Assembly (NCBI RefSeq): GCF_900113135.1
Contig: NZ_FOOH01000011.1
Location: 62,001-126,000 of the forward strand
Direction of reading: 5' to 3'
From: Salegentibacter agarivorans
GTDB taxonomy: Bacteria > Bacteroidota > Bacteroidia > Flavobacteriales > Flavobacteriaceae
DNA: 64,000 nt
Numbering within the stretch: the first letter of the stretch is position 1; each line of letters starts with the position of its first letter. Made by a program: the position numbers and the translations under genes. The notes under the pieces were generated by a model. It was not told the origin of the DNA. It was given only the letters and a program-made list of their open reading frames with translations, and made no database searches. This document shows, piece by piece, positions 1 through 64,000 of the stretch.

Positions 1-201
1 AAAAAATGCGGTTTCCATCCCATAAGCAAGGATGACATTAAAAAACACAAAATAGGCGAAGATTATAGAAACTTCGCCATATTCTGCTTTTGGTAAAACG
101 TGGGTATAAAGTGGTATTAATAAAACATTCAGCATACGCGGCAACACCGTGGCGAGGCCGTAAATAAATGTTTGCTGAAATAGTTTTTTAAAGGTACTCA
201 A
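1..201 (-). CDS. Polysaccharide/oligosaccharide flippase (Wzx-like), N-terminal part only
   Basis: The first 67 residues of a multi-membrane-span transporter run off the left edge of the window. The start reads (M)STFKKLFQQTFIYGLATV followed by LPRMLNVLLIPLYTHVLPKAEYG, which matches the N-terminus of Bacteroidota 'polysaccharide biosynthesis protein' flippases of the MOP superfamily. These move undecaprenyl-linked oligosaccharides across the inner membrane. No ATG is available before the in-frame stop at 214-216, so TTG at 201-199 is the likely start. It lies 19 bp after the lipoprotein gene on the same strand and is probably co-transcribed with it. Substrate unknown. Confidence 0.75.
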   Translation of the reverse strand, partial: MSTFKKLFQQTFIYGLATVLPRMLNVLLIPLYTHVLPKAEYGEVSIIFAYFVFFNVILAYGMETAFF

Positions 202-220
202 CAGGAGAGAAAATTAGATT

Positions 221-661
221 TTAGTTCTGTTCTTGGATTCCTGTTAACTTGTAATATTTGGTTTTCTCATTCTGGGAAAACACGAGAATTGCTTCATCAT
301 CTTCAATCTCAAAAGGCATTTGTTCTGTTTTTTGTGGTACCCTATTTTTGTTTTCTTCAGCAGGATCAGAGCTCATAATATCCATACCATTGGTACCGAA
401 ATTAGCAATAAATAAATTGGTTTGTTCGCTATCCTGAACCAATGGAGATTTCATTCCTCTAAAATAAACACTTTTCAAATTCACACGATTATCCTGAATA
501 ACGGCCACAGGAATGTGGAGATCTAACCCATTTTCACCCTGGGTATAATAAATACCCTGAAACTGTGCGGGTGCGCGCTCCTGCAGTTCTTTATTGCTAC
601 CGCAACCTGTAATTAAAGTTAAAGCGAATATACTGCTGAATAAAAAAAGTAGTTTTTTCAT
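221..661 (-). CDS. Small lipoprotein of unknown function
   Basis: This encodes a 146-residue protein with a lipoprotein signal (MKKLLFLFSSIFALTLITGC, lipobox LITG-C near residue 20), so it should sit in the inner or outer membrane facing the periplasm or surface. The open frame extends 14 codons further upstream, but the ATG at 661 starts exactly at the signal peptide and follows a good promoter, so I use it. The mature part is hydrophilic with several beta-strand-like stretches; I recognise no domain. It is followed by the flippase gene, so a role in envelope polysaccharide handling is possible but unproven. Confidence 0.75.
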   Translation of the reverse strand: MKKLLFLFSSIFALTLITGCGSNKELQERAPAQFQGIYYTQGENGLDLHIPVAVIQDNRVNLKSVYFRGMKSPLVQDSEQTNLFIANFGTNGMDIMSSDPAEENKNRVPQKTEQMPFEIEDDEAILVFSQNEKTKYYKLTGIQEQN

Positions 662-679
662 AATAGAAAGTTTGTTGTT

Positions 680-709
680 TAAAAGTACAAAAACAAAACG
701 CATACCAAA
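680..709 (-). promoter_or_regulatory. Bacteroidota-type promoter for the lipoprotein-flippase unit
   Basis: On the minus strand a TTTG box (709-706) is followed after 18 bases by TACTTTTA (687-680), one mismatch from the TAnnTTTG -7 consensus. It sits 18 bp before the ATG at 661 and just downstream of the atpG terminator, so the lipoprotein gene starts a new transcript. Confidence 0.45.
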
Positions 710-711
710 TA

Positions 712-740
712 AAAAACCCGTAGTTAACTTACGGGTTTTT
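712..740 (-). terminator. Intrinsic terminator of the ATP synthase operon
   Basis: A perfect 11-bp stem (712-722 with 730-740, core ACCCGTA/TACGGGT) with a 7-base loop is flanked by A/T runs on both sides. It lies 36 bp after the atpG stop. On the minus strand the stem ends in a run of T, as expected for rho-independent termination. Confidence 0.8.
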
Positions 741-775
741 AGAACGGAATTACTTCCGGAATATTATTTTTGGTT

Positions 776-1636
776 TTATCCATTCAATGCTTCGGCACCA
801 CCAACAATCTCAAGGATCTCATTGGTAATAGAAGCCTGTCTCGCTTTGTTATAAGACAATTTAAGATCGTCTCTTAGCTCTTTGGCATTATCGGTTGCCT
901 TATGCATAGCCGTCATACGAGCGCCGTGTTCTGAAGCGAAAGAATCTCTTAATGCTTTAAACAATTGCATTTTTAAAGATTTAGGAATAAGCTCTTTTAC
1001 GATTTCGATCTTTGATGGTTCGAAAAGATAATCCAACTGTTTTTCTTCTTCGGTATCAAATTGTTCAATGGGCAAAAATTGCTCATGCTGTACAATTTGA
1101 GTAGCCGCATTCTTAAACTGGTTGTACACCAATACTATTTTATCATATTTTTCGTCTAAGAACAACTGCATCAATTCTTCTGCGATTTCAGATACGTTTT
1201 CAAACGTTAGATCGTCGTAAATTTCGTTGTTATTCTTATATACCTCGAAGTCCTTTTTAAGAACATCATTGGCTTTTTTACCTAAAGTATAAAGTGAAAC
1301 ATTTTTAGACTGGTAATCGTTTTTGGTTTTATACCTAACGCCTTTTACAATATTAGTATTAAAAGCACCTGCAAGACCTTTGTTAGATGAAATAGCAACA
1401 ACCAATACGTTTTTTACCTCACGGTCTTCGGCGTATTTACTGCTGGTATCATCATCCAGGGTTGCACTTAAATCCTGTAACAGCTGGGTTAATTTTTCAG
1501 AATAAGGTCTCATTTGCGTAATTGCATCCTGAGCCCTGCTCAACTTTGCCGCCGACACCATTTTCATGGCGCTGGTGATTTGCATCGTTGAAGATACTGA
1601 AGTAATCCTGCTACGTAATTCTTTTAAGTTTGCCAT
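776..1636 (-). CDS. atpG: F1Fo ATP synthase gamma subunit
   Basis: This 286-residue protein is the central rotor shaft of F1. The N-terminal helix (MANLKELRSRITSVSSTMQI, then TSAMKMVSAAKLSRAQ) and the C-terminal helix (FASEHGARMTAMHKATDNA, then ARQASITNEILEIVGGAEA) are the two conserved coiled-coil ends of the family, and the length is normal. It is the last gene of the operon atpB-E-F-H-A-G and is followed by a terminator at 712-740. The beta and epsilon subunits (atpD, atpC) are not in this cluster, as is usual in Bacteroidota, where they form a separate operon. Confidence 0.98.
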   Translation of the reverse strand: MANLKELRSRITSVSSTMQITSAMKMVSAAKLSRAQDAITQMRPYSEKLTQLLQDLSATLDDDTSSKYAEDREVKNVLVVAISSNKGLAGAFNTNIVKGVRYKTKNDYQSKNVSLYTLGKKANDVLKKDFEVYKNNNEIYDDLTFENVSEIAEELMQLFLDEKYDKIVLVYNQFKNAATQIVQHEQFLPIEQFDTEEEKQLDYLFEPSKIEIVKELIPKSLKMQLFKALRDSFASEHGARMTAMHKATDNAKELRDDLKLSYNKARQASITNEILEIVGGAEALNG

Positions 1637-1643
1637 TTTATTT

Positions 1644-1757
1644 AGTATTGAGTATCGAGTATTTAGATTTTAGACAAAATACTCGATACCTATAATTTAT
1701 TTAAAGTTTAAATATGAACTTAAGTTTCTAACTACTCTAAGCTCAATACTCAATACT
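1644..1757. repeat. Nested, mutually exclusive inverted repeats between atpA and atpG
   Basis: The 119-bp gap between atpA and atpG holds two overlapping perfect inverted repeats. GTATCGAGTATTT (1652-1664) pairs with 1677-1689 (13 bp, 12-base loop). AGTATTGAGTAT (1644-1655) pairs with 1746-1757 (12 bp). The left arms overlap at 1652-1655, so the two stems compete, and the right outer arm reaches the atpA stop codon. Iterated GAGTAT/CGAGTA units resemble REP-like palindromes. Position inside an operon suggests an effect on mRNA decay or on atpG expression. Confidence 0.7.
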
Positions 1758-3336
1758 ATTTTTTATACTTAGCTGAAAGCTCTTTCGCTACTGAAACTAA
1801 AGTATCTGTAACTTCATCGGTTAATTTACCGGCTTTTAGAGTATCTAAAACATCTCTGTGTTTAGTATCTAAAAACTGTAAATAATCTCTTTCAAATTCT
1901 TTTACTTTTTCTACCGGCACATCCTTTAGCAAGTTTTTAGAACCTGCATAAATAATTGCGATTTGGTCTTCTACCGGGTAAGGATCGTTTTCTGCCTGTT
2001 TAAGGATTTCTACGTTACGCTTACCTTTTTGAATAACTCTTAAAGTGGTTGGGTCAAGGTCTGAACCGAACTTAGCAAAAGCCTCTAATTCACGGTATTG
2101 TGCCTGGTCTAATTTTAAAGTACCGGCAACTTTTTTCATCGACTTAATTTGTGCTGAACCACCTACACGAGATACAGAAATACCAACATCAATCGCAGGA
2201 CGAACCCCCGAGTTAAATAAATCTGAAGTTAGGAAAATCTGTCCATCGGTAATCGAAATTACGTTGGTTGGGATATATGCTGAAACGTCTCCTGCCTGAG
2301 TTTCAATAATTGGAAGCGCGGTTAAAGAACCTCCTCCTTTTATTTTTCCTTTAAGAGAATCAGGAAGATCGTTCATATTTTGTGCAATGTCGTCGTCATC
2401 AATAACCTTTGCTGCACGCTCTAATAATCTTGAGTGTAAGAAGAAAACATCTCCAGGATATGCTTCACGTCCCGGTGGGCGACGTAAAAGCAAAGATACC
2501 TCACGGTAAGCAACGGCTTGTTTAGAAAGATCATCGTAGATAATCAAAGCCGGGCGACCGGTATCCCTAAAATACTCTCCAATAGCTGCACCGGCAAATG
2601 GAGCATAAACCTGCATTGGAGCAGGGTCTGATGCATTTGCGGCCACTATGGTAGTATAAGCTAAAGCTCCTTTATCTTCAAGTACTTTGGCAATCCCTGC
2701 AACGGTTGAGGCTTTTTGCCCAATCGCTACATATATACAATGTACAGGTTCCCCTGCATCATAAAATTCTTTTTGGTTAAGAATGGTGTCAATACAAACG
2801 GTAGTTTTACCGGTTTGACGGTCACCAATCACAAGCTCACGCTGTCCTCTACCTACAGGGACCATCGCATCAATAGATTTGATTCCTGTTTGCAACGGTT
2901 CTGTTACCGGCTGACGGTAAATTACACCTGGCGCTTTACGCTCTAATGGCATTTGAAAAGTTTCCCCTTCAATATCACCTTTACCATCTATAGGCTGTCC
3001 TAAAGTATCTACTACACGACCTACAATTCCTTCACCAACATTGATGGAAGCAATTCTTTCGGTTCTTTTTACTACAGATCCTTCTCTAACATCCTTAGAA
3101 GGCCCTAATAAAACGACACCTACATTGTCTTCCTCAAGGTTTAGTACCATTCCTTCAAGGCCGCTGTCAAACTGAACCAATTCTCCGTATTGCGCGTTGG
3201 CTAAACCATACACATTGGCGATACCATCACCAACAGTAAGAACAGTTCCCACCTCGTCTAAAGAGGCTCCGCTTTCAAAACCTGATAATTGTTTCTTTAA
3301 TATTGCTGATACTTCAGCAGGATTTACTTCTGCCAT
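1756..3336 (-). CDS. atpA: F1Fo ATP synthase alpha subunit
   Basis: This 526-residue protein is the non-catalytic nucleotide-binding subunit of the F1 hexamer. The P-loop GDRQTGKT, the segment [20 protein letters not shown] and the motif [20 protein letters not shown] are all present, with the usual N-terminal beta-barrel (residues about 25-95) and C-terminal helical domain. The start [17 protein letters not shown] is typical for Flavobacteriia. It lies between atpH and atpG. The 124-bp gap in front contains an imperfect stem-loop (3350-3357 plus 3360-3364 against 3401-3413), 14 bp from the start codon, which may affect translation. Confidence 0.98.
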
Positions 3337-3349
3337 AATTATTTAAGAT

Positions 3350-3413
3350 AAAATGCCACTATAATCTCGTGACTGTTTTTATTAAATTTTTCAAAGCCCA
3401 TTATAGGCATTTT
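3350..3413. repeat. Inverted repeat between atpH and atpA
   Basis: AAAATGCC plus TATAA (3350-3364, with a 2-base bulge) is complementary to TTATAGGCATTTT (3401-3413), with a 36-base loop. The stem would form in the atp mRNA immediately before the atpA start codon. No T-run follows, so it is not a simple terminator. Confidence 0.5.
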
Positions 3414-3460
3414 ATAAATAAGACCAAAAACGATTCGAAACTGCTTTTGACCGACAAATT

Positions 3461-4015
3461 TTATATAGTAGAACTATATGAATTATCTTTTAATTCTCTT
3501 TTTAACCTATTGAGGTTTCGGGATACGCTGGCGTCATATTGTAAATCGCCAATTCTTAAAACAAAACCTCCTATAATATCTTTATTGATAACATTTTTAA
3601 TCTTAGCGCCGGCTCCGGTTAATTTCTTTACCTTGGCTAAAATCTTTTCTTCTAGTTCTGCTGTTAATGGAACTGCGGTAGTCACTATAGCTTCCTGAGA
3701 CTTATTCAAGGTATTGTAACGTACTATATAATTTCTTGCTACAAGATCAAGAAGATTAATTCTTCTATTTTCAATAAGTACATCAAAACTGCCCTGAGTA
3801 ATTTCACCGGCATCTTTAAAGATTTCCTTTAAACTGGCTTTTTTAACCGATGAGTTTACAACCGGACTTTTAAGCATATCGGCAAGATCTGGACTACTTG
3901 CAATGGTTTGAGAAATTTGCTGCATATCTGTAAAAACAATATCTGCTGTATTTTTCTCTTTTGCCAAGTCCAAAATTGCTTTGGCGTAACGTTGTGCTGC
4001 CCTGGTTCCTTTCAT
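3461..4015 (-). CDS. atpH: F1Fo ATP synthase delta subunit (OSCP)
   Basis: This 184-residue protein is the peripheral-stalk cap linking F1 to the b subunits. Residues 1-110 form the conserved helical N-terminal domain (RAAQRYAKAILDLAKEKN), and the C-terminal half carries the usual KIKNVINKDIIGGFVLRIGD signature. The stop of atpF lies 6 bp upstream, so translation is probably coupled. Length and order fit the family. The C-terminus (LKRELKDNSYSSTI) is ordinary for the group. Confidence 0.96.
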   Translation of the reverse strand: MKGTRAAQRYAKAILDLAKEKNTADIVFTDMQQISQTIASSPDLADMLKSPVVNSSVKKASLKEIFKDAGEITQGSFDVLIENRRINLLDLVARNYIVRYNTLNKSQEAIVTTAVPLTAELEEKILAKVKKLTGAGAKIKNVINKDIIGGFVLRIGDLQYDASVSRNLNRLKRELKDNSYSSTI

Positions 4016-4021
4016 TACATC

Positions 4022-4516
4022 TTAGTTTAAGGTAGCGTCTTTCAACATCTTATCTATCATTTGATGTTGTTTCTCTTCGGTAGATAATTCTTTTCCAATC
4101 ACTTTTTCAGCAATCTCAATAGAAAGTGTAGCTACCTGGTTTTTAATATCGGCCATTGCTGCACGCTTCTCCATCTCGATGTTTTCTTTAGCTTTGGCTA
4201 CAATTTTATCTGCCTTTTCCTGGGCATCGCCTTCAGCTTCAGCAATCATCTTCTCCTTCAACTGGCGTGCTTCTTTAAGCATTTCGTCTCTTTCGGCACG
4301 AGCTTCCTGCAATAATTTTTCATTATCTGCCTTAAGATTTTGCATTTCTTTACGCGCATCTTCAGCAGAAGCAAGGGCTTCATTAATAGATTCTTCACGG
4401 GTTCTTACCGCACCAAGAATTGGCTTCCAGGCGAATTTGGCAAGAATAAGCATCAGCACTAAAAATACGATGGTTTGCCAAAATATTAGACCAACTTCTG
4501 GAGTAATTAAATCCAT
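4022..4516 (-). CDS. atpF: F1Fo ATP synthase b subunit
   Basis: This 164-residue protein has one N-terminal membrane helix (about residues 8-28, LIFWQTIVFLVLMLILAKFA) followed by a long charged coiled coil (about 35-145) rich in E, K and A. This is the peripheral stator stalk that holds F1 against the c-ring. The start MDLITPEVGLIFWQT is typical for Bacteroidota. It is preceded by atpE with a 89-bp gap that contains a terminator-like hairpin, and followed by atpH after 5 bp. Confidence 0.97.
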   Translation of the reverse strand: MDLITPEVGLIFWQTIVFLVLMLILAKFAWKPILGAVRTREESINEALASAEDARKEMQNLKADNEKLLQEARAERDEMLKEARQLKEKMIAEAEGDAQEKADKIVAKAKENIEMEKRAAMADIKNQVATLSIEIAEKVIGKELSTEEKQHQMIDKMLKDATLN

Positions 4517-4562
4517 AATTCTTTATTTATATAATACCGTTAACATCATTTTTTTAAAAAAG

Positions 4563-4591
4563 CCCATTCGCAACCAACCGTTACGAATGGG
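4563..4591 (-). terminator. Terminator-like hairpin between atpE and atpF
   Basis: CCCATTCG (4563-4570) pairs perfectly with CGAATGGG (4584-4591), and AAC/GTT extends the stem across one mismatch. On the minus strand the stem is followed by C and six T. It lies 15 bp after the atpE stop and inside the operon, so it would act as a partial terminator or a 3' stabiliser that raises atpE output relative to the downstream genes. The c subunit is needed in many copies per complex, which fits. Confidence 0.65.
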
Positions 4592-4605
4592 TTTTTGAAA
4601 TCTTC

Positions 4606-4830
4606 TTAGGTGGTCAATACACCTAAAAGCGCAGCTACAACTCCAAAAAGAGCAACACCCTCTACAAGTGCAGCAGCAATAATCATTGCAGTCTGGATTT
4701 TTCCAGAAGCTTCTGGTTGACGGGCAATAGCGTCCATTGCGGCACCGCCAATTTTACCAACGCCAATAGCGGCTCCAACAACTGCTAATCCAGCTCCTAA
4801 AGCTGCAAGACCTACGTGTAATAATTCCAT
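4606..4830 (-). CDS. atpE: F1Fo ATP synthase c subunit
   Basis: This 74-residue proteolipid forms the membrane rotor ring. It is a hairpin of two membrane helices (about 5-28 and 48-70) joined by the polar loop AIARQPEA, which contacts gamma/epsilon. The ion-binding carboxylate is the Glu in ALVEGVALFG. The residue after it is Gly, not the Ser/Thr seen in sodium-binding rings, so proton coupling is more likely (inference). The stop is followed by the hairpin at 4563-4591. Confidence 0.97.
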   Translation of the reverse strand: MELLHVGLAALGAGLAVVGAAIGVGKIGGAAMDAIARQPEASGKIQTAMIIAAALVEGVALFGVVAALLGVLTT

Positions 4831-4853
4831 AGTATAAAAATTAAAAATTAAAA

Positions 4854-5942
4854 TTAATGATGTTCATGTTCCGCAACCGCCATCCCAATAAACAGGGCCG
4901 ACAGCATTGTAAAAATAAACGCTTGAAGGAATGCTACTAACAATTCCAGTATTGTGATGAAAAGGGCAAAAGGAACCGAAATCCCGGCAACTCCAGCGCT
5001 TTCCAATATAAATATCAATCCAATTAAACTCAATATAATAATGTGACCCGCGGTAATATTCGCAAATAAACGAATCATAAGTGCTACCGGCTTAATGATT
5101 AAGCCAAGCACCTCTACCACCGCCAAAATTGGCTTCACAAAAGTAGGTATTCCCGGCATCCACAAAGTATGTTGCCAAAAATCTTTATTTCCGTTAATTA
5201 AAATTAAAGCAAGGGTAAAAAGACCTAAAGAAACGGTTACCGCGATATTTCCTGTTACGTTGGCTGCACCTGGCAACAAACCTAAAAGGTTAGTGATCCA
5301 AATAAAGAAGAACACTGTTAATAAAAACGGCATAAACTTCATATACTTCTTATCACCAATTTGAGGTCTTGCGATCTCATCGCGAACAAAAAGCACTAAA
5401 GTCTCTAAAATATTATTGAAACCAGCAGGAGCTTTTTTATTCTTTTTGTGGTGACCGGCCAAACCGAAGAAGAAAATCAACATTAAAATAACAGTTAAGA
5501 ACATAGCAGCTACGTTCTTGGTTATAGAAAAATCCCAGGGTTTACTGGCATTTAATACGTTATGCTCTTCATCAAACTCCACAGTTTCTGCACCTGCGTC
5601 TAATTTGTAAATATCTTCGTGATAATTTACAAAACGCATCCCATCTTTTTCTACCACGTGATGCCCTTCGGTATCGTGATGAAATTCACTAGACATAAAA
5701 GTTACAAAACCACCTTCTTCAGTAAAAAGAATTACCGGTAATGGCAATGTAAAAGAACTATCTCCTTCCCCAAAGAAATGCCAGCCGTGAGAATCACCAA
5801 TGTGGTGCATAATCATATCGGTAGGATTAAATTCTTTAGATTCTTCTGCCTCCGGATCTGCTTTGGCAAAAGCGTTAAAAGGAAGTAAGGCTAAGGCTAG
5901 TGTAAACGTCACTATAATCTTTAAAGATTTATGTGCTATCAT
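4854..5942 (-). CDS. atpB: F1Fo ATP synthase a subunit
   Basis: This is the stator channel subunit. The reading frame stays open 27 codons further upstream, but ATG at 5942 begins a clear signal-like segment (MIAHKSLKIIVTFTLALALL) and lies properly downstream of the promoter at 5985-6014, giving 362 residues. Residues about 25-130 are a His- and acid-rich periplasmic extension typical of Bacteroidota. The essential Arg is in VALMIRLFANITAGHIII, and the last helix is VAFLQAFIFTMLSALF. The tail ends AEHEHH. It is followed by atpE after 23 bp. Confidence 0.96.
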   Translation of the reverse strand: MIAHKSLKIIVTFTLALALLPFNAFAKADPEAEESKEFNPTDMIMHHIGDSHGWHFFGEGDSSFTLPLPVILFTEEGGFVTFMSSEFHHDTEGHHVVEKDGMRFVNYHEDIYKLDAGAETVEFDEEHNVLNASKPWDFSITKNVAAMFLTVILMLIFFFGLAGHHKKNKKAPAGFNNILETLVLFVRDEIARPQIGDKKYMKFMPFLLTVFFFIWITNLLGLLPGAANVTGNIAVTVSLGLFTLALILINGNKDFWQHTLWMPGIPTFVKPILAVVEVLGLIIKPVALMIRLFANITAGHIIILSLIGLIFILESAGVAGISVPFALFITILELLVAFLQAFIFTMLSALFIGMAVAEHEHH

Positions 5943-5984
5943 AGTACCTGGTCTGCTTAAAATTATGGGCTTTAAATTCGGCTG

Positions 5985-6014
5985 CAAAGGTATACTTTTA
6001 ATTTTTATTTGAAA
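5985..6014 (-). promoter_or_regulatory. Promoter of the atpB-E-F-H-A-G operon
   Basis: On the minus strand TTTC (6014-6011) is followed after 18 bases by TACCTTTG (5992-5985), a perfect TAnnTTTG -7 box that continues as GCAGCC. It lies about 43 bp before the atpB ATG. This also rules out the longer atpB start at 6023, which lies upstream of the -33 box. Confidence 0.65.
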
Positions 6015-6076
6015 GCACCCCAACTAAAATTTTAGCAAAAGCGTTATTTTTATCATTATAACTGATAAACAGTATT

Positions 6077-6460
6077 TTAAGTCTTGTTTATTAGTTTCAC
6101 TGCGTACAGGGTCTCAAAGACCAAAAACAAAAAGTAAGGAATAAAAAAAGCAAGAACATTTACAAAGACTGCATTTACCTCGCTCAAGACTAATGGCAGC
6201 AAAAAAATTACCGCCGCTACCATTTTAAACAAGCTTAATCCCATAAATGCAAACCCGGTTTTATCGGTGAAATTCTTATAAACAAAAACCAGGCTTAAAT
6301 AAATTAGAAATGTGGCCAGAAAATGAAAAAGATAAATACTAAAACTACTATAGTAAAATTCTACTTCAAATACATACTGCTGTAATAGGAATTGAATAAG
6401 CCATAGTAAAATACTAAAAGGAAGCAATCGCTCTAGGAAAGCTAATAATTCATTTTTCAT
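6077..6460 (-). CDS. Four-helix membrane protein, DUF6168-like, ATP synthase operon associated
   Basis: This 127-residue protein is almost entirely hydrophobic, with four predicted membrane helices (about residues 13-30, 40-62, 72-92 and 97-118). Proteins of this size and position, between AtpZ/AtpI-like and atpB genes, are assigned to DUF6168 in Flavobacteriaceae; I make the link from context and topology, not from a search. Its start overlaps the 3' end of the AtpZ-like gene by 11 bp, so the two are translationally coupled. Like AtpI in other phyla it may help c-ring assembly or cation supply, but that is inference. Confidence 0.7.
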   Translation of the reverse strand: MKNELLAFLERLLPFSILLWLIQFLLQQYVFEVEFYYSSFSIYLFHFLATFLIYLSLVFVYKNFTDKTGFAFMGLSLFKMVAAVIFLLPLVLSEVNAVFVNVLAFFIPYFLFLVFETLYAVKLINKT

Positions 6461-6680
6461 TTTTTTCGTCTTCTTCGCTCATTTTAATTACACTTCTATA
6501 AACCTGGTAAAGCGCTATAAAAACGCCCAACAAGGATAAGGAAATTGTAAATGCCCAATATTTATTCGGAAATTTCCCGTCTAACCAAATGCCCAATAAC
6601 ACACCTCCGGCGATAATAATTCCCATCTGGAAAGCAATATTCACAAAACCCAGGTATTTATTTAAATTATCGTTTTTCAT
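6450..6680 (-). CDS. AtpZ/AtpI-family protein
   Basis: This 76-residue protein has two membrane helices (about 14-33 and 41-63). The first contains the GGVLLGIWLDGKF glycine-rich turn diagnostic of AtpZ/AtpI proteins encoded at the head of ATP synthase operons. In other bacteria these proteins are linked to c-ring assembly and Mg/Ca uptake. The protein ends in an acidic tail. It is preceded by porW with a 19-bp gap and overlaps the DUF6168-like gene by 11 bp. Confidence 0.85.
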   Translation of the reverse strand: MKNDNLNKYLGFVNIAFQMGIIIAGGVLLGIWLDGKFPNKYWAFTISLSLLGVFIALYQVYRSVIKMSEEDEKNEK

Positions 6681-6699
6681 AATTTAAGCTGAAAAAATC

Positions 6700-9213
6700 T
6701 TAATTGATCGGTTGTGGGTATTCTTCTAAATTCTTTTGAATTTGTATAATCCTATAATTTTCTGAGGAAATAGGCATTGATTCTTGTTCCACTAAATAAT
6801 CTTCATTTATTTGAAGTAATTCAGCAAAACCTTCTGCACGATTAAGATCTTCAAGGCCGTGTACCATTACAAAAATCGTTTCCGGATTATAAACATCTAT
6901 AGAAACTGAAAGATGATCGTATTTAATTTCTGAAATCGCTGTCTCTATTTTTTCTTTTAAGGCTGAAGCTGCTTCCTGTTCTGAAATATCAAACCTGTAA
7001 AGTAGTTTATAATTCTGCTGAAGACTGTCGGTATTAAATTCCAAACCACTTAACTGTGGAATTGTTTTATTTAAAATTCCCTGGGCTTTTTTTCCTTCCT
7101 GGGTTTGCGGATAGGTTAAAGCCACGTGATTTAATGCATTTTTATAAGCTTCCAAACCTAAAAGTCTTCCGCTGGCCTGGGCTTTTAAAAGTTCAAGCTT
7201 TGCAACAATGGGATCTCCAGCAAATTCTGAAATATAACGGTTTGTTTCAGCAATAGCCTTTTCAAAATTTTGTGCCTCAAAATTTCGGTAAAGTTCTGCA
7301 TAAATTGCTTCATGAGAATTTTCATCTTCTCTAATACTTTCAGGATTCAAAATATAGGCGGCATAGCGGGAATCTGGGTAATTCTCCAAAATTTCCTGCT
7401 TCATTTCTTCAGCCCTAAAACTTTGATTTGTGGCCTGGTAAATCTGGTACAAATTATACATAGAAGGCAAAATAAGGCGTTCGTCTGAAGAAATTTCTAA
7501 AACAGCCTCCAATCTATCCTGCGCCATTTTATATTCCCTGAAATTCTCTTTATAAATTATTCCGAGTTGATAATACGCAAAATCCCTGTCCCGGGTTATG
7601 GTATCCAAAACGGCCAAATCTGTCGGGATTTGATCTATGTAGGTATAAGGATCCAGCCGCGGATCGTTGTCTAAAACCTGCTGTGAAAGCCCGGCTTCTT
7701 CTGCCACTGCATCTTCCCTTTCAAAACTAACTTCTGCCCAGCGCCAGTTATCTGCTAACGGCCTATCTCCCCACTGATTCAAAAATTCCTGTCTCCCCTG
7801 TTGAACCCTCACTTCACTATAAAAATAAAAAGTACGCGCAGAAGCTGGTGGCTGCCTGCTTTCTATGGCCGGTAAATTCACAGGCATAGCAGCTGCATTA
7901 TTATCGGCTTCTAATTTAGCTCGTAAATCTGTGGTATAATTCTTAAAATAATCCAGTTGTTCAGCCGGCATCATTTGGCTTAACTGCAAGATGCTATCGT
8001 TTTTATAAGCTATGTCTTCATACCTAATAACATCTTCCAGGTTATCCCTTTTCTTTTTTATAGTTCTAAATTCTCTTAGTTGCGGATCCATCTCTGCCAG
8101 GGTACTGTCAAAATATTTACTGGCGGCCAGGTAATTGCTTCGGTCAAAATTAATATTGGCCAGGATTTCATAATTAATGGAACGTAAATAAATATCACTC
8201 GCCGGTTCACGCAGCGATTTTTTATAATATTCTACCGCAGTATCTACAGAATCTAAACGGTTATAATATTCACCAATTTGGAAATAAATTTTATCTAAAA
8301 ATGGTCGATTTTCGCGGTCTTCTTCCAATTCACGAAGCATTTCCCGCAATTGGTAATTATTGCCCTGCCCCATTTCAAAATTCCGGGCTTTTTGCACATA
8401 GGCATTAATCATATAAATTCTAGGGGCTTTCCTGTTCAAATCTATCACTTCATCAAAAGCAGCGTTTGCTTCAGAAATTTCTCCCAATCGATTATGAAGT
8501 TGGCCAAGAATATAGAAATAGCGTCCTTTTTCTTCGTTGTTTTCGGTAAATTCGGCTGCATTCCTTAAGGGAACAACCGCACTGTCTAAATGCCGCAGAT
8601 TGATATAAGCCTGGGCCATAGTTGCACTGGCATCAGCAATATCCTGTTCTTCAAGATGCTCTAAATCCAGTACTTTTTTGAGATTATTCACCGCAAGACG
8701 ATTATTATCCAGGCGCATATGGGTTTTTTCTCGCCAAACACGGGCGTGAATAATATTGTTGCTGGCAGGATAACGTCTTAAAATATAATTGAAAGCTTCT
8801 AACGCTGGAATAAAGCGTTGATCAAAATACCGGGCTTTTCCCAGCAATAAATAAGCTTCATCTATTTGCGGATTTCTTTCTTTTCCTTCTATCAGCATCG
8901 AGTGCCGCTGAATTGCTTTTACCGCTTTTTCTTCGGCGTAGCCAAAATTCTGATTTCTGATGCTATCTGGCAAAACGATGTTTTCATCAATTTGCATACG
9001 CTCAATGGGTAAGATATCCCAGTAATTATCGGCGTAGTTTTGGTTGAGTTCCTCCTTACCTTGCTCCAGGCCTAAATTACCGTTATAGAGCGTATTATAC
9101 TCTGTAGTAATGGCGTGCCAGTTTCGGTTTACAAAGGTGTTATTTTTGCGTGAACAGCCAGCGATGCTCCCAACCAGGAGCAACAATAAAGTAAGTTTGG
9201 TAATTGTATTCAA
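6700..9213 (-). CDS. porW: Type IX secretion / gliding lipoprotein PorW (SprE), TPR-rich
   Basis: This 837-residue protein has a lipoprotein signal (MNTITKLTLLLLLVGSIAGC) followed by the family start RKNNTFVNRNWHAITTEYN. Many tetratricopeptide-like helical hairpins follow, clearest at about residues 100-400 (AYLLLGKARYFDQRFIPAL, YFYILGQLHNRLGEISEA, YFQIGEYYNRLDSVDTAV) and 540-620. SprE is required for gliding and T9SS secretion in Flavobacterium johnsoniae, and PorW in Porphyromonas gingivalis links the motor to the outer-membrane secretion parts. Location near the ATP synthase operon is conserved in the family. In many Flavobacteriia a bactofilin gene separates porW from the AtpZ-like gene; here the gap is only 19 bp, so it is absent. 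Confidence 0.88.
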   Translation of the reverse strand: MNTITKLTLLLLLVGSIAGCSRKNNTFVNRNWHAITTEYNTLYNGNLGLEQGKEELNQNYADNYWDILPIERMQIDENIVLPDSIRNQNFGYAEEKAVKAIQRHSMLIEGKERNPQIDEAYLLLGKARYFDQRFIPALEAFNYILRRYPASNNIIHARVWREKTHMRLDNNRLAVNNLKKVLDLEHLEEQDIADASATMAQAYINLRHLDSAVVPLRNAAEFTENNEEKGRYFYILGQLHNRLGEISEANAAFDEVIDLNRKAPRIYMINAYVQKARNFEMGQGNNYQLREMLRELEEDRENRPFLDKIYFQIGEYYNRLDSVDTAVEYYKKSLREPASDIYLRSINYEILANINFDRSNYLAASKYFDSTLAEMDPQLREFRTIKKKRDNLEDVIRYEDIAYKNDSILQLSQMMPAEQLDYFKNYTTDLRAKLEADNNAAAMPVNLPAIESRQPPASARTFYFYSEVRVQQGRQEFLNQWGDRPLADNWRWAEVSFEREDAVAEEAGLSQQVLDNDPRLDPYTYIDQIPTDLAVLDTITRDRDFAYYQLGIIYKENFREYKMAQDRLEAVLEISSDERLILPSMYNLYQIYQATNQSFRAEEMKQEILENYPDSRYAAYILNPESIREDENSHEAIYAELYRNFEAQNFEKAIAETNRYISEFAGDPIVAKLELLKAQASGRLLGLEAYKNALNHVALTYPQTQEGKKAQGILNKTIPQLSGLEFNTDSLQQNYKLLYRFDISEQEAASALKEKIETAISEIKYDHLSVSIDVYNPETIFVMVHGLEDLNRAEGFAELLQINEDYLVEQESMPISSENYRIIQIQKNLEEYPQPIN

Positions 9214-9265
9214 AATTAACCGGTTCTCGATGGCTTTATAACTAAAAATCAGTTTGTTTAGTGTG

Positions 9266-9295
9266 CAAAAATACGCTTCTTTTTACAAACGCAAA
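9266..9295 (-). promoter_or_regulatory. Promoter of porW and the AtpZ-like genes
   Basis: On the minus strand TTTG (9295-9292), 18 bases, then TATTTTTG (9273-9266) is a full match to the Bacteroidota consensus. It lies in the 90-bp gap after the ABC ATPase gene, 53 bp before the porW start, so porW heads its own transcript. Confidence 0.65.
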
Positions 9296-9303
9296 CCAAT
9301 TTG

Positions 9304-10029
9304 CTACAGTTCTTCAGCCTGAGCCGCGCCTACTTCACCAGAAAAATAACTTTCCAATTCGCTTAAAGTAGCCTCAGAAGTTTTAATATCTTTTACCGGT
9401 ATACCTTTAGCTAAAACCACAATTCGCTCACACACTTCGGTCACGTGAATAAGGTCATGACTGGAAATTAATACAGTGGTTTCACGATTTTCGGTAAGAT
9501 CTTTAATAATCTTTTTCAATCGAATTTGAGTTGTTGGATCTAAATTGGCAAAAGGCTCATCTAAAATCACCACTTTGGGATTTCCTATTAGCGCCGCAAC
9601 AATTCCCACCTTTTTCTGATTCCCTTTAGAAAGGTCTCGTAAATATTTTCTACGTCCAATAATTTCTCCATGGAAGAAATCTTCAAAATTGGCTAAAAAA
9701 GCATCAATATCAGCTTTATTAGCGCCACGTAAATCCCCTACGAAATAAAAATATTCTTCGGGAGTTAAATAGCCAATAAGGAAACTTTCATCTATAAAAG
9801 AAGCGGTAAAAGGTTTCCAGTCTTCACTCTGGCTTACGGTGATCTCGTTATTAAAAATATTCCCCGTGGTTGGCTGAATTAAATCCAACAATAAACTGAA
9901 AAAAGTGGTTTTACCGGCACCGTTGTTACCAACCAGGCCAAAACTTTCTCCTGTTGGAATATCAAGATGATCTATATTTAGAACTTTTGTGCCTCCGTAT
10001 ATTTTACTAAGGTTTGTAGCAGTTATCAT
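9304..10029 (-). CDS. ABC transporter ATP-binding protein (partner of DUF5687 permease)
   Basis: This 241-residue ATPase has Walker A GNNGAGKTT (about residue 33-41), a signature region of the form LSKGNQKKVGIVAALIG (LSKG in place of LSGG), Walker B KVVILDEPFANLDP and the H-loop SSHD. The variant signature is common in exporters of the CcmA/YxlF type. It follows its membrane partner by 11 bp. Substrate unknown. Confidence 0.92.
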   Translation of the reverse strand: MITATNLSKIYGGTKVLNIDHLDIPTGESFGLVGNNGAGKTTFFSLLLDLIQPTTGNIFNNEITVSQSEDWKPFTASFIDESFLIGYLTPEEYFYFVGDLRGANKADIDAFLANFEDFFHGEIIGRRKYLRDLSKGNQKKVGIVAALIGNPKVVILDEPFANLDPTTQIRLKKIIKDLTENRETTVLISSHDLIHVTEVCERIVVLAKGIPVKDIKTSEATLSELESYFSGEVGAAQAEEL

Positions 10030-10040
10030 ATTTATAAATT

Positions 10041-11522
10041 TTATTCGCCGGTTTGTTTAAAACCATTAATCATTGCGTATTTTCTTTTTTGGTAAACTCC
10101 GGCAATGTATTTCATTAAACTAGATCGCAATAGCAGACCAAGAATTCCCAAGCCGGAAAGCCCAATTAAACCTGCTTCAAATCCTATGAAATAATCCAGA
10201 AGCCAGAAGATTAAAATTGGTAAAAACATTAAGGGTAGGCCAACTATCCATTGAGCTGCGCCTGTGCCCTGATAATTCATAAACGGACTTTTATCCAGGT
10301 CTATTCTCTTTTTATTAAAAGAGCCTGAATACAGCAAAATAGGAACATTTACGCCAATATTATATAAAGCGGCCACCATATTTATCAATAAAATATTCCA
10401 GCCAAAATAAATATAAGGTGTGCTTAAAATAGCCAGTATTATTACGCTAAAGCTAATTAACATCGCTTTGGAAGACAGGTAATCTTTTAACGGGATGTTT
10501 TGCGACATAATCATTGGATAATAAGATGCATCCCAGGAAGGCACAAATTGACCAAAATTGATCATAAAAATTCCGGTCATAAAAATACCGACAAATACAT
10601 ACATAGCTGGATGCCCATACATATCGCTAGGGTAAATAAATAAACCGTAGCACAACAAAAGCAAGGACATATAAATTGTTGTTTTTGGTCTTTTATTTCT
10701 CCAAATTAGTTTTAAATCTAATTGAAGAAAAGGCGCAAGGGCTCCAAATTTTTTAGTCCAAACAAAATCTTTTGTATCGGCATCTTTTTGTTTTTCCTTT
10801 AAACCGGCATCGAGATAAAACTTGCTTTCCAGGTTAAGTTGGTTCCATTTATAAAAAGCAATTACCAGAATTATAGGTACAATAGCCAGGTAAGGGTTTA
10901 AAACCAGGTAATCCATCATTTTGCCAAACCAGAAACTTATCTCAAAAACTTCAAAATATTCCAGTGCGCCCAAAATCACTACTAAAAGAATGGCGGGAAT
11001 TAATGCTTTTAGATTATCGGTAAATTTCTTTTTAATAATAAAATTTAGAAAATTTATGCATTGAGTTGTGGCAATCATCGCTACCATCCAACCCAGAATA
11101 TTCCAGATTCCATAATCACCTTTATAAATGCAAAAAATTCCGAAGGGAATAATTATAAATAATGGCAGAAAGTTAAAAAAGGAATACATAGACTTAAGCA
11201 GTACAAAATTCACCGCTTTTCGTCTGGGAATTGGCAAATTTAAAAGTGGTTTTATATCTAAAACCGGCAGTGTTTGCAGCATAAACCTAAAACCGAGTTC
11301 AAAAACCAGCCACAGTAAAACAAAACGGTTTACCATTTGTAAAGGATCCTGGTCTGGAAAAGTTTCCTGCAGCAAAGGATAAAGACCAATTCCCAAAGCG
11401 AGAAATGCTACAGAAAAATATAAAGCCAGGAAAATAAGCAGAACTTTTAATCCAATACTCTTCCCCACACTTGCGGAACGGAAAAAAGATTTCCATTCTA
11501 ACCATAAAAACCGTTTAAACAT
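10041..11522 (-). CDS. DUF5687 ABC exporter permease
   Basis: This 493-residue integral membrane protein has about 10-12 predicted helices. It begins MFKRFLWLEWKSFFRSAS, an N-terminal amphipathic start shared with ABC-2-like permeases, and its length, topology and pairing with the following ATPase match the Bacteroidota family DUF5687. The start shares a 182-bp divergent region with the ferredoxin reductase gene. The transported compound cannot be inferred from sequence. Confidence 0.85.
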   Translation of the reverse strand: MFKRFLWLEWKSFFRSASVGKSIGLKVLLIFLALYFSVAFLALGIGLYPLLQETFPDQDPLQMVNRFVLLWLVFELGFRFMLQTLPVLDIKPLLNLPIPRRKAVNFVLLKSMYSFFNFLPLFIIIPFGIFCIYKGDYGIWNILGWMVAMIATTQCINFLNFIIKKKFTDNLKALIPAILLVVILGALEYFEVFEISFWFGKMMDYLVLNPYLAIVPIILVIAFYKWNQLNLESKFYLDAGLKEKQKDADTKDFVWTKKFGALAPFLQLDLKLIWRNKRPKTTIYMSLLLLCYGLFIYPSDMYGHPAMYVFVGIFMTGIFMINFGQFVPSWDASYYPMIMSQNIPLKDYLSSKAMLISFSVIILAILSTPYIYFGWNILLINMVAALYNIGVNVPILLYSGSFNKKRIDLDKSPFMNYQGTGAAQWIVGLPLMFLPILIFWLLDYFIGFEAGLIGLSGLGILGLLLRSSLMKYIAGVYQKRKYAMINGFKQTGE

Positions 11523-11648
11523 AATTTAATAATTTAACCCATTAACGGGATTAAAAATACTAACCCAAAATGATTAAATACCCAAAATAAAACACCAGTA
11601 TAATCAGGTTACGGGCATATTTACCTTACATGTATAGAAATTTAGGTA

Positions 11649-11687
11649 TTTGTTACACTCTTTAATTTCACATACTTTGTATTTTTG
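11649..11687 (+). promoter_or_regulatory. Promoter of the ferredoxin/flavin reductase gene
   Basis: TATTTTTG (11680-11687) is a perfect TAnnTTTG box. A TTTG is present at 11649-11652, but its spacing to that box is 27 bases; it is 20 bases from an alternative -7, TACTTTG (11673-11679). One of the two pairs is likely used. The box lies 17 bp before the ATG. Confidence 0.4.
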
Positions 11688-11704
11688 CCAAAAATAAATT
11701 TTTG

Positions 11705-12751
11705 ATGAGTCAGTTTTTTCCGTTAGAAATAAAAGAAGTTATTAGGGAAACCCCGCAGGCAGTGAGCTTGTCGTTTAATATTCCAGAAAATTTAAAAGAA
11801 GAGTTTAAGTTTGACGCGGGCCAATATATTACGATAAAAATAAAATTAGGCGACGAAGAATTAAGACGTGCTTATTCGCTTTGCTCGGCACCAAATTCAG
11901 GAGAATTCAAAGTTACCGTGAAAGAAGTTGAAGGCGGTAAATTTTCTGTAATTGCCAATAATAAACTTAATGCCGGCGATGTTTTAGATGTTCACCCGCC
12001 AGAAGGGAAATTTATTTTAAAACCTACCGGTGAAGCTAGAAATTATGCAGCCTTTGCAGCAGGAAGCGGGATTACCCCGGTGCTTTCTATTATAAAAACT
12101 GTTTTAGCCGAAGAACCAAAAAGTCGGTTTGTACTTACTTATGGAAATAAATCTCCAGAAGAAACTATATTTTTCAAGGAATTGCTGGAACTTCAGGCTA
12201 AATTCCCCGATAGACTTTTTATTGAATTTGTATATAGTCGTACCCGGGAAGACAATTCACATTTTGGAAGAATTGAAACCAGTACGGTGAATTTTGTGGT
12301 GAAAAACAAGTTTAAAGACCACGCCTTTGATGCTTTTTACCTCTGTGGACCTGAAGAAATGATTAACCAGGTAAGCGATGTTTTAAAAGAAAACGGCGTT
12401 ACCGAAGACAAAATTCTTTACGAACTTTTTACTTCTGAAGAAACGGGAGCTATAGAAACCAATGTAGAAGGCCAAACTGAACTTACCATTATGGTAGACG
12501 ATGAGGAAACCACTTTCTCTATGGATACCAAAGAAACGGTTTTAGACGCCGCTTTGGAGCACGATTTAGATGTGCCTTATTCCTGCCAGGGCGGAATTTG
12601 CAGCAGTTGTATTGCCAGGATCGTAGAAGGAAAAGCCGAAATGCGTAAAAATCAAATCCTTACCGATGAAGAGATTGCAGAAGGCTTGATTCTTACCTGC
12701 CAGGCGCAACCGCTTACCCCAAAACTAAAGGTAGATTACGACGATGTATAG
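11705..12751 (+). CDS. PaaE-like ferredoxin--NADP(+) reductase with C-terminal 2Fe-2S domain
   Basis: This 348-residue oxidoreductase has a flavin-binding barrel (residues about 1-100, with RRAYSLCS), an NAD(P)-binding domain (about 105-240, AAGSGITPVLSI and YLCGPEEMI) and a plant-type ferredoxin domain (about 255-348) with four cluster cysteines in YSCQGGICSSC and LTCQ. It passes electrons between NAD(P)H and an iron-sulfur centre or partner. A TTG one codon upstream is possible, but the ATG at 11705 is preferred. It is followed after 52 bp by an ABC ATPase gene. The architecture resembles PaaE, but no paa genes are nearby, so phenylacetate metabolism is not supported. Confidence 0.9.
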   Translation: MSQFFPLEIKEVIRETPQAVSLSFNIPENLKEEFKFDAGQYITIKIKLGDEELRRAYSLCSAPNSGEFKVTVKEVEGGKFSVIANNKLNAGDVLDVHPPEGKFILKPTGEARNYAAFAAGSGITPVLSIIKTVLAEEPKSRFVLTYGNKSPEETIFFKELLELQAKFPDRLFIEFVYSRTREDNSHFGRIETSTVNFVVKNKFKDHAFDAFYLCGPEEMINQVSDVLKENGVTEDKILYELFTSEETGAIETNVEGQTELTIMVDDEETTFSMDTKETVLDAALEHDLDVPYSCQGGICSSCIARIVEGKAEMRKNQILTDEEIAEGLILTCQAQPLTPKLKVDYDDV

Positions 12752-12803
12752 TTTCTTACCGGAAAAGTCTGAAAAGCTTACCTTGTAGGAACAAAAAATA
12801 TTT

Positions 12804-13772
12804 ATGCTGAAACTCAAAAATGTCTCCTTTGCCTATGCTGAAGAACCGGTTTTAAAAGATATCGGTTTTACACTGGAAAAAGGAGAAAACCTATCTGTAA
12901 TTGGGGAAAGCGGCTGCGGAAAAAGTACGTTACTAAAACTTATTTACGGCCTGCTGCATACCGATGGCAAGATTTTTTGGGGAGAAAAAGAACTTTTAGG
13001 CCCCAATTTTAACCTTGTGCCAGGCGAGCCGTTTATAAAATATCTCGCGCAAGATTTCGATTTAATGCTTCCTTTAAGTGTTGCTGATAATATTGGGAAA
13101 TATCTTAGTAACCAATATCCTCAAAAAAAGAAAAAACGTATTAAAGAGTTACTGGAAGTTGTTGAAATGACCGAGCTAGCCAATAAAAAAGCGAAACTCT
13201 TAAGCGGTGGGCAACAACAGCGCGTAGCTCTTGCAAGAGCACTGGCCAATGAACCCGAATTGCTTTTACTGGACGAACCTTTTAGCCATATAGATCATTT
13301 TAGAAAAAATAATTTACGCCGCAGACTTTTTGATTATTTAAAGGAAAACAATATCACCTGCATTGTCGCCACCCACGATAGTACCGATGCACTTTCTTTT
13401 GCCGATAAAACCATTGTTTTAAAAAACGCAAAAATTTACGCTGAAAATTCTCCGGCAGAATTATATCAAAATCCGCCTAATAAGTATGTGGCGTCCCTCT
13501 TCGGCGATGTAAATGAGTTAATACTAAAGGAGCTGACTGAAGATGAAAGCAGTCGAAAAAAAGTAATTCTTTACCCCGAAGAAATTAAACTTACCCAAAA
13601 AGCAGGAATTAAAGCCGAAGTAAAAAAATCCTGGTTTAAAGGCGAAACCTGGGTAATTGAAGCCGATTTAAACGGGAAAATCATTTATTTTAATCATTCG
13701 AAAGCTTTAAAAGAAGGGAAAAAGATAAGTCTCAAAGTTTCCGAAAAATTAATTAAATCAAGGTTGAAGTAG
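12804..13772 (+). CDS. ABC transporter ATP-binding protein, spermidine/iron type, no permease nearby
   Basis: This 322-residue ATPase has Walker A GESGCGKST, signature LSGGQQQRVALARAL, Walker B LLLLDEPF and H-loop VATHDS. After the ATPase (about residues 1-225) a C-terminal part (about 245-320) has the size of a TOBE-like regulatory domain (VILYPEEIKLTQKAGIKAE), as in PotA/FbpC-type importers. No permease or binding protein is encoded next to it, so it is an orphan component. The ferredoxin reductase gene 52 bp upstream may share its transcript. Confidence 0.88.
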   Translation: MLKLKNVSFAYAEEPVLKDIGFTLEKGENLSVIGESGCGKSTLLKLIYGLLHTDGKIFWGEKELLGPNFNLVPGEPFIKYLAQDFDLMLPLSVADNIGKYLSNQYPQKKKKRIKELLEVVEMTELANKKAKLLSGGQQQRVALARALANEPELLLLDEPFSHIDHFRKNNLRRRLFDYLKENNITCIVATHDSTDALSFADKTIVLKNAKIYAENSPAELYQNPPNKYVASLFGDVNELILKELTEDESSRKKVILYPEEIKLTQKAGIKAEVKKSWFKGETWVIEADLNGKIIYFNHSKALKEGKKISLKVSEKLIKSRLK

Positions 13773-13782
13773 TTTAAGCTTT

Positions 13783-14143
13783 GCCACAAATACACGAATT
13801 GTTTTAGTCTCTTTTCCGAAGTTTTTTTCTTCAATCTTAGCGTCAAACGAGCCACTCAGGAGCGCGGTAATCTTTGGAATGACTGTTTCAGTTGTGCAGA
13901 TTGCTTCAGTCGTACCTTCTTCCTTGGCACAGTATTTATAGATATTTGCTCGGGAAAAAATATTAAAGCTCCTCCCATTTTTTCAAGGGGAGGTGGCCGT
14001 AGGCCGAAGGGGTTTGATATCAAAAAGTTTTTCAGTTGTTATTTTATCGGTTGTCCAACCACCCCGTTCTTCAGCTGCGCTGAATTCATTCCATCCTTTG
14101 AAAGTAGGGGAGCTATTTTATAGAATATTCGTGAATTCGTGCC
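13783..14143. repeat. Outer imperfect inverted repeat (MITE-like)
   Basis: The left end GCCACAAATACACGAATT (13783-13800) is imperfectly complementary to the right end at 14124-14143 (ATTCGTGAATTCGTGCC), with roughly 14 of 17 pairs matching. The two ends bracket about 360 bp. Similar 'attcgtgaattcgtggc' ends are frequent between genes in Bacteroidota, from general familiarity. Confidence 0.5.
13967..14114. repeat. 148-bp palindromic intergenic element inside the outer repeat
   Basis: It begins AGCTCCTCCC and ends GGGGAGCT, with further imperfect complementarity inwards (TTTTTTCAAGGGGA against TCCTTTGAAAG). It contains GGCCGTAGGCC and the GC-rich block CAGCTGCGCTGAATTC. The signature (aggggaggtggccg... 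with ...aaccaccccgttc) belongs to a repeat family common in flavobacterial genomes, probably a non-autonomous element. It appears inserted within the outer repeat. Confidence 0.65.
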
Positions 14144-14156
14144 TAATCATTTTAAT

Positions 14157-14609
14157 TTAAAAGACTTCCAAAATTTCAGCTGATTTTCCATTAAATGTAA
14201 TTTCTTCACCGGCTTTTTTATGAAGCAATAATTGCGCGATTGGGGAATTGGCGCCAATGGCAAAATACTCTTCGCCATCTACAATAATACGATCTGCCGG
14301 GATCGCGATAAAATAATTAGCCATATTGGTCTTTACCGCAGTTCCTAATTGAGCGGAACCATTGTTAGTTCGGCTTTTAGCAACATTAAGCGTATTTCTT
14401 AGATTTTTAAATTGCTGTAGCTGTTCGGCTAGTTTATTTATTTCCAGGTTTATCATTTCCCGGCCGGTTTCATATTTATCGCCCGCACTGCTTTTGGTTT
14501 CGTTTTCCAGATCACTTTCAAGTCCGGCCATAGCAGCTTCAATACGCTTTATACGTTCGTCCACATAAGCTTCACAGGCTATATAAAGTTTTTCTTTTAT
14601 TGCATTCAT
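14157..14609 (-). CDS. GreA/GreB-family transcription elongation factor-like protein
   Basis: This 150-residue protein has an N-terminal alpha-helical part (about residues 1-80) rich in E, K and L, and a C-terminal GreA/B FKBP-like domain (about 90-150) with NYFIAIPADRIIVDGEEYF and SPIAQLLLHKKAGEEITFNG. It is somewhat shorter than true GreA (about 158) and its coiled-coil tip is not obviously acidic, so transcript cleavage is uncertain. It may belong to the Rnk/GreA-like group that binds RNA polymerase. Such genes are often misnamed in Flavobacteriia. It stands alone between repeat elements. Confidence 0.75.
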   Translation of the reverse strand: MNAIKEKLYIACEAYVDERIKRIEAAMAGLESDLENETKSSAGDKYETGREMINLEINKLAEQLQQFKNLRNTLNVAKSRTNNGSAQLGTAVKTNMANYFIAIPADRIIVDGEEYFAIGANSPIAQLLLHKKAGEEITFNGKSAEILEVF

Positions 14610-14648
14610 AGATTATTCTCTTTTTGAAATATGAGAAGTTTGTAGAAT

Positions 14649-14752
14649 CGTCATCCTGAATTTATTTCAGAGCATGCTCCGATATTTGTTCGGAGTTCTA
14701 AGCGTTCATTAATCCTCACCAATTAAAAAACTGAAACCAGTTCAGATTGACG
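14649..14752. repeat. 104-bp inverted-repeat element with 22-bp ends
   Basis: The left end 14649-14670 (CGTCATCCTGAATTTATTTCAG) and right end 14731-14752 are complementary at 17 of 22 positions. Inside lies an extra hairpin around TGCTCCGATATTTGTTCGGAG. It is a second repeat family, again of the kind scattered between genes in Bacteroidota. It separates the GreA-like gene start from the transglycosylase gene end. Confidence 0.65.
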
Positions 14753-14769
14753 GTAATTTTTTTACTGAT

Positions 14770-15441
14770 TTACTCTAAACTAAACTTCCCGTAATTCTGC
14801 ATTTGCCTTACAATCCAGTTTTTTCTTTGATTTATATAATTACTGGCAGGATTTGCCCGGTATTCTCTAGGATTCGGTAAAATAGCCGCAATTGCAGCAG
14901 CTTCGTAGACAGAAAGATTTGCAGCCGATTTGTTAAACCAATGCTGTGCAGCAGCTTCTGCGCCGTAAATTCCGCGGCCCATTTCAATACTATTTAGATA
15001 AACTTCTAAAATTCTTTCTTTACTCCAAAAAGTTTCGATCAAAAAAGTGAAATATACCTCCAGGCCTTTTCTTAACCAATTTCTCCCCGGCCATAAAAAT
15101 ACATTCTTTGCGGTTTGTTGGGAAATTGTGCTGGCGCCGCGTACCCGCTTTCCTTTCTGATTATCTTCAATGGCCTTTTCTATAGCTTCAATATCAAAAC
15201 CATTATGTTTTACGAAATTTTGATCTTCACTGGCAATTACGCCAAGTTGCAAATGCCGGGAAATATCTTGTCGTGGCACCCAGGAATGTTGAATTTTCTC
15301 CTCAGGATTTTCAAAATATCGAATAGCCATTAACGGCGTAAACGGTACCGGAAACCATTTGAACAGCAATACAATTAAAAGCGAAAACAGGAGTAAAATT
15401 CCTGCAAGTTTCAATAGAAATTTGAATATTTTTTTAATCAT
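14770..15441 (-). CDS. mtgA: Monofunctional biosynthetic peptidoglycan transglycosylase
   Basis: This 223-residue membrane-anchored glycosyltransferase of family GT51 has one N-terminal membrane helix (about 9-29). The catalytic motif is ASEDQNFVKHNGFD (Glu in EDQNF), followed by RGASTISQQTAKNVFLW and EVYLNSIEMGRGIYGAEAAA, all GT51 hallmarks, with no transpeptidase domain. It polymerises lipid II into glycan strands on the periplasmic side. The frame is open 25 codons upstream, but ATG at 15441 starts the membrane anchor and overlaps the stop of the DAO-family gene (ATGA), so the two are translationally coupled. Confidence 0.93.
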   Translation of the reverse strand: MIKKIFKFLLKLAGILLLFSLLIVLLFKWFPVPFTPLMAIRYFENPEEKIQHSWVPRQDISRHLQLGVIASEDQNFVKHNGFDIEAIEKAIEDNQKGKRVRGASTISQQTAKNVFLWPGRNWLRKGLEVYFTFLIETFWSKERILEVYLNSIEMGRGIYGAEAAAQHWFNKSAANLSVYEAAAIAAILPNPREYRANPASNYINQRKNWIVRQMQNYGKFSLE

Positions 15442-16553
15442 TTTATCAATTCTGAAAGTTCTTTCCCTACTAAACTGCCAATAGCAACACCCATTCCGCC
15501 AAGGCGAACTCCGCAAAAAACATTATCTGAAATTTGTTTAACGACCGGATTTTTCTGCTTTCCAACGCCCATAATACCGCTCCAGCGTTCATCGATCTCA
15601 AAAGCAGTTTCAGGCAAAATTGTGGTTTTTAGTAATTTCTCCAGTTTTTGCTGAATAAGTTTCGTTTGAGCGATTTCGGTAGTTTCTTCGGTTTTAAAAT
15701 CCAGGTTTCTGCCACCGCCAAAAAGAATACGATCGTCAATATTTCTGAAATAATAATAACCCTTATCCAAATGAAATGTACCCTTAATTTCCAGGTTTTT
15801 AATCGGTTTGGTGATCAAAACCTGGGCGCGGGCGGGTTTTACCTGAGCAATTCCCAATTTTTCTGAAAATCCATTAGTAGCGATCAATAATTTATTTGCT
15901 GAAAAATCTAATTTATCGGTTTTAATCTTTACTGAGTTCTTTGTTTCTACAAATCCTTCAACTGTAATATTATTCAGGATTTTGATGCCGGACTTCTGCA
16001 CTTTATGTAGCAGAGCTTCCATCATTTTCCCGGTATTTAATTGCCCTTCAAATTGATTAAAAATGAGTTTTTTTTGAATATTTTTAAATCCAAAACTGTC
16101 TTTTTGAACACTAAAAACAGCGTCTCCAAATATTGGTTTCAGCATTTTATTAAGTTGTGGTAAAGCCGACCTACATTCTTCAAAAAGAGTTATATCCTCA
16201 TTGACAAAAAGTTCGTAACCGCCATATTCTTTATAGCGAATATTTTGATCTCCAAGATTCTTCCGAAGCAATTTTAAACCTTTTAACCGTTTTTGTACTA
16301 GTTGTAGCACTTCCTCTTCAGAATGTGAATTTAGATCGTCAAGAATCTCTGAAACACTTCCAAAACAGGCAAATCCGGCGTTTTTTGTACTCGCACCATT
16401 GGGTAAAATTCCGCGTTCCAAAATCAGGATTTTCGATTTCGGGAACCGTGTTTTTAAATCAAGCGCACAATTTAGCCCGGTAATTCCGCTACCTACAATA
16501 CAAAAATCGATATTTGAAAACCAGGTTTTGGTTTCCCAGTAAGAAAAGTTCAT
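15438..16553 (-). CDS. FAD-dependent oxidoreductase, DAO (glycine oxidase-like) family
   Basis: This 371-residue flavoprotein has an N-terminal dinucleotide-binding motif FCIVGSGITGLNCALDL (about residues 17-33), then ILILERGILPNGASTKNAGF, and a C-terminal FAD closure CGVRLGGMGVAIGSLVGKEL. This is the D-amino-acid oxidase fold, used for oxidising amines or amino acids such as glycine, sarcosine or other small substrates. The real substrate cannot be read from the sequence. It is translationally coupled to mtgA by a 4-bp overlap, an arrangement with no clear metabolic reason. Confidence 0.88.
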   Translation of the reverse strand: MNFSYWETKTWFSNIDFCIVGSGITGLNCALDLKTRFPKSKILILERGILPNGASTKNAGFACFGSVSEILDDLNSHSEEEVLQLVQKRLKGLKLLRKNLGDQNIRYKEYGGYELFVNEDITLFEECRSALPQLNKMLKPIFGDAVFSVQKDSFGFKNIQKKLIFNQFEGQLNTGKMMEALLHKVQKSGIKILNNITVEGFVETKNSVKIKTDKLDFSANKLLIATNGFSEKLGIAQVKPARAQVLITKPIKNLEIKGTFHLDKGYYYFRNIDDRILFGGGRNLDFKTEETTEIAQTKLIQQKLEKLLKTTILPETAFEIDERWSGIMGVGKQKNPVVKQISDNVFCGVRLGGMGVAIGSLVGKELSELIK

Positions 16554-16600
16554 TGAATGAGTTAATTTTCAATGAAAATACGAAATTAAAAAAGGAGGCT

Positions 16601-16709
16601 GTCTGAAAATTCTAATCAACCTGGTTTAAGTTCAGAGCATATTTGTATTTGTAACTTGTTAGATTCTGATACAATCCCTGCTGAACGACAGGGCAGGTTC
16701 AGAATAACG
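16601..16709. repeat. Palindromic intergenic element related to the 14649-14752 repeat
   Basis: The stretch carries TCTGAA (16602-16607) and TTCAGA (16698-16703) at its ends, several internal CTGAA/TTCAG units and a small hairpin CCCTG...CAGGG (16676-16693). The pattern resembles the 14649-14752 element but is more degenerate. It lies between the DAO-family gene and the accC terminator. Confidence 0.5.
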
Positions 16710-16727
16710 TAAATCCAGTAAATAAAA

Positions 16728-16760
16728 AGACCTCACAGGTTTTGGAAACCTGTGAGGTCT
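16728..16760 (-). terminator. Strong terminator after accC
   Basis: AGACCTCACAGGTTT (16728-16742) pairs perfectly with 16746-16760 across a 3-base loop, a 15-bp stem, flanked by A/T-rich sequence. It lies 24 bp after the accC stop. The GACCTCACAGG palindrome is a recurrent Bacteroidota terminator or repeat type. Confidence 0.8.
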
Positions 16761-16784
16761 TATATTTAGATTCACTGAAAAAAC

Positions 16785-18140
16785 TTAATCCTCTTTTTCG
16801 AGTGGTTTCATTTTAAAATCTTCCATAAACTTAGTGGTGTAGTTCCCTTCAATATAATCGGGGTGATCCATAAGTTGCCTATGGAAAGGAATCGTTGTTT
16901 TTATCCCTTCTATTACAAATTCATCTAAGGCGCGTTTCATTTTATTGATCGCTTCTTCCCTGGTTTGGGCAGTAGTGATCAATTTCGCGATCATAGAATC
17001 GTAGTTTGGCGGAATAATATATCCACTATAAACGTGGGTATCTATTCGTACTCCGTGACCGCCGGGAGCGTGCAAATTCGTGATTTTTCCCGGTGAAGGC
17101 CTAAAACCGTTAAAAGGATCTTCAGCATTAATTCGGCATTCTATAGAGTGTAACTGTGGGAAATAATTTTTCCCAGAAATTGGCACTCCTGCCGCTACAA
17201 GAATTTGCTCTCTAATAAGATCGTAGTCTATTACCTGCTCGGTAATTGGGTGTTCTACCTGAATACGGGTATTCATCTCCATAAAGTAGAAGTTTCGGTG
17301 TTTATCTACCAAAAATTCTACGGTACCGGCACCTTCATACTTAATATATTCGGCAGCTTTTACTGCGGCCTCTCCCATTTTCTTTCGAAGGCTATCGGTC
17401 ATAAAAGGAGATGGAGTTTCTTCGGTTAATTTTTGGTGACGGCGTTGTACCGAGCAATCCCTTTCTGAAAGGTGACAGGCTTTACCCGTGCTGTCTCCTA
17501 CAATTTGAATTTCAATATGGCGAGGCTCTTCAATAAGCTTTTCCATATACATCCCGTCGTTTCCAAAAGCAGCGCCTGCTTCCTGGCGGGCAGAATCCCA
17601 GGCATCTTCAAGATTTTCTTCTTTCCAAACGGCTCGCATTCCTTTACCACCACCACCGGCGGTAGCTTTTAGCATTACAGGAAAGCCTATTTCTTTCGCA
17701 AGTTTTTGGCATTCCTTAAAATCTTTCATCACCCCTTCTGATCCTGGAACACAAGGAACTCCCGCAGCTCTCATAGTGGCTTTTGCGGTAGCTTTATCTC
17801 CCATTTTCGCGATCATATCTGGAGAGGCGCCGATAAATTTTATATCGTGCTCTTCACAAATCTTTGAAAACTTGGCATTTTCTGAAAGAAAACCATAACC
17901 GGGATGAATAGCATCTGCATTGGTTATTTCTGCAGCAGCAATAATATTTGAGATTTTTAAATATGATAAATTACTGGGCGGAGGTCCAATACAAACGGCC
18001 TCGTCGGCAAATCTTACGTGAAGACTTTCAGCATCTGCGGTAGAATAAACCGCCACGGTGCTAATTCCCATTTCTTTACAGGTGCGAAGTATGCGCAATG
18101 CGATCTCGCCCCTGTTTGCAATCAATATTTTTTTAAACAT
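16785..18140 (-). CDS. accC: Acetyl-CoA carboxylase, biotin carboxylase subunit
   Basis: This 451-residue ATP-grasp enzyme carboxylates biotin on BCCP using ATP and bicarbonate, the first step of malonyl-CoA synthesis. Seen: N-terminal start [20 protein letters not shown], glycine-rich ATP loop [15 protein letters not shown], and catalytic segment [16 protein letters not shown]. The length is normal. It follows accB with a 55-bp gap and is the last gene of the fabH-accB-accC run, with a terminator at 16728-16760. Confidence 0.98.
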
Positions 18141-18195
18141 ACCTATTGTTTTTTTGGCCCGGGAAAAATTTCCCTTAAGCTAAATGGGCAGTAAT

Positions 18196-18714
18196 TTATG
18201 ATGGATCTACTAAAAATAATGGTTGGTCGAACTCTACAGGAGAAGAATCGTCTACCAATACTTTTACTATTTTCCCTGAAACTTCGCTTTCAATTTCATT
18301 GAAAAGTTTCATAGCCTCAATTACACAAAGCACATCACCTTCTTTAATTGAATCTCCTACTTCTACAAAAGTTGGCTTATCTGGAGAAGGTTTACGGTAA
18401 AATGTTCCAATTATAGGAGATTTTACGGTAATATAATTTGAATCTTCTCCTGCAGGTGCTTTTTGCTCTTCTTTACTCTGGGAATCACTTTCCTGAGAAG
18501 GAGCAGGTGCCTGTTGTTGAGGTTGCTGTTGAGGCTGTGGCTGTGCAGGCATTTGCTGCATTTGGCCGCCCATTGGCACATGTTGAACAATAGTTTCTTT
18601 CTCGTCTGAGCCTGTTTTAATGGTGATCTTTACATCGCCCGTTTCCAGTTTTACCTCGCTGGCACCAGATTTGGCTACAAACTTGATTAAATTCTGAATT
18701 TCTTTTAAATCCAT
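18196..18714 (-). CDS. accB: Biotin carboxyl carrier protein of acetyl-CoA carboxylase
   Basis: This 172-residue protein carries the biotinyl domain at its C-terminus (about residues 95-170). The biotin-accepting Lys is in EAMKLFNEIES, and the thumb region KSPIIGTFYRKPSPDKP is present. A flexible linker of P, Q and A residues (about 48-75) separates it from the N-terminal DLKEIQNLIKFVAKSGASEV segment. It shuttles carboxybiotin between AccC and the carboxyltransferase. The gene sits 21 bp after fabH. Confidence 0.98.
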   Translation of the reverse strand: MDLKEIQNLIKFVAKSGASEVKLETGDVKITIKTGSDEKETIVQHVPMGGQMQQMPAQPQPQQQPQQQAPAPSQESDSQSKEEQKAPAGEDSNYITVKSPIIGTFYRKPSPDKPTFVEVGDSIKEGDVLCVIEAMKLFNEIESEVSGKIVKVLVDDSSPVEFDQPLFLVDPS

Positions 18715-18735
18715 AATAATAGGGTGTTGGTTTTT

Positions 18736-19731
18736 TTAAGAATTATATGCCCATTTTAAATAGGTCGCCCCCCAGGTGAAGCCGCCCCCAAATGAAGCAA
18801 AAACTAAATTATCTCCTTTTTTAAATTGCTTCTCGAAATCGCTAAGCAATAAAGGCAAAGTAGCCGATGTAGTGTTTCCGTAGCGCTCAATATTCATAAG
18901 CACTTTTTTATCTTCCAGTCCCATGCGGCTAGCCGTTGCCCCCACAATTCGTTTATTTGCCTGGTGCGCCACAAGCCAGTCTACATCTTCATTGGTTAAT
19001 TTATTACGTTCCATAATATTAGCACTAACTTCTGCCATATTGGAAACTGCAAATTTAAAAACCGTTTTACCGTCCTGTCTCACATAATGTAATTTATTGG
19101 CTACAGTCTCTGCAGTAGGTGGCATTAAAGAGCCTCCCGCTTCTATTCTAAGAGAATCCCTTCCAATAGAATCGCTTCTAAGCAGCTCGTCCTGTAAGCC
19201 AAAACCTTCTTCATTTGGTTCCATAAGTACTGCACCGGCGCCATCTCCAAAGATAATACACGTAGTTCTATCGGTATAATCAATAATAGAAGACATTTTA
19301 TCGGCTCCAATTACCAGTACTTTTTTGTACCGACCAGATTCTATATACGCTGAAGCGGTAGACATTGCATATAAAAATCCTGAACATGCTGCCTGAAGAT
19401 CGTAAGCAAAAGCATTTATAGCACCTATTTGGGTCGCAACGTGAACTGCGGTTGCAGCTACAGGTAAATCTGGAGTGACAGATGCAAGAATAACAAGGTC
19501 TATCTCTTTTGGATCGAGATTAGATTTTTCTAATAAATCTTTAGCTGCTTCTATTCCTAAGTATGAAGTTCCTTTATTAGGGTCTTTAAGTATTCGGCGT
19601 TCTCGTATTCCGGTTCGGCTGAAAATCCATTCATCATTGGTCTCAACCATTTCTTCCAACATTTTGTTGGTTAACACATCTTCGGGCACATAAGCACCCA
19701 CAGCGGTAATTGCTGCTGTGATTTTATTCAT
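18736..19731 (-). CDS. fabH: 3-oxoacyl-ACP synthase III (KAS III)
   Basis: This 331-residue thiolase-fold enzyme condenses acetyl-CoA (or a branched acyl-CoA primer) with malonyl-ACP to start fatty-acid synthesis. The catalytic triad is visible: Cys116 in LQAACSGF, His in VAHQANKR and Asn in ERYGNTTSAT, plus the C-terminal FASFGGGFTWGATYLKW. Cluster order rpmF-fabH-accB-accC is conserved. It has its own candidate promoter (19817-19846) after the rpmF terminator and a strong leader hairpin at 19751-19775. Confidence 0.97.
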   Translation of the reverse strand: MNKITAAITAVGAYVPEDVLTNKMLEEMVETNDEWIFSRTGIRERRILKDPNKGTSYLGIEAAKDLLEKSNLDPKEIDLVILASVTPDLPVAATAVHVATQIGAINAFAYDLQAACSGFLYAMSTASAYIESGRYKKVLVIGADKMSSIIDYTDRTTCIIFGDGAGAVLMEPNEEGFGLQDELLRSDSIGRDSLRIEAGGSLMPPTAETVANKLHYVRQDGKTVFKFAVSNMAEVSANIMERNKLTNEDVDWLVAHQANKRIVGATASRMGLEDKKVLMNIERYGNTTSATLPLLLSDFEKQFKKGDNLVFASFGGGFTWGATYLKWAYNS

Positions 19732-19750
19732 AGATTTGACTTTTAACCCC

Positions 19751-19775
19751 TTTTACGTTCTAAAAAAACGTAAAA
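19751..19775 (-). promoter_or_regulatory. Stem-loop in the fabH leader
   Basis: TTTTACGTT (19751-19759) pairs perfectly with AACGTAAAA (19767-19775) across a 7-base loop. It lies in the predicted fabH 5' untranslated region, 19 bp before the start codon. It could be an operator or an RNA control element; no known riboswitch class is recognised. Confidence 0.4.
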
Positions 19776-19816
19776 ACTTAAAAAGAAAAGTACTAATTTT
19801 TCTTTGAACGGGGGTG

Positions 19817-19846
19817 CAAATTAAGGTCTTTTTAGCACTTATTCAA
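19817..19846 (-). promoter_or_regulatory. Candidate promoter of fabH-accB-accC
   Basis: On the minus strand TTG (19846-19844) is followed after 19 bases by TTAATTTG (19824-19817) and then CACC. This is one mismatch from TAnnTTTG. It lies directly downstream of the rpmF terminator, as expected for a new transcript. Confidence 0.4.
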
Positions 19847-19855
19847 CTTCAAACA

Positions 19856-19883
19856 AAAAACTCTCACGTGGGTGAGAGTTTTT
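19856..19883 (-). terminator. Terminator after rpmF
   Basis: AAAAACTCTCAC (19856-19867) pairs perfectly with GTGAGAGTTTTT (19872-19883) across the GTGG loop. It lies 26 bp after the rpmF stop and splits rpmF from fabH. Confidence 0.8.
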
Positions 19884-19909
19884 ATAAAAAGTTAAAGCTC
19901 TATGTTAAA

Positions 19910-20107
19910 TTAAGCTTCTATTTCTTCGGTATTGTCAATTAATACCTGGCCTCGGTAATATAGTTTACCTTCATGCCAGTGTGCTCTGTGGTACAAATGC
20001 GCCTCTCCTGTTGTAGGATCTGTAGCTATTTTAGGTACCGAAGCTTTATAATGTGTCCTTCTTTTATCTCTTCTGGTTTTCGAGATTTTTCTCTTTGGAT
20101 GTGCCAT
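19910..20107 (-). CDS. rpmF: 50S ribosomal protein L32
   Basis: This 65-residue basic protein has the L32 start [20 protein letters not shown] and the family residues [14 protein letters not shown]. The zinc-binding cysteines found in some L32 proteins are absent, so this is the zinc-free form usual in Bacteroidota. It follows the DUF177 gene by 9 bp, a pairing conserved across bacteria. Confidence 0.97.
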
Positions 20108-20116
20108 GGCTTGCTG

Positions 20117-20656
20117 TTATTTATCGTTTAATAAGTTTTTTAATTTATCCCAGCGAGGATCTATTTCATCCTCATCATTTTTATTCTCGTTATTATTAAT
20201 ACTTAATTCTTCAAGTTTATCAAGTACGTCAGATTCTAAAGTACCGTCTTCTACCCCGGGATGCACCCTTTTTAATGGTATAGACAAAACTATAAGTTCG
20301 TAAATATATTGCTGAATATTTACTTCAAATTCACCGTGTGGCAAAATAAGTAAATCTTCATTTTCATCGTTAAATTCTTCTCCAAACTTAATTACCAAAA
20401 ACAAACTGCCGTCTATAGGCTGATTGTATGGCTCATTTGTGAGGTCACAATTTACGTTTACAGCACCCGAAGCTTTAAAAGTAAGCTCCATCATTGTTGT
20501 TTTCTTCTCCAACAACAAATCAACTTTAACATTGGCACTATTTAAATCGTCGTACTCAAAATGCTCAAAGAACTCATTATCAATATCGTATTCAAACTGG
20601 TGTTTTCCCAGCTTTAATCCCACAAAAGGAATTGTATACGCTGCTAATTTCCTCAT
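20117..20656 (-). CDS. DUF177 (YceD-like) protein
   Basis: This 179-residue acidic protein is encoded directly before rpmF. DUF177 proteins are widely paired with L32 and have been linked to 23S rRNA accumulation. Its ends are MRKLAAYTIPFVGLKLGKHQ and DPRWDKLKNLLNDK. The frame stays open to a TTG at 20704, but that codon lies within the -7 promoter box at 20702-20709, so the ATG at 20656 is the start. The C-terminal 30 residues before the DPRWDKLK tail are mostly Asp, Glu and Asn. Confidence 0.9.
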   Translation of the reverse strand: MRKLAAYTIPFVGLKLGKHQFEYDIDNEFFEHFEYDDLNSANVKVDLLLEKKTTMMELTFKASGAVNVNCDLTNEPYNQPIDGSLFLVIKFGEEFNDENEDLLILPHGEFEVNIQQYIYELIVLSIPLKRVHPGVEDGTLESDVLDKLEELSINNNENKNDEDEIDPRWDKLKNLLNDK

Positions 20657-20701
20657 CTCATCGTCAATTTCTTGCCCGGGCCGCTTCGGCTTAGGCGGGT
20701 G

Positions 20702-20709
20702 CAAATATA
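20702..20709 (-). promoter_or_regulatory. -7 promoter box for DUF177-rpmF
   Basis: TATATTTG on the minus strand is a perfect TAnnTTTG, followed by CACCCGCC, 45 bp before the ATG at 20656. No good TTTG box was found at the expected distance upstream; that stretch is instead A/T-rich and flanked by the palindrome at 20734-20759. Confidence 0.5.
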
Positions 20710-20733
20710 TAAAAATTAATAAATTAGAGCGCT

Positions 20734-20759
20734 GTTATAAACAAATTTTTGTTTATAAC
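20734..20759. repeat. Perfect 26-bp palindrome over the pdxA stop codon
   Basis: GTTATAAACAAA (20734-20745) and TTTGTTTATAAC (20748-20759) are fully complementary with a 2-base centre. It covers the pdxA stop (20753-20755) and lies about 25 bp upstream of the DUF177 -7 box. No T-run follows, so it may be an operator site as well as a weak terminator. Confidence 0.6.
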
Positions 20760-21799
20760 TTTCTACCCTGTTTCTTTAAAGGGTTTTTGGTGAGTTCCTT
20801 ATATTCTTCACGGCATTTATGAATTTCTATTGCTCGAAAAACAGCTTCTTTAAAAGAATTAATATTAGCCGAATTTGTTCCAGCTATTTCAAAAGCGGTA
20901 CCGTGATCTGGCGAGGTTCTTACCTTACTTAAACCAGCGGTAAAATTCACCCCATTCCCAAAAGAAAGTGTTTTAAACGGAATTAAACCCTGGTCATGAT
21001 AAGAAGCCACCACTGCATCAAAATTTACGTAATTTTTTGAACCGAAAAAACTATCGGCTGAAAATGGGCCAAAAACCAAATCGCCTTTATCACGTAATTT
21101 CTGAAGGGTAGGCTTTAAAATCTCTTCATCTTCTTTTCCAATTACTCCATTATCTCCACTATGCGGATTTATTCCTAAAACAGCAATTTTTGGTTTTTGC
21201 ACCCTAAAATCCTGTTTTAAGGTTTCCTGAATTATGTTTAGTTTCTTTTCAATTAACTCTGGGGTAATTGTATTCGCAATATCTTTTAGTGCTACGTGAT
21301 CTGTAAGTAAACCAATTTTTAAGGTGTCGGTAATCATAAACATAAGACTCTCCCCTTCAAGTTCCTTAGCTAAATAATCGGTATGGCCGGGAAAATTAAA
21401 ATCAGCCGACTGGATACTGTGTTTATTGATAGGTGCCGTAACTAACACATCAATTTCATTTTCCTTAAGCGATTTTGTTGCAGCCTGAAGCGATTTAAAA
21501 GCATATTCACCAATTTTAGGATCTTCTTCGCCAAAATTGATATTTACCCCCTCTTTCCAAACATTTACAACATTAATTTTTCCATCTATAGCTTTTGAAG
21601 CCTCATCTATTCCCTGGTAGTTAAGGGAAAGATTAAAATGTTTCTTTAAAAAAGTGAGTACTTTAGTGGAAGCAAAGATTACCGGGGTACAGAAGTCTAA
21701 CATCCTGGAATCATCAAAGGTTTTAAGCATTATTTCACTTCCAATTCCATTTAAGTCTCCTATGCTTATTCCTAATTTCACCTTTTCTGCTTGCTTCAT
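20753..21799 (-). CDS. pdxA: 4-hydroxythreonine-4-phosphate dehydrogenase
   Basis: This 348-residue enzyme oxidises 4-phosphohydroxy-L-threonine in the DXP-dependent vitamin B6 pathway. Family segments seen: LGISIGDLNGIGSEI near the N-terminus, VTAPINKHSIQ, FPGHTDYLAK (metal-binding His), INPHSGDNGVIGKEDEE, ASYHDQGLIPFK (metal His) and RTSPDHGTAFEIAG. Metal- and phosphate-binding residues look intact. It heads the conserved pdxA-DUF177-rpmF-fabH order and is divergent from ribE. Confidence 0.97.
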   Translation of the reverse strand: MKQAEKVKLGISIGDLNGIGSEIMLKTFDDSRMLDFCTPVIFASTKVLTFLKKHFNLSLNYQGIDEASKAIDGKINVVNVWKEGVNINFGEEDPKIGEYAFKSLQAATKSLKENEIDVLVTAPINKHSIQSADFNFPGHTDYLAKELEGESLMFMITDTLKIGLLTDHVALKDIANTITPELIEKKLNIIQETLKQDFRVQKPKIAVLGINPHSGDNGVIGKEDEEILKPTLQKLRDKGDLVFGPFSADSFFGSKNYVNFDAVVASYHDQGLIPFKTLSFGNGVNFTAGLSKVRTSPDHGTAFEIAGTNSANINSFKEAVFRAIEIHKCREEYKELTKNPLKKQGRKL

Positions 21800-21913
21800 C
21801 TGCTTATAATTAGTGGGAATATTTCTTGCTAATAAATTACCATTTTCAATCCAAAATTAAATCTGGATTTGTTCTGGGCTATTTCATTAAACTTCCCGTG
21901 TTTATTTATATTT

Positions 21914-21930
21914 TTACATCACAAATGTAA
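21914..21930. repeat. Short palindrome upstream of ribE
   Basis: TTACAT-CACAA-ATGTAA, a 6-bp inverted repeat, 15 bp before the ribE ATG. It could be an operator or a leader hairpin. There is no FMN riboswitch in this short leader. Confidence 0.3.
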
Positions 21931-21945
21931 GAATAATCCAAAGAT

Positions 21946-22533
21946 ATGTTTACCGGAATTATTGAAGAAGTAGGAGAAGTAAGCCGCATAGAAACCGAAG
22001 GGGGAAATATGCATTTTCACATTAAAGCAGCAATGATGCCCGAATTAAAAATAGACCAAAGTGTAGCGCATAACGGCGTTTGTCTAACTGTGGTTTCAAT
22101 TAAGGATAATGAGTATACCGTTACTGCAGTAGCCGAAACACTGGAAAAAACGAATTTAAAGAATTTGGCTGAAGGCGCACCGGTAAACCTGGAACGTGGA
22201 ATGAAGTTAGGTGACCGCTTAGACGGCCATATTGTACAGGGACACGTAGACCAAACCGCAATTTGCAAAAAGGTAGAAGAGAGAGACGGCAGTTGGGAGT
22301 TCACTTTTGACTACGACCCAACTTTGCAAAATATTACGATTGAGAAAGGTTCTATAACCGTAAATGGCGTGAGTTTAACTGTTGTAAATTCTAAGAAAAA
22401 TGAATTTAGCGTCGCTATAATTCCTTATACCTACAAACATACCACATTTAAAAACCTTACGGAAGGAGCTATTGTAAACCTGGAATTTGATGTTATTGGG
22501 AAATACGTTAAACGCCTGCAGGATTTAAAGTAA
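21946..22533 (+). CDS. ribE: Riboflavin synthase alpha subunit
   Basis: This 195-residue enzyme dismutates two 6,7-dimethyl-8-ribityllumazine molecules into riboflavin. Its two tandem lumazine-binding barrels are visible as internal duplication: MFTGIIEEVGEV...SVAHNGVCLTVV in the first half and LDGHIVQGHVDQ...GSITVNGVSLTVV in the second. Length and motifs are normal. It stands alone, divergent from pdxA. Its stop codon directly abuts the stop of the opposing PID-CTERM gene with no spacer. Confidence 0.97.
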   Translation: MFTGIIEEVGEVSRIETEGGNMHFHIKAAMMPELKIDQSVAHNGVCLTVVSIKDNEYTVTAVAETLEKTNLKNLAEGAPVNLERGMKLGDRLDGHIVQGHVDQTAICKKVEERDGSWEFTFDYDPTLQNITIEKGSITVNGVSLTVVNSKKNEFSVAIIPYTYKHTTFKNLTEGAIVNLEFDVIGKYVKRLQDLK

Positions 22534-22743
22534 TTATTTTCTATTCTTAATATGATGAATACCCAGCGCTAACCCAGCAGCGATTAAAGCTGAAATTCCA
22601 AAATCTATGGGAAGACCTGGGGGTGGAGGAATTGCAGTTGGACTAGGCTCTGGAGGATTTTGTCCTAATACTACTTGAGAGAAAAAAAGGAGTATTAAAA
22701 CAAGTATATATTTAGAATAATTATTTCTCACATCAACCCTCAT
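22534..22743 (-). CDS. Tiny PID-CTERM sorting-signal protein
   Basis: This 69-residue protein has an N-terminal signal peptide (about residues 8-27, KYILVLILLFFSQVVLG-Q), a 10-residue Pro-rich spacer and a C-terminal signal PPPPGLPIDFGISALIAAGL followed by HHIKNRK. The GLPID motif, hydrophobic helix and basic tail match the PID-CTERM protein-sorting domain known from Bacteroidota, thought to be handled by an exosortase-like system. There is almost no cargo between the two signals. The longer frame starts at a TTG at 22782; the ATG at 22743 fits the signal peptide better. Confidence 0.7.
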   Translation of the reverse strand: MRVDVRNNYSKYILVLILLFFSQVVLGQNPPEPSPTAIPPPPGLPIDFGISALIAAGLALGIHHIKNRK

Positions 22744-22956
22744 AATTCGTGCGTAATGTACTACATTAATGTTATTCGCCAAAAAACTTTGTTGTGGAGT
22801 AGATATACGTAAAAGTTAGCAAGTTGGTTTTTGTACGGGGCATACTTTATAAAAATAATACAAATTTGCTATACTTTAACCATTTTTACAAATTAATCTA
22901 TTTCCCTATTAACTCTATAATTTAGTACAGGCTATTCAGCGCAAATTTTAATCCTT

Positions 22957-25041
22957 TTATCCCTGTACCCATTTTTCAACCTTTTCGAACAATTGTTTTT
23001 TCTGAAAAGGTTTGGCCAGGTAATCATCCATACCAACCTCAGCACATTTTTGTCTTTCGGTAGCCATAAAGTTAGCTGTTAATGCTACAATAGGCGTTTT
23101 TAACCCCATTTCTTTTCTAAGAAATTTCGTAGTGTCATACCCATTTTTGACCGGCATTTGAACATCCATAAAAATCAGGTCATAAGTGCTTTTCCTCAAA
23201 AACGAAAGAGCTATTTCTCCATTAGAAGCAATATCTACCTCAAGACCTTTTCCTTTTAAAAGGGCCTTTACCAATCGCTGATTTAGTTCACTGTCTTCGC
23301 AAATTAAGATTCTTCCTGAATACTTTTCCTCAAAATTATCTTTCGCATCTTTAACAAGCTGTTTTTCCTGAGTGGCTTTTTCAAAAGGAATTTCAACAAT
23401 AAAATCGGTTCCTTTTCCGGGTTCACTCTTTACTTCAATTGTTCCTCCCTGTTTTTCTATCAACTGTCTGGAAATATTTAGTCCTAAACCTGTGCCACCA
23501 TACTTTTGAGAGGTATTTTTATCTGCTTGTAAGAAACGTTGAAAAACAGTCTCCAATTTATTCTTCGGAATACCAATTCCGGAATCTGAAACTTTAAATT
23601 TCAATATTGTTTTATCAGCAGTTTCTTTTGTCACACTTAAAAATAATTTCACACTTCCTTCTGAAGTAAATTTTATAGCATTTCCCAAAAGATTAATAAG
23701 TACCTGCGAAAGTCTATTTTTATCTCCCATTAATAAAGCAGGAACATTAAATTCAATATGCGGTTCAAACCCAATTTTCTTTTGGTGCGCCTTTAAATGT
23801 AAAATTGAAAACACTCTATTTACGGCATCCCTAATATCAAAAACATCTTTATCTATTTGTAATAGGCCTGCATCCATTTTTGAAAGATCCAGGATATCAT
23901 TTACAATAAATAGCAAGGAATCTCCTGCGATTTTTACCGCTTTTAAATAATTTGTTTTATGCGCGTCTTTTTCATTCTCCAGTAAAAGATCGGTAAATCC
24001 TAAAACTGCGTGAATTGGTGTTCTAATTTCATGACTAACATTTGCAATAAAGTTATCTTTCTGTTCATTAAGGCTTTCGGCCATTTCTTTGGCCTTTTCC
24101 AAAGAAATTTCTGCTTCAATTTCTTTAGTAATATCCTGTGAAATCTTTACCACTTTTATCACATTCCCATCCAGGTCCTGAATTGGATTATAAGACGCCT
24201 GTAAATAAAATTCAGATCCATCTTTATGGATTCTACGTACACGACCCGTTTTATATTCACATTTTCTTAGAGAAGCCCATAGTTGCTTATTTTCAGCATA
24301 ATCGGCCGGAGTAATAAACTTATGATGAGGACTCCCTAACAGTTCCTTTTCAGTATATCCTGAAATTTCTTCAAAATTTCGGTTTACAGAAATTATCGTT
24401 CCATCTGGTTTAAATTCTACAACTCCGCTAGAATTTTTAATCGCCTGCATTAAGGATCTATTCTCGCTCTCTTTGAGTTCGAGTTTCTTTTCTGTGCGTG
24501 CGATTCGTTTTTCGAGAATACTATTTAATTCCTTTCCCAGACTTTTATTCTTTTTCCTGGCTTCTATGAGGTGCATTGCCTGGTTGGTAAGTAATTTCAA
24601 GGCTTGTCTTTGCTGGGCATCAAGCTTTCTTGGTTTGCCATCTACAACGCAAACCGTCCCAATATTATGGCCGTTTTCAGCCTTTAAAGGCATCCCGGCA
24701 TAAAACCGAATTCCATTTTCTGAAGTAACGTGAGGATTATCTTTTACCCTTTCATCTAAACGAGCATCAGAAATTTCAACCAGTTCATCCTGCTTAACAG
24801 TATATTGGCAGAATGTTTCTTCTAACGGTGTTTCACTGCCATCAAGACCTACCTTGGCTTTATACCACTGTCTTTTATCGTCTATCATTGCAATAAAAGC
24901 AACGGGGACATCGCAAATTAGGGCAATAAGCTGCGCTAGCTCATTAAAATCTTTTTCGTAGGGTGTATCAAGAATATTATAGGAAAGTAAGGTTTGAAGC
25001 CTTTTTATCTCCTTATTCTCATCAATTTTAGTATTATTCAT
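22957..25041 (-). CDS. Hybrid sensor histidine kinase (GAF-PAS-HisKA-HATPase-REC)
   Basis: This 694-residue cytoplasmic kinase has no membrane segment. A GAF domain spans about residues 20-165 (VAFIAMIDDKRQWYKAKVG, FCQYTV), then a coiled coil to about 200, a PAS/PAC domain (about 200-310), HisKA with phospho-acceptor His337 in NVSHEIRTP, HATPase with KYGGTGLGLNISRQL, and a receiver (about 570-690) with phospho-acceptor Asp626 in FMDVQMP and the conserved Lys in YLAKPF. It has no DNA-binding output, so it probably passes phosphate to a separate Hpt or response regulator not in the window. Signal unknown. Confidence 0.93.
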   Translation of the reverse strand: MNNTKIDENKEIKRLQTLLSYNILDTPYEKDFNELAQLIALICDVPVAFIAMIDDKRQWYKAKVGLDGSETPLEETFCQYTVKQDELVEISDARLDERVKDNPHVTSENGIRFYAGMPLKAENGHNIGTVCVVDGKPRKLDAQQRQALKLLTNQAMHLIEARKKNKSLGKELNSILEKRIARTEKKLELKESENRSLMQAIKNSSGVVEFKPDGTIISVNRNFEEISGYTEKELLGSPHHKFITPADYAENKQLWASLRKCEYKTGRVRRIHKDGSEFYLQASYNPIQDLDGNVIKVVKISQDITKEIEAEISLEKAKEMAESLNEQKDNFIANVSHEIRTPIHAVLGFTDLLLENEKDAHKTNYLKAVKIAGDSLLFIVNDILDLSKMDAGLLQIDKDVFDIRDAVNRVFSILHLKAHQKKIGFEPHIEFNVPALLMGDKNRLSQVLINLLGNAIKFTSEGSVKLFLSVTKETADKTILKFKVSDSGIGIPKNKLETVFQRFLQADKNTSQKYGGTGLGLNISRQLIEKQGGTIEVKSEPGKGTDFIVEIPFEKATQEKQLVKDAKDNFEEKYSGRILICEDSELNQRLVKALLKGKGLEVDIASNGEIALSFLRKSTYDLIFMDVQMPVKNGYDTTKFLRKEMGLKTPIVALTANFMATERQKCAEVGMDDYLAKPFQKKQLFEKVEKWVQG

Positions 25042-25143
25042 AAGGGGCGTTATGAGCGGCTAAGGTATTAAATAAGAACTCTCTGCACTTATGATTTTGA
25101 TAAGGTTTTACTAAAATAGTTTATAGAAAAATTAACCCAGAGG

Positions 25144-26484
25144 TTAAATTTCAGGTTTCCACCCGGGGGCGTATTCACGGCCCCAAAGCTTCATCGCATG
25201 CCTGTCAAAAATTCTTCCTGTTTTATCGTCTATATCAAAGCCTCTACCCAATTGATCGGCAATATTGGTATAGTGTACCATGGTCATACTTATGTTTGCA
25301 TCATCTATGGGCGCATTTAGTTTGGCTGTGCCGCGTATTCCATCAAAGAAATTAAGCATATGCGCTGTAGACATATCTCCTCCACCCCCTAAAGCTGTCC
25401 CGGCTTCATCAGATGCTGAATTGTATTCTTTAATTATTTCACCATTTCTATTGGTAAGCACATATTTCTCACGGTCTACAAATACGCCACCATCGGTACC
25501 ATAAATTATGGTGCCGCGGCCGCCACCGTAGGTATCGTAGGCATTTCGGCTTTTACCATCCCACTGAATAACCTTATTGTCTGCAAACTTAAAAGTAGCC
25601 TCCATGGTATCGTACATTTCCCAGCCGTCATCTTTAAAATGTCGTTTTCCTGATTGTACATCGGTGCGTAGCGGGATTCCAACCTGTAATGCCCAACGTG
25701 CTACATCCATTTCGTGGGTTCCGTTATTTCCGGATTCGGCTGTACCATAATTATAACCATACCAGTGCCAGTTATAATCCCAGGTTTCTTCAGTGTATTC
25801 TCTTCTTGGTGCCGGTCCCTGCCATAAATCCCAATCTAATCCATGCGGAACAGATGCTTTTTTCTGATTTGGCACCTCGCCACGTGCATTTGTATAAAAT
25901 GCCACTGCTTTATAAACTTCACCAATCGCCCCCTCGTGAATATCCTTTATAATTTCAATCGTATGATTTGAAGAGCGTTGCTGATTTCCCATTTGCACCA
26001 CTTTTCCATATTTCTTAGTAGCTTCTACCAGCAGTTCATTTTCAAACATATTATGGCTGGAAGGTTTTTCAACATACACATGCTTCCCGGCTTTCATTGC
26101 CATAATAGAGCCCGGGGTGTGCCAATGATCTGGTGTAGCGTTAATAATGGCATCTACCTTTTTATCGTCAAAAACTTTACGAATATCGTTTTCAAGTTTT
26201 GGTTTGTAATCTATATGTTCTGAAAAACGCTCTAATGCATTTACCCGCTGACTTTCCATCACGTCGCATAAATACAGGAGTTCTACATTAGAATCTTTGC
26301 GAGCAATAGGATCAAAATAAGCACCTAACCTTCTTCCCAAACCGGCTATAGCCACATTAATCCTATCGTTAGAACCTATAATTTTGCGGTAGCTTTTAGC
26401 GCTCATTGCCATTGCCGAACTTCCAACTGCAAGAGCAGTTCCGCCTAAAGCTGTTTTTTTTATAAAATCTCTTCGTGAATTCAT
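25144..26484 (-). CDS. Tat-exported Gfo/Idh/MocA family oxidoreductase
   Basis: This 446-residue protein starts MNSRRDFIKKTALGGTALAVG, a twin-arginine signal, so the folded enzyme with bound NAD(P) goes to the periplasm. The Rossmann start INVAIAGLGRRLGAYFDPIA, ATPDHWHTPGSIMAMKAG and GKHVYVEKP are family hallmarks. The length is typical for the exported GH109-like or sugar-oxidoreductase branch. It is 2 bp from the tandem DUF1080 gene, so the pair is an operon. In gut Bacteroides, Gfo/Idh and DUF1080 proteins work together on 3-keto-glycosides; the same partnership is inferred here. Confidence 0.9.
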   Translation of the reverse strand: MNSRRDFIKKTALGGTALAVGSSAMAMSAKSYRKIIGSNDRINVAIAGLGRRLGAYFDPIARKDSNVELLYLCDVMESQRVNALERFSEHIDYKPKLENDIRKVFDDKKVDAIINATPDHWHTPGSIMAMKAGKHVYVEKPSSHNMFENELLVEATKKYGKVVQMGNQQRSSNHTIEIIKDIHEGAIGEVYKAVAFYTNARGEVPNQKKASVPHGLDWDLWQGPAPRREYTEETWDYNWHWYGYNYGTAESGNNGTHEMDVARWALQVGIPLRTDVQSGKRHFKDDGWEMYDTMEATFKFADNKVIQWDGKSRNAYDTYGGGRGTIIYGTDGGVFVDREKYVLTNRNGEIIKEYNSASDEAGTALGGGGDMSTAHMLNFFDGIRGTAKLNAPIDDANISMTMVHYTNIADQLGRGFDIDDKTGRIFDRHAMKLWGREYAPGWKPEI

Positions 26485-26486
26485 AT

Positions 26487-27845
26487 TTATTCTGCTTTGA
26501 TCTTAATGTTTTTAAAACTCACTTTATTACCATGATCCTGAAGCAGAATATGGCCCTCCTCGGCTTCTCCAAAATTTGGCCAGTCTACATACTTGCTTTC
26601 AGAAACCAGCTGGCGGTACTCTTCACTTTTTCGTCTATATTCCAGCACTTTCTCGCCATTTAACCAATGTTCTACTTTTTTATCTTTTGAAACAATACGG
26701 GCGGTGTTCCATTCTCCTATTGGATTAACCGATTTAGCGAGATCGGCTTGAATTAAATCATATAAAGAAGCCATTGTTCTACTTCCCTCGTGGTTACCCA
26801 ATTTGGCATCAGGATGACGTTCATCGTCAAGAATCTGGTATTCCAAACCTATTGAAGAACCCGGACCTTTATTGAGATCGGTATCCACAAAATACTTAAT
26901 GCCGGAGTTGGCACCCTCGGTAATTTTAAAATCAACTTTTAATTCAAAATCGCCATAAAGTTCTTTGGTAACGATATCCCCACCGGCTTCAGATTCTCCG
27001 CCACCGCTGGCCAACACTGTAAGTACTCCATCTTCTATTTTCCATCCTTCTTCCGGAAATTCATCTAAACGTGCACCACGCCAACCTTCAGTGGTTTCAC
27101 CATCCCATAACATTTCCCAGCCGTTATCTTTTTCAGCTGTAGTTAAACTGTTTTTGGTTTTTACAGGTTCCAGGGGAGTTTCTTTGCTATATTTCTCTAA
27201 ATCTTCGGTAAGAATTTTAATGTTTTTCCACATTACTTCGGTGCCTGCCTCAGCATCTTCGCCAATGCTGTGTACCTGTAAGGCAATAAACCCTTCTGAA
27301 GTTTTATCATCTATTAAATGCGAAGCGGGAACCCCGTTTATCCAGGTTTTAATAGTGTCGCCAATGGCCTCAATTCTATAGGTATTCCATTCGTTTTGTT
27401 TAAAAGCCTGCTGAGCTTTAGAATTTTCGCCTAAGTCCACCAACCAGCCACGGCGTGCTTCATCATAAATTCCACCGCTCCAAGCACGGTCTGAGGGATC
27501 AATTTCTACCTGATACCCGTGTACCCGACCATCCATATAATTGTCTAAACTATTGCTTCTAATTTGAATCCCGGAATTCATAGTGGGATGCAGCTTAAAA
27601 TCCACCTCCAGAATAAAATCTTCGTAATTTTTATTAGTAGTAAGAAAGGTGTTGGGCGTGTTATGTTGGGTAGTGCCAATTATTGCTGAATTTTCTACCC
27701 GGTACTCGGCATCGCCACCTTTTTTAGTCCATCCATCCAGGTTTTCTTCGTTAAATAATTGGGTCCAGGGTGTCGCATCTTTTTCTGAGTCGGCACAGCT
27801 TGTGAATACCAATGCTGAAAACAGGAAAATAAAAAGGTTTCTCAT
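26487..27845 (-). CDS. Lipoprotein with two tandem DUF1080 (3-keto-disaccharide hydrolase) domains
   Basis: This 452-residue lipoprotein (MRNLFIFLFSALVFTSC, lipobox FTS-C) has two laminin-G/concanavalin-like DUF1080 domains. The first (about 25-210) contains PWTQLFNEENLDGWTKKGGD, the second (about 235-450) EMLWDGETTEGWRGARLDEF. Both carry the domain landmarks NSGI and VEHWLNG/IKTWINGV. DUF1080 proteins include 3-keto-disaccharide hydrolases. The frame is open 20 codons upstream, but ATG at 27845 gives the lipoprotein signal. It is downstream of the GH16 terminator and upstream of the Gfo/Idh gene. Confidence 0.88.
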   Translation of the reverse strand: MRNLFIFLFSALVFTSCADSEKDATPWTQLFNEENLDGWTKKGGDAEYRVENSAIIGTTQHNTPNTFLTTNKNYEDFILEVDFKLHPTMNSGIQIRSNSLDNYMDGRVHGYQVEIDPSDRAWSGGIYDEARRGWLVDLGENSKAQQAFKQNEWNTYRIEAIGDTIKTWINGVPASHLIDDKTSEGFIALQVHSIGEDAEAGTEVMWKNIKILTEDLEKYSKETPLEPVKTKNSLTTAEKDNGWEMLWDGETTEGWRGARLDEFPEEGWKIEDGVLTVLASGGGESEAGGDIVTKELYGDFELKVDFKITEGANSGIKYFVDTDLNKGPGSSIGLEYQILDDERHPDAKLGNHEGSRTMASLYDLIQADLAKSVNPIGEWNTARIVSKDKKVEHWLNGEKVLEYRRKSEEYRQLVSESKYVDWPNFGEAEEGHILLQDHGNKVSFKNIKIKAE

Positions 27846-27913
27846 AAGGTAGGATTTAAAATATCTGTAAAATATACATAAATTATTAATCACCAGCCAA
27901 TTCATTAAAATAA

Positions 27914-27946
27914 AAGGCCAGCATACGCTACTGGTATGCCGGCCTT
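27914..27946 (-). terminator. Terminator after the small GH16 gene
   Basis: AAGGCCAGCATAC (27914-27926) pairs with GTATGCCGGCCTT (27934-27946), 12 of 13 pairs, loop of 7 bases, A/T-rich flanks. It lies 22 bp after the GH16 stop. A run of nine G (27956-27964) sits between the stop and the stem. Confidence 0.7.
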
Positions 27947-27968
27947 ACTAAAAAAGGGGGGGGGATTT

Positions 27969-28727
27969 TTATTTATAAACCTTTACATAATCTATTAAAA
28001 ACTGCTTCGGAAAAATAGAATCATCAACTTCTGGCCCACCAAAATTACCGCCTACTGCAAGATTCAATAAGAAATAAAACGGGTGCCTGTATGGGTATGT
28101 TTCCTCATTCTTTTCTGAAGGAGAAAATGTATAGGTTTTTTCACCGTCAATATAAAAAGTGATCGCATCCTCCGTCCAGTTCATTTTAAACACGCGAAAT
28201 TCTGAAGTTGCATTTTTTACCGGCGTGGTTTTAATGTTTTCGGTATCACCGTGGCTTGCTGGAGTGTGCAGCGCATTATGAATAGTGTCGGGCTGTCTCC
28301 CTACAAATTCCATAATATCAATTTCACCGGAAGCCGGCCAGCCTACCACATCAATATTATCTCCAAGCATCCAGATTGCCGGCCAAAGTCCGTGGCCATC
28401 GGGTAATTTTGCTCTTACCTCAACAGTACCGTACTGAAACTCAAATTTATCTTTGGTATTTACTTTCCCACTGTAATACTTATCCCCAACTTTATCGGCA
28501 GTAAGTACTAAATTCCCGTCTTTTACCTCTACATAATCTTCGCTATAAATCTGGCGCTCATTATTTCCCCATCCGCAAAGATCGGGACAACCGTCACCGG
28601 TTTCGTAGCTCCAGTTTTCCATATTCAGCGAATCGCCTTCAAAATCTTCTTCCCAAATTAATTCCTGAGCAGAAACCTGCAAACCCGCACATAGAACCGC
28701 GCTCAATATTATATTCTTTTTTTTCAT
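27969..28727 (-). CDS. Secreted GH16 endo-beta-1,3-glucanase (laminarinase-like)
   Basis: This 252-residue enzyme has a signal peptide (about 1-20, ending QVSA-Q) and a single GH16 jelly-roll. The catalytic motif is GEIDIMEFVG (ExDxxE with the bulge Met, typical of laminarinase-type GH16), and WPAIWMLGDNIDVVGWP and FHMNWTED-like VFKMNWTEDAITFYIDG are present. It cleaves beta-1,3-glucan such as laminarin. It lies 2 bp after the GH3 gene, so the two are co-transcribed and likely act in sequence: GH16 to oligosaccharides, GH3 to glucose. Confidence 0.93.
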   Translation of the reverse strand: MKKKNIILSAVLCAGLQVSAQELIWEEDFEGDSLNMENWSYETGDGCPDLCGWGNNERQIYSEDYVEVKDGNLVLTADKVGDKYYSGKVNTKDKFEFQYGTVEVRAKLPDGHGLWPAIWMLGDNIDVVGWPASGEIDIMEFVGRQPDTIHNALHTPASHGDTENIKTTPVKNATSEFRVFKMNWTEDAITFYIDGEKTYTFSPSEKNEETYPYRHPFYFLLNLAVGGNFGGPEVDDSIFPKQFLIDYVKVYK

Positions 28728-28729
28728 CT

Positions 28730-31006
28730 TTATTTTTTTAAACTGAATGTAGCTTTTTGAAGATCTCTAGAATTCCCGCCTATAAAAACTTCAAATTCCC
28801 CGGCCTCAGATTCCCATTTTCTATTGGCGTTATAAAACTGAAGCATTTCTTCATCTATCTCGAAAGTGACCGTTTTAGATTCCCCGGGAGCTAAGTTTAC
28901 CGCTTCAAAACCTTTAAGTTCCTTTACAGGCCTGGTTGTGCTCGCCACAAGATCTCTTAAGTAAAGCTGAACGATCTCTTTTCCTTCAACGTTTCCAATG
29001 TTGCTTAAAGTTATGCTTGCCTCGATACTTCCATTGGCATCCATTTCTTCTGAAGAAAGTTGCAAATCCCCATATTCGAAATCGGTATAACTAAGTCCGA
29101 AACCAAAAGGATAAAGTGCATCTTTCTTTTCATCGGTGTATCCTGAATAAGTCACATGTGTGGGATTGGATGGTCTTCCCGTACTTTTTTGATTATAATA
29201 AAGCGGTTCCTGGCCTACGGCTCGCGGAAAAGAAACCGGAAGTTTTCCCGAAGGATTGTAATCTCCCAGTAAAACATCGGCAATTGCATTTCCGCTTTCA
29301 GAACCTAATTGCCAGGCTTCAACAATAGCCGGAATATTTTCTGCTGCCCAGGTAATTTCCAAAGGTCTGCCGTTGATTAAAACCAAGACAACATTTTGAT
29401 TCACTTTATAAATTTCTTCCAGCAATTCCTGCTGAACTCCGGCCAAACCAATATTTACCTGGCTTCTTCCTTCACCGGTTTGAAAAGCATCTTCTCCCAG
29501 TGCCACAATCACCAAATCGGCTTCTGAAGCGGTATTAATCGCTTCTTCAAACCCCGATTTATCGGTTTCATTAATTTCAAGAGGCATTAAAAAGCTTCGT
29601 TCCCCAACGCCCAGGTCGGCTCCTTTAGCATAAGAGATTTCAACATTTTCATCGTTATTATTTTGCAAACCTTCCAGCAAGGAAACAGCTGAATTAGCTT
29701 CTCCCTGTGCTCTCCAGTTTCCAATTGGAGTATCTTTATCATCGGCCCACGGGCCAATAACAGCAATCTTTTTGACGAATTCTTTTATTGGAAGTAAATC
29801 TTTTTCATTCTTCAGCAGCACAATAGATTTTTTCGCCACGTCGCGAGCTACAGCTTTATGTTCTTCAAAAGATATCTGGTCTAAAAGATTGGCATTAGAA
29901 TATAAATAAGGATCATCAAAAAGTCCGAGTTTAAATTTTACCCTTAGCACTCTTTTCACCGCATCATTTATATAATCTTCGCTTACTTCTCCTTCTTCAA
30001 CCAAATCTACGAGGCTAGACTCGTAAGCGCCACCTTCCATATCCATATCGCTACCGGCATTTAAGGCGATTTTAGCAGCTTCCTTTTTATCTTTTGCAAT
30101 TCCGTGAGCAATCATTTCTGGAATAGAACCCCAATCTGAAACTACAAATCCGTTCCAGTCCCAATCCCGTTTAAGAATATCTCTTTGTAGGGTTTTATGC
30201 CCGGTTGCGGGGATTCCGTCTAAATCGTTAAAAGCGTTCATAAAAGTAGCAACTCCTGCATCGGCTGCTGCTTTAAATGGAGGAAGAATAGTATTATGCA
30301 GTTCGTTCTCTCCAATGTGCACCGTATTATAATCCCGGCCGGCTTCACCAAAACCGTAACCTGCAAAATGCTTGGCTGTAGCGGCTATACTGCGCGGATT
30401 TGCAAGATCTTCACTTTGATAGCCCTTTACTTTGGCTACCGCAACTTTGGAAGTTAAATAAGGATCTTCCCCAGAACCTTCCATAATTCTTCCCCAACGC
30501 GCATCTCGAGAAACATCTATCATAGGCGAAAAAGTCCAGTTAACCCCGTTAGCCGCAGATTCTAATGCTGCAATTTCTGCCGTTCTCTCCATAGCTTCCA
30601 GGTCCCAGCTAGCTGTTTCTGCCAGCGGCACAGGAAAAATAGTAGTATACCCGTGTATTACATCATACCCGAACATCAACGGAATTTGAAGTCGGGAGTT
30701 TTCCATTACGAGCTTTTGTGCTTCCCGGGTGGCATCTACCGAAAGTACATTAAGCATAGCACCTACTTTACCGGCTTTAAGATTTTCTTCCTTTTGTTTA
30801 TTATTCATTTCAGAAGCAGGTCCCGTAAGGTCCCAACTCCCGTTATATTGTACAAGTTGTCCTACTTTTTCTTCGAGGGTCATTAACGTTAAAACCGAAT
30901 CTACTTTGGCTTCTACATTTTTAACCGAACTTTTTATAGTTGAATCCTGTGCTTTGACCATAAAACAGCCTAACAGGAAACACCCTAATAAATTTAGTTT
31001 TTTCAT
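28730..31006 (-). CDS. Secreted GH3 beta-glucosidase (BglX-like)
   Basis: This 758-residue enzyme has a signal peptide (MKKLNLLGCFLLGCFMVKAQ), a GH3 TIM-barrel (about 30-370), a GH3 C-terminal domain (about 400-620) and a fibronectin-III-like end (about 660-750). The catalytic nucleophile Asp is in GFVSDWGS; ARWGRIMEGSGEDPYLTS and the substrate-binding KHFAGYG are intact. It releases glucose from the non-reducing ends of beta-linked glucooligosaccharides. The frame is open 26 codons upstream, but ATG at 31006 begins the signal peptide. It starts a GH3-GH16 unit after the terminator at 31151-31246. Confidence 0.94.
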   Translation of the reverse strand: MKKLNLLGCFLLGCFMVKAQDSTIKSSVKNVEAKVDSVLTLMTLEEKVGQLVQYNGSWDLTGPASEMNNKQKEENLKAGKVGAMLNVLSVDATREAQKLVMENSRLQIPLMFGYDVIHGYTTIFPVPLAETASWDLEAMERTAEIAALESAANGVNWTFSPMIDVSRDARWGRIMEGSGEDPYLTSKVAVAKVKGYQSEDLANPRSIAATAKHFAGYGFGEAGRDYNTVHIGENELHNTILPPFKAAADAGVATFMNAFNDLDGIPATGHKTLQRDILKRDWDWNGFVVSDWGSIPEMIAHGIAKDKKEAAKIALNAGSDMDMEGGAYESSLVDLVEEGEVSEDYINDAVKRVLRVKFKLGLFDDPYLYSNANLLDQISFEEHKAVARDVAKKSIVLLKNEKDLLPIKEFVKKIAVIGPWADDKDTPIGNWRAQGEANSAVSLLEGLQNNNDENVEISYAKGADLGVGERSFLMPLEINETDKSGFEEAINTASEADLVIVALGEDAFQTGEGRSQVNIGLAGVQQELLEEIYKVNQNVVLVLINGRPLEITWAAENIPAIVEAWQLGSESGNAIADVLLGDYNPSGKLPVSFPRAVGQEPLYYNQKSTGRPSNPTHVTYSGYTDEKKDALYPFGFGLSYTDFEYGDLQLSSEEMDANGSIEASITLSNIGNVEGKEIVQLYLRDLVASTTRPVKELKGFEAVNLAPGESKTVTFEIDEEMLQFYNANRKWESEAGEFEVFIGGNSRDLQKATFSLKK

Positions 31007-31150
31007 AATTTGAAGTAATCTACCTCGGGACATGCCCAGGAGGCATAATTGGAAAATAAAATTTAATTGCGAGGCACAGCCCATCTAAATAATTTGGGCA
31101 GGTCTCACCACTCCCGGCATTAAAGCGACATACGATTAGCGAAAAAAAAA

Positions 31151-31246
31151 ACTGCCTGAAGTGTGTTTAAGAAGTTAAGTTTGTGGCCTACAAACAAATA
31201 ATCTTCAACCGTAAATTCAGAAAACAATAACAGTAATCAGGCAGTC
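31151..31246 (-). terminator. Large-loop terminator between the two halves of the laminarin locus
   Basis: ACTGCCTGA (31151-31159) pairs with TCAGGCAGT (31238-31246), and on the minus strand the second arm is followed by nine or more T. The roughly 78-base loop carries its own GTTTGT/ACAAAC hairpin (about 31179-31195). It lies after the PKD-GH16 gene and before GH3, so it should end or reduce the SusC-led transcript. Confidence 0.55.
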
Positions 31247-31261
31247 TTATCATAAATTTTG

Positions 31262-32908
31262 TTACTCTTGATAAACCCTGATGTAATCAATTTCCATGGA
31301 GCGTTCATCAAATGCCGGATCAATCTCTCCGCCAAAAGTTCCACCCATCGCTACATTTAGAATTATAAAGAAGTCTTTATTAAATGGAGAATCAGGATTG
31401 TTCGCATAAGTATGGTATACTTCACCGTCTACAAGAAATAGTATCCTTTCGGGAGACCATTCTACCGTATAGGTATGGAATTCGTCACTTACACCGGGAA
31501 CTTCTATAGAACTCCCATCAGCATTTCCACCAGATCGACCCGGATAATGAAGGGTACCATGAATTATATCCTGTTGGTTTCCCACGTGCTCCATAATATC
31601 TATCTCACCAGTTTCAGGCCAACCCACTTCATCAAAATCAGATCCCAGCATCCAAATTGCAGGCCAGGTTCCGGCTCCTTCAGGTAACTTAGCACGAGCT
31701 TCTACTCTTCCGTATTGAAATTCAAAATTGTCTTTTGTAGTTATTCTTGAAGATGAATAATCAAAGCCGTTGGTTTCTTCTGCCTTTGCAGTAATTACCA
31801 GGTTTCCATTTTCTATTATTGCGTTATCCTCGGTATAATATTGAGATTCCTGGTTTCCCCAACCACCATTATTACCGATCTCAAAATTCCAGATACTGCT
31901 ATCTACAGGGCCATCGGTATCAAAATCCTGTTCCCAAACAAGATTTTCATATTCGGTTTGAAATTCTTCAGGCTCTTCTTCTCCGCCCTGGGAAGTGGTA
32001 AATTTTAAATACCAGGCCAAAGCAGGATCGTTACCCGGTATTACCCTAACATCCATTGTAGTTGGTGTAATATTAAGAACTTCGTAAGAACTTGAACCTA
32101 CATAGTAGCTCATCGTTCCGCCGCCAGCGATGTTAATTACCGTACCGGTAGTAGCATCTTCTGGCAATCCAGACGTTGAAGGAGATAGAGAAGCACTAAA
32201 GTCTCCAGTATTACTAAAATCAAGACACTGGTCTTCAGAACCATCTCCACCAAAATCACCGGTGTAAGCAACATTTACAAAGGTTTGCCCATTGTTATTG
32301 TAATTATAAACTATATTATCATTTTCGTTCAGGCTAAACGTCATTTCATCGGTATAGAAACAAGAACTAACATCTGCGCCGGCTTTTTCAAAAGGAGCAG
32401 CGGCATAATATATAGGAGCCGTAAATCCTTCTCCAGAGCTTGGCCCAACTCCCAGGTGAGCCGGCTGTGAAGCTGCTACATACCAGGTTTTTGAACTTCC
32501 GCCGGTAAGCAATTCCTTAGTTTCCGGATCGCTAAAATCACTAAAGACAGTTACGGTGGTGGTCATATTCGAGGAAACTCCCCCTGTACCAGATGCCACA
32601 ACTGTTACTGTATAATCATTTACACCGTTCTCGTTAAAACTATGGGTGGTTTCTCCAGAAGCAGAAACTTCTTCAAAACCATCACCATAAATAAACTTGT
32701 AGGTCATGGCGTTATCGGCGCTGGCGCTAAAACTTACCGCTCCACTACCGTCGCCATTAGGCATTTCCTCAGTTTGCCCTACCACTTCAGCGCTAACACT
32801 AAGGTTAGAAGGTGTGGTAATATCACCTATATCATAATCGTCGTTGGAACAGGCGCTGAAAAAAACCAGCGAAAGTACCGCAAGACTTGTTTTAAATATA
32901 TTTTTCAT
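31262..32908 (-). CDS. Outer-membrane lipoprotein laminarinase: PKD + GH16
   Basis: This 548-residue lipoprotein (MKNIFKTSLAVLSLVFFSAC) has an N-terminal PKD-like domain (about 35-125, YKFIYGDGFEEVS), a spacer domain (about 130-310) with no clear family, and a C-terminal GH16 domain (about 325-548) with catalytic GEIDIMEHVG and WPAIWMLGSDFDEVGWP. The lipid anchor and place next to SusC/SusD suggest a surface endo-glucanase that makes first cuts in laminarin. It follows the glycan-binding lipoprotein by 12 bp in the same operon. Confidence 0.93.
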   Translation of the reverse strand: MKNIFKTSLAVLSLVFFSACSNDDYDIGDITTPSNLSVSAEVVGQTEEMPNGDGSGAVSFSASADNAMTYKFIYGDGFEEVSASGETTHSFNENGVNDYTVTVVASGTGGVSSNMTTTVTVFSDFSDPETKELLTGGSSKTWYVAASQPAHLGVGPSSGEGFTAPIYYAAAPFEKAGADVSSCFYTDEMTFSLNENDNIVYNYNNNGQTFVNVAYTGDFGGDGSEDQCLDFSNTGDFSASLSPSTSGLPEDATTGTVINIAGGGTMSYYVGSSSYEVLNITPTTMDVRVIPGNDPALAWYLKFTTSQGGEEEPEEFQTEYENLVWEQDFDTDGPVDSSIWNFEIGNNGGWGNQESQYYTEDNAIIENGNLVITAKAEETNGFDYSSSRITTKDNFEFQYGRVEARAKLPEGAGTWPAIWMLGSDFDEVGWPETGEIDIMEHVGNQQDIIHGTLHYPGRSGGNADGSSIEVPGVSDEFHTYTVEWSPERILFLVDGEVYHTYANNPDSPFNKDFFIILNVAMGGTFGGEIDPAFDERSMEIDYIRVYQE

Positions 32909-32920
32909 TTGTGTTCTTTT

Positions 32921-35002
32921 TTAATTCGTAAGTTGAATATCGTCGTAATAATAAGTGCTGCCGTCACCTGCTACACCTTCAATAATTTCAAAGAATAAAA
33001 TCACTTTAGAATATTCCTGCACAATTTGCTCATCTGAAAATTCAAAAACTAATTCTTCCCATTGATTGGCTACAGTAGTAATAGCATCTACTTCGGCAAA
33101 TATTCCAGAGTCATCGTTATTTTCTAATTTCACTCTAACCGGAATATCAGCCTTTGGTGAATACACTTTTACGCTAATTTTATTGTTTCCGTTAAATTCT
33201 ATGGGACCGTCTAACTGAAGTGTTGTACCAGCGTAAAATAGGGCACCTTCGGTTTTTGTACTTCTCACAACAGTATTACTGGTATTGATGCCTTCTTGAA
33301 AAGGGTTTTCTTCAACTGCAGAATCTGCTCCTTCAAAAGGAGTTAGAGAATAGGTTAAAGAAGAGTTTTCAAAAGTCGCCGGTAATGTAACAGCAGTTGC
33401 ATCACTCTCTGAAAAAAAATAAAGATTGTCAATATAAAAAGCACCACCGGGAGCAGTTCCCACATCAAATTTGAACTGAAAAATATCGCTTATATTAAGA
33501 TCCTGACTGGTAAATTCAGACAAGGGAATTTCAATACTGTTCCATTGATTTGGAGTTACATTCAAGTTTACACTTTTTTCTCCTGAACCAGAAGAAATAA
33601 GAAAGAATGGTATTGAGGAGTAATCTCCAGACCAAACATCTATGTGAACAGATTCAAATGCAGTTACATCTATAGCCTCTCCAATATCAATTCCCTGATA
33701 ATTTGCGTTGCCATATTTAATCGCCTCATTTCCATTTACAGAAACCACTTCATAGGTTGTTGATTGACCCCAATCTGGATAATAGTCAACGCCTGCGGGA
33801 TCTGAATACTTATCACTAAATATTGACTTTACATCCTCTTCTAAATGAATTGGGGTCGGAGCGGCATTTACCGGCGAAGTTGGCACCTGTACACTTTCAT
33901 CATAAAAGAATACATTATCTACTAATACAGTAGTCTCACCTTCAGGTGTAGCTGAATAAATCAATTGAGAAATATGTGCTCTGGTGGTTAAATCTGTAAA
34001 GTCTTCCAGAGGAATGTCAAGAGTTACCCATTCTCCCTGGGGCATGTCCTCAATTACCACTTCATGCTCAACATCATCACCACCTCCATCATAAACACCG
34101 TTAGGTCCAAAGTCTACAAGTTTAACTTTAAAGGTTTCTGCATCTAGAGAGAAAATATCAGTACGTAAATGAGTCATGTTAGTTGCATCAATCTGAGTGC
34201 TTTCAGTTAAAATTCCAGCATAATTTAAATCAGTATATTTCTTAATATCATTTCCTTCAATGTCCGTTTCTTCCAGTTCTGCAGCTGACCAATCCGTGAG
34301 CCAGGTATCTACTGGTACATTTGTATAAGTATTACTGAATAGTGAGATAACACTTTCAGGTAATTTATTGGGAGTAGGTGCAGGAACTGGTCCATTCATT
34401 TCTACAGTTTCTGTATATTCAACCGTTGCTGTACCACCACTTAGGGCAATTACCTTAATATCATAGGTTCCTATTTCAGCATAGGTATGAGTAATAGATT
34501 CTCCTAGCATAAGTAAGGTTGGCACCTCATCTTCTTCATCACCAAAGTAAACCTCAAACATTGCAGCATAATCTGCTGCTGCAGAAACAGAAACCGAATA
34601 TCCATCAGTATTCTTTGTAATATCCACCTCCAGGTTTTCAGGAGCAAGGAAAGAAACGGTTAAAGGTTGAATTCCCGAAGTCATTTTACCGTTAATATGA
34701 GTCCCGGTAACCTCTACTTCATATTCACCTTCTGCATAAACGTGTTCTACGGCATCTCCTACTTTAATCCCTTCTGCAGGAGTAGAACCATCACCGAAAT
34801 CTACGGTATACACCGCAGCTCCTTCACCGGTTGGGGTAATCTCTACCAAACCGGAATTATCTTGAGTTATTTGAAATGTTGCACCCAAATTTGCCGGTGC
34901 CTGTACCTGCTCAAGATCTACAAGGGCATCGTCATCACTCTCGCAGCCAAAAAATGGTAGAGCAAGAAGGAATGCAAAAATTATTTTATAATGTCTTTTC
35001 AT
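32921..35002 (-). CDS. Surface glycan-binding lipoprotein (SusE/SGBP-like) with PKD and repeated CBM-like domains
   Basis: This 693-residue lipoprotein (MKRHYKIIFAFLLALPFFGC) has two PKD-like domains (about 35-115 with VDFGDGS, and 120-200 with EVYFGDEED). Three beta-sandwich modules follow, the first two ending in near-identical motifs, VDNVFFYDES (about 370) and IDNLYFFSES (about 535), and the last in YYDDIQLTN. That motif is the usual end of carbohydrate-binding-like jelly rolls. It lies between SusD and PKD-GH16 with 12-bp gaps, the place of surface glycan-binding proteins in such loci. It has no catalytic motif that I can see. Confidence 0.85.
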   Translation of the reverse strand: MKRHYKIIFAFLLALPFFGCESDDDALVDLEQVQAPANLGATFQITQDNSGLVEITPTGEGAAVYTVDFGDGSTPAEGIKVGDAVEHVYAEGEYEVEVTGTHINGKMTSGIQPLTVSFLAPENLEVDITKNTDGYSVSVSAAADYAAMFEVYFGDEEDEVPTLLMLGESITHTYAEIGTYDIKVIALSGGTATVEYTETVEMNGPVPAPTPNKLPESVISLFSNTYTNVPVDTWLTDWSAAELEETDIEGNDIKKYTDLNYAGILTESTQIDATNMTHLRTDIFSLDAETFKVKLVDFGPNGVYDGGGDDVEHEVVIEDMPQGEWVTLDIPLEDFTDLTTRAHISQLIYSATPEGETTVLVDNVFFYDESVQVPTSPVNAAPTPIHLEEDVKSIFSDKYSDPAGVDYYPDWGQSTTYEVVSVNGNEAIKYGNANYQGIDIGEAIDVTAFESVHIDVWSGDYSSIPFFLISSGSGEKSVNLNVTPNQWNSIEIPLSEFTSQDLNISDIFQFKFDVGTAPGGAFYIDNLYFFSESDATAVTLPATFENSSLTYSLTPFEGADSAVEENPFQEGINTSNTVVRSTKTEGALFYAGTTLQLDGPIEFNGNNKISVKVYSPKADIPVRVKLENNDDSGIFAEVDAITTVANQWEELVFEFSDEQIVQEYSKVILFFEIIEGVAGDGSTYYYDDIQLTN

Positions 35003-35014
35003 AATTCTAATGTT

Positions 35015-36478
35015 TTAGTATCCCGGATTTTGCTCCCAGTTGCCCTGAGAAAATTCTATTTCTTCTAACGGAATAGGGAAAAGTTCATTTTTCCCTGCAG
35101 TAAATCCTTCAATGTTATCTGCGGCTCTGCCGGTTCTTACCAAATCAAAGAAACGGTGACCTTCGCCTACTAATTCTTTTCTTCTTTCTTCGTAAATAAT
35201 TTCGGTAAGTGCATTTCCTGCAGCATCTACTCCATCTAACCCTGCTCTCTCACGAACTTCATTAAGGTAAGTTCTAGCCTCACTATCGTCTATTCCGCCA
35301 CGGTTCAGGGCTTCAGCAGCCATTAATAAAACATCGGCATAACGAATAGAACGGTAATTATTAGGCTGGGTAAGGTTAGCATCACCTACGTTATCATTTT
35401 CTCTTGGAAGGTATTTTCGGTTAAAATAACCGGTGTGTTTGTAGCCTTCAGCATAAGTTGCGCCGGTTTCTGCCGCCCAGGCTTCGATATCTAAAATGGA
35501 AAGATCTCTACGAATATCATCTTCTGTAAACAAATCGTATGCTTCCTGAGTAGGAACATTAAAACTGAAACCAGGTTCAAAAACAGGACCCGAATAATTT
35601 CTTATTCCCTGGAAACCTACAGCTACATTACCTTCACTACATTGTAAACATCCAAAACCTGCTCCTTCTTCACCGGTGTATTGCACCTCAAAAACCGATT
35701 CTTCGTTATTCTCACCTTCCTGTAAGAAAAGAGTATCAAAATCTGCTAAAGCGTAAGGACCATTTTCGATCAAATCTGTCAACACATTTGCAGCTTCATC
35801 AAATTCTTCCTGATATAAATGCGCTTTACCAAGCAAAGCCATTGCAGCTCCTTTGGTTGCTCTACCAGTTTCAGGTGCAGCATAATTAAGGTTTTCTATA
35901 GCAAATTGTAAATCGCTTTCAATTTGCGCGTAAACTTCTTCGGTAGAAGCTCTTGGAACAGAAGTCTCATCTCCTAATACAAAACGCTCATCTCCTTTTA
36001 TTGGAATTGGCCCAAACCATTTTACCAATTCAAAAGTGAAATAAGCACGTAAAAAACGAACCTCAGCAATAATCATTTCGAGACCTTCAAAATCTGTTTT
36101 GTCCTGAAATTCCAAAACATAGTTTGCGCGTTGTACCCCAGCAAAATTCCAATCCCAAACATCGTCCAGGTTATCGTTTACAGGAGTATGCGTCATTTCA
36201 TCTACTTGTTGAAAGCCTATAACATCATTGGCGCTTTCACCTCCACTTAATGTATTATCTGAAGCAATTTCGCCCAGCAATACATTTACGTAAGTAGATT
36301 GTAAAATATCATAAACGCCAATTAACGCGTTGTAATAATCTTCTTCAGAATTAAAATAATTCTCAGAATCTATATTGTATTCTTCGGTTTTTTCCAAATA
36401 ATCTTCGCTGCAACCAAAACTGAAAGCCAGCAGGAGCAGAAGAAGCATTTTATTGAATATGTTGTTATATCTCTTCAT
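35015..36478 (-). CDS. SusD/RagB family nutrient-binding lipoprotein
   Basis: This 487-residue lipoprotein (MKRYNNIFNKMLLLLLLAFS, lipobox SFG-C) has the SusD TPR-like scaffold: RAYFTFELVKWFGPIPIKG, ALLGKAHLYQEEFDEAANVL and the C-terminal RRKELVGEGHRFFDLVRTGR and NELFPIPLEEIEF. SusD proteins cap the SusC channel and hold the oligosaccharide. It follows SusC by 11 bp. Neighbouring GH16 and GH3 genes point to beta-1,3-glucan as ligand. Confidence 0.97.
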   Translation of the reverse strand: MKRYNNIFNKMLLLLLLAFSFGCSEDYLEKTEEYNIDSENYFNSEEDYYNALIGVYDILQSTYVNVLLGEIASDNTLSGGESANDVIGFQQVDEMTHTPVNDNLDDVWDWNFAGVQRANYVLEFQDKTDFEGLEMIIAEVRFLRAYFTFELVKWFGPIPIKGDERFVLGDETSVPRASTEEVYAQIESDLQFAIENLNYAAPETGRATKGAAMALLGKAHLYQEEFDEAANVLTDLIENGPYALADFDTLFLQEGENNEESVFEVQYTGEEGAGFGCLQCSEGNVAVGFQGIRNYSGPVFEPGFSFNVPTQEAYDLFTEDDIRRDLSILDIEAWAAETGATYAEGYKHTGYFNRKYLPRENDNVGDANLTQPNNYRSIRYADVLLMAAEALNRGGIDDSEARTYLNEVRERAGLDGVDAAGNALTEIIYEERRKELVGEGHRFFDLVRTGRAADNIEGFTAGKNELFPIPLEEIEFSQGNWEQNPGY

Positions 36479-36489
36479 TGTGCGATTTT

Positions 36490-39400
36490 TTAAAAGTTAA
36501 GGTTTAAACCTGCAAGGAAAATTCTTGGTACAGGGTAGAATCCGTAGTCAATTCCGCCACCAATAGCTTCACCGGTAGAGGCCGAAGGATCAAAACCTTT
36601 GTAATTAGTGAAAGTGTAAAGGTTTTGTACCGAAGCATAAACTCTTAAGCGGTTTATACCTACTTGCTCTAAAAATGTTTCAGGCAGGCTATAACCCAGC
36701 TGAACATTCTGAATCCTTGCATAAGAAGCGTCTTCAACATAAAAATCTGAAAAAGCCACATTAGAAGTTGCACCTGTTGTTACACGAGGCACTTCGTTGC
36801 TTGTTCCCGGCCCGGTCCATCTTTCTAAATAATAAGCGTGGCGATTTACATTTGGCTGATTACGCTCGTAATTTCTTACCATATCGTTCCCTAAAGAAGC
36901 GTATGTATACGCGGTAAAATCGAAATTCTTATAATTGAAATTAAGATTTAAGCCCATTGTAGCGGTAGGAATAGGATCGCCAATATTGGTACGATCATCT
37001 ACATTTATAACTCCGTCACCATTGGTATCTACATAACGAATATCGCCAGGCGAGGCTTCAGCACCTAACGATTCCTGTGAAGGATGCGCATCTACTTCTT
37101 CCTGCGTTTGGAAAATCCCGTCGGTTTTATATCCGTAGAAATAACCAATAGGGAAACCTTCCTGAAAACGTGCCGGTTGTGGTTGTCCCACACCAAATTG
37201 ACCGCCGGGAAGAAACTCGGTTCCATTTACCGCGGTTACTTCATTCCTTAAGAAAGTGGCATTATAACCAATTCCAACTCGAATATCGTCCCCAAAATTT
37301 TCTTTATAATTAATAGCAAATTCAAAACCTTCATTTCGGGTAGTTCCAGCATTTATAGTTGGAGCGCCAGATCCCGGTGCGCCACCACCAAAAATCCCCG
37401 AAACAGGAATTCCTGCAACCAAAAGATCTTTTCGATCTTCTCTAAAAATATCGGCGGCAATATCAACTCTGTTATTAAAAAGCCTAAGATCTATACCAAT
37501 GTTTGTTTTTTCGGCTTCTTCCCAGCCTGCCCCGGGATTTGCAATTCTACCTAAAGCGGTACCGTTTACTAAACTCCCATTTAAAACATAAGTAGCTTCA
37601 CCATCTAATAATGAACGGTAGAATTCTGCGCCACCGGCTTCATCATTACCAAGTATACCAAAACTTCCTCTTAATTTTAAGAATGAAATTACATTAGAAT
37701 CTTCTAAGAAATCTTCTTCAGAAAGAATCCAACCAGCCGTTGCTGACGGGAAATAACCTACACGGTTTTCCGGGCCAAATCTTGTGGAAGCATCTCTACG
37801 AAGCATCCCAGAAACAAGGTATTTTCCTTGATAATCGTACTGTAGCCTTCCGAAGAAGGATAACTTTCTAATGTCATATTTATAAGCACTGTTGTTCAAA
37901 CCATCGTTTGTTCCCGTAGTTAGGCTAATATCAGCAAAGTCCCAGGAGTTATTTGGAACATCATAACCAGTAGCATATAAACCATCTCCCCAGTCCCTAA
38001 TTACCGTCATCCCGGCAGTACCGGTTAAATGGTGTGTTTCATTAAAAGTATTCTCGTAAGTCCCAAAAAGGTCATAGGTATAAGAATTATCGTTAATTCG
38101 GTTTTGGTTTACCGTACTACGAACATTGTTAAAAACCTTTCCCGGCCCATAATCTATAATTGGCGCAAAATCTTTTCCTTTTGAATTAGATAGACTGTAA
38201 CCAATTCTGGAGGTGAAGGTCAATTCTTCTATAGGCGTATAATCCAGACTGAAAGAACCGTTGAATTTATTAAGATTATAGTCATTAAAGGTATTTTCAA
38301 TTTGTGAAAGTGGATTAATAATCTCGTTTCCTAATCTTCCTTCCAAATCTTCCTGGTCGCGGCTAAATGTGGACGGAATATTCAAGGCGTTAAATAAAAC
38401 AGAACCTAAGCCGTTTTCGTTAATAGATCTTCGGTTTAGACTTGTATAAATTGAATTGGCGGTAAATTTAAATTCATCTGAAATATCTACCCCAATATTA
38501 AATCTCGCGGTGCTTCTTTGAAAATCAGATTTTTCAGCGCCAATTATTCCTTCCTGGTCAAGGTGTGAAACCCCGAACGAATAGGTTACTTTTTCTGAAC
38601 CTCCATTTAAAGTAAGGTTATGACTCATAATTGGAGAAGTGTCAAAAACCTCGTCCTGAAAATTTGTTCCCCTACCTAAATCGCTAACATTGGGATAAGG
38701 CAAGGCCTGGCCATTGTTGGCATAACTTTCATTTAAAAGTAAAGCATATTCTGTGGCATTCAATAGTGGTAATTTTCTTGAAGTTTCCTGCATTCCTACA
38801 TAAGCATCATACTGTACGGTAGGCGCGGTATTCTTTTTACCAGATTTTGTAGTTACCAAAACCACTCCATTAGCTCCTGCAATACCATAAATTGCGGCTT
38901 GCGCATCTTTTAGGATAGAAATAGATTCAATATCGTTAGGGTTTATAGTGTTTAAATCTCCCTGGTAACCGTCTATAAGAATTAGCGGGCCATTTTCACT
39001 GTTGGAAGCGATTCCTCGAATATTTACATTAATTCCTGCTCCCGGTGCGCCGGAAGATGGAGTAACATTCACCCCGGCCGCAGTACCCTGCAGGGCCTGC
39101 TCAATTTTAATAGGATTAAGTTCTTCAATAGTTTCATTGGAAACAACGGAAACGGCACCGGTAATATCTTTACGTTGCTGGGTTCCATAACCAATTACTA
39201 CAACTTCTTCTAAAGCAGCAGCATCTGTTTTTAATGTAACATCTATTACATTCTGATTTTCTCCCACGGTAACTTCCTGCGGAAGAAACCCCACATAGGA
39301 AAATACTAAAACGTCTCCGGCTGAAACTTCATTAATGGTGTAATTTCCATCAAAATCGGTTACCACTCCATTAGAAGTATTTTTTACAATAATGTTTACT

Positions 39401-39516
39401 CCCGGTAGTGGAAGTCCGGTATCAGCTTCATCTACCATTCCCGAAACAGAAAAGGTTTGTGCCTGCAAGGAAAAGGTTCCTATACAAAACAAAATTAGTA
39501 CGAGTATTTTATTCAT
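36490..39516 (-). CDS. SusC/RagA family TonB-dependent transporter
   Basis: This 1008-residue outer-membrane receptor has a signal peptide (MNKILVLILFCIGTFSLQAQ), a CarboxypepD_reg-like beta-sandwich (about 22-105), a region ALEEVVVIGYGTQQRKDITG that marks the SusC TonB-box/plug boundary, the plug (about 115-225, LILIDGYQGDLNTINPNDIES) and a 22-strand barrel ending LAGLNLNF. It imports oligosaccharides across the outer membrane with energy from TonB. It is the first gene of the operon, facing a 240-bp upstream region shared with the end of the regulator gene. Confidence 0.97.
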   Translation of the reverse strand: MNKILVLILFCIGTFSLQAQTFSVSGMVDEADTGLPLPGVNIIVKNTSNGVVTDFDGNYTINEVSAGDVLVFSYVGFLPQEVTVGENQNVIDVTLKTDAAALEEVVVIGYGTQQRKDITGAVSVVSNETIEELNPIKIEQALQGTAAGVNVTPSSGAPGAGINVNIRGIASNSENGPLILIDGYQGDLNTINPNDIESISILKDAQAAIYGIAGANGVVLVTTKSGKKNTAPTVQYDAYVGMQETSRKLPLLNATEYALLLNESYANNGQALPYPNVSDLGRGTNFQDEVFDTSPIMSHNLTLNGGSEKVTYSFGVSHLDQEGIIGAEKSDFQRSTARFNIGVDISDEFKFTANSIYTSLNRRSINENGLGSVLFNALNIPSTFSRDQEDLEGRLGNEIINPLSQIENTFNDYNLNKFNGSFSLDYTPIEELTFTSRIGYSLSNSKGKDFAPIIDYGPGKVFNNVRSTVNQNRINDNSYTYDLFGTYENTFNETHHLTGTAGMTVIRDWGDGLYATGYDVPNNSWDFADISLTTGTNDGLNNSAYKYDIRKLSFFGRLQYDYQGKYLVSGMLRRDASTRFGPENRVGYFPSATAGWILSEEDFLEDSNVISFLKLRGSFGILGNDEAGGAEFYRSLLDGEATYVLNGSLVNGTALGRIANPGAGWEEAEKTNIGIDLRLFNNRVDIAADIFREDRKDLLVAGIPVSGIFGGGAPGSGAPTINAGTTRNEGFEFAINYKENFGDDIRVGIGYNATFLRNEVTAVNGTEFLPGGQFGVGQPQPARFQEGFPIGYFYGYKTDGIFQTQEEVDAHPSQESLGAEASPGDIRYVDTNGDGVINVDDRTNIGDPIPTATMGLNLNFNYKNFDFTAYTYASLGNDMVRNYERNQPNVNRHAYYLERWTGPGTSNEVPRVTTGATSNVAFSDFYVEDASYARIQNVQLGYSLPETFLEQVGINRLRVYASVQNLYTFTNYKGFDPSASTGEAIGGGIDYGFYPVPRIFLAGLNLNF

Positions 39517-39756
39517 TTGTTGATGATTTAAATTCGGAAATCAATGTATTAAGAAAGCATTAACAGCAATAATAAATCACCCTTACAAATAGTATACAGG
39601 AAAAATTATTAGGTGAATTTTGCGAAATATGCATACAAAACCCGCTGAAATCAATGAATACGCAGCCTATAATTATTTTAAGCTAAATATTGATTTTCTG
39701 TGGTTTACATTAAATGTTGTGGTAATGTTGAGGAAGAATACGTTCATGTAAAGGCA
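39517..39756 (-). promoter_or_regulatory. Probable control region of the SusC-led operon
   Basis: This 240-bp A/T-rich gap between the regulator stop and the SusC start must hold the operon promoter. I see a TACTATTTG stretch on the minus strand (near 39585-39593), which is only a loose -7 match, and no clear TTTG partner. No strong terminator for the regulator gene is visible. The exact binding site is not resolved. Confidence 0.35.
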
Positions 39757-42525
39757 CTAAAACTTAAGGATGTATTCTACCAATCCCTGATCATGCTCTA
39801 AATTCATTTTCTTCCGCAAACGATATCGTTTTATTTCTACACTTCTCACCGAAATATTAAGCAGTGGAGCGATCTCTTTTGAGGATAAATTGAGCCTTAA
39901 ATAAGCACAAAGTTTAAGATCGTTAGAAGTTAGGTTAGGATGTTCTTTTTTTACAGATTGCAGGAAATCCTTGTCGGCATTATCAAAAGCTTCTTTAAAT
40001 AGTTTCCAGTTATCTTTTTCGGCAATATTCTTATTAATAATAGAAATGACCTCCTGAATATCTTCCTTTTTATTGGCTTCAGTCAGTTTGTTTTTAAGCT
40101 GGGTAAGAAATTCATTCTTTTTAATAATATTCATCGTAGAGGCCGCTAATTCCCGGTTTTTAGAAGCTACATCAGATTCCAGTTTTTGATTTTGAAGTGT
40201 AATAATCTCCTGTTGCGATTCTAATTGCCGTATTTCCAGCTTCTTTTTATTCTGTTCCAATAATCTTTCCCGCTGTTTTCTGTAATATCCCGTGTAAATT
40301 TTATGCAAGATAAAAATGAGCAATAAGAAAAGTAAAATATAAACTACAATTGCTACCGTTGTAGCGTACCATGGTAAAGCAATAGTGAATGCGTAAGTAG
40401 CTATTTCACTTATACTGTTATTATATTTACCACGTACTTCAAATACATAATCTCCCGCCGGAAGATTTTCAAAAGTTGCGCTACCGTTGCGTTGCCAGGT
40501 GCTCCAACCCGTACTAAAACCTTTAATTCTATAACTATACACCGGTTTTGCAAGTTTGGAATAGGCCGGTATACTAAATTCAAAATTGATATTATTAACC
40601 GAGTTTGGTAATTCTAATTGATTAAGGTCTAACTTGTGACTTTTAAACTCCTCCTCCAACGCAGCAGTAGAAACCTTATTTATATTAAGTTGCTCCATAG
40701 AAGGCAAATCTAAAGGGGTAGAAAAAATAGTATAGCCTACATTAGAACCCACCAGATATTCACTTTCCCCAATTAGGGAAATATTTTCAAAACCCTTCGC
40801 AATACTCCTATATTCTAAGGGAATAGCTGCCGATTTTGCGCTTAACCTATCCTGAAAAGCATCTCGGGTAACATATAAAAGATTGTCTTCACCAAATCCC
40901 CACCAGGTATTATCGGGTAAAACGTGGGAAATTCCGCTAATTCTTTGCTCCTGAATTAAATTATTTAATTCATTTTCAAGGCTGAAGGTGTCAGTTTTTG
41001 GTTCATATTTATAAATTTCATCTTCAGTAGAATAATAGATAGCGCCATTAAACTGAAATACTTTAAGTCCCATACCACCATCGTAGGATACGCTGTAATT
41101 TTCCAGGTCTAAAACTTCATTTACTTCAGCATTAATTTTTAATTTAAAAACTCCCTTATGATCGTGGCCCACCCAAAAAGTAGAATCATTCTGTACCACT
41201 AAATTTCTCGAAGAAAGATCGAAATTTGCTAAATAAACGGGATCATTTTCAACATTTCCTTCTTCCCAAAAACTAATTCCGTCGTAATGCCCCTGAAGCA
41301 GTCCGTTTTTAAATTCCCTTATTTCCCAGACCCCGGGACCATCTGAAATATGGGTTGCACTGTTCCCTTCAATTGCAAAAATTCCGCGGTCATGCCCTGC
41401 GTAAAGTTTTCCTTTAATTTCATTAATACTCCATACCTGACCGCTAGTACCGGGAATGAGTTCATAAGTATTAGAAGTTCCTATTTTAAGATACAAACCC
41501 TGGTTAGTACCTAAATACAAATTATCCCCAAATTGATGACTGCAATAAACCGTGCCTACTTTTCCCGAAATATCGGTGAATAACCTAAACGGACTTTTAC
41601 GATTAATAAGCACAAGTCCATTATCCAGCCCACCCCAAATATTACCGGCTTTATCCTCCAAAATTGATAAAACCGTATTATTATTAATTACCGGTTGGAG
41701 CAATTGGTAGTTTTGTGAAGTTGCCAGGTCATAAACGTGCAGCCCATTACCAATGCTTCCTAAAACAAGGGTTTGGTCTTCCAGCAATTTTGCGGTAAAA
41801 ATACTTTCATTTAAAGGATAATCTTTAAACTGAAAAGGCTCCCAATTAGAATTTTCAATAGTGAAAAGCCCGTCATCACGGGTAACGGCAAGCATTTTAT
41901 TTTCTTCAAAAGGAAATAGACCTACAATGGGTTTGTCTTTAATTTTAGCATTAGAAATAACCTGTTCAATCCTCCCGTTGTCTATGGTGTAAAGTCCGTC
42001 TTCTGCAACCTGGTAGTAAAGTTTATTATTTACCTTAAATAAATTGGAGATAATATTACCGGCATTAATTGTATTAATTTCTTCGGTTTCCCGGGTAAAG
42101 CTATAAAGCCGACGTAAACTTTGAAAAATAATATATTCTTCCAGGGCTTCAATATGCCAGAATTGTTCGCCATCAAGGATTTTTTCTTCAGAAAGGTTTT
42201 TTAGGCTGGTATAATTTAGTTCTCCTTTTTGGTCTGTGTCCCAATATCCAAAATCCATATAAGACCCCGTATAAATTCTTTTATCCTTGGCTAACACAGA
42301 GCGAACCGCACTGGCATTTGGCACCCTGTGTAAATTCCAATGTTCACCGTTAAAAGAGAGTAAGCCAAGGTTATTGGCTATATAAATATGGTTATTATCT
42401 GCTTGCGTCAGCATCCAGTTTTGATTGCCGGCATTGTAAATTCCGGGGTCAAAATTGGTAATTGGCGGCAGCTCCTGAGCAAACAGGCTAAAGCTAAAAA
42501 ACAAAAAGAGAGCAAGTAAACGCAT
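39757..42525 (-). CDS. Membrane regulator: propeller + triple-tyrosine + LuxR-type HTH
   Basis: This 922-residue protein has a signal peptide (MRLLALFLFFSFSLFAQ), a long periplasmic beta-propeller-like part (about 20-630), a Y_Y_Y domain (about 640-715, YSYRIKGFSTGWSTW and FEVRGKYNNS), a membrane helix (about 720-745), a coiled coil and a C-terminal LuxR-type helix-turn-helix (about 865-915, LSSKEIAPLLNISVRSVEIK). There is no histidine kinase or receiver, so it is a one-component sensor binding DNA from the membrane, unlike HTCS hybrids. It lies directly before SusC and probably senses glucan oligosaccharides. Confidence 0.9.
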   Translation of the reverse strand: MRLLALFLFFSFSLFAQELPPITNFDPGIYNAGNQNWMLTQADNNHIYIANNLGLLSFNGEHWNLHRVPNASAVRSVLAKDKRIYTGSYMDFGYWDTDQKGELNYTSLKNLSEEKILDGEQFWHIEALEEYIIFQSLRRLYSFTRETEEINTINAGNIISNLFKVNNKLYYQVAEDGLYTIDNGRIEQVISNAKIKDKPIVGLFPFEENKMLAVTRDDGLFTIENSNWEPFQFKDYPLNESIFTAKLLEDQTLVLGSIGNGLHVYDLATSQNYQLLQPVINNNTVLSILEDKAGNIWGGLDNGLVLINRKSPFRLFTDISGKVGTVYCSHQFGDNLYLGTNQGLYLKIGTSNTYELIPGTSGQVWSINEIKGKLYAGHDRGIFAIEGNSATHISDGPGVWEIREFKNGLLQGHYDGISFWEEGNVENDPVYLANFDLSSRNLVVQNDSTFWVGHDHKGVFKLKINAEVNEVLDLENYSVSYDGGMGLKVFQFNGAIYYSTEDEIYKYEPKTDTFSLENELNNLIQEQRISGISHVLPDNTWWGFGEDNLLYVTRDAFQDRLSAKSAAIPLEYRSIAKGFENISLIGESEYLVGSNVGYTIFSTPLDLPSMEQLNINKVSTAALEEEFKSHKLDLNQLELPNSVNNINFEFSIPAYSKLAKPVYSYRIKGFSTGWSTWQRNGSATFENLPAGDYVFEVRGKYNNSISEIATYAFTIALPWYATTVAIVVYILLFLLLIFILHKIYTGYYRKQRERLLEQNKKKLEIRQLESQQEIITLQNQKLESDVASKNRELAASTMNIIKKNEFLTQLKNKLTEANKKEDIQEVISIINKNIAEKDNWKLFKEAFDNADKDFLQSVKKEHPNLTSNDLKLCAYLRLNLSSKEIAPLLNISVRSVEIKRYRLRKKMNLEHDQGLVEYILKF

Positions 42526-42680
42526 AGTTTAGCAAAAAACGGAAATTACTAAATAATATGGGCTTTTACTAAAGGGAAAAATTAAGAAAAGAATTATAAC
42601 GGTACTAAGAAAATCGATCGCTTTTACTTTTAAAATTGTATTAAGCAGTTTATATTACCAACTTATCTAAAAGTTAAGTT

Positions 42681-44519
42681 ATGAAAGAGCAGAAAGTGCT
42701 AAACTATATTGAAGAGGTAATAAAAAACGTACCCAATGATTGGTTGAAACTAACCACCCATAGATTGGACATTTATAATGAAAAATTGGCGAAAACTGAA
42801 TTTCTTGAAAAGTTTGAAACCTTATTTGCTGCTAACAATGCTGAAACCTCAGCACTTAAAGCATTACCCACTGCTTTCGATTATATTCGTTTAGGTCACC
42901 CCTTATCGTCTGTTCTGGAATGGGGAATTGCTAAATTGAATAATCTCAAGCCCGAAAATATTATCAGTTTTTCTTCCAGGACGATGCCTGTTTTAGCGGT
43001 TTTAAGAAAAAATCTATTCGACAATAAAAATACACAGATCGTTTATACCAATTCGTTACCGGATTTTTTTGATACTGAAGCGCTAAAAAATGTGTACGGA
43101 TATAATTTTGAATTAAAACAGGTGGAGAATGCTGAAGAGATTTCTGAATTTAACGGGAGCACTATATTTATTTCACAAAAAGACGAAATTGGCAAAGTTG
43201 ATCTGCATCCAAATATCGACTTTTGGCTTAATACTTATCCAAATACTGGAAGTATTTTACTGGTAAATGGCGAAAAAAATGAGACGTACATTTCTGAAAT
43301 ACAACACGTAAGAAGAAGAGAAAGTATTGCTATGACCCCGGCAGATTCTTTTTCTGCTTTAAAACAATTAGCAGGAAAACCTTCTTCTAACCGCAATAAT
43401 ACTGAAAACAATAAAGCTAGTGTAATTACATCAATCCAAAATATTACCGGCACAAATTCAAATGCATTACTTGCCTCGTGCGGACTTTCGATGCAATATG
43501 CCATTATAATGGGACTTATTGACGAAGCCCTGGAGAAACATCCTGGAAAAGCGATTAAAATTGTTGTTCCTCCTAATTGTTACGGTGGTACAAACGACCA
43601 GGCAAGACGGGTTGCTGCCAGCCTGGAAAATGTAGACATTGTAGATTTACCGGTAGACGGTGATAATGATATGGTGCAAAGTACTGATATGGTTTTGGAG
43701 CAGGTTGCCAAAGAAGATGCTGTTCCTTATATTATTGCCGAAATCCCTACCAATCCACGAGTTGAAGTTCCCAACCTGGAAAAATTAAGAGACGCTTTAA
43801 GCAAAAAACGTAAAACCGCCAGGGGCGAAACGGCTATAGATCCTGTATTTATTTTAGATCAAACCTTTTGTCCTAACGTACAATTTTTAGCCGAAGATGG
43901 AATATTATCTTCTATTCGAACAATTTCATATGTTAGTGGATCTAAATTTCCAAGTGGCGGAAAATGTACTGCCGGTTACTGTGTTGCCAATCAAAAAGCT
44001 GAAAATTTATTGAGCAAGATAGATAAGCATCTTATTCTTTGTGATAATGAAGCAACTGCCCTTCAGGTTGAAATATTAGCAGAGCAATTACCTTCTATGA
44101 ATCAAAGAATTGCCGATGCCTATAAGAACACACAGGAATTTGTAGACTTTATCAGGAAAACATTACCAGACGCAAAAATCAATTTTGTATCAGAAGAATT
44201 AGCTGAGCAAGGCTTTACTCCCTCTGTATTTTCATTAGATCTTCCTACAAAAGGAAATACACAAGAAGAAAGAGAAGCTTATAAAAGGAAATTAAATCAA
44301 AAGCTAATCAATATGATGATTAGTGAAATTCCAAACGAAAGTAAATATTGTGTGAGTTATGGGCAACTAAAGGGTTGTTACTGGACAATCCCTGCCACGT
44401 CTACCCAGGGAACTACTAAAGAAGCCGACAAAGATTATATAGCCCGGGTATCTGTATCTCCCGATTTGGATCTTGAGCTTCATAAAAAAGTCTTTTTAGA
44501 TTTCGTTGAACAAATTTAG
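42681..44519 (+). CDS. Cys/Met-metabolism-type PLP-dependent enzyme with long N-terminal region
   Basis: This 612-residue protein's C-terminal two thirds look like the fold-type I trans-sulfuration family: VVPPNCYGGTNDQARR (phosphate and substrate region), FILDQTFCPNVQFLAEDG and the PLP lysine region YVSGSKFPSGGKCTAGY. Typical members have about 390 residues, so about 200 N-terminal residues (with FDYIRLGHPLSSVLEWGIAK and ENIISFSSRTMPVLAVL) are extra. It may act in homocysteine, cysteine or related sulfur amino-acid metabolism, but the exact reaction is unclear. It ends with a terminator at 44525-44553. Confidence 0.6.
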   Translation: MKEQKVLNYIEEVIKNVPNDWLKLTTHRLDIYNEKLAKTEFLEKFETLFAANNAETSALKALPTAFDYIRLGHPLSSVLEWGIAKLNNLKPENIISFSSRTMPVLAVLRKNLFDNKNTQIVYTNSLPDFFDTEALKNVYGYNFELKQVENAEEISEFNGSTIFISQKDEIGKVDLHPNIDFWLNTYPNTGSILLVNGEKNETYISEIQHVRRRESIAMTPADSFSALKQLAGKPSSNRNNTENNKASVITSIQNITGTNSNALLASCGLSMQYAIIMGLIDEALEKHPGKAIKIVVPPNCYGGTNDQARRVAASLENVDIVDLPVDGDNDMVQSTDMVLEQVAKEDAVPYIIAEIPTNPRVEVPNLEKLRDALSKKRKTARGETAIDPVFILDQTFCPNVQFLAEDGILSSIRTISYVSGSKFPSGGKCTAGYCVANQKAENLLSKIDKHLILCDNEATALQVEILAEQLPSMNQRIADAYKNTQEFVDFIRKTLPDAKINFVSEELAEQGFTPSVFSLDLPTKGNTQEEREAYKRKLNQKLINMMISEIPNESKYCVSYGQLKGCYWTIPATSTQGTTKEADKDYIARVSVSPDLDLELHKKVFLDFVEQI

Positions 44520-44524
44520 AGTTA

Positions 44525-44553
44525 GGGGAGGTTTTAAGGCCTCCCTCTTTTTT
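44525..44553 (+). terminator. Terminator after the PLP enzyme gene
   Basis: GGGAGG (44526-44531) pairs with CCTCCC (44540-44545) with an 8-base loop, followed by C and a run of T. It starts 6 bp after the stop codon. Confidence 0.75.
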
Positions 44554-44624
44554 CTATTGTGAGTTAGCTAAAAACTGTGTAGTTTCAATGGTTAAAGCGC
44601 TGCGCGCTGTAGAAAACCGCTACG

Positions 44625-45506
44625 ATGAAAAGAAGTACAATTTTACTAATTGTAGGCTTTGTTTTATTATGGAACTCCGGTTTTATAGGAGCCGAATATG
44701 GACTTCCTTATACCGGGCCTTTTACTTTAATCTTCCTAAGATATCTCGCAGTAACCGTATTATTATTGCTTTACCTTCTTTTCAGAAATAGATTGAAATG
44801 GGTAGGTTTTAAAGCGGTGTCCCTCAATATGCTTATTGGTTTCCTGGCGCATGGAGTATGGCTAACCTGCGTTTTACTTGCGCTTGCGGAAGAAGTGCCG
44901 GCGGGGATAGTAGCCCTAATCGTCGCGTTGCAGCCATTAGCCACCGGTGCACTTTCTGGTTATGTTACTAATGAAAAAACCAATAAATATCAATGGTGGG
45001 GATTAATATTAGGTTTTTTAGGTGTAGTATTAACCGTAGCTTTTAGAATAGATTTTAGCAAATCAAGTTCAATTTTTGGTTATCTAATTCCTTTAGGATC
45101 TGTTGTAGGAATCACTATTGCTACATTAATTCAGCGTAAAATGGAGATAGATGATAAGAACGAGAAACTACCACTAGACCAGACTCTTTTCTATCAAAGT
45201 CTGGCCACTATGCTGGCTTTAGCTATCCCTTCAATTTTTGTAGAAAAATTAGCTGTAGAATGGGTTTCTGAATTTACTTTTGCTATGATATGGCTCATTC
45301 TGGCTGTCTCCCTCGGCGCCTATATTCTCATGTGGCGGTTAATTGAACGACTTGACGCCACCCGGGTAGCGAGTTTATTTTACCTGGGGCCGCCGGTGAC
45401 CATGCTCATGGCCTGGATAGCTTTTGGTGATACTATTAAGATTATGGATATTGTTGGCTTAAGCGTAGTATTTTTGGGTGTAATATTAACTTCCCGGTCA
45501 AACTAA
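44625..45506 (+). CDS. EamA/DMT-family transporter
   Basis: This 293-residue protein has ten membrane helices in two EamA repeats (about 1-140 and 150-293). Family features include LWNSGFIGAEYGLPYTGPFT at the first helix, and the second repeat ends LGPPVTMLMAWIAFGDTI. DMT transporters export metabolites or amino acids; the substrate is not predictable. It stands alone between a terminator and the GH9 genes. A GC-rich palindrome (AGCGCTGCGCGCT) lies about 25 bp before the ATG, close to where a ribosome would bind. Confidence 0.88.
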   Translation: MKRSTILLIVGFVLLWNSGFIGAEYGLPYTGPFTLIFLRYLAVTVLLLLYLLFRNRLKWVGFKAVSLNMLIGFLAHGVWLTCVLLALAEEVPAGIVALIVALQPLATGALSGYVTNEKTNKYQWWGLILGFLGVVLTVAFRIDFSKSSSIFGYLIPLGSVVGITIATLIQRKMEIDDKNEKLPLDQTLFYQSLATMLALAIPSIFVEKLAVEWVSEFTFAMIWLILAVSLGAYILMWRLIERLDATRVASLFYLGPPVTMLMAWIAFGDTIKIMDIVGLSVVFLGVILTSRSN

Positions 45507-45593
45507 AGTTTCACCAGCCTATATACCTCTCTCTTTATATAATTGCTGAATAATTAAAATTCTCTTTCCACTAAAACACAACTCCGGTCTATT

Positions 45594-45673
45594 TTTTTAA
45601 CTGAGAACCTTCTTTTTTCACTCATTAAATCTTCAAAAAAATTATTGCTTTTCCCATTCTTTTTAACTGAAAA
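45594..45673 (+). promoter_or_regulatory. Direct repeat upstream of the first GH9 gene
   Basis: TTTTTAACTGAGAA (45594-45607) recurs as TTTTTAACTGAAAA (45660-45673), one mismatch, 66 bp apart, about 6 turns of the helix. A possible -7 box TACTTTTA lies at 45705-45712, just before the gene. The pair may be a regulator site; the region is A/T-rich, so chance is a real alternative. Confidence 0.3.
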
Positions 45674-45728
45674 ATAATAAAGTGTGTATTTAACAATTAT
45701 TTTATACTTTTATAAAAACTAAACACTT

Positions 45729-48266
45729 ATGCATAGAAATTACTCAGTTCAGAATTGGTTACTCATTGTTTTTTGCAGCTTATGTACCGGCCAAATATTT
45801 GCTCAACTTGAGCTTAACGAAAAAGAATATTTTGAAACGCGGGGGCTCAATGTCCTTGTTTTTAGTAACGAGTATAACGGATTCTTTTTTGATGAGAAAA
45901 ACGCAGGAATTGAACTAATTCATCACGGGATGAGAAGCAGTACCGGAGGTGCTGTAAGACTACAAAATACCCCCGAACAATGGGATCTCGTACCTTCACT
46001 TTTAGAACGAAAGGTAGATCGTAGTACCAATACCGTAGAAGTAACTACCAGGTATGAGCAATTAGAATTTACATCAAAAATCATTGTTAAACCCGAAGGA
46101 AAAAGAATAAATATTTCTGTTTATCTGGATGAACCTCTTCCTGAAAACCTGGAAGGAAAAGCAGGATTTAATTTAGAATTTCTCCCAGCTGCTTATTTTG
46201 AAAAATCCTACCTGGTAAATGGTAATCCCGGTATTTTTCCCCTTTACCCATCAGGTAATACTAAGATTAAACCCATTAGTGAAAAAGTACCGCAGTTTGC
46301 CGGGCATTCTACCCTGGACACCCGTGGGGAAGAAGAATTTATAGTACCCCAACCCCTTGCCAGTGGTAACACCATTATTCTGGCACCCGAAGATCCTTAT
46401 CACCACGTAGAAATTACTTCAGAAACCGAAATTTCATTATTTGATGGAAGAAGCCTGGCTCAAAACGGCTGGTTTGTTACCCGCAGTATACTACCGGCAA
46501 ATAAGACCGGAAAGGTGTTAGAATGGCATTTAGAAGCCAACACGGTATCCAACTGGTTACGCGATCCAAATATTGGCTTCTCCCAGGTAGGTTACCATCC
46601 AAGCCAGGAAAAGGTTGCCATTATAGAACTGGACGAAAATGATAATCAACTGCAAACTGCTTCCTTATACCAGGTAACTTCTGAGGGAAAAACAATCGAA
46701 AAATTTAGTAAAAAAGTGGCCGAATGGGGAAAACATTTTAGGTATAATTATGCTGAATTTGATTTTTCTGATATCACGGAAACTGGGATTTATTATATTA
46801 AATATGGAGATCAAACAACAAATACATTTCCTATTAGTGAGCAGGTTTATGAAACGGCCTGGCATCCAACCCTGGATGTGTTTTTCCCCGTGCAAATGGA
46901 CCATATGAAGGTGAATGAAGCCTATAGAACATGGCACGGCAGACCATTTATGGATGATGCTATACAAGCCCCGCTGGATCAGGAACATTTTGATGGCTAC
47001 AGTATGGGCTCTTCTACCGATACTAAATTTGAACCCTATGAACATATTCCCGGCCTGGATGTAGGCGGATGGTTTGATGCAGGAGATTACGACATCCAAA
47101 CCGGCACACATTGTCTCACAATTACAGATCTTGTGGCATCCTGGGAAGAATTTGGGCTGGAACGTGATCAAACCCATATTAATCAGAAAAATCGTTATGT
47201 AGATATTCATCGGCCTGATGGAAAAATAGATATCCTTCAGCAAATTGAACATGGAACCCTAAATCTTGTGGCTCAAATTAATAATATAGGGCATCCGGTA
47301 CGTGGGATAGTGGTTCCCAACCTGCACCAGTACCATCATCTTGGAGATGCCTCTACCGAAACTGATAACCTGCCCTACAATCCCGATTTGGAACCGTTTG
47401 AAAGCGATGGTTTATCCAGTGGAACATTAGATGATAGATGGGTTTTTACAGAGCGTTCTCCTTACCTGGATTACCGCACCGCCGGTGCATTGGCAGCAGC
47501 CAGCCGGGCTTTAAAGGATTACAATTCTTCTTTATCTAAAGAATGCATTGAATTAGCAAAGAAACTATGGGAGGAAAATGAAAATATGCCCTTAGAGGAA
47601 GCCTCTTCCGGCTATTTTGCACGTTTTCTAAAGCTTAGTGAAATGAATGCTTCCATGCAGCTTTACGTAAGTACTAAAGAGGAAAAATATGCCGAAGCTT
47701 TTGAAGAAAAAATCTGGAAAGCGATGGATGAAAGTCTGGACAGAACCATAGATATTGCATTACATGCCGCGCCTCATATGGATGAGAAATTCAATAAAAA
47801 ACTGAAAACTTATGTTCAAAAATATGTTGATGAAATTGACCAGTTAGAAAAAGACAATCCCTACGGTGTACCTATGTTTCTCAGACCGGGTTGGGGTGGA
47901 AATCACGGGATTATTGATTTTGCCATCGCAAATTACAGGGCGCATAAATTATATCCAGACCTGGTAGATAAAGAACATGTATTTAAGGGATTACATTATA
48001 TTTTTGGAAGACATCCGCATTCTAATCTCTCTTTTGTTTCGGGAGTGGGGACAAAAACTAAAAAAGTTGCCTACGGTAGTAACCGGGCAGACTTCAGTTT
48101 TATTGCGGGAGGAATTGTACCGGGCATTTTATTGATGAATCCTGATTTTCCCGAAAATAAGGAAAACTGGCCTTTTTTCTGGGGCGAAAATGAATATATA
48201 GTAGATATTGGAGCAAGCTATATTTTTCTTGTTAATGCCACAAATGAACTCCTGAACGAAAAATAA
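45729..48266 (+). CDS. Secreted GH9 glycoside hydrolase with N-terminal extra domain (paralog 1)
   Basis: This 845-residue protein has a signal peptide (about 1-25). Residues about 25-275 form an unrecognised beta-rich domain (NEKEYFETRGLNVLVF near the front). A cellulase N-terminal Ig-like domain follows (about 278-370, FSQVGYHPSQEKVAIIEL), then an (alpha/alpha)6 GH9 barrel (about 385-840). The catalytic base region is GGWFDAGDYD and the acid Glu lies in WGENEYIVDIG. GH9 enzymes hydrolyse beta-1,4 or mixed-linkage beta-glucans and related chains. The second GH9 gene follows 253 bp downstream. Confidence 0.88.
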   Translation: MHRNYSVQNWLLIVFCSLCTGQIFAQLELNEKEYFETRGLNVLVFSNEYNGFFFDEKNAGIELIHHGMRSSTGGAVRLQNTPEQWDLVPSLLERKVDRSTNTVEVTTRYEQLEFTSKIIVKPEGKRINISVYLDEPLPENLEGKAGFNLEFLPAAYFEKSYLVNGNPGIFPLYPSGNTKIKPISEKVPQFAGHSTLDTRGEEEFIVPQPLASGNTIILAPEDPYHHVEITSETEISLFDGRSLAQNGWFVTRSILPANKTGKVLEWHLEANTVSNWLRDPNIGFSQVGYHPSQEKVAIIELDENDNQLQTASLYQVTSEGKTIEKFSKKVAEWGKHFRYNYAEFDFSDITETGIYYIKYGDQTTNTFPISEQVYETAWHPTLDVFFPVQMDHMKVNEAYRTWHGRPFMDDAIQAPLDQEHFDGYSMGSSTDTKFEPYEHIPGLDVGGWFDAGDYDIQTGTHCLTITDLVASWEEFGLERDQTHINQKNRYVDIHRPDGKIDILQQIEHGTLNLVAQINNIGHPVRGIVVPNLHQYHHLGDASTETDNLPYNPDLEPFESDGLSSGTLDDRWVFTERSPYLDYRTAGALAAASRALKDYNSSLSKECIELAKKLWEENENMPLEEASSGYFARFLKLSEMNASMQLYVSTKEEKYAEAFEEKIWKAMDESLDRTIDIALHAAPHMDEKFNKKLKTYVQKYVDEIDQLEKDNPYGVPMFLRPGWGGNHGIIDFAIANYRAHKLYPDLVDKEHVFKGLHYIFGRHPHSNLSFVSGVGTKTKKVAYGSNRADFSFIAGGIVPGILLMNPDFPENKENWPFFWGENEYIVDIGASYIFLVNATNELLNEK

Positions 48267-48277
48267 GCTACTGATTC

Positions 48278-48320
48278 AAAAAGGAGGCTGTTAGTTAAAG
48301 TTAAACGGTCTCCTCTTTTT
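48278..48320 (+). terminator. Terminator between the two GH9 genes
   Basis: An imperfect stem (AGGAG at 48282-48286 with CTCCT at 48310-48314, further A/T and GTT/AAC pairs) is followed by a run of T. It begins 12 bp after the stop codon, so the two GH9 genes have separate transcripts or only partial read-through. Confidence 0.55.
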
Positions 48321-48519
48321 ACTCCTATTATTCAAATGAATATTTAACTACTTATAATGTCCTAATATTCAGAATATAAACGCTTTGTTAGCTCTTCTTC
48401 CGTTTTTTCATTAATTTCAAAAGAAGAATAGCTTTTAGATTAAAATAAAGATCAAGAATTAAAAATTACCAACTAACCTATAAATCTTTTTCTATAGTTT
48501 ATAGCCAAACTTCAACAAT

Positions 48520-50997
48520 ATGAAATCACTATTACTTTCCTTTCTAATTTGTTTTTCAATAACAACAATTTTTGCCCAAAACCAGGGAGACAGTTTAAAA
48601 ATTAATGAGCAGGAATATCTTGAAATGCGCGGTCTCAACGTCATGCTTGCGCACGATTTTTATCCGGAAAGTCATCAGGGCGGTGTAGGAATTATTCAAA
48701 ATGGAATTAGAGTTGCCACCAACGGAGATTTACGCCTGGAGCCTACCCCAGGGCAATGGCAACCGGTACCAAAAGTTGGGGAACGGGTTGTAAATAGGGA
48801 AAATAATAATATTAGTGTGAAAATGGCTTATCCCGATGAAGCCAAAAACCGAACAGGCTTTAATCCTATTGAATATCCCGATTTGGAATTTTCTTATAAC
48901 CTGAAAATAATTCCGCAGGGAAAATCTTTTAAAATCGTAGTAGACCTGGATGAAGCTTTGCCTGAAGAATGGATTGGAAAAGTGGGAATGAATATCGAAT
49001 TCTTCCCCGGCTACCTTTTTGGCAAATCATATTATATGGATAACGAATTTGGTCTTTTTAACCGCCAGGCAAATGGCCCGGGATCTTATGATGATGACGA
49101 TGAATATCAAATAAAGCCTATGGCTACGGGAAAAGAATTAGTGATTGCCCCCGGTACGCCCAGGCAAACTTTAAAAATTGAAAACTTAAAAGAAAATAAT
49201 TTAGAGTTAATAGATGGCCGTGCACAGCATAGTAATGGCTGGTTTGTGGTTAGGTCACTAGTTCCTTCAGGAGCCACCAAAAATGCTATTGAATGGCTTA
49301 TTACTCCAAACACCCTGGAAGATTATACATACGATCCCGTAGTTCAAATTTCCCAGGTTGGTTATCATCCCGCCCAGGAAAAAATTGCCGTGATAGAAAC
49401 CGATAAAAATGATACTAACCTGAAAGAGGCGAAATTATTACGGATAAATAATGAAGGTGGTTTTACCGAGGTTCTTTCAGAAAATCCTTCAAATTGGGGG
49501 GAATTCCTCAGGTATAAATATTATCAGCTGGATTTTACCAAAATCGAAGAACCCGGAATGTATGTTGTAAAATACGGCGATTATACTCCTGAAGCTTTTC
49601 AAATTAGCAAAGATGTTTATAAACGTGAGGTTTGGCAACCCACTTTAGAATATTTTTTACCGGTGCAAATGTGCCATATGTTGGTAAACGATAGATATAA
49701 AATATGGCATGGCCGTTGTCATTTAGACGATGCAAGAATGGCGCCTGTAGATACCAATCATTTTGATGGTTACCTGCAAGGCCCTGAAACCCTTACCAAT
49801 TTTGAACCTGGCGAACACGTACCGGGGCTAGATGCCGGTGGTTGGCACGATGCCGGAGATTACGATCTTAGAATAGAATCCCAGGCTTCTACCATCCACG
49901 GACTTTCGCATATTTATGAGATTTTTCAGGAAGATTATGATAATACCACCATAAACCAGGAAACAAAAACCGTAGATATTTTGCAACCCGATGGAAAGCC
50001 CGATTTTCTTCAGCAAATAGAACACGGCACCATACATATTGTAAATGGCTATAAATCTTTGGGTCGGTTTTATCGTGGGGTGATTGTGCCTACTTTAGAC
50101 CAATATGTTTTGTTGGGCGACCCGGTAAACCATTCTGATGGCGAGATTTATAAAGAAACCAGTACTTCAAAAGAAATTCCGTTAGGCCAGGAAGGCGCGC
50201 CAGATGATCGCTGGGTGTTTACCGAAGAAAATCCGCGTAGGGAATTACAAAGTGCAGCGGCCCTAGCTGCCACCTACAGGTCTCTAAAAGATTTTAATCC
50301 AGACCTGGCTGAAGATGCCCTGGAAATTGCTAAAAAAACCTGGGAAACTACCTCTACAGATAATCCCGTGCACAAACTCAGCTTAGGTGTAGAACTCTTC
50401 AGAAGTACTTCTGACGCGAAATATGAAAATTTTATAAAAGAAAATGCTGAAATTTTTGCTGAAAATATTGCGCAAACCGGCTGGGTTCTCGCACCCGTTT
50501 TTGATGAAATTCAAGATGAAAATTTCAGAAATAAAATAAAAGCTTCTGTAGAAGATTATTACGTGCAAGTAGAAAAATTAGGAGCGCAAACTCCCTACGG
50601 AATGCCTTATGAACCCGATATTTGGGGTGCAGGATGGGGAATTCAGAATTTTGGGATGAAACAGTATTTTTTACATACCGCTTTTCCTGAAATCTTTCCG
50701 AAGAAATATATGCTAAACGCGCTCAATTTTGTTTTAGGAACACATCCGGGTGTAAATACATCTTCTTTTGCTTCGGGAGTGGGTTCTCGCTCCTTAACCC
50801 AGGCTTATGGAATGAACCGGGGCGATTTCTCTTTTACTCCCGGCGGAATTGGCTCGGGAACGGCATTAATTCGACCCGATTTTCCTGAATTGCTGGAATG
50901 GCCTTTTCTTTGGCAACAAACCGAATATGTTTTAGGCGGTGGTACTACAGATTACCTTTTTTTAGTATTGGCAGCCGATAAATTATTAAACGAATAA
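48520..50997 (+). CDS. Secreted GH9 glycoside hydrolase with N-terminal extra domain (paralog 2)
   Basis: This 825-residue protein has the same architecture as the upstream gene: signal peptide (MKSLLLSFLICFSITTIFAQ), an unrecognised N-terminal domain (about 25-285, NEQEYLEMRGLNVMLA), an Ig-like domain beginning ISQVGYHPAQEKIAVIETD, and the GH9 barrel with GGWHDAGDYD and the C-terminal acid in WQQTEYVLGGG. The shared N-terminal pattern NE(K/Q)EY-E-RGLNV shows duplication of the whole gene. Several barrel residues differ, so the two may differ in substrate or be endo/exo partners. Confidence 0.88.
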   Translation: MKSLLLSFLICFSITTIFAQNQGDSLKINEQEYLEMRGLNVMLAHDFYPESHQGGVGIIQNGIRVATNGDLRLEPTPGQWQPVPKVGERVVNRENNNISVKMAYPDEAKNRTGFNPIEYPDLEFSYNLKIIPQGKSFKIVVDLDEALPEEWIGKVGMNIEFFPGYLFGKSYYMDNEFGLFNRQANGPGSYDDDDEYQIKPMATGKELVIAPGTPRQTLKIENLKENNLELIDGRAQHSNGWFVVRSLVPSGATKNAIEWLITPNTLEDYTYDPVVQISQVGYHPAQEKIAVIETDKNDTNLKEAKLLRINNEGGFTEVLSENPSNWGEFLRYKYYQLDFTKIEEPGMYVVKYGDYTPEAFQISKDVYKREVWQPTLEYFLPVQMCHMLVNDRYKIWHGRCHLDDARMAPVDTNHFDGYLQGPETLTNFEPGEHVPGLDAGGWHDAGDYDLRIESQASTIHGLSHIYEIFQEDYDNTTINQETKTVDILQPDGKPDFLQQIEHGTIHIVNGYKSLGRFYRGVIVPTLDQYVLLGDPVNHSDGEIYKETSTSKEIPLGQEGAPDDRWVFTEENPRRELQSAAALAATYRSLKDFNPDLAEDALEIAKKTWETTSTDNPVHKLSLGVELFRSTSDAKYENFIKENAEIFAENIAQTGWVLAPVFDEIQDENFRNKIKASVEDYYVQVEKLGAQTPYGMPYEPDIWGAGWGIQNFGMKQYFLHTAFPEIFPKKYMLNALNFVLGTHPGVNTSSFASGVGSRSLTQAYGMNRGDFSFTPGGIGSGTALIRPDFPELLEWPFLWQQTEYVLGGGTTDYLFLVLAADKLLNE

Positions 50998-51059
50998 TTG
51001 GAAAATCTCACTGTAAAAAGCTTAGAATATTCAAATCTCATTACCTAATAAATTACCTT

Positions 51060-51270
51060 TAAAGTGGTATTTTATAAATTATTTTCTGTCTCTATCTTAG
51101 CCTTGTCAAATTACTAATTGTAATAGCAGATTAGTTCAAAGAAGATTTGGTAGGGCTAACTTCTTAAATGTTTGATTTGGGGATTAACATTTATGAGTAT
51201 CTAATTTCTAATACCATTAAAAAGTATTTGACGCAAAAACCTTCAGGATTTCCCTGGAGGTTTTTTCATT
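51060..51270 (+). ncRNA. Candidate small RNA ending in a strong terminator
   Basis: A 13-bp terminator stem at the end, an internal 8-bp hairpin (51165-51193) and no open frame make a small RNA or a long 3' untranslated region possible. I could not find a convincing TAnnTTTG promoter at a fixed place, so boundaries are approximate and this could just be the GH9 3' end. Confidence 0.2.
51235..51266 (+). terminator. Intrinsic terminator downstream of the GH9 pair
   Basis: AAAAACCTTCAGG (51235-51247) pairs with CCTGGAGGTTTTT (51253-51265), one G-T pair, loop ATTTC, then T. Stem length and T-tract are convincing. Confidence 0.75.
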
Positions 51271-51334
51271 TATATAATTTTCTACCACAAAACTTGAAAA
51301 GACTAAGGTAAATAAGGAAAATTCCTATATTTAA

Positions 51335-51352
51335 TGTGATTAAACAATCACA
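51335..51352 (+). promoter_or_regulatory. Palindrome just before the LuxR-type gene start
   Basis: TGTGATT-AAAC-AATCACA, a perfect 7-bp inverted repeat, ends 4 bp before the ATG at 51357. TATATTTA (51326-51333), one mismatch from TAnnTTTG, directly precedes it. This is a plausible self-regulation site or translation-blocking hairpin. Confidence 0.35.
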
Positions 51353-51356
51353 CTTT

Positions 51357-52163
51357 ATGCAAAAGGATTTCGAAAAAATCTCCGCTTACTGGCAGGAAAT
51401 GTATTCCCGCCAGGTAAAAGAGTATCGGCCGTTTGAAATCTCTGAAGAATTTAAAAGATTTGCCACTATTTTCGCCCCGGGAGACTCCTATTTATATATT
51501 GTAAACCTTCATAATTTTGGATTGGAATATGTTTCTAATTCGGTAGAACGTTTTGTAAATAAAAAGGCCGGAGATATTACGCTACAGGATTTATTACAAA
51601 CCGTTATCCCCGAAGAAATTGAAATTATAAGTCTTAAGAGCAAAGTCATCAATAATTTTTATACCGAATTTCTTGATAAAGAAGATGTATTAAACTATAA
51701 AAATATGTTTTCTTATAGAATGAAAAATGCCGGCGAACAAACACGAACTATGTTGTATCAAGCATTCCCATTAAGTGTGTTAGAAAATGGAACCCCAGAA
51801 CATGTATTGTGCATTCAAACCGATGTTTCTCACCTTAAAGTGACCAGTACCAATACAGTTTCATTTATTCATATAAACGGCGGAAAATCTTATTATAATA
51901 TAGATATTTCTAAAGGTACATTTGAACCCGGCGAAAGTGCAGATGCCAATTTTTCAGAATTTCTCACCGAAAAAGAAAAAACTATTGTTTGTAAATTATC
52001 CCGAGGATTAAATGCTGAACAAATAGCCACAGAAATGAACCTCTCTCCTCACACCATTAAGACGCATAGAAGAAACGTACTACAAAAAAGCGGTTGCAGA
52101 AATACTACTGAACTTGTTGCCAAATGTCTTACTACCGGAATAATTTCCCCGGTATTAAGTTGA
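51357..52163 (+). CDS. PAS-like / LuxR-type transcriptional regulator
   Basis: This 268-residue protein has an N-terminal PAS-like sensor part (about 30-165, YLYIVNLHNFGLEYVSNSVE and VLCIQTDVSHLK) and a C-terminal LuxR helix-turn-helix (about 205-260, LTEKEKTIVCKLSRGLNAEQ then IATEMNLSPHTIKTHRRNVL). An upstream in-frame GTG at 51336 sits inside the palindrome at 51335-51352, so the ATG at 51357 is preferred. It has no receiver domain. Its position next to the GH9 genes and the TPR kinase allows a role in either system. Confidence 0.85.
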   Translation: MQKDFEKISAYWQEMYSRQVKEYRPFEISEEFKRFATIFAPGDSYLYIVNLHNFGLEYVSNSVERFVNKKAGDITLQDLLQTVIPEEIEIISLKSKVINNFYTEFLDKEDVLNYKNMFSYRMKNAGEQTRTMLYQAFPLSVLENGTPEHVLCIQTDVSHLKVTSTNTVSFIHINGGKSYYNIDISKGTFEPGESADANFSEFLTEKEKTIVCKLSRGLNAEQIATEMNLSPHTIKTHRRNVLQKSGCRNTTELVAKCLTTGIISPVLS

Positions 52164-52257
52164 AAACAGTTTTACACCATTTAATTTTATATCAATAAAG
52201 TTCTCACAAACAGTTATTTAGTCTTATATTTATAAGGATATCTCAATATTACGATCC

Positions 52258-54219
52258 TTGATTCTGGAGAAAAAATTATTTTTAGCGCTTTCCTTTTTAG
52301 TGCTTTTTAGTCCATCAATTTATGGGCAAATCTTCGATTTTAGTAAACCTGATCCATACAAAAAGATTTTTGTAGAAACCGATGATTTTGGCCTTTCTTA
52401 CTTGAAAGAGCTAGAAGAATCTTTGGAGAAAATTGAGTCAGATACTCTTAAGTTTGAAGTTTTAAACGATCTGGCTTATTACTGGCATACCAGGAACCTC
52501 AGCACTGCCCTGGAGTTTACCGAAAAAGGATTGGCACTTACTTTAGAAAAAAATAATTCGCTTTGGAATGGTAGATTCCAAATTACCAAGGCTGCTATTC
52601 TATTGCGCCAGGAAAAACTAGATGAAGCAGAGGCAGTCCTCAAAGAAGCTGAAGCCAAAGTAACAGAAAGCGACCTTTCATTTCTTAATACACAATTAGG
52701 CTATGTTTACGAACGCCGTGGACAATTAGGAAGAGCTGCCGATTTTGCCCTCGAAACTTTGCGCCTGGGAGAAAAATTAAATAATAATAAAGCAATTGGA
52801 ATTGCTTACAGCGATTTAAGCAACTTGTTTTGGAAGCAGGAAAAATATGAGGAAGGTTTGGAGTATGGCCTGAAATCACTTTCCTTTTTTGAAGAAAGAA
52901 ACGTAGTAGATCTTGATTATGATTTTACACTTTACGTGGTTGGAAATAATTATTTAAAACTTAAACAATACAACAAAGCAATGGAGTACTATACACGTTC
53001 TATTGAAATTGGTGAACGTTATGGTTTTTATAATAATCTAAGCGATGTTTACATTTCTCTTGTAGATCTTTATGCATTTTTGAATGAATTTGAAAGCGCT
53101 GAAGAAGCCGGTAAAAATGCCATAAAGTATGCCTATCTTCTAGATAATGCGTTTATGCTAATGCGTTCTTACCTTTCGGTTGGAGAGTTACAAATTCAGA
53201 ACAAAAATTATCCTGCCGCAATAACTAATATTAAAAAATCTATCGAGGTGGCTACGCCAAGCTTTGGAGATGGTTTCTTCTTAAGCAAAGCTTATAACAG
53301 TCTTGGTGAAGCTTATGCGAAAAATGCACAGTATCAGGAAGCGTATAAAGCATTTTCTGAATATGATTCCCTTAATAAAATTGTATTCACCGCAGAAGCA
53401 GATCAACGTATCTCTCAGCTTGAAACCGAATTTAATGTGGCTCAAAAGGAAAATACTATTCAACTTCAGGAAACAAGGTTATTACAACAGCAAACGAGTC
53501 AAAATCTTATTAGTCTTATTGCCGGCTTATTGTTCCTAATTTTATTGGTGCTATTTGTTAGTTTTAGCAATAATCGAAAGAAAAATAAACTATTAAGAAA
53601 ACAGAATAAGGAGAAAGAATTCTTATTAAAAGAAATTCATCACCGGGTAAAAAATAATCTTGAAGTGGTTTCCAGCCTTTTGGCTTTACAAACAGCACAA
53701 ATTAAAGATCCTAATGTTGTGAGTGCGATGAAGGAGAGCCAGAACAGGGTATATTCTATGAGTATAATTCATCAGCGTTTATACCAGAATGATCATCTTT
53801 CTTCTATTGAAATGAAAGATTATTTCTTAAATCTTGGCAATCATATCCTGGATTCCTTTGGGGAAGAAGAACGCATTAAGATTAACTATAAAATGCCTGA
53901 ATTGCATCTAGATGTAGACACTGCGGTACCTTTGGGATTAATAGTAAACGAACTATTAACAAACAGCCTCAAATATGCTTTTCCGAATAAGCAAGCGGGG
54001 GAGATAACTATAGATTTAGATAAAAAATCGGCTAACGAGTTGCAGCTGCTAGTAAAAGATAATGGTATTGGGCAAACCGAAGGTGAACCCGTTAAAGGAA
54101 CCGGATTCGGAAAAACACTCATCGATTTGCTTACCCGACAATTAGATGGGACGATGCAGGTAATTTATACCTCTGGCACTCAATATTTATTCAATTTTAA
54201 ATCTCACAGGTTTCCTTGA
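52258..54219 (+). CDS. TPR sensor histidine kinase, HisKA_2 (HWE-like) type
   Basis: This 653-residue kinase starts with TTG (52258), since no ATG exists near the clear signal peptide (ILEKKLFLALSFLVLFSPSI). Periplasmic TPR repeats follow (about 45-390, LAYYWHTRNLSTALEFTEKG, MEYYTRSIEIGERYGFYNNL), then one membrane helix (about 415-437), a HisKA_2 domain with acceptor His461/462 in EIHHRVKNNLEVVSSLLALQ and a HATPase domain (about 555-650, LGLIVNELLTNSLKYAFP and GTGFGKTLI). It is convergent with the minus-strand operon, whose other flank is a LytTR regulator, so the two probably form one two-component system. Confidence 0.9.
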   Translation: MILEKKLFLALSFLVLFSPSIYGQIFDFSKPDPYKKIFVETDDFGLSYLKELEESLEKIESDTLKFEVLNDLAYYWHTRNLSTALEFTEKGLALTLEKNNSLWNGRFQITKAAILLRQEKLDEAEAVLKEAEAKVTESDLSFLNTQLGYVYERRGQLGRAADFALETLRLGEKLNNNKAIGIAYSDLSNLFWKQEKYEEGLEYGLKSLSFFEERNVVDLDYDFTLYVVGNNYLKLKQYNKAMEYYTRSIEIGERYGFYNNLSDVYISLVDLYAFLNEFESAEEAGKNAIKYAYLLDNAFMLMRSYLSVGELQIQNKNYPAAITNIKKSIEVATPSFGDGFFLSKAYNSLGEAYAKNAQYQEAYKAFSEYDSLNKIVFTAEADQRISQLETEFNVAQKENTIQLQETRLLQQQTSQNLISLIAGLLFLILLVLFVSFSNNRKKNKLLRKQNKEKEFLLKEIHHRVKNNLEVVSSLLALQTAQIKDPNVVSAMKESQNRVYSMSIIHQRLYQNDHLSSIEMKDYFLNLGNHILDSFGEEERIKINYKMPELHLDVDTAVPLGLIVNELLTNSLKYAFPNKQAGEITIDLDKKSANELQLLVKDNGIGQTEGEPVKGTGFGKTLIDLLTRQLDGTMQVIYTSGTQYLFNFKSHRFP

Positions 54220-54240
54220 TTTGAGATAGAACAAGGTTTT

Positions 54241-55095
54241 TTAATTACCCATAGCATCATTTATTTTTTTGGTATCTACATATTGCTGAAAGGCACTAAC
54301 TTTTCCATCTTTTAAAGTCCAAAGGTGAGCAACTTGTGCATTATAAGTTTTTCCCGTTTCTTTAACTTTAGCATTATATCGCAAGGTAGCCAATACCTGA
54401 TTGTTGCTCATTTCATGTAGCTCGATGTCTTCAAGTTTAAAATATTCGTGTTCTGCTCCAACCCTCTCAAAAACACCTTTTAAAACGGCCTCCGGACCTA
54501 TATATGGGTTGCCATCGGCATAAGCATTACCTTCGGCTTCGTTCCATATAATTTCTTCGTCTATTGCTTCCAGAACAGAAGGAATATCACCCTCGCCAAA
54601 AGATTTATAAAGGCCATCAATAATCCCTATGTTTTGATTTGTACTTTCAGGTTTCATCTCCACCCGAATGAGACGTATGGGCTTTGTCTTGCTAAGATTT
54701 ACGACAGAATGCGGTGCCTCCGGTTCTTTGGCCATGGTGAGCGGAAAGCTTAATGGTTCCGGAAGTTTATGAGTATTAAAAATAACCTTATCATTACTAT
54801 CATAGTCAATAAAGTCGGCGGCTTCCTGGATATATAAAACGCTTGGCCATTTGTGATGGTGAAGCGGTTCTTTTTCTTCCGGAGCCAAATAAACTTCAAG
54901 TACCCTTACCTGGTCATTCTCTAATAATATTTTATGATTATTTGGTGCAGCTATCACAGCATCCAGTTCAGCTGGCCAATTAGCCGGATTACCTGTTTTA
55001 TAATCTATTTTTTGACTTTCCTCGTATTCCTGTCCAAAAGTGGCAATCACTAAAAATACGGCCAGGAAAATAGTCTGGTTTTTAAGTGTTTTCAT
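54241..55095 (-). CDS. Secreted cupin-like + NTF2/SnoaL-like protein
   Basis: This 284-residue protein has a signal peptide (MKTLKNQTIFLAVFLVIATF). Residues about 50-150 look like a cupin barrel (VRVLEVYLAPEEKEPLHHHK has metal-ligand-like histidines). Residues about 165-284 are an NTF2/SnoaL fold (EAIDEEIIWNEAEGNAYADG, LWTLKDGKVSAFQQYVDTKK). It is the last gene of the five-gene minus-strand unit and ends 22 bp from the convergent TPR kinase gene. A small-molecule-binding or isomerase role is possible; none is shown. Confidence 0.75.
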   Translation of the reverse strand: MKTLKNQTIFLAVFLVIATFGQEYEESQKIDYKTGNPANWPAELDAVIAAPNNHKILLENDQVRVLEVYLAPEEKEPLHHHKWPSVLYIQEAADFIDYDSNDKVIFNTHKLPEPLSFPLTMAKEPEAPHSVVNLSKTKPIRLIRVEMKPESTNQNIGIIDGLYKSFGEGDIPSVLEAIDEEIIWNEAEGNAYADGNPYIGPEAVLKGVFERVGAEHEYFKLEDIELHEMSNNQVLATLRYNAKVKETGKTYNAQVAHLWTLKDGKVSAFQQYVDTKKINDAMGN

Positions 55096-55124
55096 GATTA
55101 ATATGTTTTAAATTCGGTAATTTC

Positions 55125-56069
55125 TCATTTAGAATAACTTCTTAGGGTTTCTCTTACGGGCCTGAACTGAATTCCTAAATCTGTTTTTGCGAGATCGTTT
55201 TTATAGACAATTTGTGCTTTTTCCTTGGGTTCTTTATGATTCAACATTTGATGAATATCCCACACTTTATATGTTTCACTCGTTAAAAGGTAATCTTTGC
55301 AGTGTAAGCCCTTTTTCGTGGCTGCCTGGTATGTGGCATTAGCCACGTCTTCAACATCTACCACGGCAAAAGGAACATTATTATCGTAGAGTCTTTGAAT
55401 AAAATCATCTGGCGCTAATTTGTTCTTTATAAGAAATTGCAGGCCAGTAGAGGTGGAGTCTTCTCTATTAGACAAAGATTTGCCCATCACCATTACGGGG
55501 GAAACAGAACAAATTTCAAATGGAAGGTCCGGGTTATCTGCGATGAATTTCTCAACGACCTGGTTAGCAATAAATTTGGCTTGAGAGTATGGATGGCTAT
55601 CTTCACTGGTGTACCTGTCTTCTTTTTCATCAAAAGTATCAGAAAAGCTTTTGCCACCTGCCGGCATTGGGAAATTGGTATTCCAGGCTGCAACAGATGC
55701 AATAAAAACTACTTTTTCAATATTCGAAACCTCGCTTATTGCCTGGAGAAAATTTTGGGTTCCTTTTATAGTAGGATCATAAAGTTCAGCTTGCGGGTCT
55801 TTTACATCCAGTTGAAAGGGAGTGCCACTGTGAATTACGATCTCGCAATCTTTTATAAAATCTTTTAATTGATCCAGGTCTTCCAACTTAAAAGCCCTGA
55901 TGTTGAGGTTTTCTGAATTTTGAAGATCAAAAAGATGCTGATATTTTTCGCTCTTATGGATATTGGTTACCGAAACTTTTACCTCGTAGCCTTCTTCCAA
56001 AAATTTCCTGGTTATGTAGCTTCCAATAAAGCCCGAACCGCCTATAATTCCTACCGTTTTCATCATCAT
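55125..56069 (-). CDS. NAD-dependent epimerase/dehydratase (extended SDR)
   Basis: This 314-residue cytoplasmic Rossmann-fold enzyme has VGIIGGSGFIGSYITRKF (GxxGxxG), the aldehyde-reductase-like TPFQLDVKDPQAELYDPTIK, and catalytic YSQAKFIANQ (Tyr-x-x-x-Lys). The pattern is closest to dihydroflavonol-4-reductase-like or aldehyde reductase-like SDRs. Three ATG codons begin the frame; the third gives MKTVGIIG and any could be used. Unlike its neighbours it has no signal peptide, so the operon mixes cytoplasmic and exported products. Confidence 0.85.
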   Translation of the reverse strand: MMMKTVGIIGGSGFIGSYITRKFLEEGYEVKVSVTNIHKSEKYQHLFDLQNSENLNIRAFKLEDLDQLKDFIKDCEIVIHSGTPFQLDVKDPQAELYDPTIKGTQNFLQAISEVSNIEKVVFIASVAAWNTNFPMPAGGKSFSDTFDEKEDRYTSEDSHPYSQAKFIANQVVEKFIADNPDLPFEICSVSPVMVMGKSLSNREDSTSTGLQFLIKNKLAPDDFIQRLYDNNVPFAVVDVEDVANATYQAATKKGLHCKDYLLTSETYKVWDIHQMLNHKEPKEKAQIVYKNDLAKTDLGIQFRPVRETLRSYSK

Positions 56070-56101
56070 AGCATTTAAGTAAGTCGTAACTGTATTAACA
56101 G

Positions 56102-56620
56102 TTAATTCCCGGTTCTTTCTTCTGAAGAACTTAATTCATCTGCCTGCTGGATATCCTTTACTATTTTTGAAACATCCCAATAACCAAATTCTCTTACAAT
56201 TTTCCCGTTAACAAACCGGGCAGTAATATGAGTGGGAATTTGATACACTTTATTATTTGCTTTATAAGTGCCCTCCCAAAGGCCCCAAAAGTTCACCCAG
56301 GTTTCGCCTTCATCGTTTACAATCATTTCATATTCTGAGGCATCGTCTACAAAATTCCAGCTAGTAAATTGAGAGGCATCTTTCTTGTTTTCCGCTAAGA
56401 ATTGCGTTAGGTTTTTCCCGTTTTCTTCTGTTACATTGTTCATTATTTTAGCGGTATCACTATAATGTGCTAGCATAGCTTCCCAATCCCTATCTTCATA
56501 ATCTTCCAGTACTTGTTTGTAAGTTTCTATTTCTGGTGATTGCTGGGTGTAGCGTGTTCGTTGTTGGCTACAAGCTATAAATATGACTATTGCAACTCCT
56601 AATGACATTAACTCTTTCAT
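56102..56620 (-). CDS. NTF2-like lipoprotein
   Basis: This 172-residue lipoprotein (MKELMSLGVAIVIFIAC) has an NTF2/SnoaL-like fold (about 30-150): YKQVLEDYEDRDWEAMLAHY, SDTAKIMNN and HITARFVNGKIVREFGYWDV. The domain forms a cone with a ligand pocket, used by many ketosteroid isomerase-like enzymes and by pure binding proteins. It lies in the middle of the five-gene unit, 32 bp before the epimerase gene. Confidence 0.8.
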   Translation of the reverse strand: MKELMSLGVAIVIFIACSQQRTRYTQQSPEIETYKQVLEDYEDRDWEAMLAHYSDTAKIMNNVTEENGKNLTQFLAENKKDASQFTSWNFVDDASEYEMIVNDEGETWVNFWGLWEGTYKANNKVYQIPTHITARFVNGKIVREFGYWDVSKIVKDIQQADELSSSEERTGN

Positions 56621-56636
56621 GACTTTATATTTTTAA

Positions 56637-57047
56637 TTATTCTAGGAAACCTATTATTTTACCTTGCTTTAAAGACCAGGAATGTTTAAATATTGTATAG
56701 ATGTATTCACATTCTGATGCTTTGCGACCCTTCACTATTCCGGTTACCAAAACCTTATTTTTACCAGATACCTGAAAATTGAGATCCTTAAATAGAATGC
56801 TTTGCCATTCATTTTTTATAATTCCGCTAAGCGTAATATTGTAATTGCTATTCTTTACACTTTCTATTTCATCCCAATCTATACTGTTCGTTAGTGCGGC
56901 AATTTCATTTGCCGTAGCATTCTTATTTTGCAAGATTTCATATAGCTTTTTTACCAAATCCTGGTCAATATTCTCCTGCCCCTGCAAGTAGTTTGAAGTA
57001 AACAAACCAATAAGTAATGAGATGAAATAGAGGTGTAAGACTTTCAT
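56637..57047 (-). CDS. Secreted small protein, possibly NTF2-like
   Basis: This 136-residue protein has a signal peptide (about 1-23, LLIGLFTSNYLQGQ). The rest resembles a degenerate NTF2-like fold by pattern (KKLYEILQNKNATANEIAAL at the front, IYTIFKHSWSLKQGKIIGFLE at the end, like the usual W-x-x-KDGKI end of SnoaL domains). I am unsure of the family. It follows the first gene of the operon by 14 bp and is followed by the NTF2-like lipoprotein after 16 bp. Confidence 0.65.
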   Translation of the reverse strand: MKVLHLYFISLLIGLFTSNYLQGQENIDQDLVKKLYEILQNKNATANEIAALTNSIDWDEIESVKNSNYNITLSGIIKNEWQSILFKDLNFQVSGKNKVLVTGIVKGRKASECEYIYTIFKHSWSLKQGKIIGFLE

Positions 57048-57061
57048 AGCTGTTTATTTAA

Positions 57062-57829
57062 TTAATTGGAGATATAAGCTAGATCTGGACGCATACTGCC
57101 TGTTTTAGATTCATATTTATGAACATATTGCATAAGATCATCAAATAATTTCTCACCCTCTTCTCCAAGCAGTTTATCTGTTTCTTCAGAAGTTTTAGCA
57201 TAGGATTGCGCATCTTTTGCTGAAATCACCACTAGGTAATAATCTCCAGTACTTCCAAAACCATTGCGATAAATTCTGAAATGTTGTGTAGCACCTTTTG
57301 TTTCATAAAGGGATTTAATCTCCTTCATCTTGTTTCTAAGGTTCGTAACATTTTGTGGTGTCACGTGAAAGAAATGCCATTTCCGGTAATCTTCTCCCTC
57401 GGTATTTGTGGTAAGGCCGTTGGGCATATAAGACATATCGTTTATTAAATGCACCATATAATTGCGGTGGGTATCGTAGCATTTATCAAATCGACTAAAT
57501 ATAGCCCTGAAGTTTTCTTCTCCCATCTTTTCGGCTAAAGGCGCCATAGGATTTTTGTCAAAATCGGCCATACTATTTATGGGAGCAATAGTTAAATAGG
57601 TTCCTCCGTCAATACGCGCTGTAGTCCAGTCTGCATCTTTAAGATTGTGTTCCTTGCAGGCTTTAATAAAATCTTTGGTAACGGCTTCATATTCTTTTAG
57701 CATAGCAGGTTTTACCTGATCTTCGTGTATCCAGAATGCCTGAGTAGTGCTTCCATTTTGTGCCAATAATTCATTGGTGTTCAATAATACAATTGCTACA
57801 AAAAGGGCAATAAATTTTACGGTCTCCAT
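57062..57829 (-). CDS. Secreted protein of unknown function, dimeric alpha/beta-barrel-like
   Basis: This 255-residue protein has a signal peptide (METVKFIALFVAIVLLNTNE, up to about residue 24). It shows two repeats of a ferredoxin-like alpha/beta pattern, one at the front (TQAFWIHEDQVKPAMLKEYE) and one at the back (WHFFHVTPQNVTNLRNKMKE), like dimeric alpha/beta-barrel proteins fused in one chain. No catalytic residue is clear. It is the first gene of the unit, and the direct repeat at 57873-57919 lies just upstream. Confidence 0.7.
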   Translation of the reverse strand: METVKFIALFVAIVLLNTNELLAQNGSTTQAFWIHEDQVKPAMLKEYEAVTKDFIKACKEHNLKDADWTTARIDGGTYLTIAPINSMADFDKNPMAPLAEKMGEENFRAIFSRFDKCYDTHRNYMVHLINDMSYMPNGLTTNTEGEDYRKWHFFHVTPQNVTNLRNKMKEIKSLYETKGATQHFRIYRNGFGSTGDYYLVVISAKDAQSYAKTSEETDKLLGEEGEKLFDDLMQYVHKYESKTGSMRPDLAYISN

Positions 57830-57872
57830 AATTTCTTGTTTTTAAATTAATTACAAGAACAATATACCATCG

Positions 57873-57919
57873 TAAAAAACTGAAATAAAGCATGTTAGGA
57901 CGAGAATGCTAAAAAACTG
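57873..57919 (-). promoter_or_regulatory. Direct repeat upstream of the five-gene operon, candidate LytTR site
   Basis: CAGTTTTTTA occurs twice in perfect copies on the minus strand (57919-57910 and 57882-57873), 37 bp apart. Each, with one more base, gives [A/T]CAGTTTTT, matching 8 of 9 positions of the LytTR consensus [TA][AC][CA]GTTN[AG][TG]. Spacing is wider than the usual 20-22 bp. A 7-bp inverted repeat TTAGGAC/GTCCTAA (57895-57901 and 57919-57925) overlaps. The operon starts at 57829. Confidence 0.45.
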
Positions 57920-57949
57920 TCCTAAACACCCTTATTTTTGATCAAAGGT

Positions 57950-58693
57950 CTAAATGGTCTGCAGTCTTTTTAAAAGTTCTGGGCGTTTATCTTTGGTCAT
58001 AGGAATAGCTTTTTTAGAAATAACGACGTGAGTGCCTGCTATTTCATCTATTCTGGAAAGGTTAATAATATAGGACCTATGGATTCTTAGGAAATGTTTT
58101 GGAGGAAGTTTTTTATCCATTTCTTTAAGGGTTGTGACCAGTAAATATTCTTTTTCAGCAGAAAAAATACGGCAGTAATTACGCTCTGCCACTATGTATT
58201 TAATAGCTTTAATATCTACCTTTACCATAGTATCCTGGTGCCTTACAAACAGGCAATCTTTGAGAATAAAAGTAGCATCTTCAACCTTATTTCCTGGCGA
58301 AGTGACGATATTGCATTTTAACTGACTTATGGTTAGTTCTATACTTCGCTGTAGATCTAATTTCTTAAAGGGTTTAGATATAAAAGCAAAGGGGTGGGTT
58401 TCTTTTGCCCGGTTGAAATTTGCTTCATCGGCATTTGCGGTAAGATAAATAATGGCAAGATTAGGATGCAAATCCTGCATCTTTTGTGCGGTTTCTATTC
58501 CATCTAATTCCCCTTTAAGCTGAATATCTATCAACGCAATATCCAGGGGATTGTTTTTAATAAATCGCAACGCGTCTTCTCCCTTCGGAATAATCCCAGA
58601 AACCTCATAGCCCATTTCGGTAAGCTGCAGTGAAATATTAGCTGCAATGATCATTTCATCCTCAACTATTAATATTTGTATGGGTTGAATCAT
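57950..58693 (-). CDS. LytTR-family response regulator
   Basis: This 247-residue regulator has a receiver domain (about 5-120) with phospho-acceptor Asp56 in DIALIDIQLKGELDGIETA and the conserved Lys in AFISKPFKKLDL. A LytTR DNA-binding domain follows (about 145-245) with VAERNYCRIFSAEKEYLL and HFLRIHRSYIINLSRIDEI. It is the probable partner of the TPR HisKA_2 kinase at the other end of the five-gene operon. The gene precedes the operon on the same strand with a 120-bp gap, so control of that operon is likely. Confidence 0.93.
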   Translation of the reverse strand: MIQPIQILIVEDEMIIAANISLQLTEMGYEVSGIIPKGEDALRFIKNNPLDIALIDIQLKGELDGIETAQKMQDLHPNLAIIYLTANADEANFNRAKETHPFAFISKPFKKLDLQRSIELTISQLKCNIVTSPGNKVEDATFILKDCLFVRHQDTMVKVDIKAIKYIVAERNYCRIFSAEKEYLLVTTLKEMDKKLPPKHFLRIHRSYIINLSRIDEIAGTHVVISKKAIPMTKDKRPELLKRLQTI

Positions 58694-58707
58694 TGACCAC
58701 CAGTATT

Positions 58708-58797
58708 TACTCGATATTCGAGATTAAATGCTCCGAGGCTTATCTCGAAATCAAATTGTATTTTCCAATCCTATTGCTTCGTGAGCTTGCTCTGAAG
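58708..58797. repeat. REP-like palindromes upstream of the LytTR gene
   Basis: CTCGATATTCGAG (58710-58722) is a near-perfect palindrome. TCGAGAT (58718-58724) also pairs with ATCTCGA (58742-58748), so two hairpins compete. A third, CTTC..GAGC-TT-GCTC.GAAG, lies at 58777-58797. The ACTCGATA unit also occurs in the atpA-atpG repeat. The block starts 16 bp before the LytTR start codon. Confidence 0.5.
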
Positions 58798-59013
58798 TAG
58801 TTTACTTTCTCACAAAATTATGAGATAGGTATAATTACCAGAATTGAATTAAGATTGTACTACTTTTTAAATCTTTTCTAGCAAAAGGATATTTGTGTAG
58901 GTTTTGAGGGGGTGGGCCTTAAAAAAACTGGGAACAGGAAATTATTTCTATAAAGGCTTGATCTTAAAAGATCCTAAGTATCTAATTTAGTAAAAAACTA
59001 CTAAATACCGATT

Positions 59014-59145
59014 TTATTTTATTAAGTTTTGACGCTGATGAATGAGGTTGGTAGAACTCCCCTCTATTTTATCCTCAATAAAATCATTTATTCCAGATCT
59101 TAGTCTCGCTAATGCTTTTCCAGATTCAAGTATAAATTTCTTCAT
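59014..59145 (-). CDS. Possible 43-residue small protein
   Basis: An ATG frame of 43 codons begins MKKFILESGKALARLRSG and ends NLIHQRQNLIK. The product has a Lys/Arg-rich, partly amphipathic front and no membrane segment. A perfect palindrome GCTATA-AAA-TATAGC (59163-59177) lies upstream, and an 8-bp hairpin follows the stop (58984-59006). I do not recognise a family; it could be a genuine small gene or a remnant in decayed DNA. Confidence 0.25.
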   Translation of the reverse strand: MKKFILESGKALARLRSGINDFIEDKIEGSSTNLIHQRQNLIK

Positions 59146-59521
59146 ATTTCCCAACGCTTCAGGCTATAAAATATAGCTAAAAGAAAATTAAGTGGAAACG
59201 TTATTAATCTAATTAGTTTCTTAAGGAGATAAAACTTTTTAATAATTTATTTAATTTGGAAAATATACATGGATGTAATTACACCTACCAGGTATATTTC
59301 TACAATATAGTGCTTAAAAACCCCCACCCAAGCCTGGATGAAAGTTGCGGTATCGAAGAAAAATTAGCTCCTTACATTCAAAACATAGTTTAGCTCTCCG
59401 GATTTATCTTTATCATTACCCTCTAATTTGGTCTTTAATAAGTTTCAACCACGGAAATGGCCTTTTTTCAAGTTAACTCCAGAAATGTATTTATTAATTC
59501 TATTTCGTTATTCAAGTTTTT

Positions 59522-60711
59522 TCATTGTGTTTCTTTTATAAGCCTCATTAGGGTCCTGCAATTATGGTAAGGTGTCTTCCACATGCTTAATTTATCTTGT
59601 GTATAAGGTCTATTAGACTGGTCTACTCTAAAAAACCACTCACCATTTTGTCTGTCTATTAAATTGTTCTGGGTAAAATTCCAGATATCCAGTATTGCCG
59701 TTTTGTATTTTTTATCTCCAGAAATATTAAAAGCATAGTGTAAACCCATCATAGCTTCCACCTGTGGCCACCAGTGCCTATCAAAGTCGATCTTCCCGGT
59801 AACCAGGTTCTTTTCATTACTCACACCTTTGTTCTCCACATAGGCCTCCTCCAGGAATTTATCTGCTACAAAAATTGCGGCTTCGGTAGTTTGAGCAATC
59901 AATGTTGAATCGCCGACCATTTTCGCGGCTTCTATTAGTAACCATGCTGCTTCAATATCGTGTCCGAAAGAAATGACTGGGCTTTGTAACGACCATTTTT
60001 CATCGAAGAATAATCCATAGTGCCCTGATTCATTATCAAGGAAATTTGAAAGAAATAGTTTAACCAGGTTTTCTAAAGCCTCTTTAACCTTAATATTCCC
60101 TGTTATTTGCAGTAAAGTGGTGTAAGCTTCCAGTATATGCAAATGGGTGTTCATTGTTTTAGAAGCATTTTGATCTTTTTCACTAAGACGTACATCGTCT
60201 ATGGGACTCCAGTCTTTCTGAAAAGCTTCAAAATATCCATTTTCCTTTAAATCTCGGGCCTTTTTCTCAATGAAGGAAAAAGTTTCCATCGCTCTTTCTT
60301 TTGCCTGTTCATAACCTGATAATTTAAAATATTCAGCATAAGAATAAACGCTAAAAGCCTGTGCATAAATTTGCTTCCTGGTATTTACAGGACTTCCTAA
60401 ATAATCTACTTGCCAGAAAAATCCTTTATTTACCTCATCATAAAAATGGGCTTCAAAATATTTATAAGCTCGTTCTGCCAGCGTTTTTAATCTGGAATCG
60501 TTATTAAAATTACAGGCTGCAGCAAAACTCCATAGCAATCGGGTATTAAGAATTATGCCTTTATTTGCTTTTTCAATCAGTTTGTTAAAGTGGTCTCTTT
60601 TGCCCAAAATCCTCCCTGAACCTCATCAATACTATACTCTTTCCAGTAGGATAAAATATTTTGAAGTTCAGCTTCTAAGTCACGTTGAATCATTACCGTT
60701 GCTATCTGCAT
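59522..60711 (-). pseudogene. N-acylglucosamine/cellobiose 2-epimerase (AGE family), frameshifted
   Basis: The downstream frame (to 60607) reads MGKRDHFNKLIEKANKGIIL, NTRLLWSFAAACNF, and ends KTPYHNCRTLMRLIKETQ, an (alpha/alpha)6 AGE-type 2-epimerase; FGHDIEAAWLLIEAA and HWWPQVEAMMG are family marks. The missing front is present in another frame from ATG 60711 (or 60693): MIQRDLEAELQNILSYWKEY then EVQGGFWAK. Joining needs one extra A in the run at 60598-60601. The repaired product has about 396 residues, normal for the family. The gene starts directly after the GH130 stop, the usual mannan operon order. Confidence 0.8.
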
Positions 60712-61205
60712 TTATTTTCCTGTGATCATTTTATTCTTTTCAACCTGCTGAAGAATTGCTTTAACCGATTCTTCAGAAGTATATTTATCCTGCCTCGTAT
60801 TTATAACGTAATCCAGTAACTTCTCTACCGAAGAAACGGCTACATGAGACCTGGTATCTGAGGAAGCGTAGTAAATAAACACTTTTCCGTCATCATCAAT
60901 AATCCAACCGTTTCCAAAAAGCACATTAGGAACATCGCCTACCGTTTCTTCGTAATTTGGCGCCATAAAATAGCCTGTCGGTTGGTAAATCACTTTATAA
61001 TTTGTTGAAGATCTGTCATAAAAAGATACAACGTATAGCGTAATCCTCCCGCGGTCTTTCTTACTCCGTGGGCCAAATGTAGCCAACCTTTTTCGGTTTT
61101 AATCGGTGCTGGACCCAAACCATTCTTCAATTCGTAAATCGTATGGTAAGCTTTCCGATTAATGATTTTTTCATCTTCCAGAACCGGATTTTTGAGTGAT
61201 AAGCC
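60712..61205 (-). pseudogene. GH130 mannosyl-glucose phosphorylase fragment, frameshifted and 5'-truncated
   Basis: From 61205 one frame reads NPVLEDEKIINRKAYHTIYE, LKNGLGPAPIKTEKGWLHLA, HGVRKTAGGLRYTLYLFMTD, then stops. The next frame continues NYKVIYQPTGYFMAPNYEET, VGDVPNVLFGNGWI and IYYASSDTRSHVAVSSVEKL. This is the C-terminal part of a GH130 phosphorylase; one missing A near 61001-61003 explains the shift. The first 200 or more residues are gone, as the frame ends at about 61205 where the integrase begins. GH130 phosphorolyses mannosyl-glucose, and the 2-epimerase makes the substrate. Confidence 0.8.
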
Positions 61206-61206
61206 T

Positions 61207-61713
61207 CATTTAGTCAACAGCAGAAATTATTTTATTTTTAGTTTCTATACCAGGGGAATGAATTTCGCTGATATGATGAGACTAAAGTGGAATAATGTTT
61301 CCGGGGATAGAATTCATTACACGCGATCCAAAACTAAAGGAAACTTCATTATAAAAATTATGCCCCCGGTAAAAGACATACTTAACTATTACCGCAAAAA
61401 TAAAAGACCGTACATTTTTCCAATACTCCTTAGGGAAAACCTCACCCCCACTCAATTAAACGATAGAAAAAGAAAAACTCTCAGCAAGTTTAATAAGGAT
61501 TTGAAGGAATTAGCCAGTCTTGCCGGAATTGATAAACCGGTTACGAGTTATGTCGCCAGGCATAGCTTCGCCAAATGCTTAAAACAAAAAGGTGCGGGAA
61601 CAGATATAATAAGTGAATCTCTAGGTCATCAGGATATTAAAACTACCAAAGCTTATCTAAAAGAGCTCGATACTGCCATACTGGATGAAGCCAGTGAATT
61701 ATTGTTGCAATAA
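61207..61713 (+). pseudogene. Tyrosine recombinase/integrase, C-terminal catalytic part only
   Basis: The open frame (ATG 61162, but integrase homology starts near 61207) gives the catalytic domain: FIFSFYTRGMNFADMMRLKW (catalytic Arg), SYVARHSFAKCLKQKGAG (second Arg), SLGHQDIKTTKAYLKEL (His and Tyr nucleophile). About 200 N-terminal residues (arm- and core-binding domains) are missing. The first 15 codons of the frame run over GH130 antisense sequence. It is likely inactive. It resembles Bacteroidota phage-type and conjugative-element integrases. Confidence 0.75.
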
Positions 61714-61768
61714 ATGCAAACATCAGAACTAAGACTCAACTTAAATTAGTAATCCATTCTAGATCAAC

Positions 61769-63094
61769 CTACTCCCTTTTAAGCTCATATATCTTCCCAC
61801 CCTGTTCCAACATCATCTTTCCTTCTGCATTAATGAAAGTAAGTTTAAGCATCAGCTGATCGGCCTTAAAACTATTTTCTCCTGAAAAATCCAATGGAAC
61901 AGGTGGCTGATCAGTTCCCTGGGCGTATAATACACCTTCTTTATGAAAAATAGCAACATCAATAGGAAATTCTGCGCTACCATAGTTTCCCTTATATTGA
62001 TCAAGCACATCAGGATTAAGTGCCGTGGGCGGAGCGAAATCGGGGATTTGATATGGTAAACCAAGGGTTATTTTTATCGCTTCAAGAAAAATACTATTAA
62101 GGGGATAATCTGAGGCGTTAGCGATATATGATGCCGTTATTTTTTCTTTTGGAAAGTGGACTGCAATAGATGAGAATCCATCTATCCCACCGCCGTGACC
62201 ATAGACTTCAAAACCATTAAAGGTTAACTTCATTAAACCCAGTCCCGTTCCATCATTTGTAGTTTTCATAGCTTCCAGCGAAGCTTTTGACATAAGATCG
62301 CCCTCAAATAAATTGTAATAAAATATATTAAGATTTTCGGGTGTAGAAACAAGGCCTCCAGCTCCCATTGGGACACTCATATCTGTCTCGGGGGTAACCT
62401 TCCAATTACCTTCGGTTTTCACATAAGATCTGGCCTGATTGTCTTCAGCATTAATTTGTTCACCATAAAATGTATTTTTTAGCCCAAGCTTATCAATAAT
62501 TCTATTCTCTACTATTGCGGCATAATCTTTCTTCTCAACAATTTCTGCTATATAAGAAAGTAATAAATAGTTTGAATTTGAATAGCGTGTTTCATCGCCG
62601 GGTTCAAATAGGGTTCCATTTTTAATTATTCGTTTTAGCATCGCTTCCCGGGTTTGTAGTTTTTTCATCCAGGTAGTGAAATCTTTATCATCTGTCACAT
62701 TAAATATTCCGCTTTCGTGTCGCAATAAATGCTCTAATGTTATTTTTTCTGAGTTGGGCACATCCGGAAAAAAATCACTCAAATAACTATCCATCTTCAG
62801 CTTATCTTCTTCAACAAGCTGCATAATAACTACGGCGGTAAAGGTTTTAGTAATGGATCCAATCCGATACTTTGTAGTTGCATTTGATTGCAAATTCTTT
62901 TCTACATCGGAATACCCGATGGATCGCTGATAAAACTCTTTTCCGTTTGAGAAAATGGAAATACTTCCCATTCCTTTTTCCTCTGAATTAACGATATCAA
63001 ATAAGCTGTCTAATGTTTCAGTTGGAGGGTTTTCCTGAGCTTTTAAGAGGTATCCCGATAAAACCAGAAGTAATGGTAAGATTAATTTTTTCAT
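61769..63094 (-). CDS. Secreted class C beta-lactamase-like serine hydrolase
   Basis: This 441-residue protein has a signal peptide (about 1-19, MKKLILPLLLVLSGYLLKAQ). The catalytic S-x-x-K is in RIGSITKTFTAV, the Y-x-N in RYSNSNYLLL, and H-G-G-G in GHGGGIDGFSS in place of KTG. A smaller beta-barrel C-terminal part (about 345-441) follows. The family includes D-aminopeptidases, esterases and peptidoglycan-related enzymes; clinical beta-lactamase activity should not be assumed. It is followed by the ExbB-like gene on the same strand 26 bp upstream. Confidence 0.88.
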   Translation of the reverse strand: MKKLILPLLLVLSGYLLKAQENPPTETLDSLFDIVNSEEKGMGSISIFSNGKEFYQRSIGYSDVEKNLQSNATTKYRIGSITKTFTAVVIMQLVEEDKLKMDSYLSDFFPDVPNSEKITLEHLLRHESGIFNVTDDKDFTTWMKKLQTREAMLKRIIKNGTLFEPGDETRYSNSNYLLLSYIAEIVEKKDYAAIVENRIIDKLGLKNTFYGEQINAEDNQARSYVKTEGNWKVTPETDMSVPMGAGGLVSTPENLNIFYYNLFEGDLMSKASLEAMKTTNDGTGLGLMKLTFNGFEVYGHGGGIDGFSSIAVHFPKEKITASYIANASDYPLNSIFLEAIKITLGLPYQIPDFAPPTALNPDVLDQYKGNYGSAEFPIDVAIFHKEGVLYAQGTDQPPVPLDFSGENSFKADQLMLKLTFINAEGKMMLEQGGKIYELKRE

Positions 63095-63120
63095 AATATA
63101 TCTTATTGAAAATTGGAAGA

Positions 63121-63570
63121 TTAATTAGACTCTTTGGAAAAGACAGGTTTATCCTCTTTTACCTGAAAGGGTTTTATCCAATGGAGTAAAATAGTAGACA
63201 ATCGTGTAAACAGAAAAATAAAAGCTCCGAATAAAGTCGGTAGCATTGTTGTTTTTAGGCCATCGGCGAAATCCCGTGGGGTGGTTCCTTCAAAAGAGCT
63301 GAGATAATCCAGCGTATTGATTAGTTGAATTAATTGCCCAAAAACCCCCAGCACCAAAGCAAAAAGTCCCAGAGAGTTTATAATGATAATAGTTTTGTTT
63401 ATTCTGGGGTTTCGATTGCGAACTAAATAAATTCCTCTCACCAGAAGAAATAAACCTATAATTCCAACTATTAGGATAAGCATCATTATAAAAAATCCCC
63501 CTTCCTGAAACCTTGCGGCAAGAACTTCTAATATACCTCTGTGCGCTCCTTCTTGTAGTGCTATTTGCAT
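63121..63570 (-). CDS. ExbB/TolQ/MotA-like membrane protein
   Basis: This 149-residue protein has three membrane helices (about 27-50, 60-85 and 105-128). The layout, with a long polar loop before the last pair and TTMLPTLFGAFIFLFTRL, matches MotA/TolQ/ExbB proton-channel proteins in short form. No ExbD or TonB gene is adjacent, so its partner is not known. It shares the strand with the serine hydrolase gene, which starts 26 bp further on. Confidence 0.65.
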   Translation of the reverse strand: MQIALQEGAHRGILEVLAARFQEGGFFIMMLILIVGIIGLFLLVRGIYLVRNRNPRINKTIIIINSLGLFALVLGVFGQLIQLINTLDYLSSFEGTTPRDFADGLKTTMLPTLFGAFIFLFTRLSTILLHWIKPFQVKEDKPVFSKESN

Positions 63571-63781
63571 AATTCAATTTTTAATTTGTCCTTATTCAAA
63601 TCTACAGTCTTTTCACGGCTATCGATTCAAAAGTCGATGGACAACTGTTTCCTTTCTGTTTTTGGCAGAATTTGTTCTCATTACGGTTAAAATAAACTGC
63701 AACAGTTAAAAGCAGCTAAAAAGATGTTATTCATCGCAATTAAGTAAATTTCACTAAAATAATTTGGATATTGTACTGGTT

Positions 63782-64000
63782 ATGAAGCTTAACCGATTTG
63801 CATATTTCTGCTCGAGGAAAATTTTGTTGCACAGCATTTTTTGGATTCTTGTGCTCCTGTTTTTCTCCTATTTTTTGGGTGCTCCCAATGAGAATATCTT
63901 TTTTTCCGGTTCTTTTTCGGTATTTCTTCTACCTGTAACAATCATCACTACCTACACTATAATTTACTATCTCATTCCTAATTTTTTGCTTAAAAAAAGG
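63782..64000 (+). CDS. LytS-type sensor histidine kinase, N-terminal part only
   Basis: The 73 residues before the window edge read MKLNRFAYFCSRKILLHSIF, then WILVLLFFSYFLGAPNENIF, then VFLLPVTIITTYTIIYYLIP and NFLLKK. This hydrophobic start with the pattern HSIFWILVLL...YYLIPNFL is typical of the membrane part of Bacteroidota His_kinase (YehU/LytS-like) proteins, usually paired with LytTR regulators. The catalytic part lies outside the window. Confidence 0.7.
   Translation, partial: MKLNRFAYFCSRKILLHSIFWILVLLFFSYFLGAPNENIFFSGSFSVFLLPVTIITTYTIIYYLIPNFLLKKR

Follow-up and report, generated by a model that had tools for sequence, protein, structure and literature searches.

Exported ABM- and NTF2-type proteins as a candidate two-component regulon in Salegentibacter and other Flavobacteriaceae

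In Salegentibacter agarivorans, a TPR sensor kinase and a LytTR regulator enclose an operon of mostly exported proteins. Our comparison across Flavobacteriaceae lends good support, at the level of sequence, to the regulation of exported-protein genes by this system through a recurring 31-bp site. The chemistry and the signal of the system we infer: the regulon would consist of exported proteins, for the most part cofactor-free, that act on aromatic or polyketide-like compounds as enzymes or bind them. Taken as a whole, the scheme that makes this locus the Salegentibacter-type version of a Flavobacteriaceae two-component regulon of exported proteins, likely acting on aromatic or polyketide-like compounds, is the reading we favor, with moderate confidence.

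The window, meaning the whole stretch of DNA analyzed, spans 64,000 nt (assembly GCF_900113135.1, contig NZ_FOOH01000011.1, positions 62,001 to 126,000 of the forward strand). The features of the locus are:

52258 to 54219, plus strand: sensor kinase with an exported TPR region and one membrane segment (both by eye), HisKA_2 and HATPase_c (Pfam)
54241 to 55095, minus strand: exported protein, N-terminal half cupin-like (weak; Cupin_2 E 0.18), C-terminal SnoaL_2/NTF2 domain (6.6e-8)
55125 to 56069, minus strand: cytoplasmic extended SDR, an NAD(P) reductase of the same kind as dihydroflavonol reductase and GRE2 (Pfam, PDB 4qtz)
56102 to 56620, minus strand: exported NTF2-like protein with a lipoprotein-like start, NTF2a (SnoaL_2 below cut-off; predicted model and Foldseek)
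56637 to 57047, minus strand: exported short NTF2-like protein of 136 aa, sm136 (profile match to 3grd, an NTF2 structure; alignment)
57062 to 57829, minus strand: exported tandem alpha/beta (ABM-like) barrel protein without a Pfam family (AlphaFold; Foldseek 3f44, 5f9p)
57860 to 57866, minus strand: TATATTG, the predicted -7 box of the promoter, which follows the operator at offset 28 (spacing statistics)
57895 to 57925, minus strand: operator-like 31-bp site TTAGGACAGTTTTTTAGCATTCTCGTCCTAA, between the LytTR and barrel genes and in front of the -7 box (model score 19.3)
57950 to 58693, minus strand: REC-LytTR response regulator (Pfam)

An ORF check found all the open reading frames of an earlier note on this DNA at unchanged coordinates. 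Together with the Pfam domains, they agree with the proposed five-gene minus-strand operon (54241 to 57829, intergenic gaps of 14-32 bp) flanked by a kinase and a LytTR regulator. The kinase gene is convergent with the operon and ends 21 bp from it, while the REC-LytTR gene lies 120 bp upstream. The sequences also agree with the claim of four exported products and one SDR-type reductase: signal-like N-terminal stretches, recognized by eye, begin every product except the SDR, which Pfam identifies. The genes of the locus are real and their grouping is not due to chance. A LuxR gene (51336 to 52163), which among the loci compared was named in the window only, was dropped as a part of the system, and an anti-phage defense reading was rejected, as none of the seven proteins gave a PADLOC match.

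The two-component system proposed earlier is borne out by domains that all exceed their Pfam cut-offs: HisKA_2 (4.4e-26, 91.2 bits against 22.3) and HATPase_c (37.4 bits against 26.4) in the kinase, where TPR was also matched, and Response_reg (4.1e-21, 75.7 bits against 30.2) and LytTR (9.4e-19, 67.9 bits against 22.6) in the regulator. The kinase resembles the FimS-like TPR kinases of Bacteroidota in joining TPR to a kinase, and matches the NCBIfam FimS model at 2e-19; however, it scores 69.3 bits where the family cut-off is 600, and therefore falls outside that family. It is a TPR-HisKA_2 kinase, unlike the LytS- or AgrC-type kinases of known LytTR systems. The locus resembles such systems (AgrA, YpdB, LytR; BtsSR), as described in one account (PMC4847170), in having a REC-LytTR regulator together with a site of two repeats that precedes a promoter; it differs from them in its site sequence and in having exported ABM/NTF2 proteins as targets.

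The alpha/beta-barrel-like fold given in the earlier note for one exported protein agrees with the predicted model, a tandem ferredoxin-like alpha/beta barrel (AlphaFold, pLDDT 88.7). Model and Foldseek both recover the two ferredoxin-like halves of the ABM-type tandem fold, with best matches to 3f44 (2.7e-9) and 5f9p (3.5e-9). These halves are common to tandem ABM or anthrone oxidase-like proteins (3f44, 5f9p, PenE 9kdp; Foldseek E down to 2.7e-9), from which the barrel differs in its 9-13% identity, its signal-like N-terminus and the lack of a Pfam ABM match at E up to 1. The likeness to anthrone oxidases is one of predicted fold. Pfam gave nothing better than E 0.02 for the barrel and for sm136, nor did ABM match five other tandem barrel types at 0.01; when the profiles of the barrel and of NTF2a were run against PDB sequences, no useful match resulted. 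In the alignment, H35-E36-D37 of the first half and R149, R185 and Y187 of the second are invariant, and may form an active site. The family is matched in 102 of 299 Flavobacteriaceae genomes, weakly in 4 of the 102.

Both NTF2-like exported proteins of the earlier note stand: NTF2a by its predicted fold (pLDDT 88.6) and top Foldseek matches, which are polyketide cyclases, and sm136 through one profile match alone, to structure 3grd (E 1.3e-5). NTF2a carries a lipobox-like FIAC and falls under the SnoaL_2 cut-off (1.7e-5, 25.8 bits against 27); TM-scores by query length, for the barrel and NTF2a matches, are mostly 0.4-0.6. The fold is shared with polyketide cyclases of the SnoaL type and with isomerases related to them (3i0y, Trt14, SdnG, IdmH; Foldseek E down to 1.5e-7), from which the proteins here are set apart by a signal-like, often lipoprotein-like N-terminus; nor was a biosynthetic cluster noticed next to their genes. 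The proposed cupin-NTF2 protein is upheld in its C-terminal half, where SnoaL_2 reaches 33.5 bits against 27, while the sequence evidence for a cupin in its N-terminal half is weak: in three homologues Cupin_2 was the top match at E 0.18, 0.019 and 0.046, none above cut-off, this half had no PDB sequence match, and it is swapped in four of six aligned relatives. The reductase matches Epimerase/3Beta_HSD (Pfam) and, best in the PDB, 4qtz (2.3e-26).

Conservation of the grouping was studied with longest-first ORF calls, not annotated genes. Kinase orthologues (at least 599 bits) occur in 36 of 299 Flavobacteriaceae genomes, counting that of the window. At all 35 sampled orthologous-kinase loci outside the window, NTF2 or ABM-barrel genes lie within 8 kb. 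The barrel side was sampled with 100 Flavobacteriaceae loci (99 from a subset of the barrel-family hits, four genomes giving two loci, plus L165 from a separate search): in 36 of them the TPR kinase and a LytTR regulator lie no more than 7 kb from the barrel, and 64 lack the system. Many of these 64 hold a fixed rsmD-NTF2a-barrel-dnaX position, and the barrel/NTF2 pair therefore has a role without the system. Within the same 7 kb, at single-sequence thresholds, the SDR was found at 13 of the 100 loci, the cupin/NTF2 gene at 13 and the 136-aa gene at 4. A SnoaL-type family (F25, Pfam SnoaL 5.6e-19) is present at 29/35 kinase loci versus 2/64 barrel loci without the system, and an O-methyltransferase at 14/35 versus 1/64. 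The conserved neighborhood suggested earlier is thus found in part: since linkage to the kinase and LytTR genes recurs in other genera, the homologues are not scattered and unlinked, but gene content varies between loci and a fixed seven-gene unit is ruled out. What is linked to the kinase and regulator is an assortment of NTF2/ABM genes of exported type that differs from locus to locus.

What these loci have in common is a putative operator. Motif search upstream of the kinases recovered a 31-bp site, TTCGGACA-N13-TTCGTCCTAA; the de novo motif scores at least 20 bits at 32 of 35 loci, with a log-likelihood of 437.8 versus 80-87 in four shuffles (width 26) that kept base composition only and had 12 starts against 60 for the real search. 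At a threshold of 15 bits, the site was present in 18/19 held-out loci of L019-L037, in 11/13 further held-out barrel loci that have the system, and in 4/4 of L178-L181. L034 repeats a locus of the training set and L031 is identical to L077; with this allowed for, 31 of 34 distinct loci have the site (the exceptions being L069 and L162, both barrel loci with the system, and L026). Where the system is lacking, 3 of 64 loci reach the threshold (scores 15.0-16.7). The next best score in the 64 kb of the window is 10.2, and the window's site is the only place in its genome with at most two mismatches to the consensus; at up to three, the site pattern has 2 matches there and a control pattern 6.

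By our own tally of 146 sites in 299 genomes, the 36 kinase-orthologue genomes hold 88 sites (reversed control, 13) and the other 263 genomes 58 (control, about 96); 28 of the 36 have at least one, and eight have none at up to two mismatches. In 60 operator regions hand-picked from the 146 sites, mainly from genomes with several, 62 of 66 sites lie upstream of a same-strand gene (58 of the 62 within 200 bp of it), four inside ORFs and none before an opposite-strand gene. TAnnTT follows at offset 28 exactly in 42 of 130 unique sites, and in 9 at the next commonest offset. The repeats TTCGgAC/TTCGtCC stand 21 bp apart; in the window, the site can also be read as inverted arms, TTAGGAC/GTCCTAA. 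LytTR sites are described as a pair of repeats, direct or inverse, each 9-11 nt long and separated by 11-13 nt, at target promoters (PMC4847170), and the window site fits this account in its layout, binding being predicted.

Our results extend the earlier note with this recurring operator and with a dispersed regulon, as read from sequence. Among the targets in other genomes are barrels and NTF2 proteins as well as O-methyltransferases and SDRs, and 33 of the 62 first genes behind the site are, by profile assignment, not ABM, NTF2 or OMT. Starting from the proteins instead, F26 barrel genes bear the site (up to four mismatches) in 15 of 29 cases in kinase-orthologue genomes, six of the 15 previously unseen, and in 3 of 18 in others; the control pattern gave 0/47. 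This test covered the 47 hits given a locus (L304 gave no ORF), in genomes of which 16 were picked for sites or kinase and the rest came from an even sample of 120; half of the search profile (4/8 rows) consisted of regulon proteins.

A plausible course of events can be sketched. The periplasmic TPR region of the kinase would sense a signal, perhaps by binding an exported protein with or without its ligand, and the kinase would then phosphorylate the REC-LytTR regulator, as domains and adjacency suggest. The regulator would bind the two-repeat site, whose spacing and orientation place it directly upstream of the promoter, and presumably switch on the barrel operon. The tandem ABM-fold barrel, the two NTF2 proteins and the cupin-like/NTF2 protein would be exported, one reductase staying in the cytoplasm, and the likeliest substrates would be external aromatic or polyketide-like compounds, to be modified or detoxified. 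Enzymes with folds like those exported here (cyclases, isomerases, quinone-forming oxygenases) often work without a soluble cofactor, which is in keeping with the periplasm; the NAD(P)H-type reductase is kept inside. The binding or isomerization of a small hydrophobic compound, put forward earlier, fits these predicted folds. The ABM/NTF2 folds, the DFR-like SDR and the O-methyltransferase enriched at kinase loci speak for chemistry on aromatic or polyketide-like compounds; as a counterpoint, ABM, NTF2 and cupin folds have many uses, and no polyketide synthase was noticed beside the genes.

It is indeed possible, if clearly less probable, that the regulon is real but its exported barrel and NTF2 proteins lack enzymatic activity: they would bind a ligand and present it to the TPR sensor, or help to maintain the envelope or the cell surface. 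Protein binding is common among TPR domains, the direct divergent neighbor of the kinase is an NTF2 or ABM gene in 33/35 loci (our own count), and SMP-30/NHL-like lipoproteins and operons with additional TPR proteins of kinase-like length are also targets. Such a role sits less well with the clear enzymes among targets and neighbors (O-methyltransferase, SDR, BBE-type FAD oxidase) or with the barrel's invariant residues, if these form an active site. Alternatively, another regulator traveling with the system could bind the site, the LytTR protein controlling something else. LytTR binding is predicted from sequence, and LytTR proteins of about 220-255 and of 270-345 bits (to the window protein) adjoin the same site; however, a layout of two repeats with a period of 21 bp is what LytTR sites show, the position of the site is between the operon and the LytTR or kinase gene, and loci that lack the system seldom have it, so that we find this improbable. 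That unrelated exported genes came together by chance next to a two-component system, as variable gene content and the 64 system-free barrel loci might suggest, is refuted by the linkage at 35/35 kinase loci and by a common operator with one-sided orientation, and we give it almost no weight.

Returning to the regulon of exported enzymes or binding proteins, a bolder version can be offered as conjecture: throughout the family, the TPR kinase and LytTR regulator might control fast-changing exported cofactor-free ABM/NTF2/cupin-like enzymes through dispersed operator copies, and so sense aromatic or polyketide signals or antibiotics from outside and rewrite them chemically, as a periplasmic counterpart of cytoplasmic polyketide tailoring. 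A listings-level search of the open-licence literature found no description of this system. For several exported protein families that lack a Pfam entry, the present data name a candidate regulator, a candidate operator and candidate targets, and the role of these families becomes testable. If the chemistry is true, a bacterial group reported to be often found on algae (PMC7440613) would have a way of handling aromatic or polyketide compounds in the periplasm without cofactors. Mutations in LytTR and histidine kinase genes are reported for Flavobacterium johnsoniae that had co-evolved with Burkholderia thailandensis (PMC10197871).

The genes that the earlier note had described here were all found, with the expected domains; the protein it read as cupin-NTF2 is encoded as claimed, but its cupin half is weak. 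The features are:

52258-54219, TPR HisKA_2 sensor kinase
54241-55095, minus strand, the proposed cupin-NTF2 protein
55125-56069, minus strand, SDR-type reductase
56102-56620, minus strand, NTF2-like protein (NTF2a)
56637-57047, minus strand, 136-aa protein
57062-57829, minus strand, barrel protein
57895-57925, candidate operator site
57950-58693, REC-LytTR regulator

Separated by gaps of 14-32 bp, the five minus-strand genes look like one transcription unit; between the LytTR gene and this group the spacing widens to 120 bp. The barrel, whose closest named match is from Salegentibacter salarius (89% identity), falls in no Pfam family. Its confident predicted model has two ferredoxin-like halves and matches tandem ABM monooxygenase-like proteins, anthrone oxidase-like 5f9p and PenE (query TM-scores 0.51-0.56; 9-13% identity). 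NTF2a resembles SnoaL polyketide cyclases and related isomerases in fold, profile comparison places the 136-aa protein with the NTF2-like proteins, and the reductase is nearest to dihydroflavonol and GRE2-type reductases. The predicted exported proteins could act on aromatic or polyketide-like compounds.

Kinase orthologues (at least 599 bits) occur in 36 of 299 Flavobacteriaceae genomes, 24 of them beside a barrel, window included; with the other 12, also examined, and the window set aside, 35 loci remain. An NTF2-type gene lies no more than 8 kb from the kinase in 34 of these, an ABM-type gene in 28, one or the other in all 35, and a COMT-like O-methyltransferase in 14. The direct divergent neighbour is of SnoaL-type family F25 in 29/35 and another NTF2 or ABM gene in four; it is neither in two (L092, L171). 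In the window, the position that belongs to the SnoaL gene in relatives is occupied by a LuxR-type regulator gene (51336-52163), with the kinase starting 94 bp downstream.

A motif search of 290 bp around and upstream of 35 kinase starts gave the consensus TTCGGACA-N13-TTCGTCCTAA, far above shuffled sequence, a candidate LytTR operator; three training loci (L081, L171, L175) score below 20 bits. Among held-out loci, sites of at least 15 bits were present in 18/19 of L019-L037 (absent from L026), 11/13 other barrel loci with the two-component system (absent from L069 and L162) and 4/4 of L178-L181, that is, 31 of 34 distinct loci after correction for L034, which is training locus L073, and L031, which duplicates L077. 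Loci lacking the system had a site in 3/64 cases, at 15.0-16.7 bits and not before genes of the barrel/NTF2 set; where the system is present, accepted sites score down to about 17 bits. Of 130 unique sites, 34 are followed by TTG at offset 5 and 42 by TAnnTT at offset 28 downstream; together these motifs make up a predicted Bacteroidetes-type promoter. Beside the window's own site, TATATTG stands at offset 28 and TTT takes the place of TTG.

Judged by sequence matches across the 299 genomes, the operator pattern is concentrated where the kinase is: allowing up to two mismatches, our tally gives 88 sites in the 36 kinase-orthologue genomes (control 13), eight of which have none, versus 58 in the other 263 (control about 96). 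In 60 hand-picked regions holding 66 sites, a same-strand gene follows 62 sites at a median of 80.5 bp, and no site lies upstream of an opposite-strand gene. By profiles made for this analysis, these 62 first genes comprise 20 tandem ABM barrels (three sequence clusters), six NTF2-type genes, three O-methyltransferases and 33 outside these classes, including SDRs, SMP-30/NHL lipoproteins, a BBE-type FAD oxidase and an arylsulfotransferase-like protein. Some site-led operons continue into proteins resembling further TPR kinases. At L218, L227 and L238, the operator precedes a small exported-type protein and a 621-635-aa protein resembling a further TPR kinase, a layout reminiscent of a cascade.

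Looked at from the protein side, genes of barrel family F26 carry a site in 15/29 cases in kinase-orthologue genomes (nine known from the site search, six new) versus 3/18 elsewhere. Twelve of the 14 misses have coordinates no more than about 8 kb from the kinase, where in our reading an own promoter need not exist; the remaining two are L287 (five mismatches) and L309, which belongs to the genome of the window. The three outside genes come from G153 and G019, both with a related TPR-kinase/LytTR pair, and from G074, which has a 247-aa gene ahead of another site. A pair of this kind is also present in G083, but the F26 gene examined there lacks a site.

Operon, linkage, site, orientation and spacing can be read from the genomes; in the proposed mechanism, the kinase would transfer phosphate to the regulator, which would bind the operator and activate the operon. 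Since the window's own genome has no second site with at most two mismatches, and its F26 barrel elsewhere lacks one, the regulon may there be reduced to this one operon.

In the window the kinase and the regulator flank the operon, one at each end, which is unusual: the two lie within 300 bp of each other in 40/44 kinase-orthologue loci (a set in which at least one locus is counted twice). Around one operon, Gillisia (L024) and L141 carry two different TPR kinases, which suggests that the window lost one kinase of an ancestral pair. The 54241-55095 protein has its N-terminal half replaced in four of six aligned relatives (L020, L023, L024, L025; 17-25% identity, against 71-82% in the C-terminal half), with the boundary near residue 150; L019 and L021 keep it.

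The barrel profile matches in 102/299 Flavobacteriaceae genomes and 80/203 genera, four of the 102 through weak matches only (E above 1e-10), which could represent other barrels; phylum-wide it matches in 15/392 sampled genomes, 11 of the same family. Within 7 kb of the barrel, NTF2a is found in 72/100 loci and both kinase and LytTR gene in 36/100. Barrel loci without the system often read rsmD, NTF2a, barrel, dnaX, or adjoin ffh (names assigned by reading the sequences), and the NTF2a-barrel pair recurs at the rsmD-dnaX position, again without the system, in many of L108-L160. Barrel genes in L117 (G061), G227 and G232 have in-frame stops or split frames and are apparently decaying copies. 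Near barrel loci L031, L036, L094 and L103, a gene for an HGSNAT-like acyltransferase is found repeatedly; the L036 copy was the one compared with Pfam.
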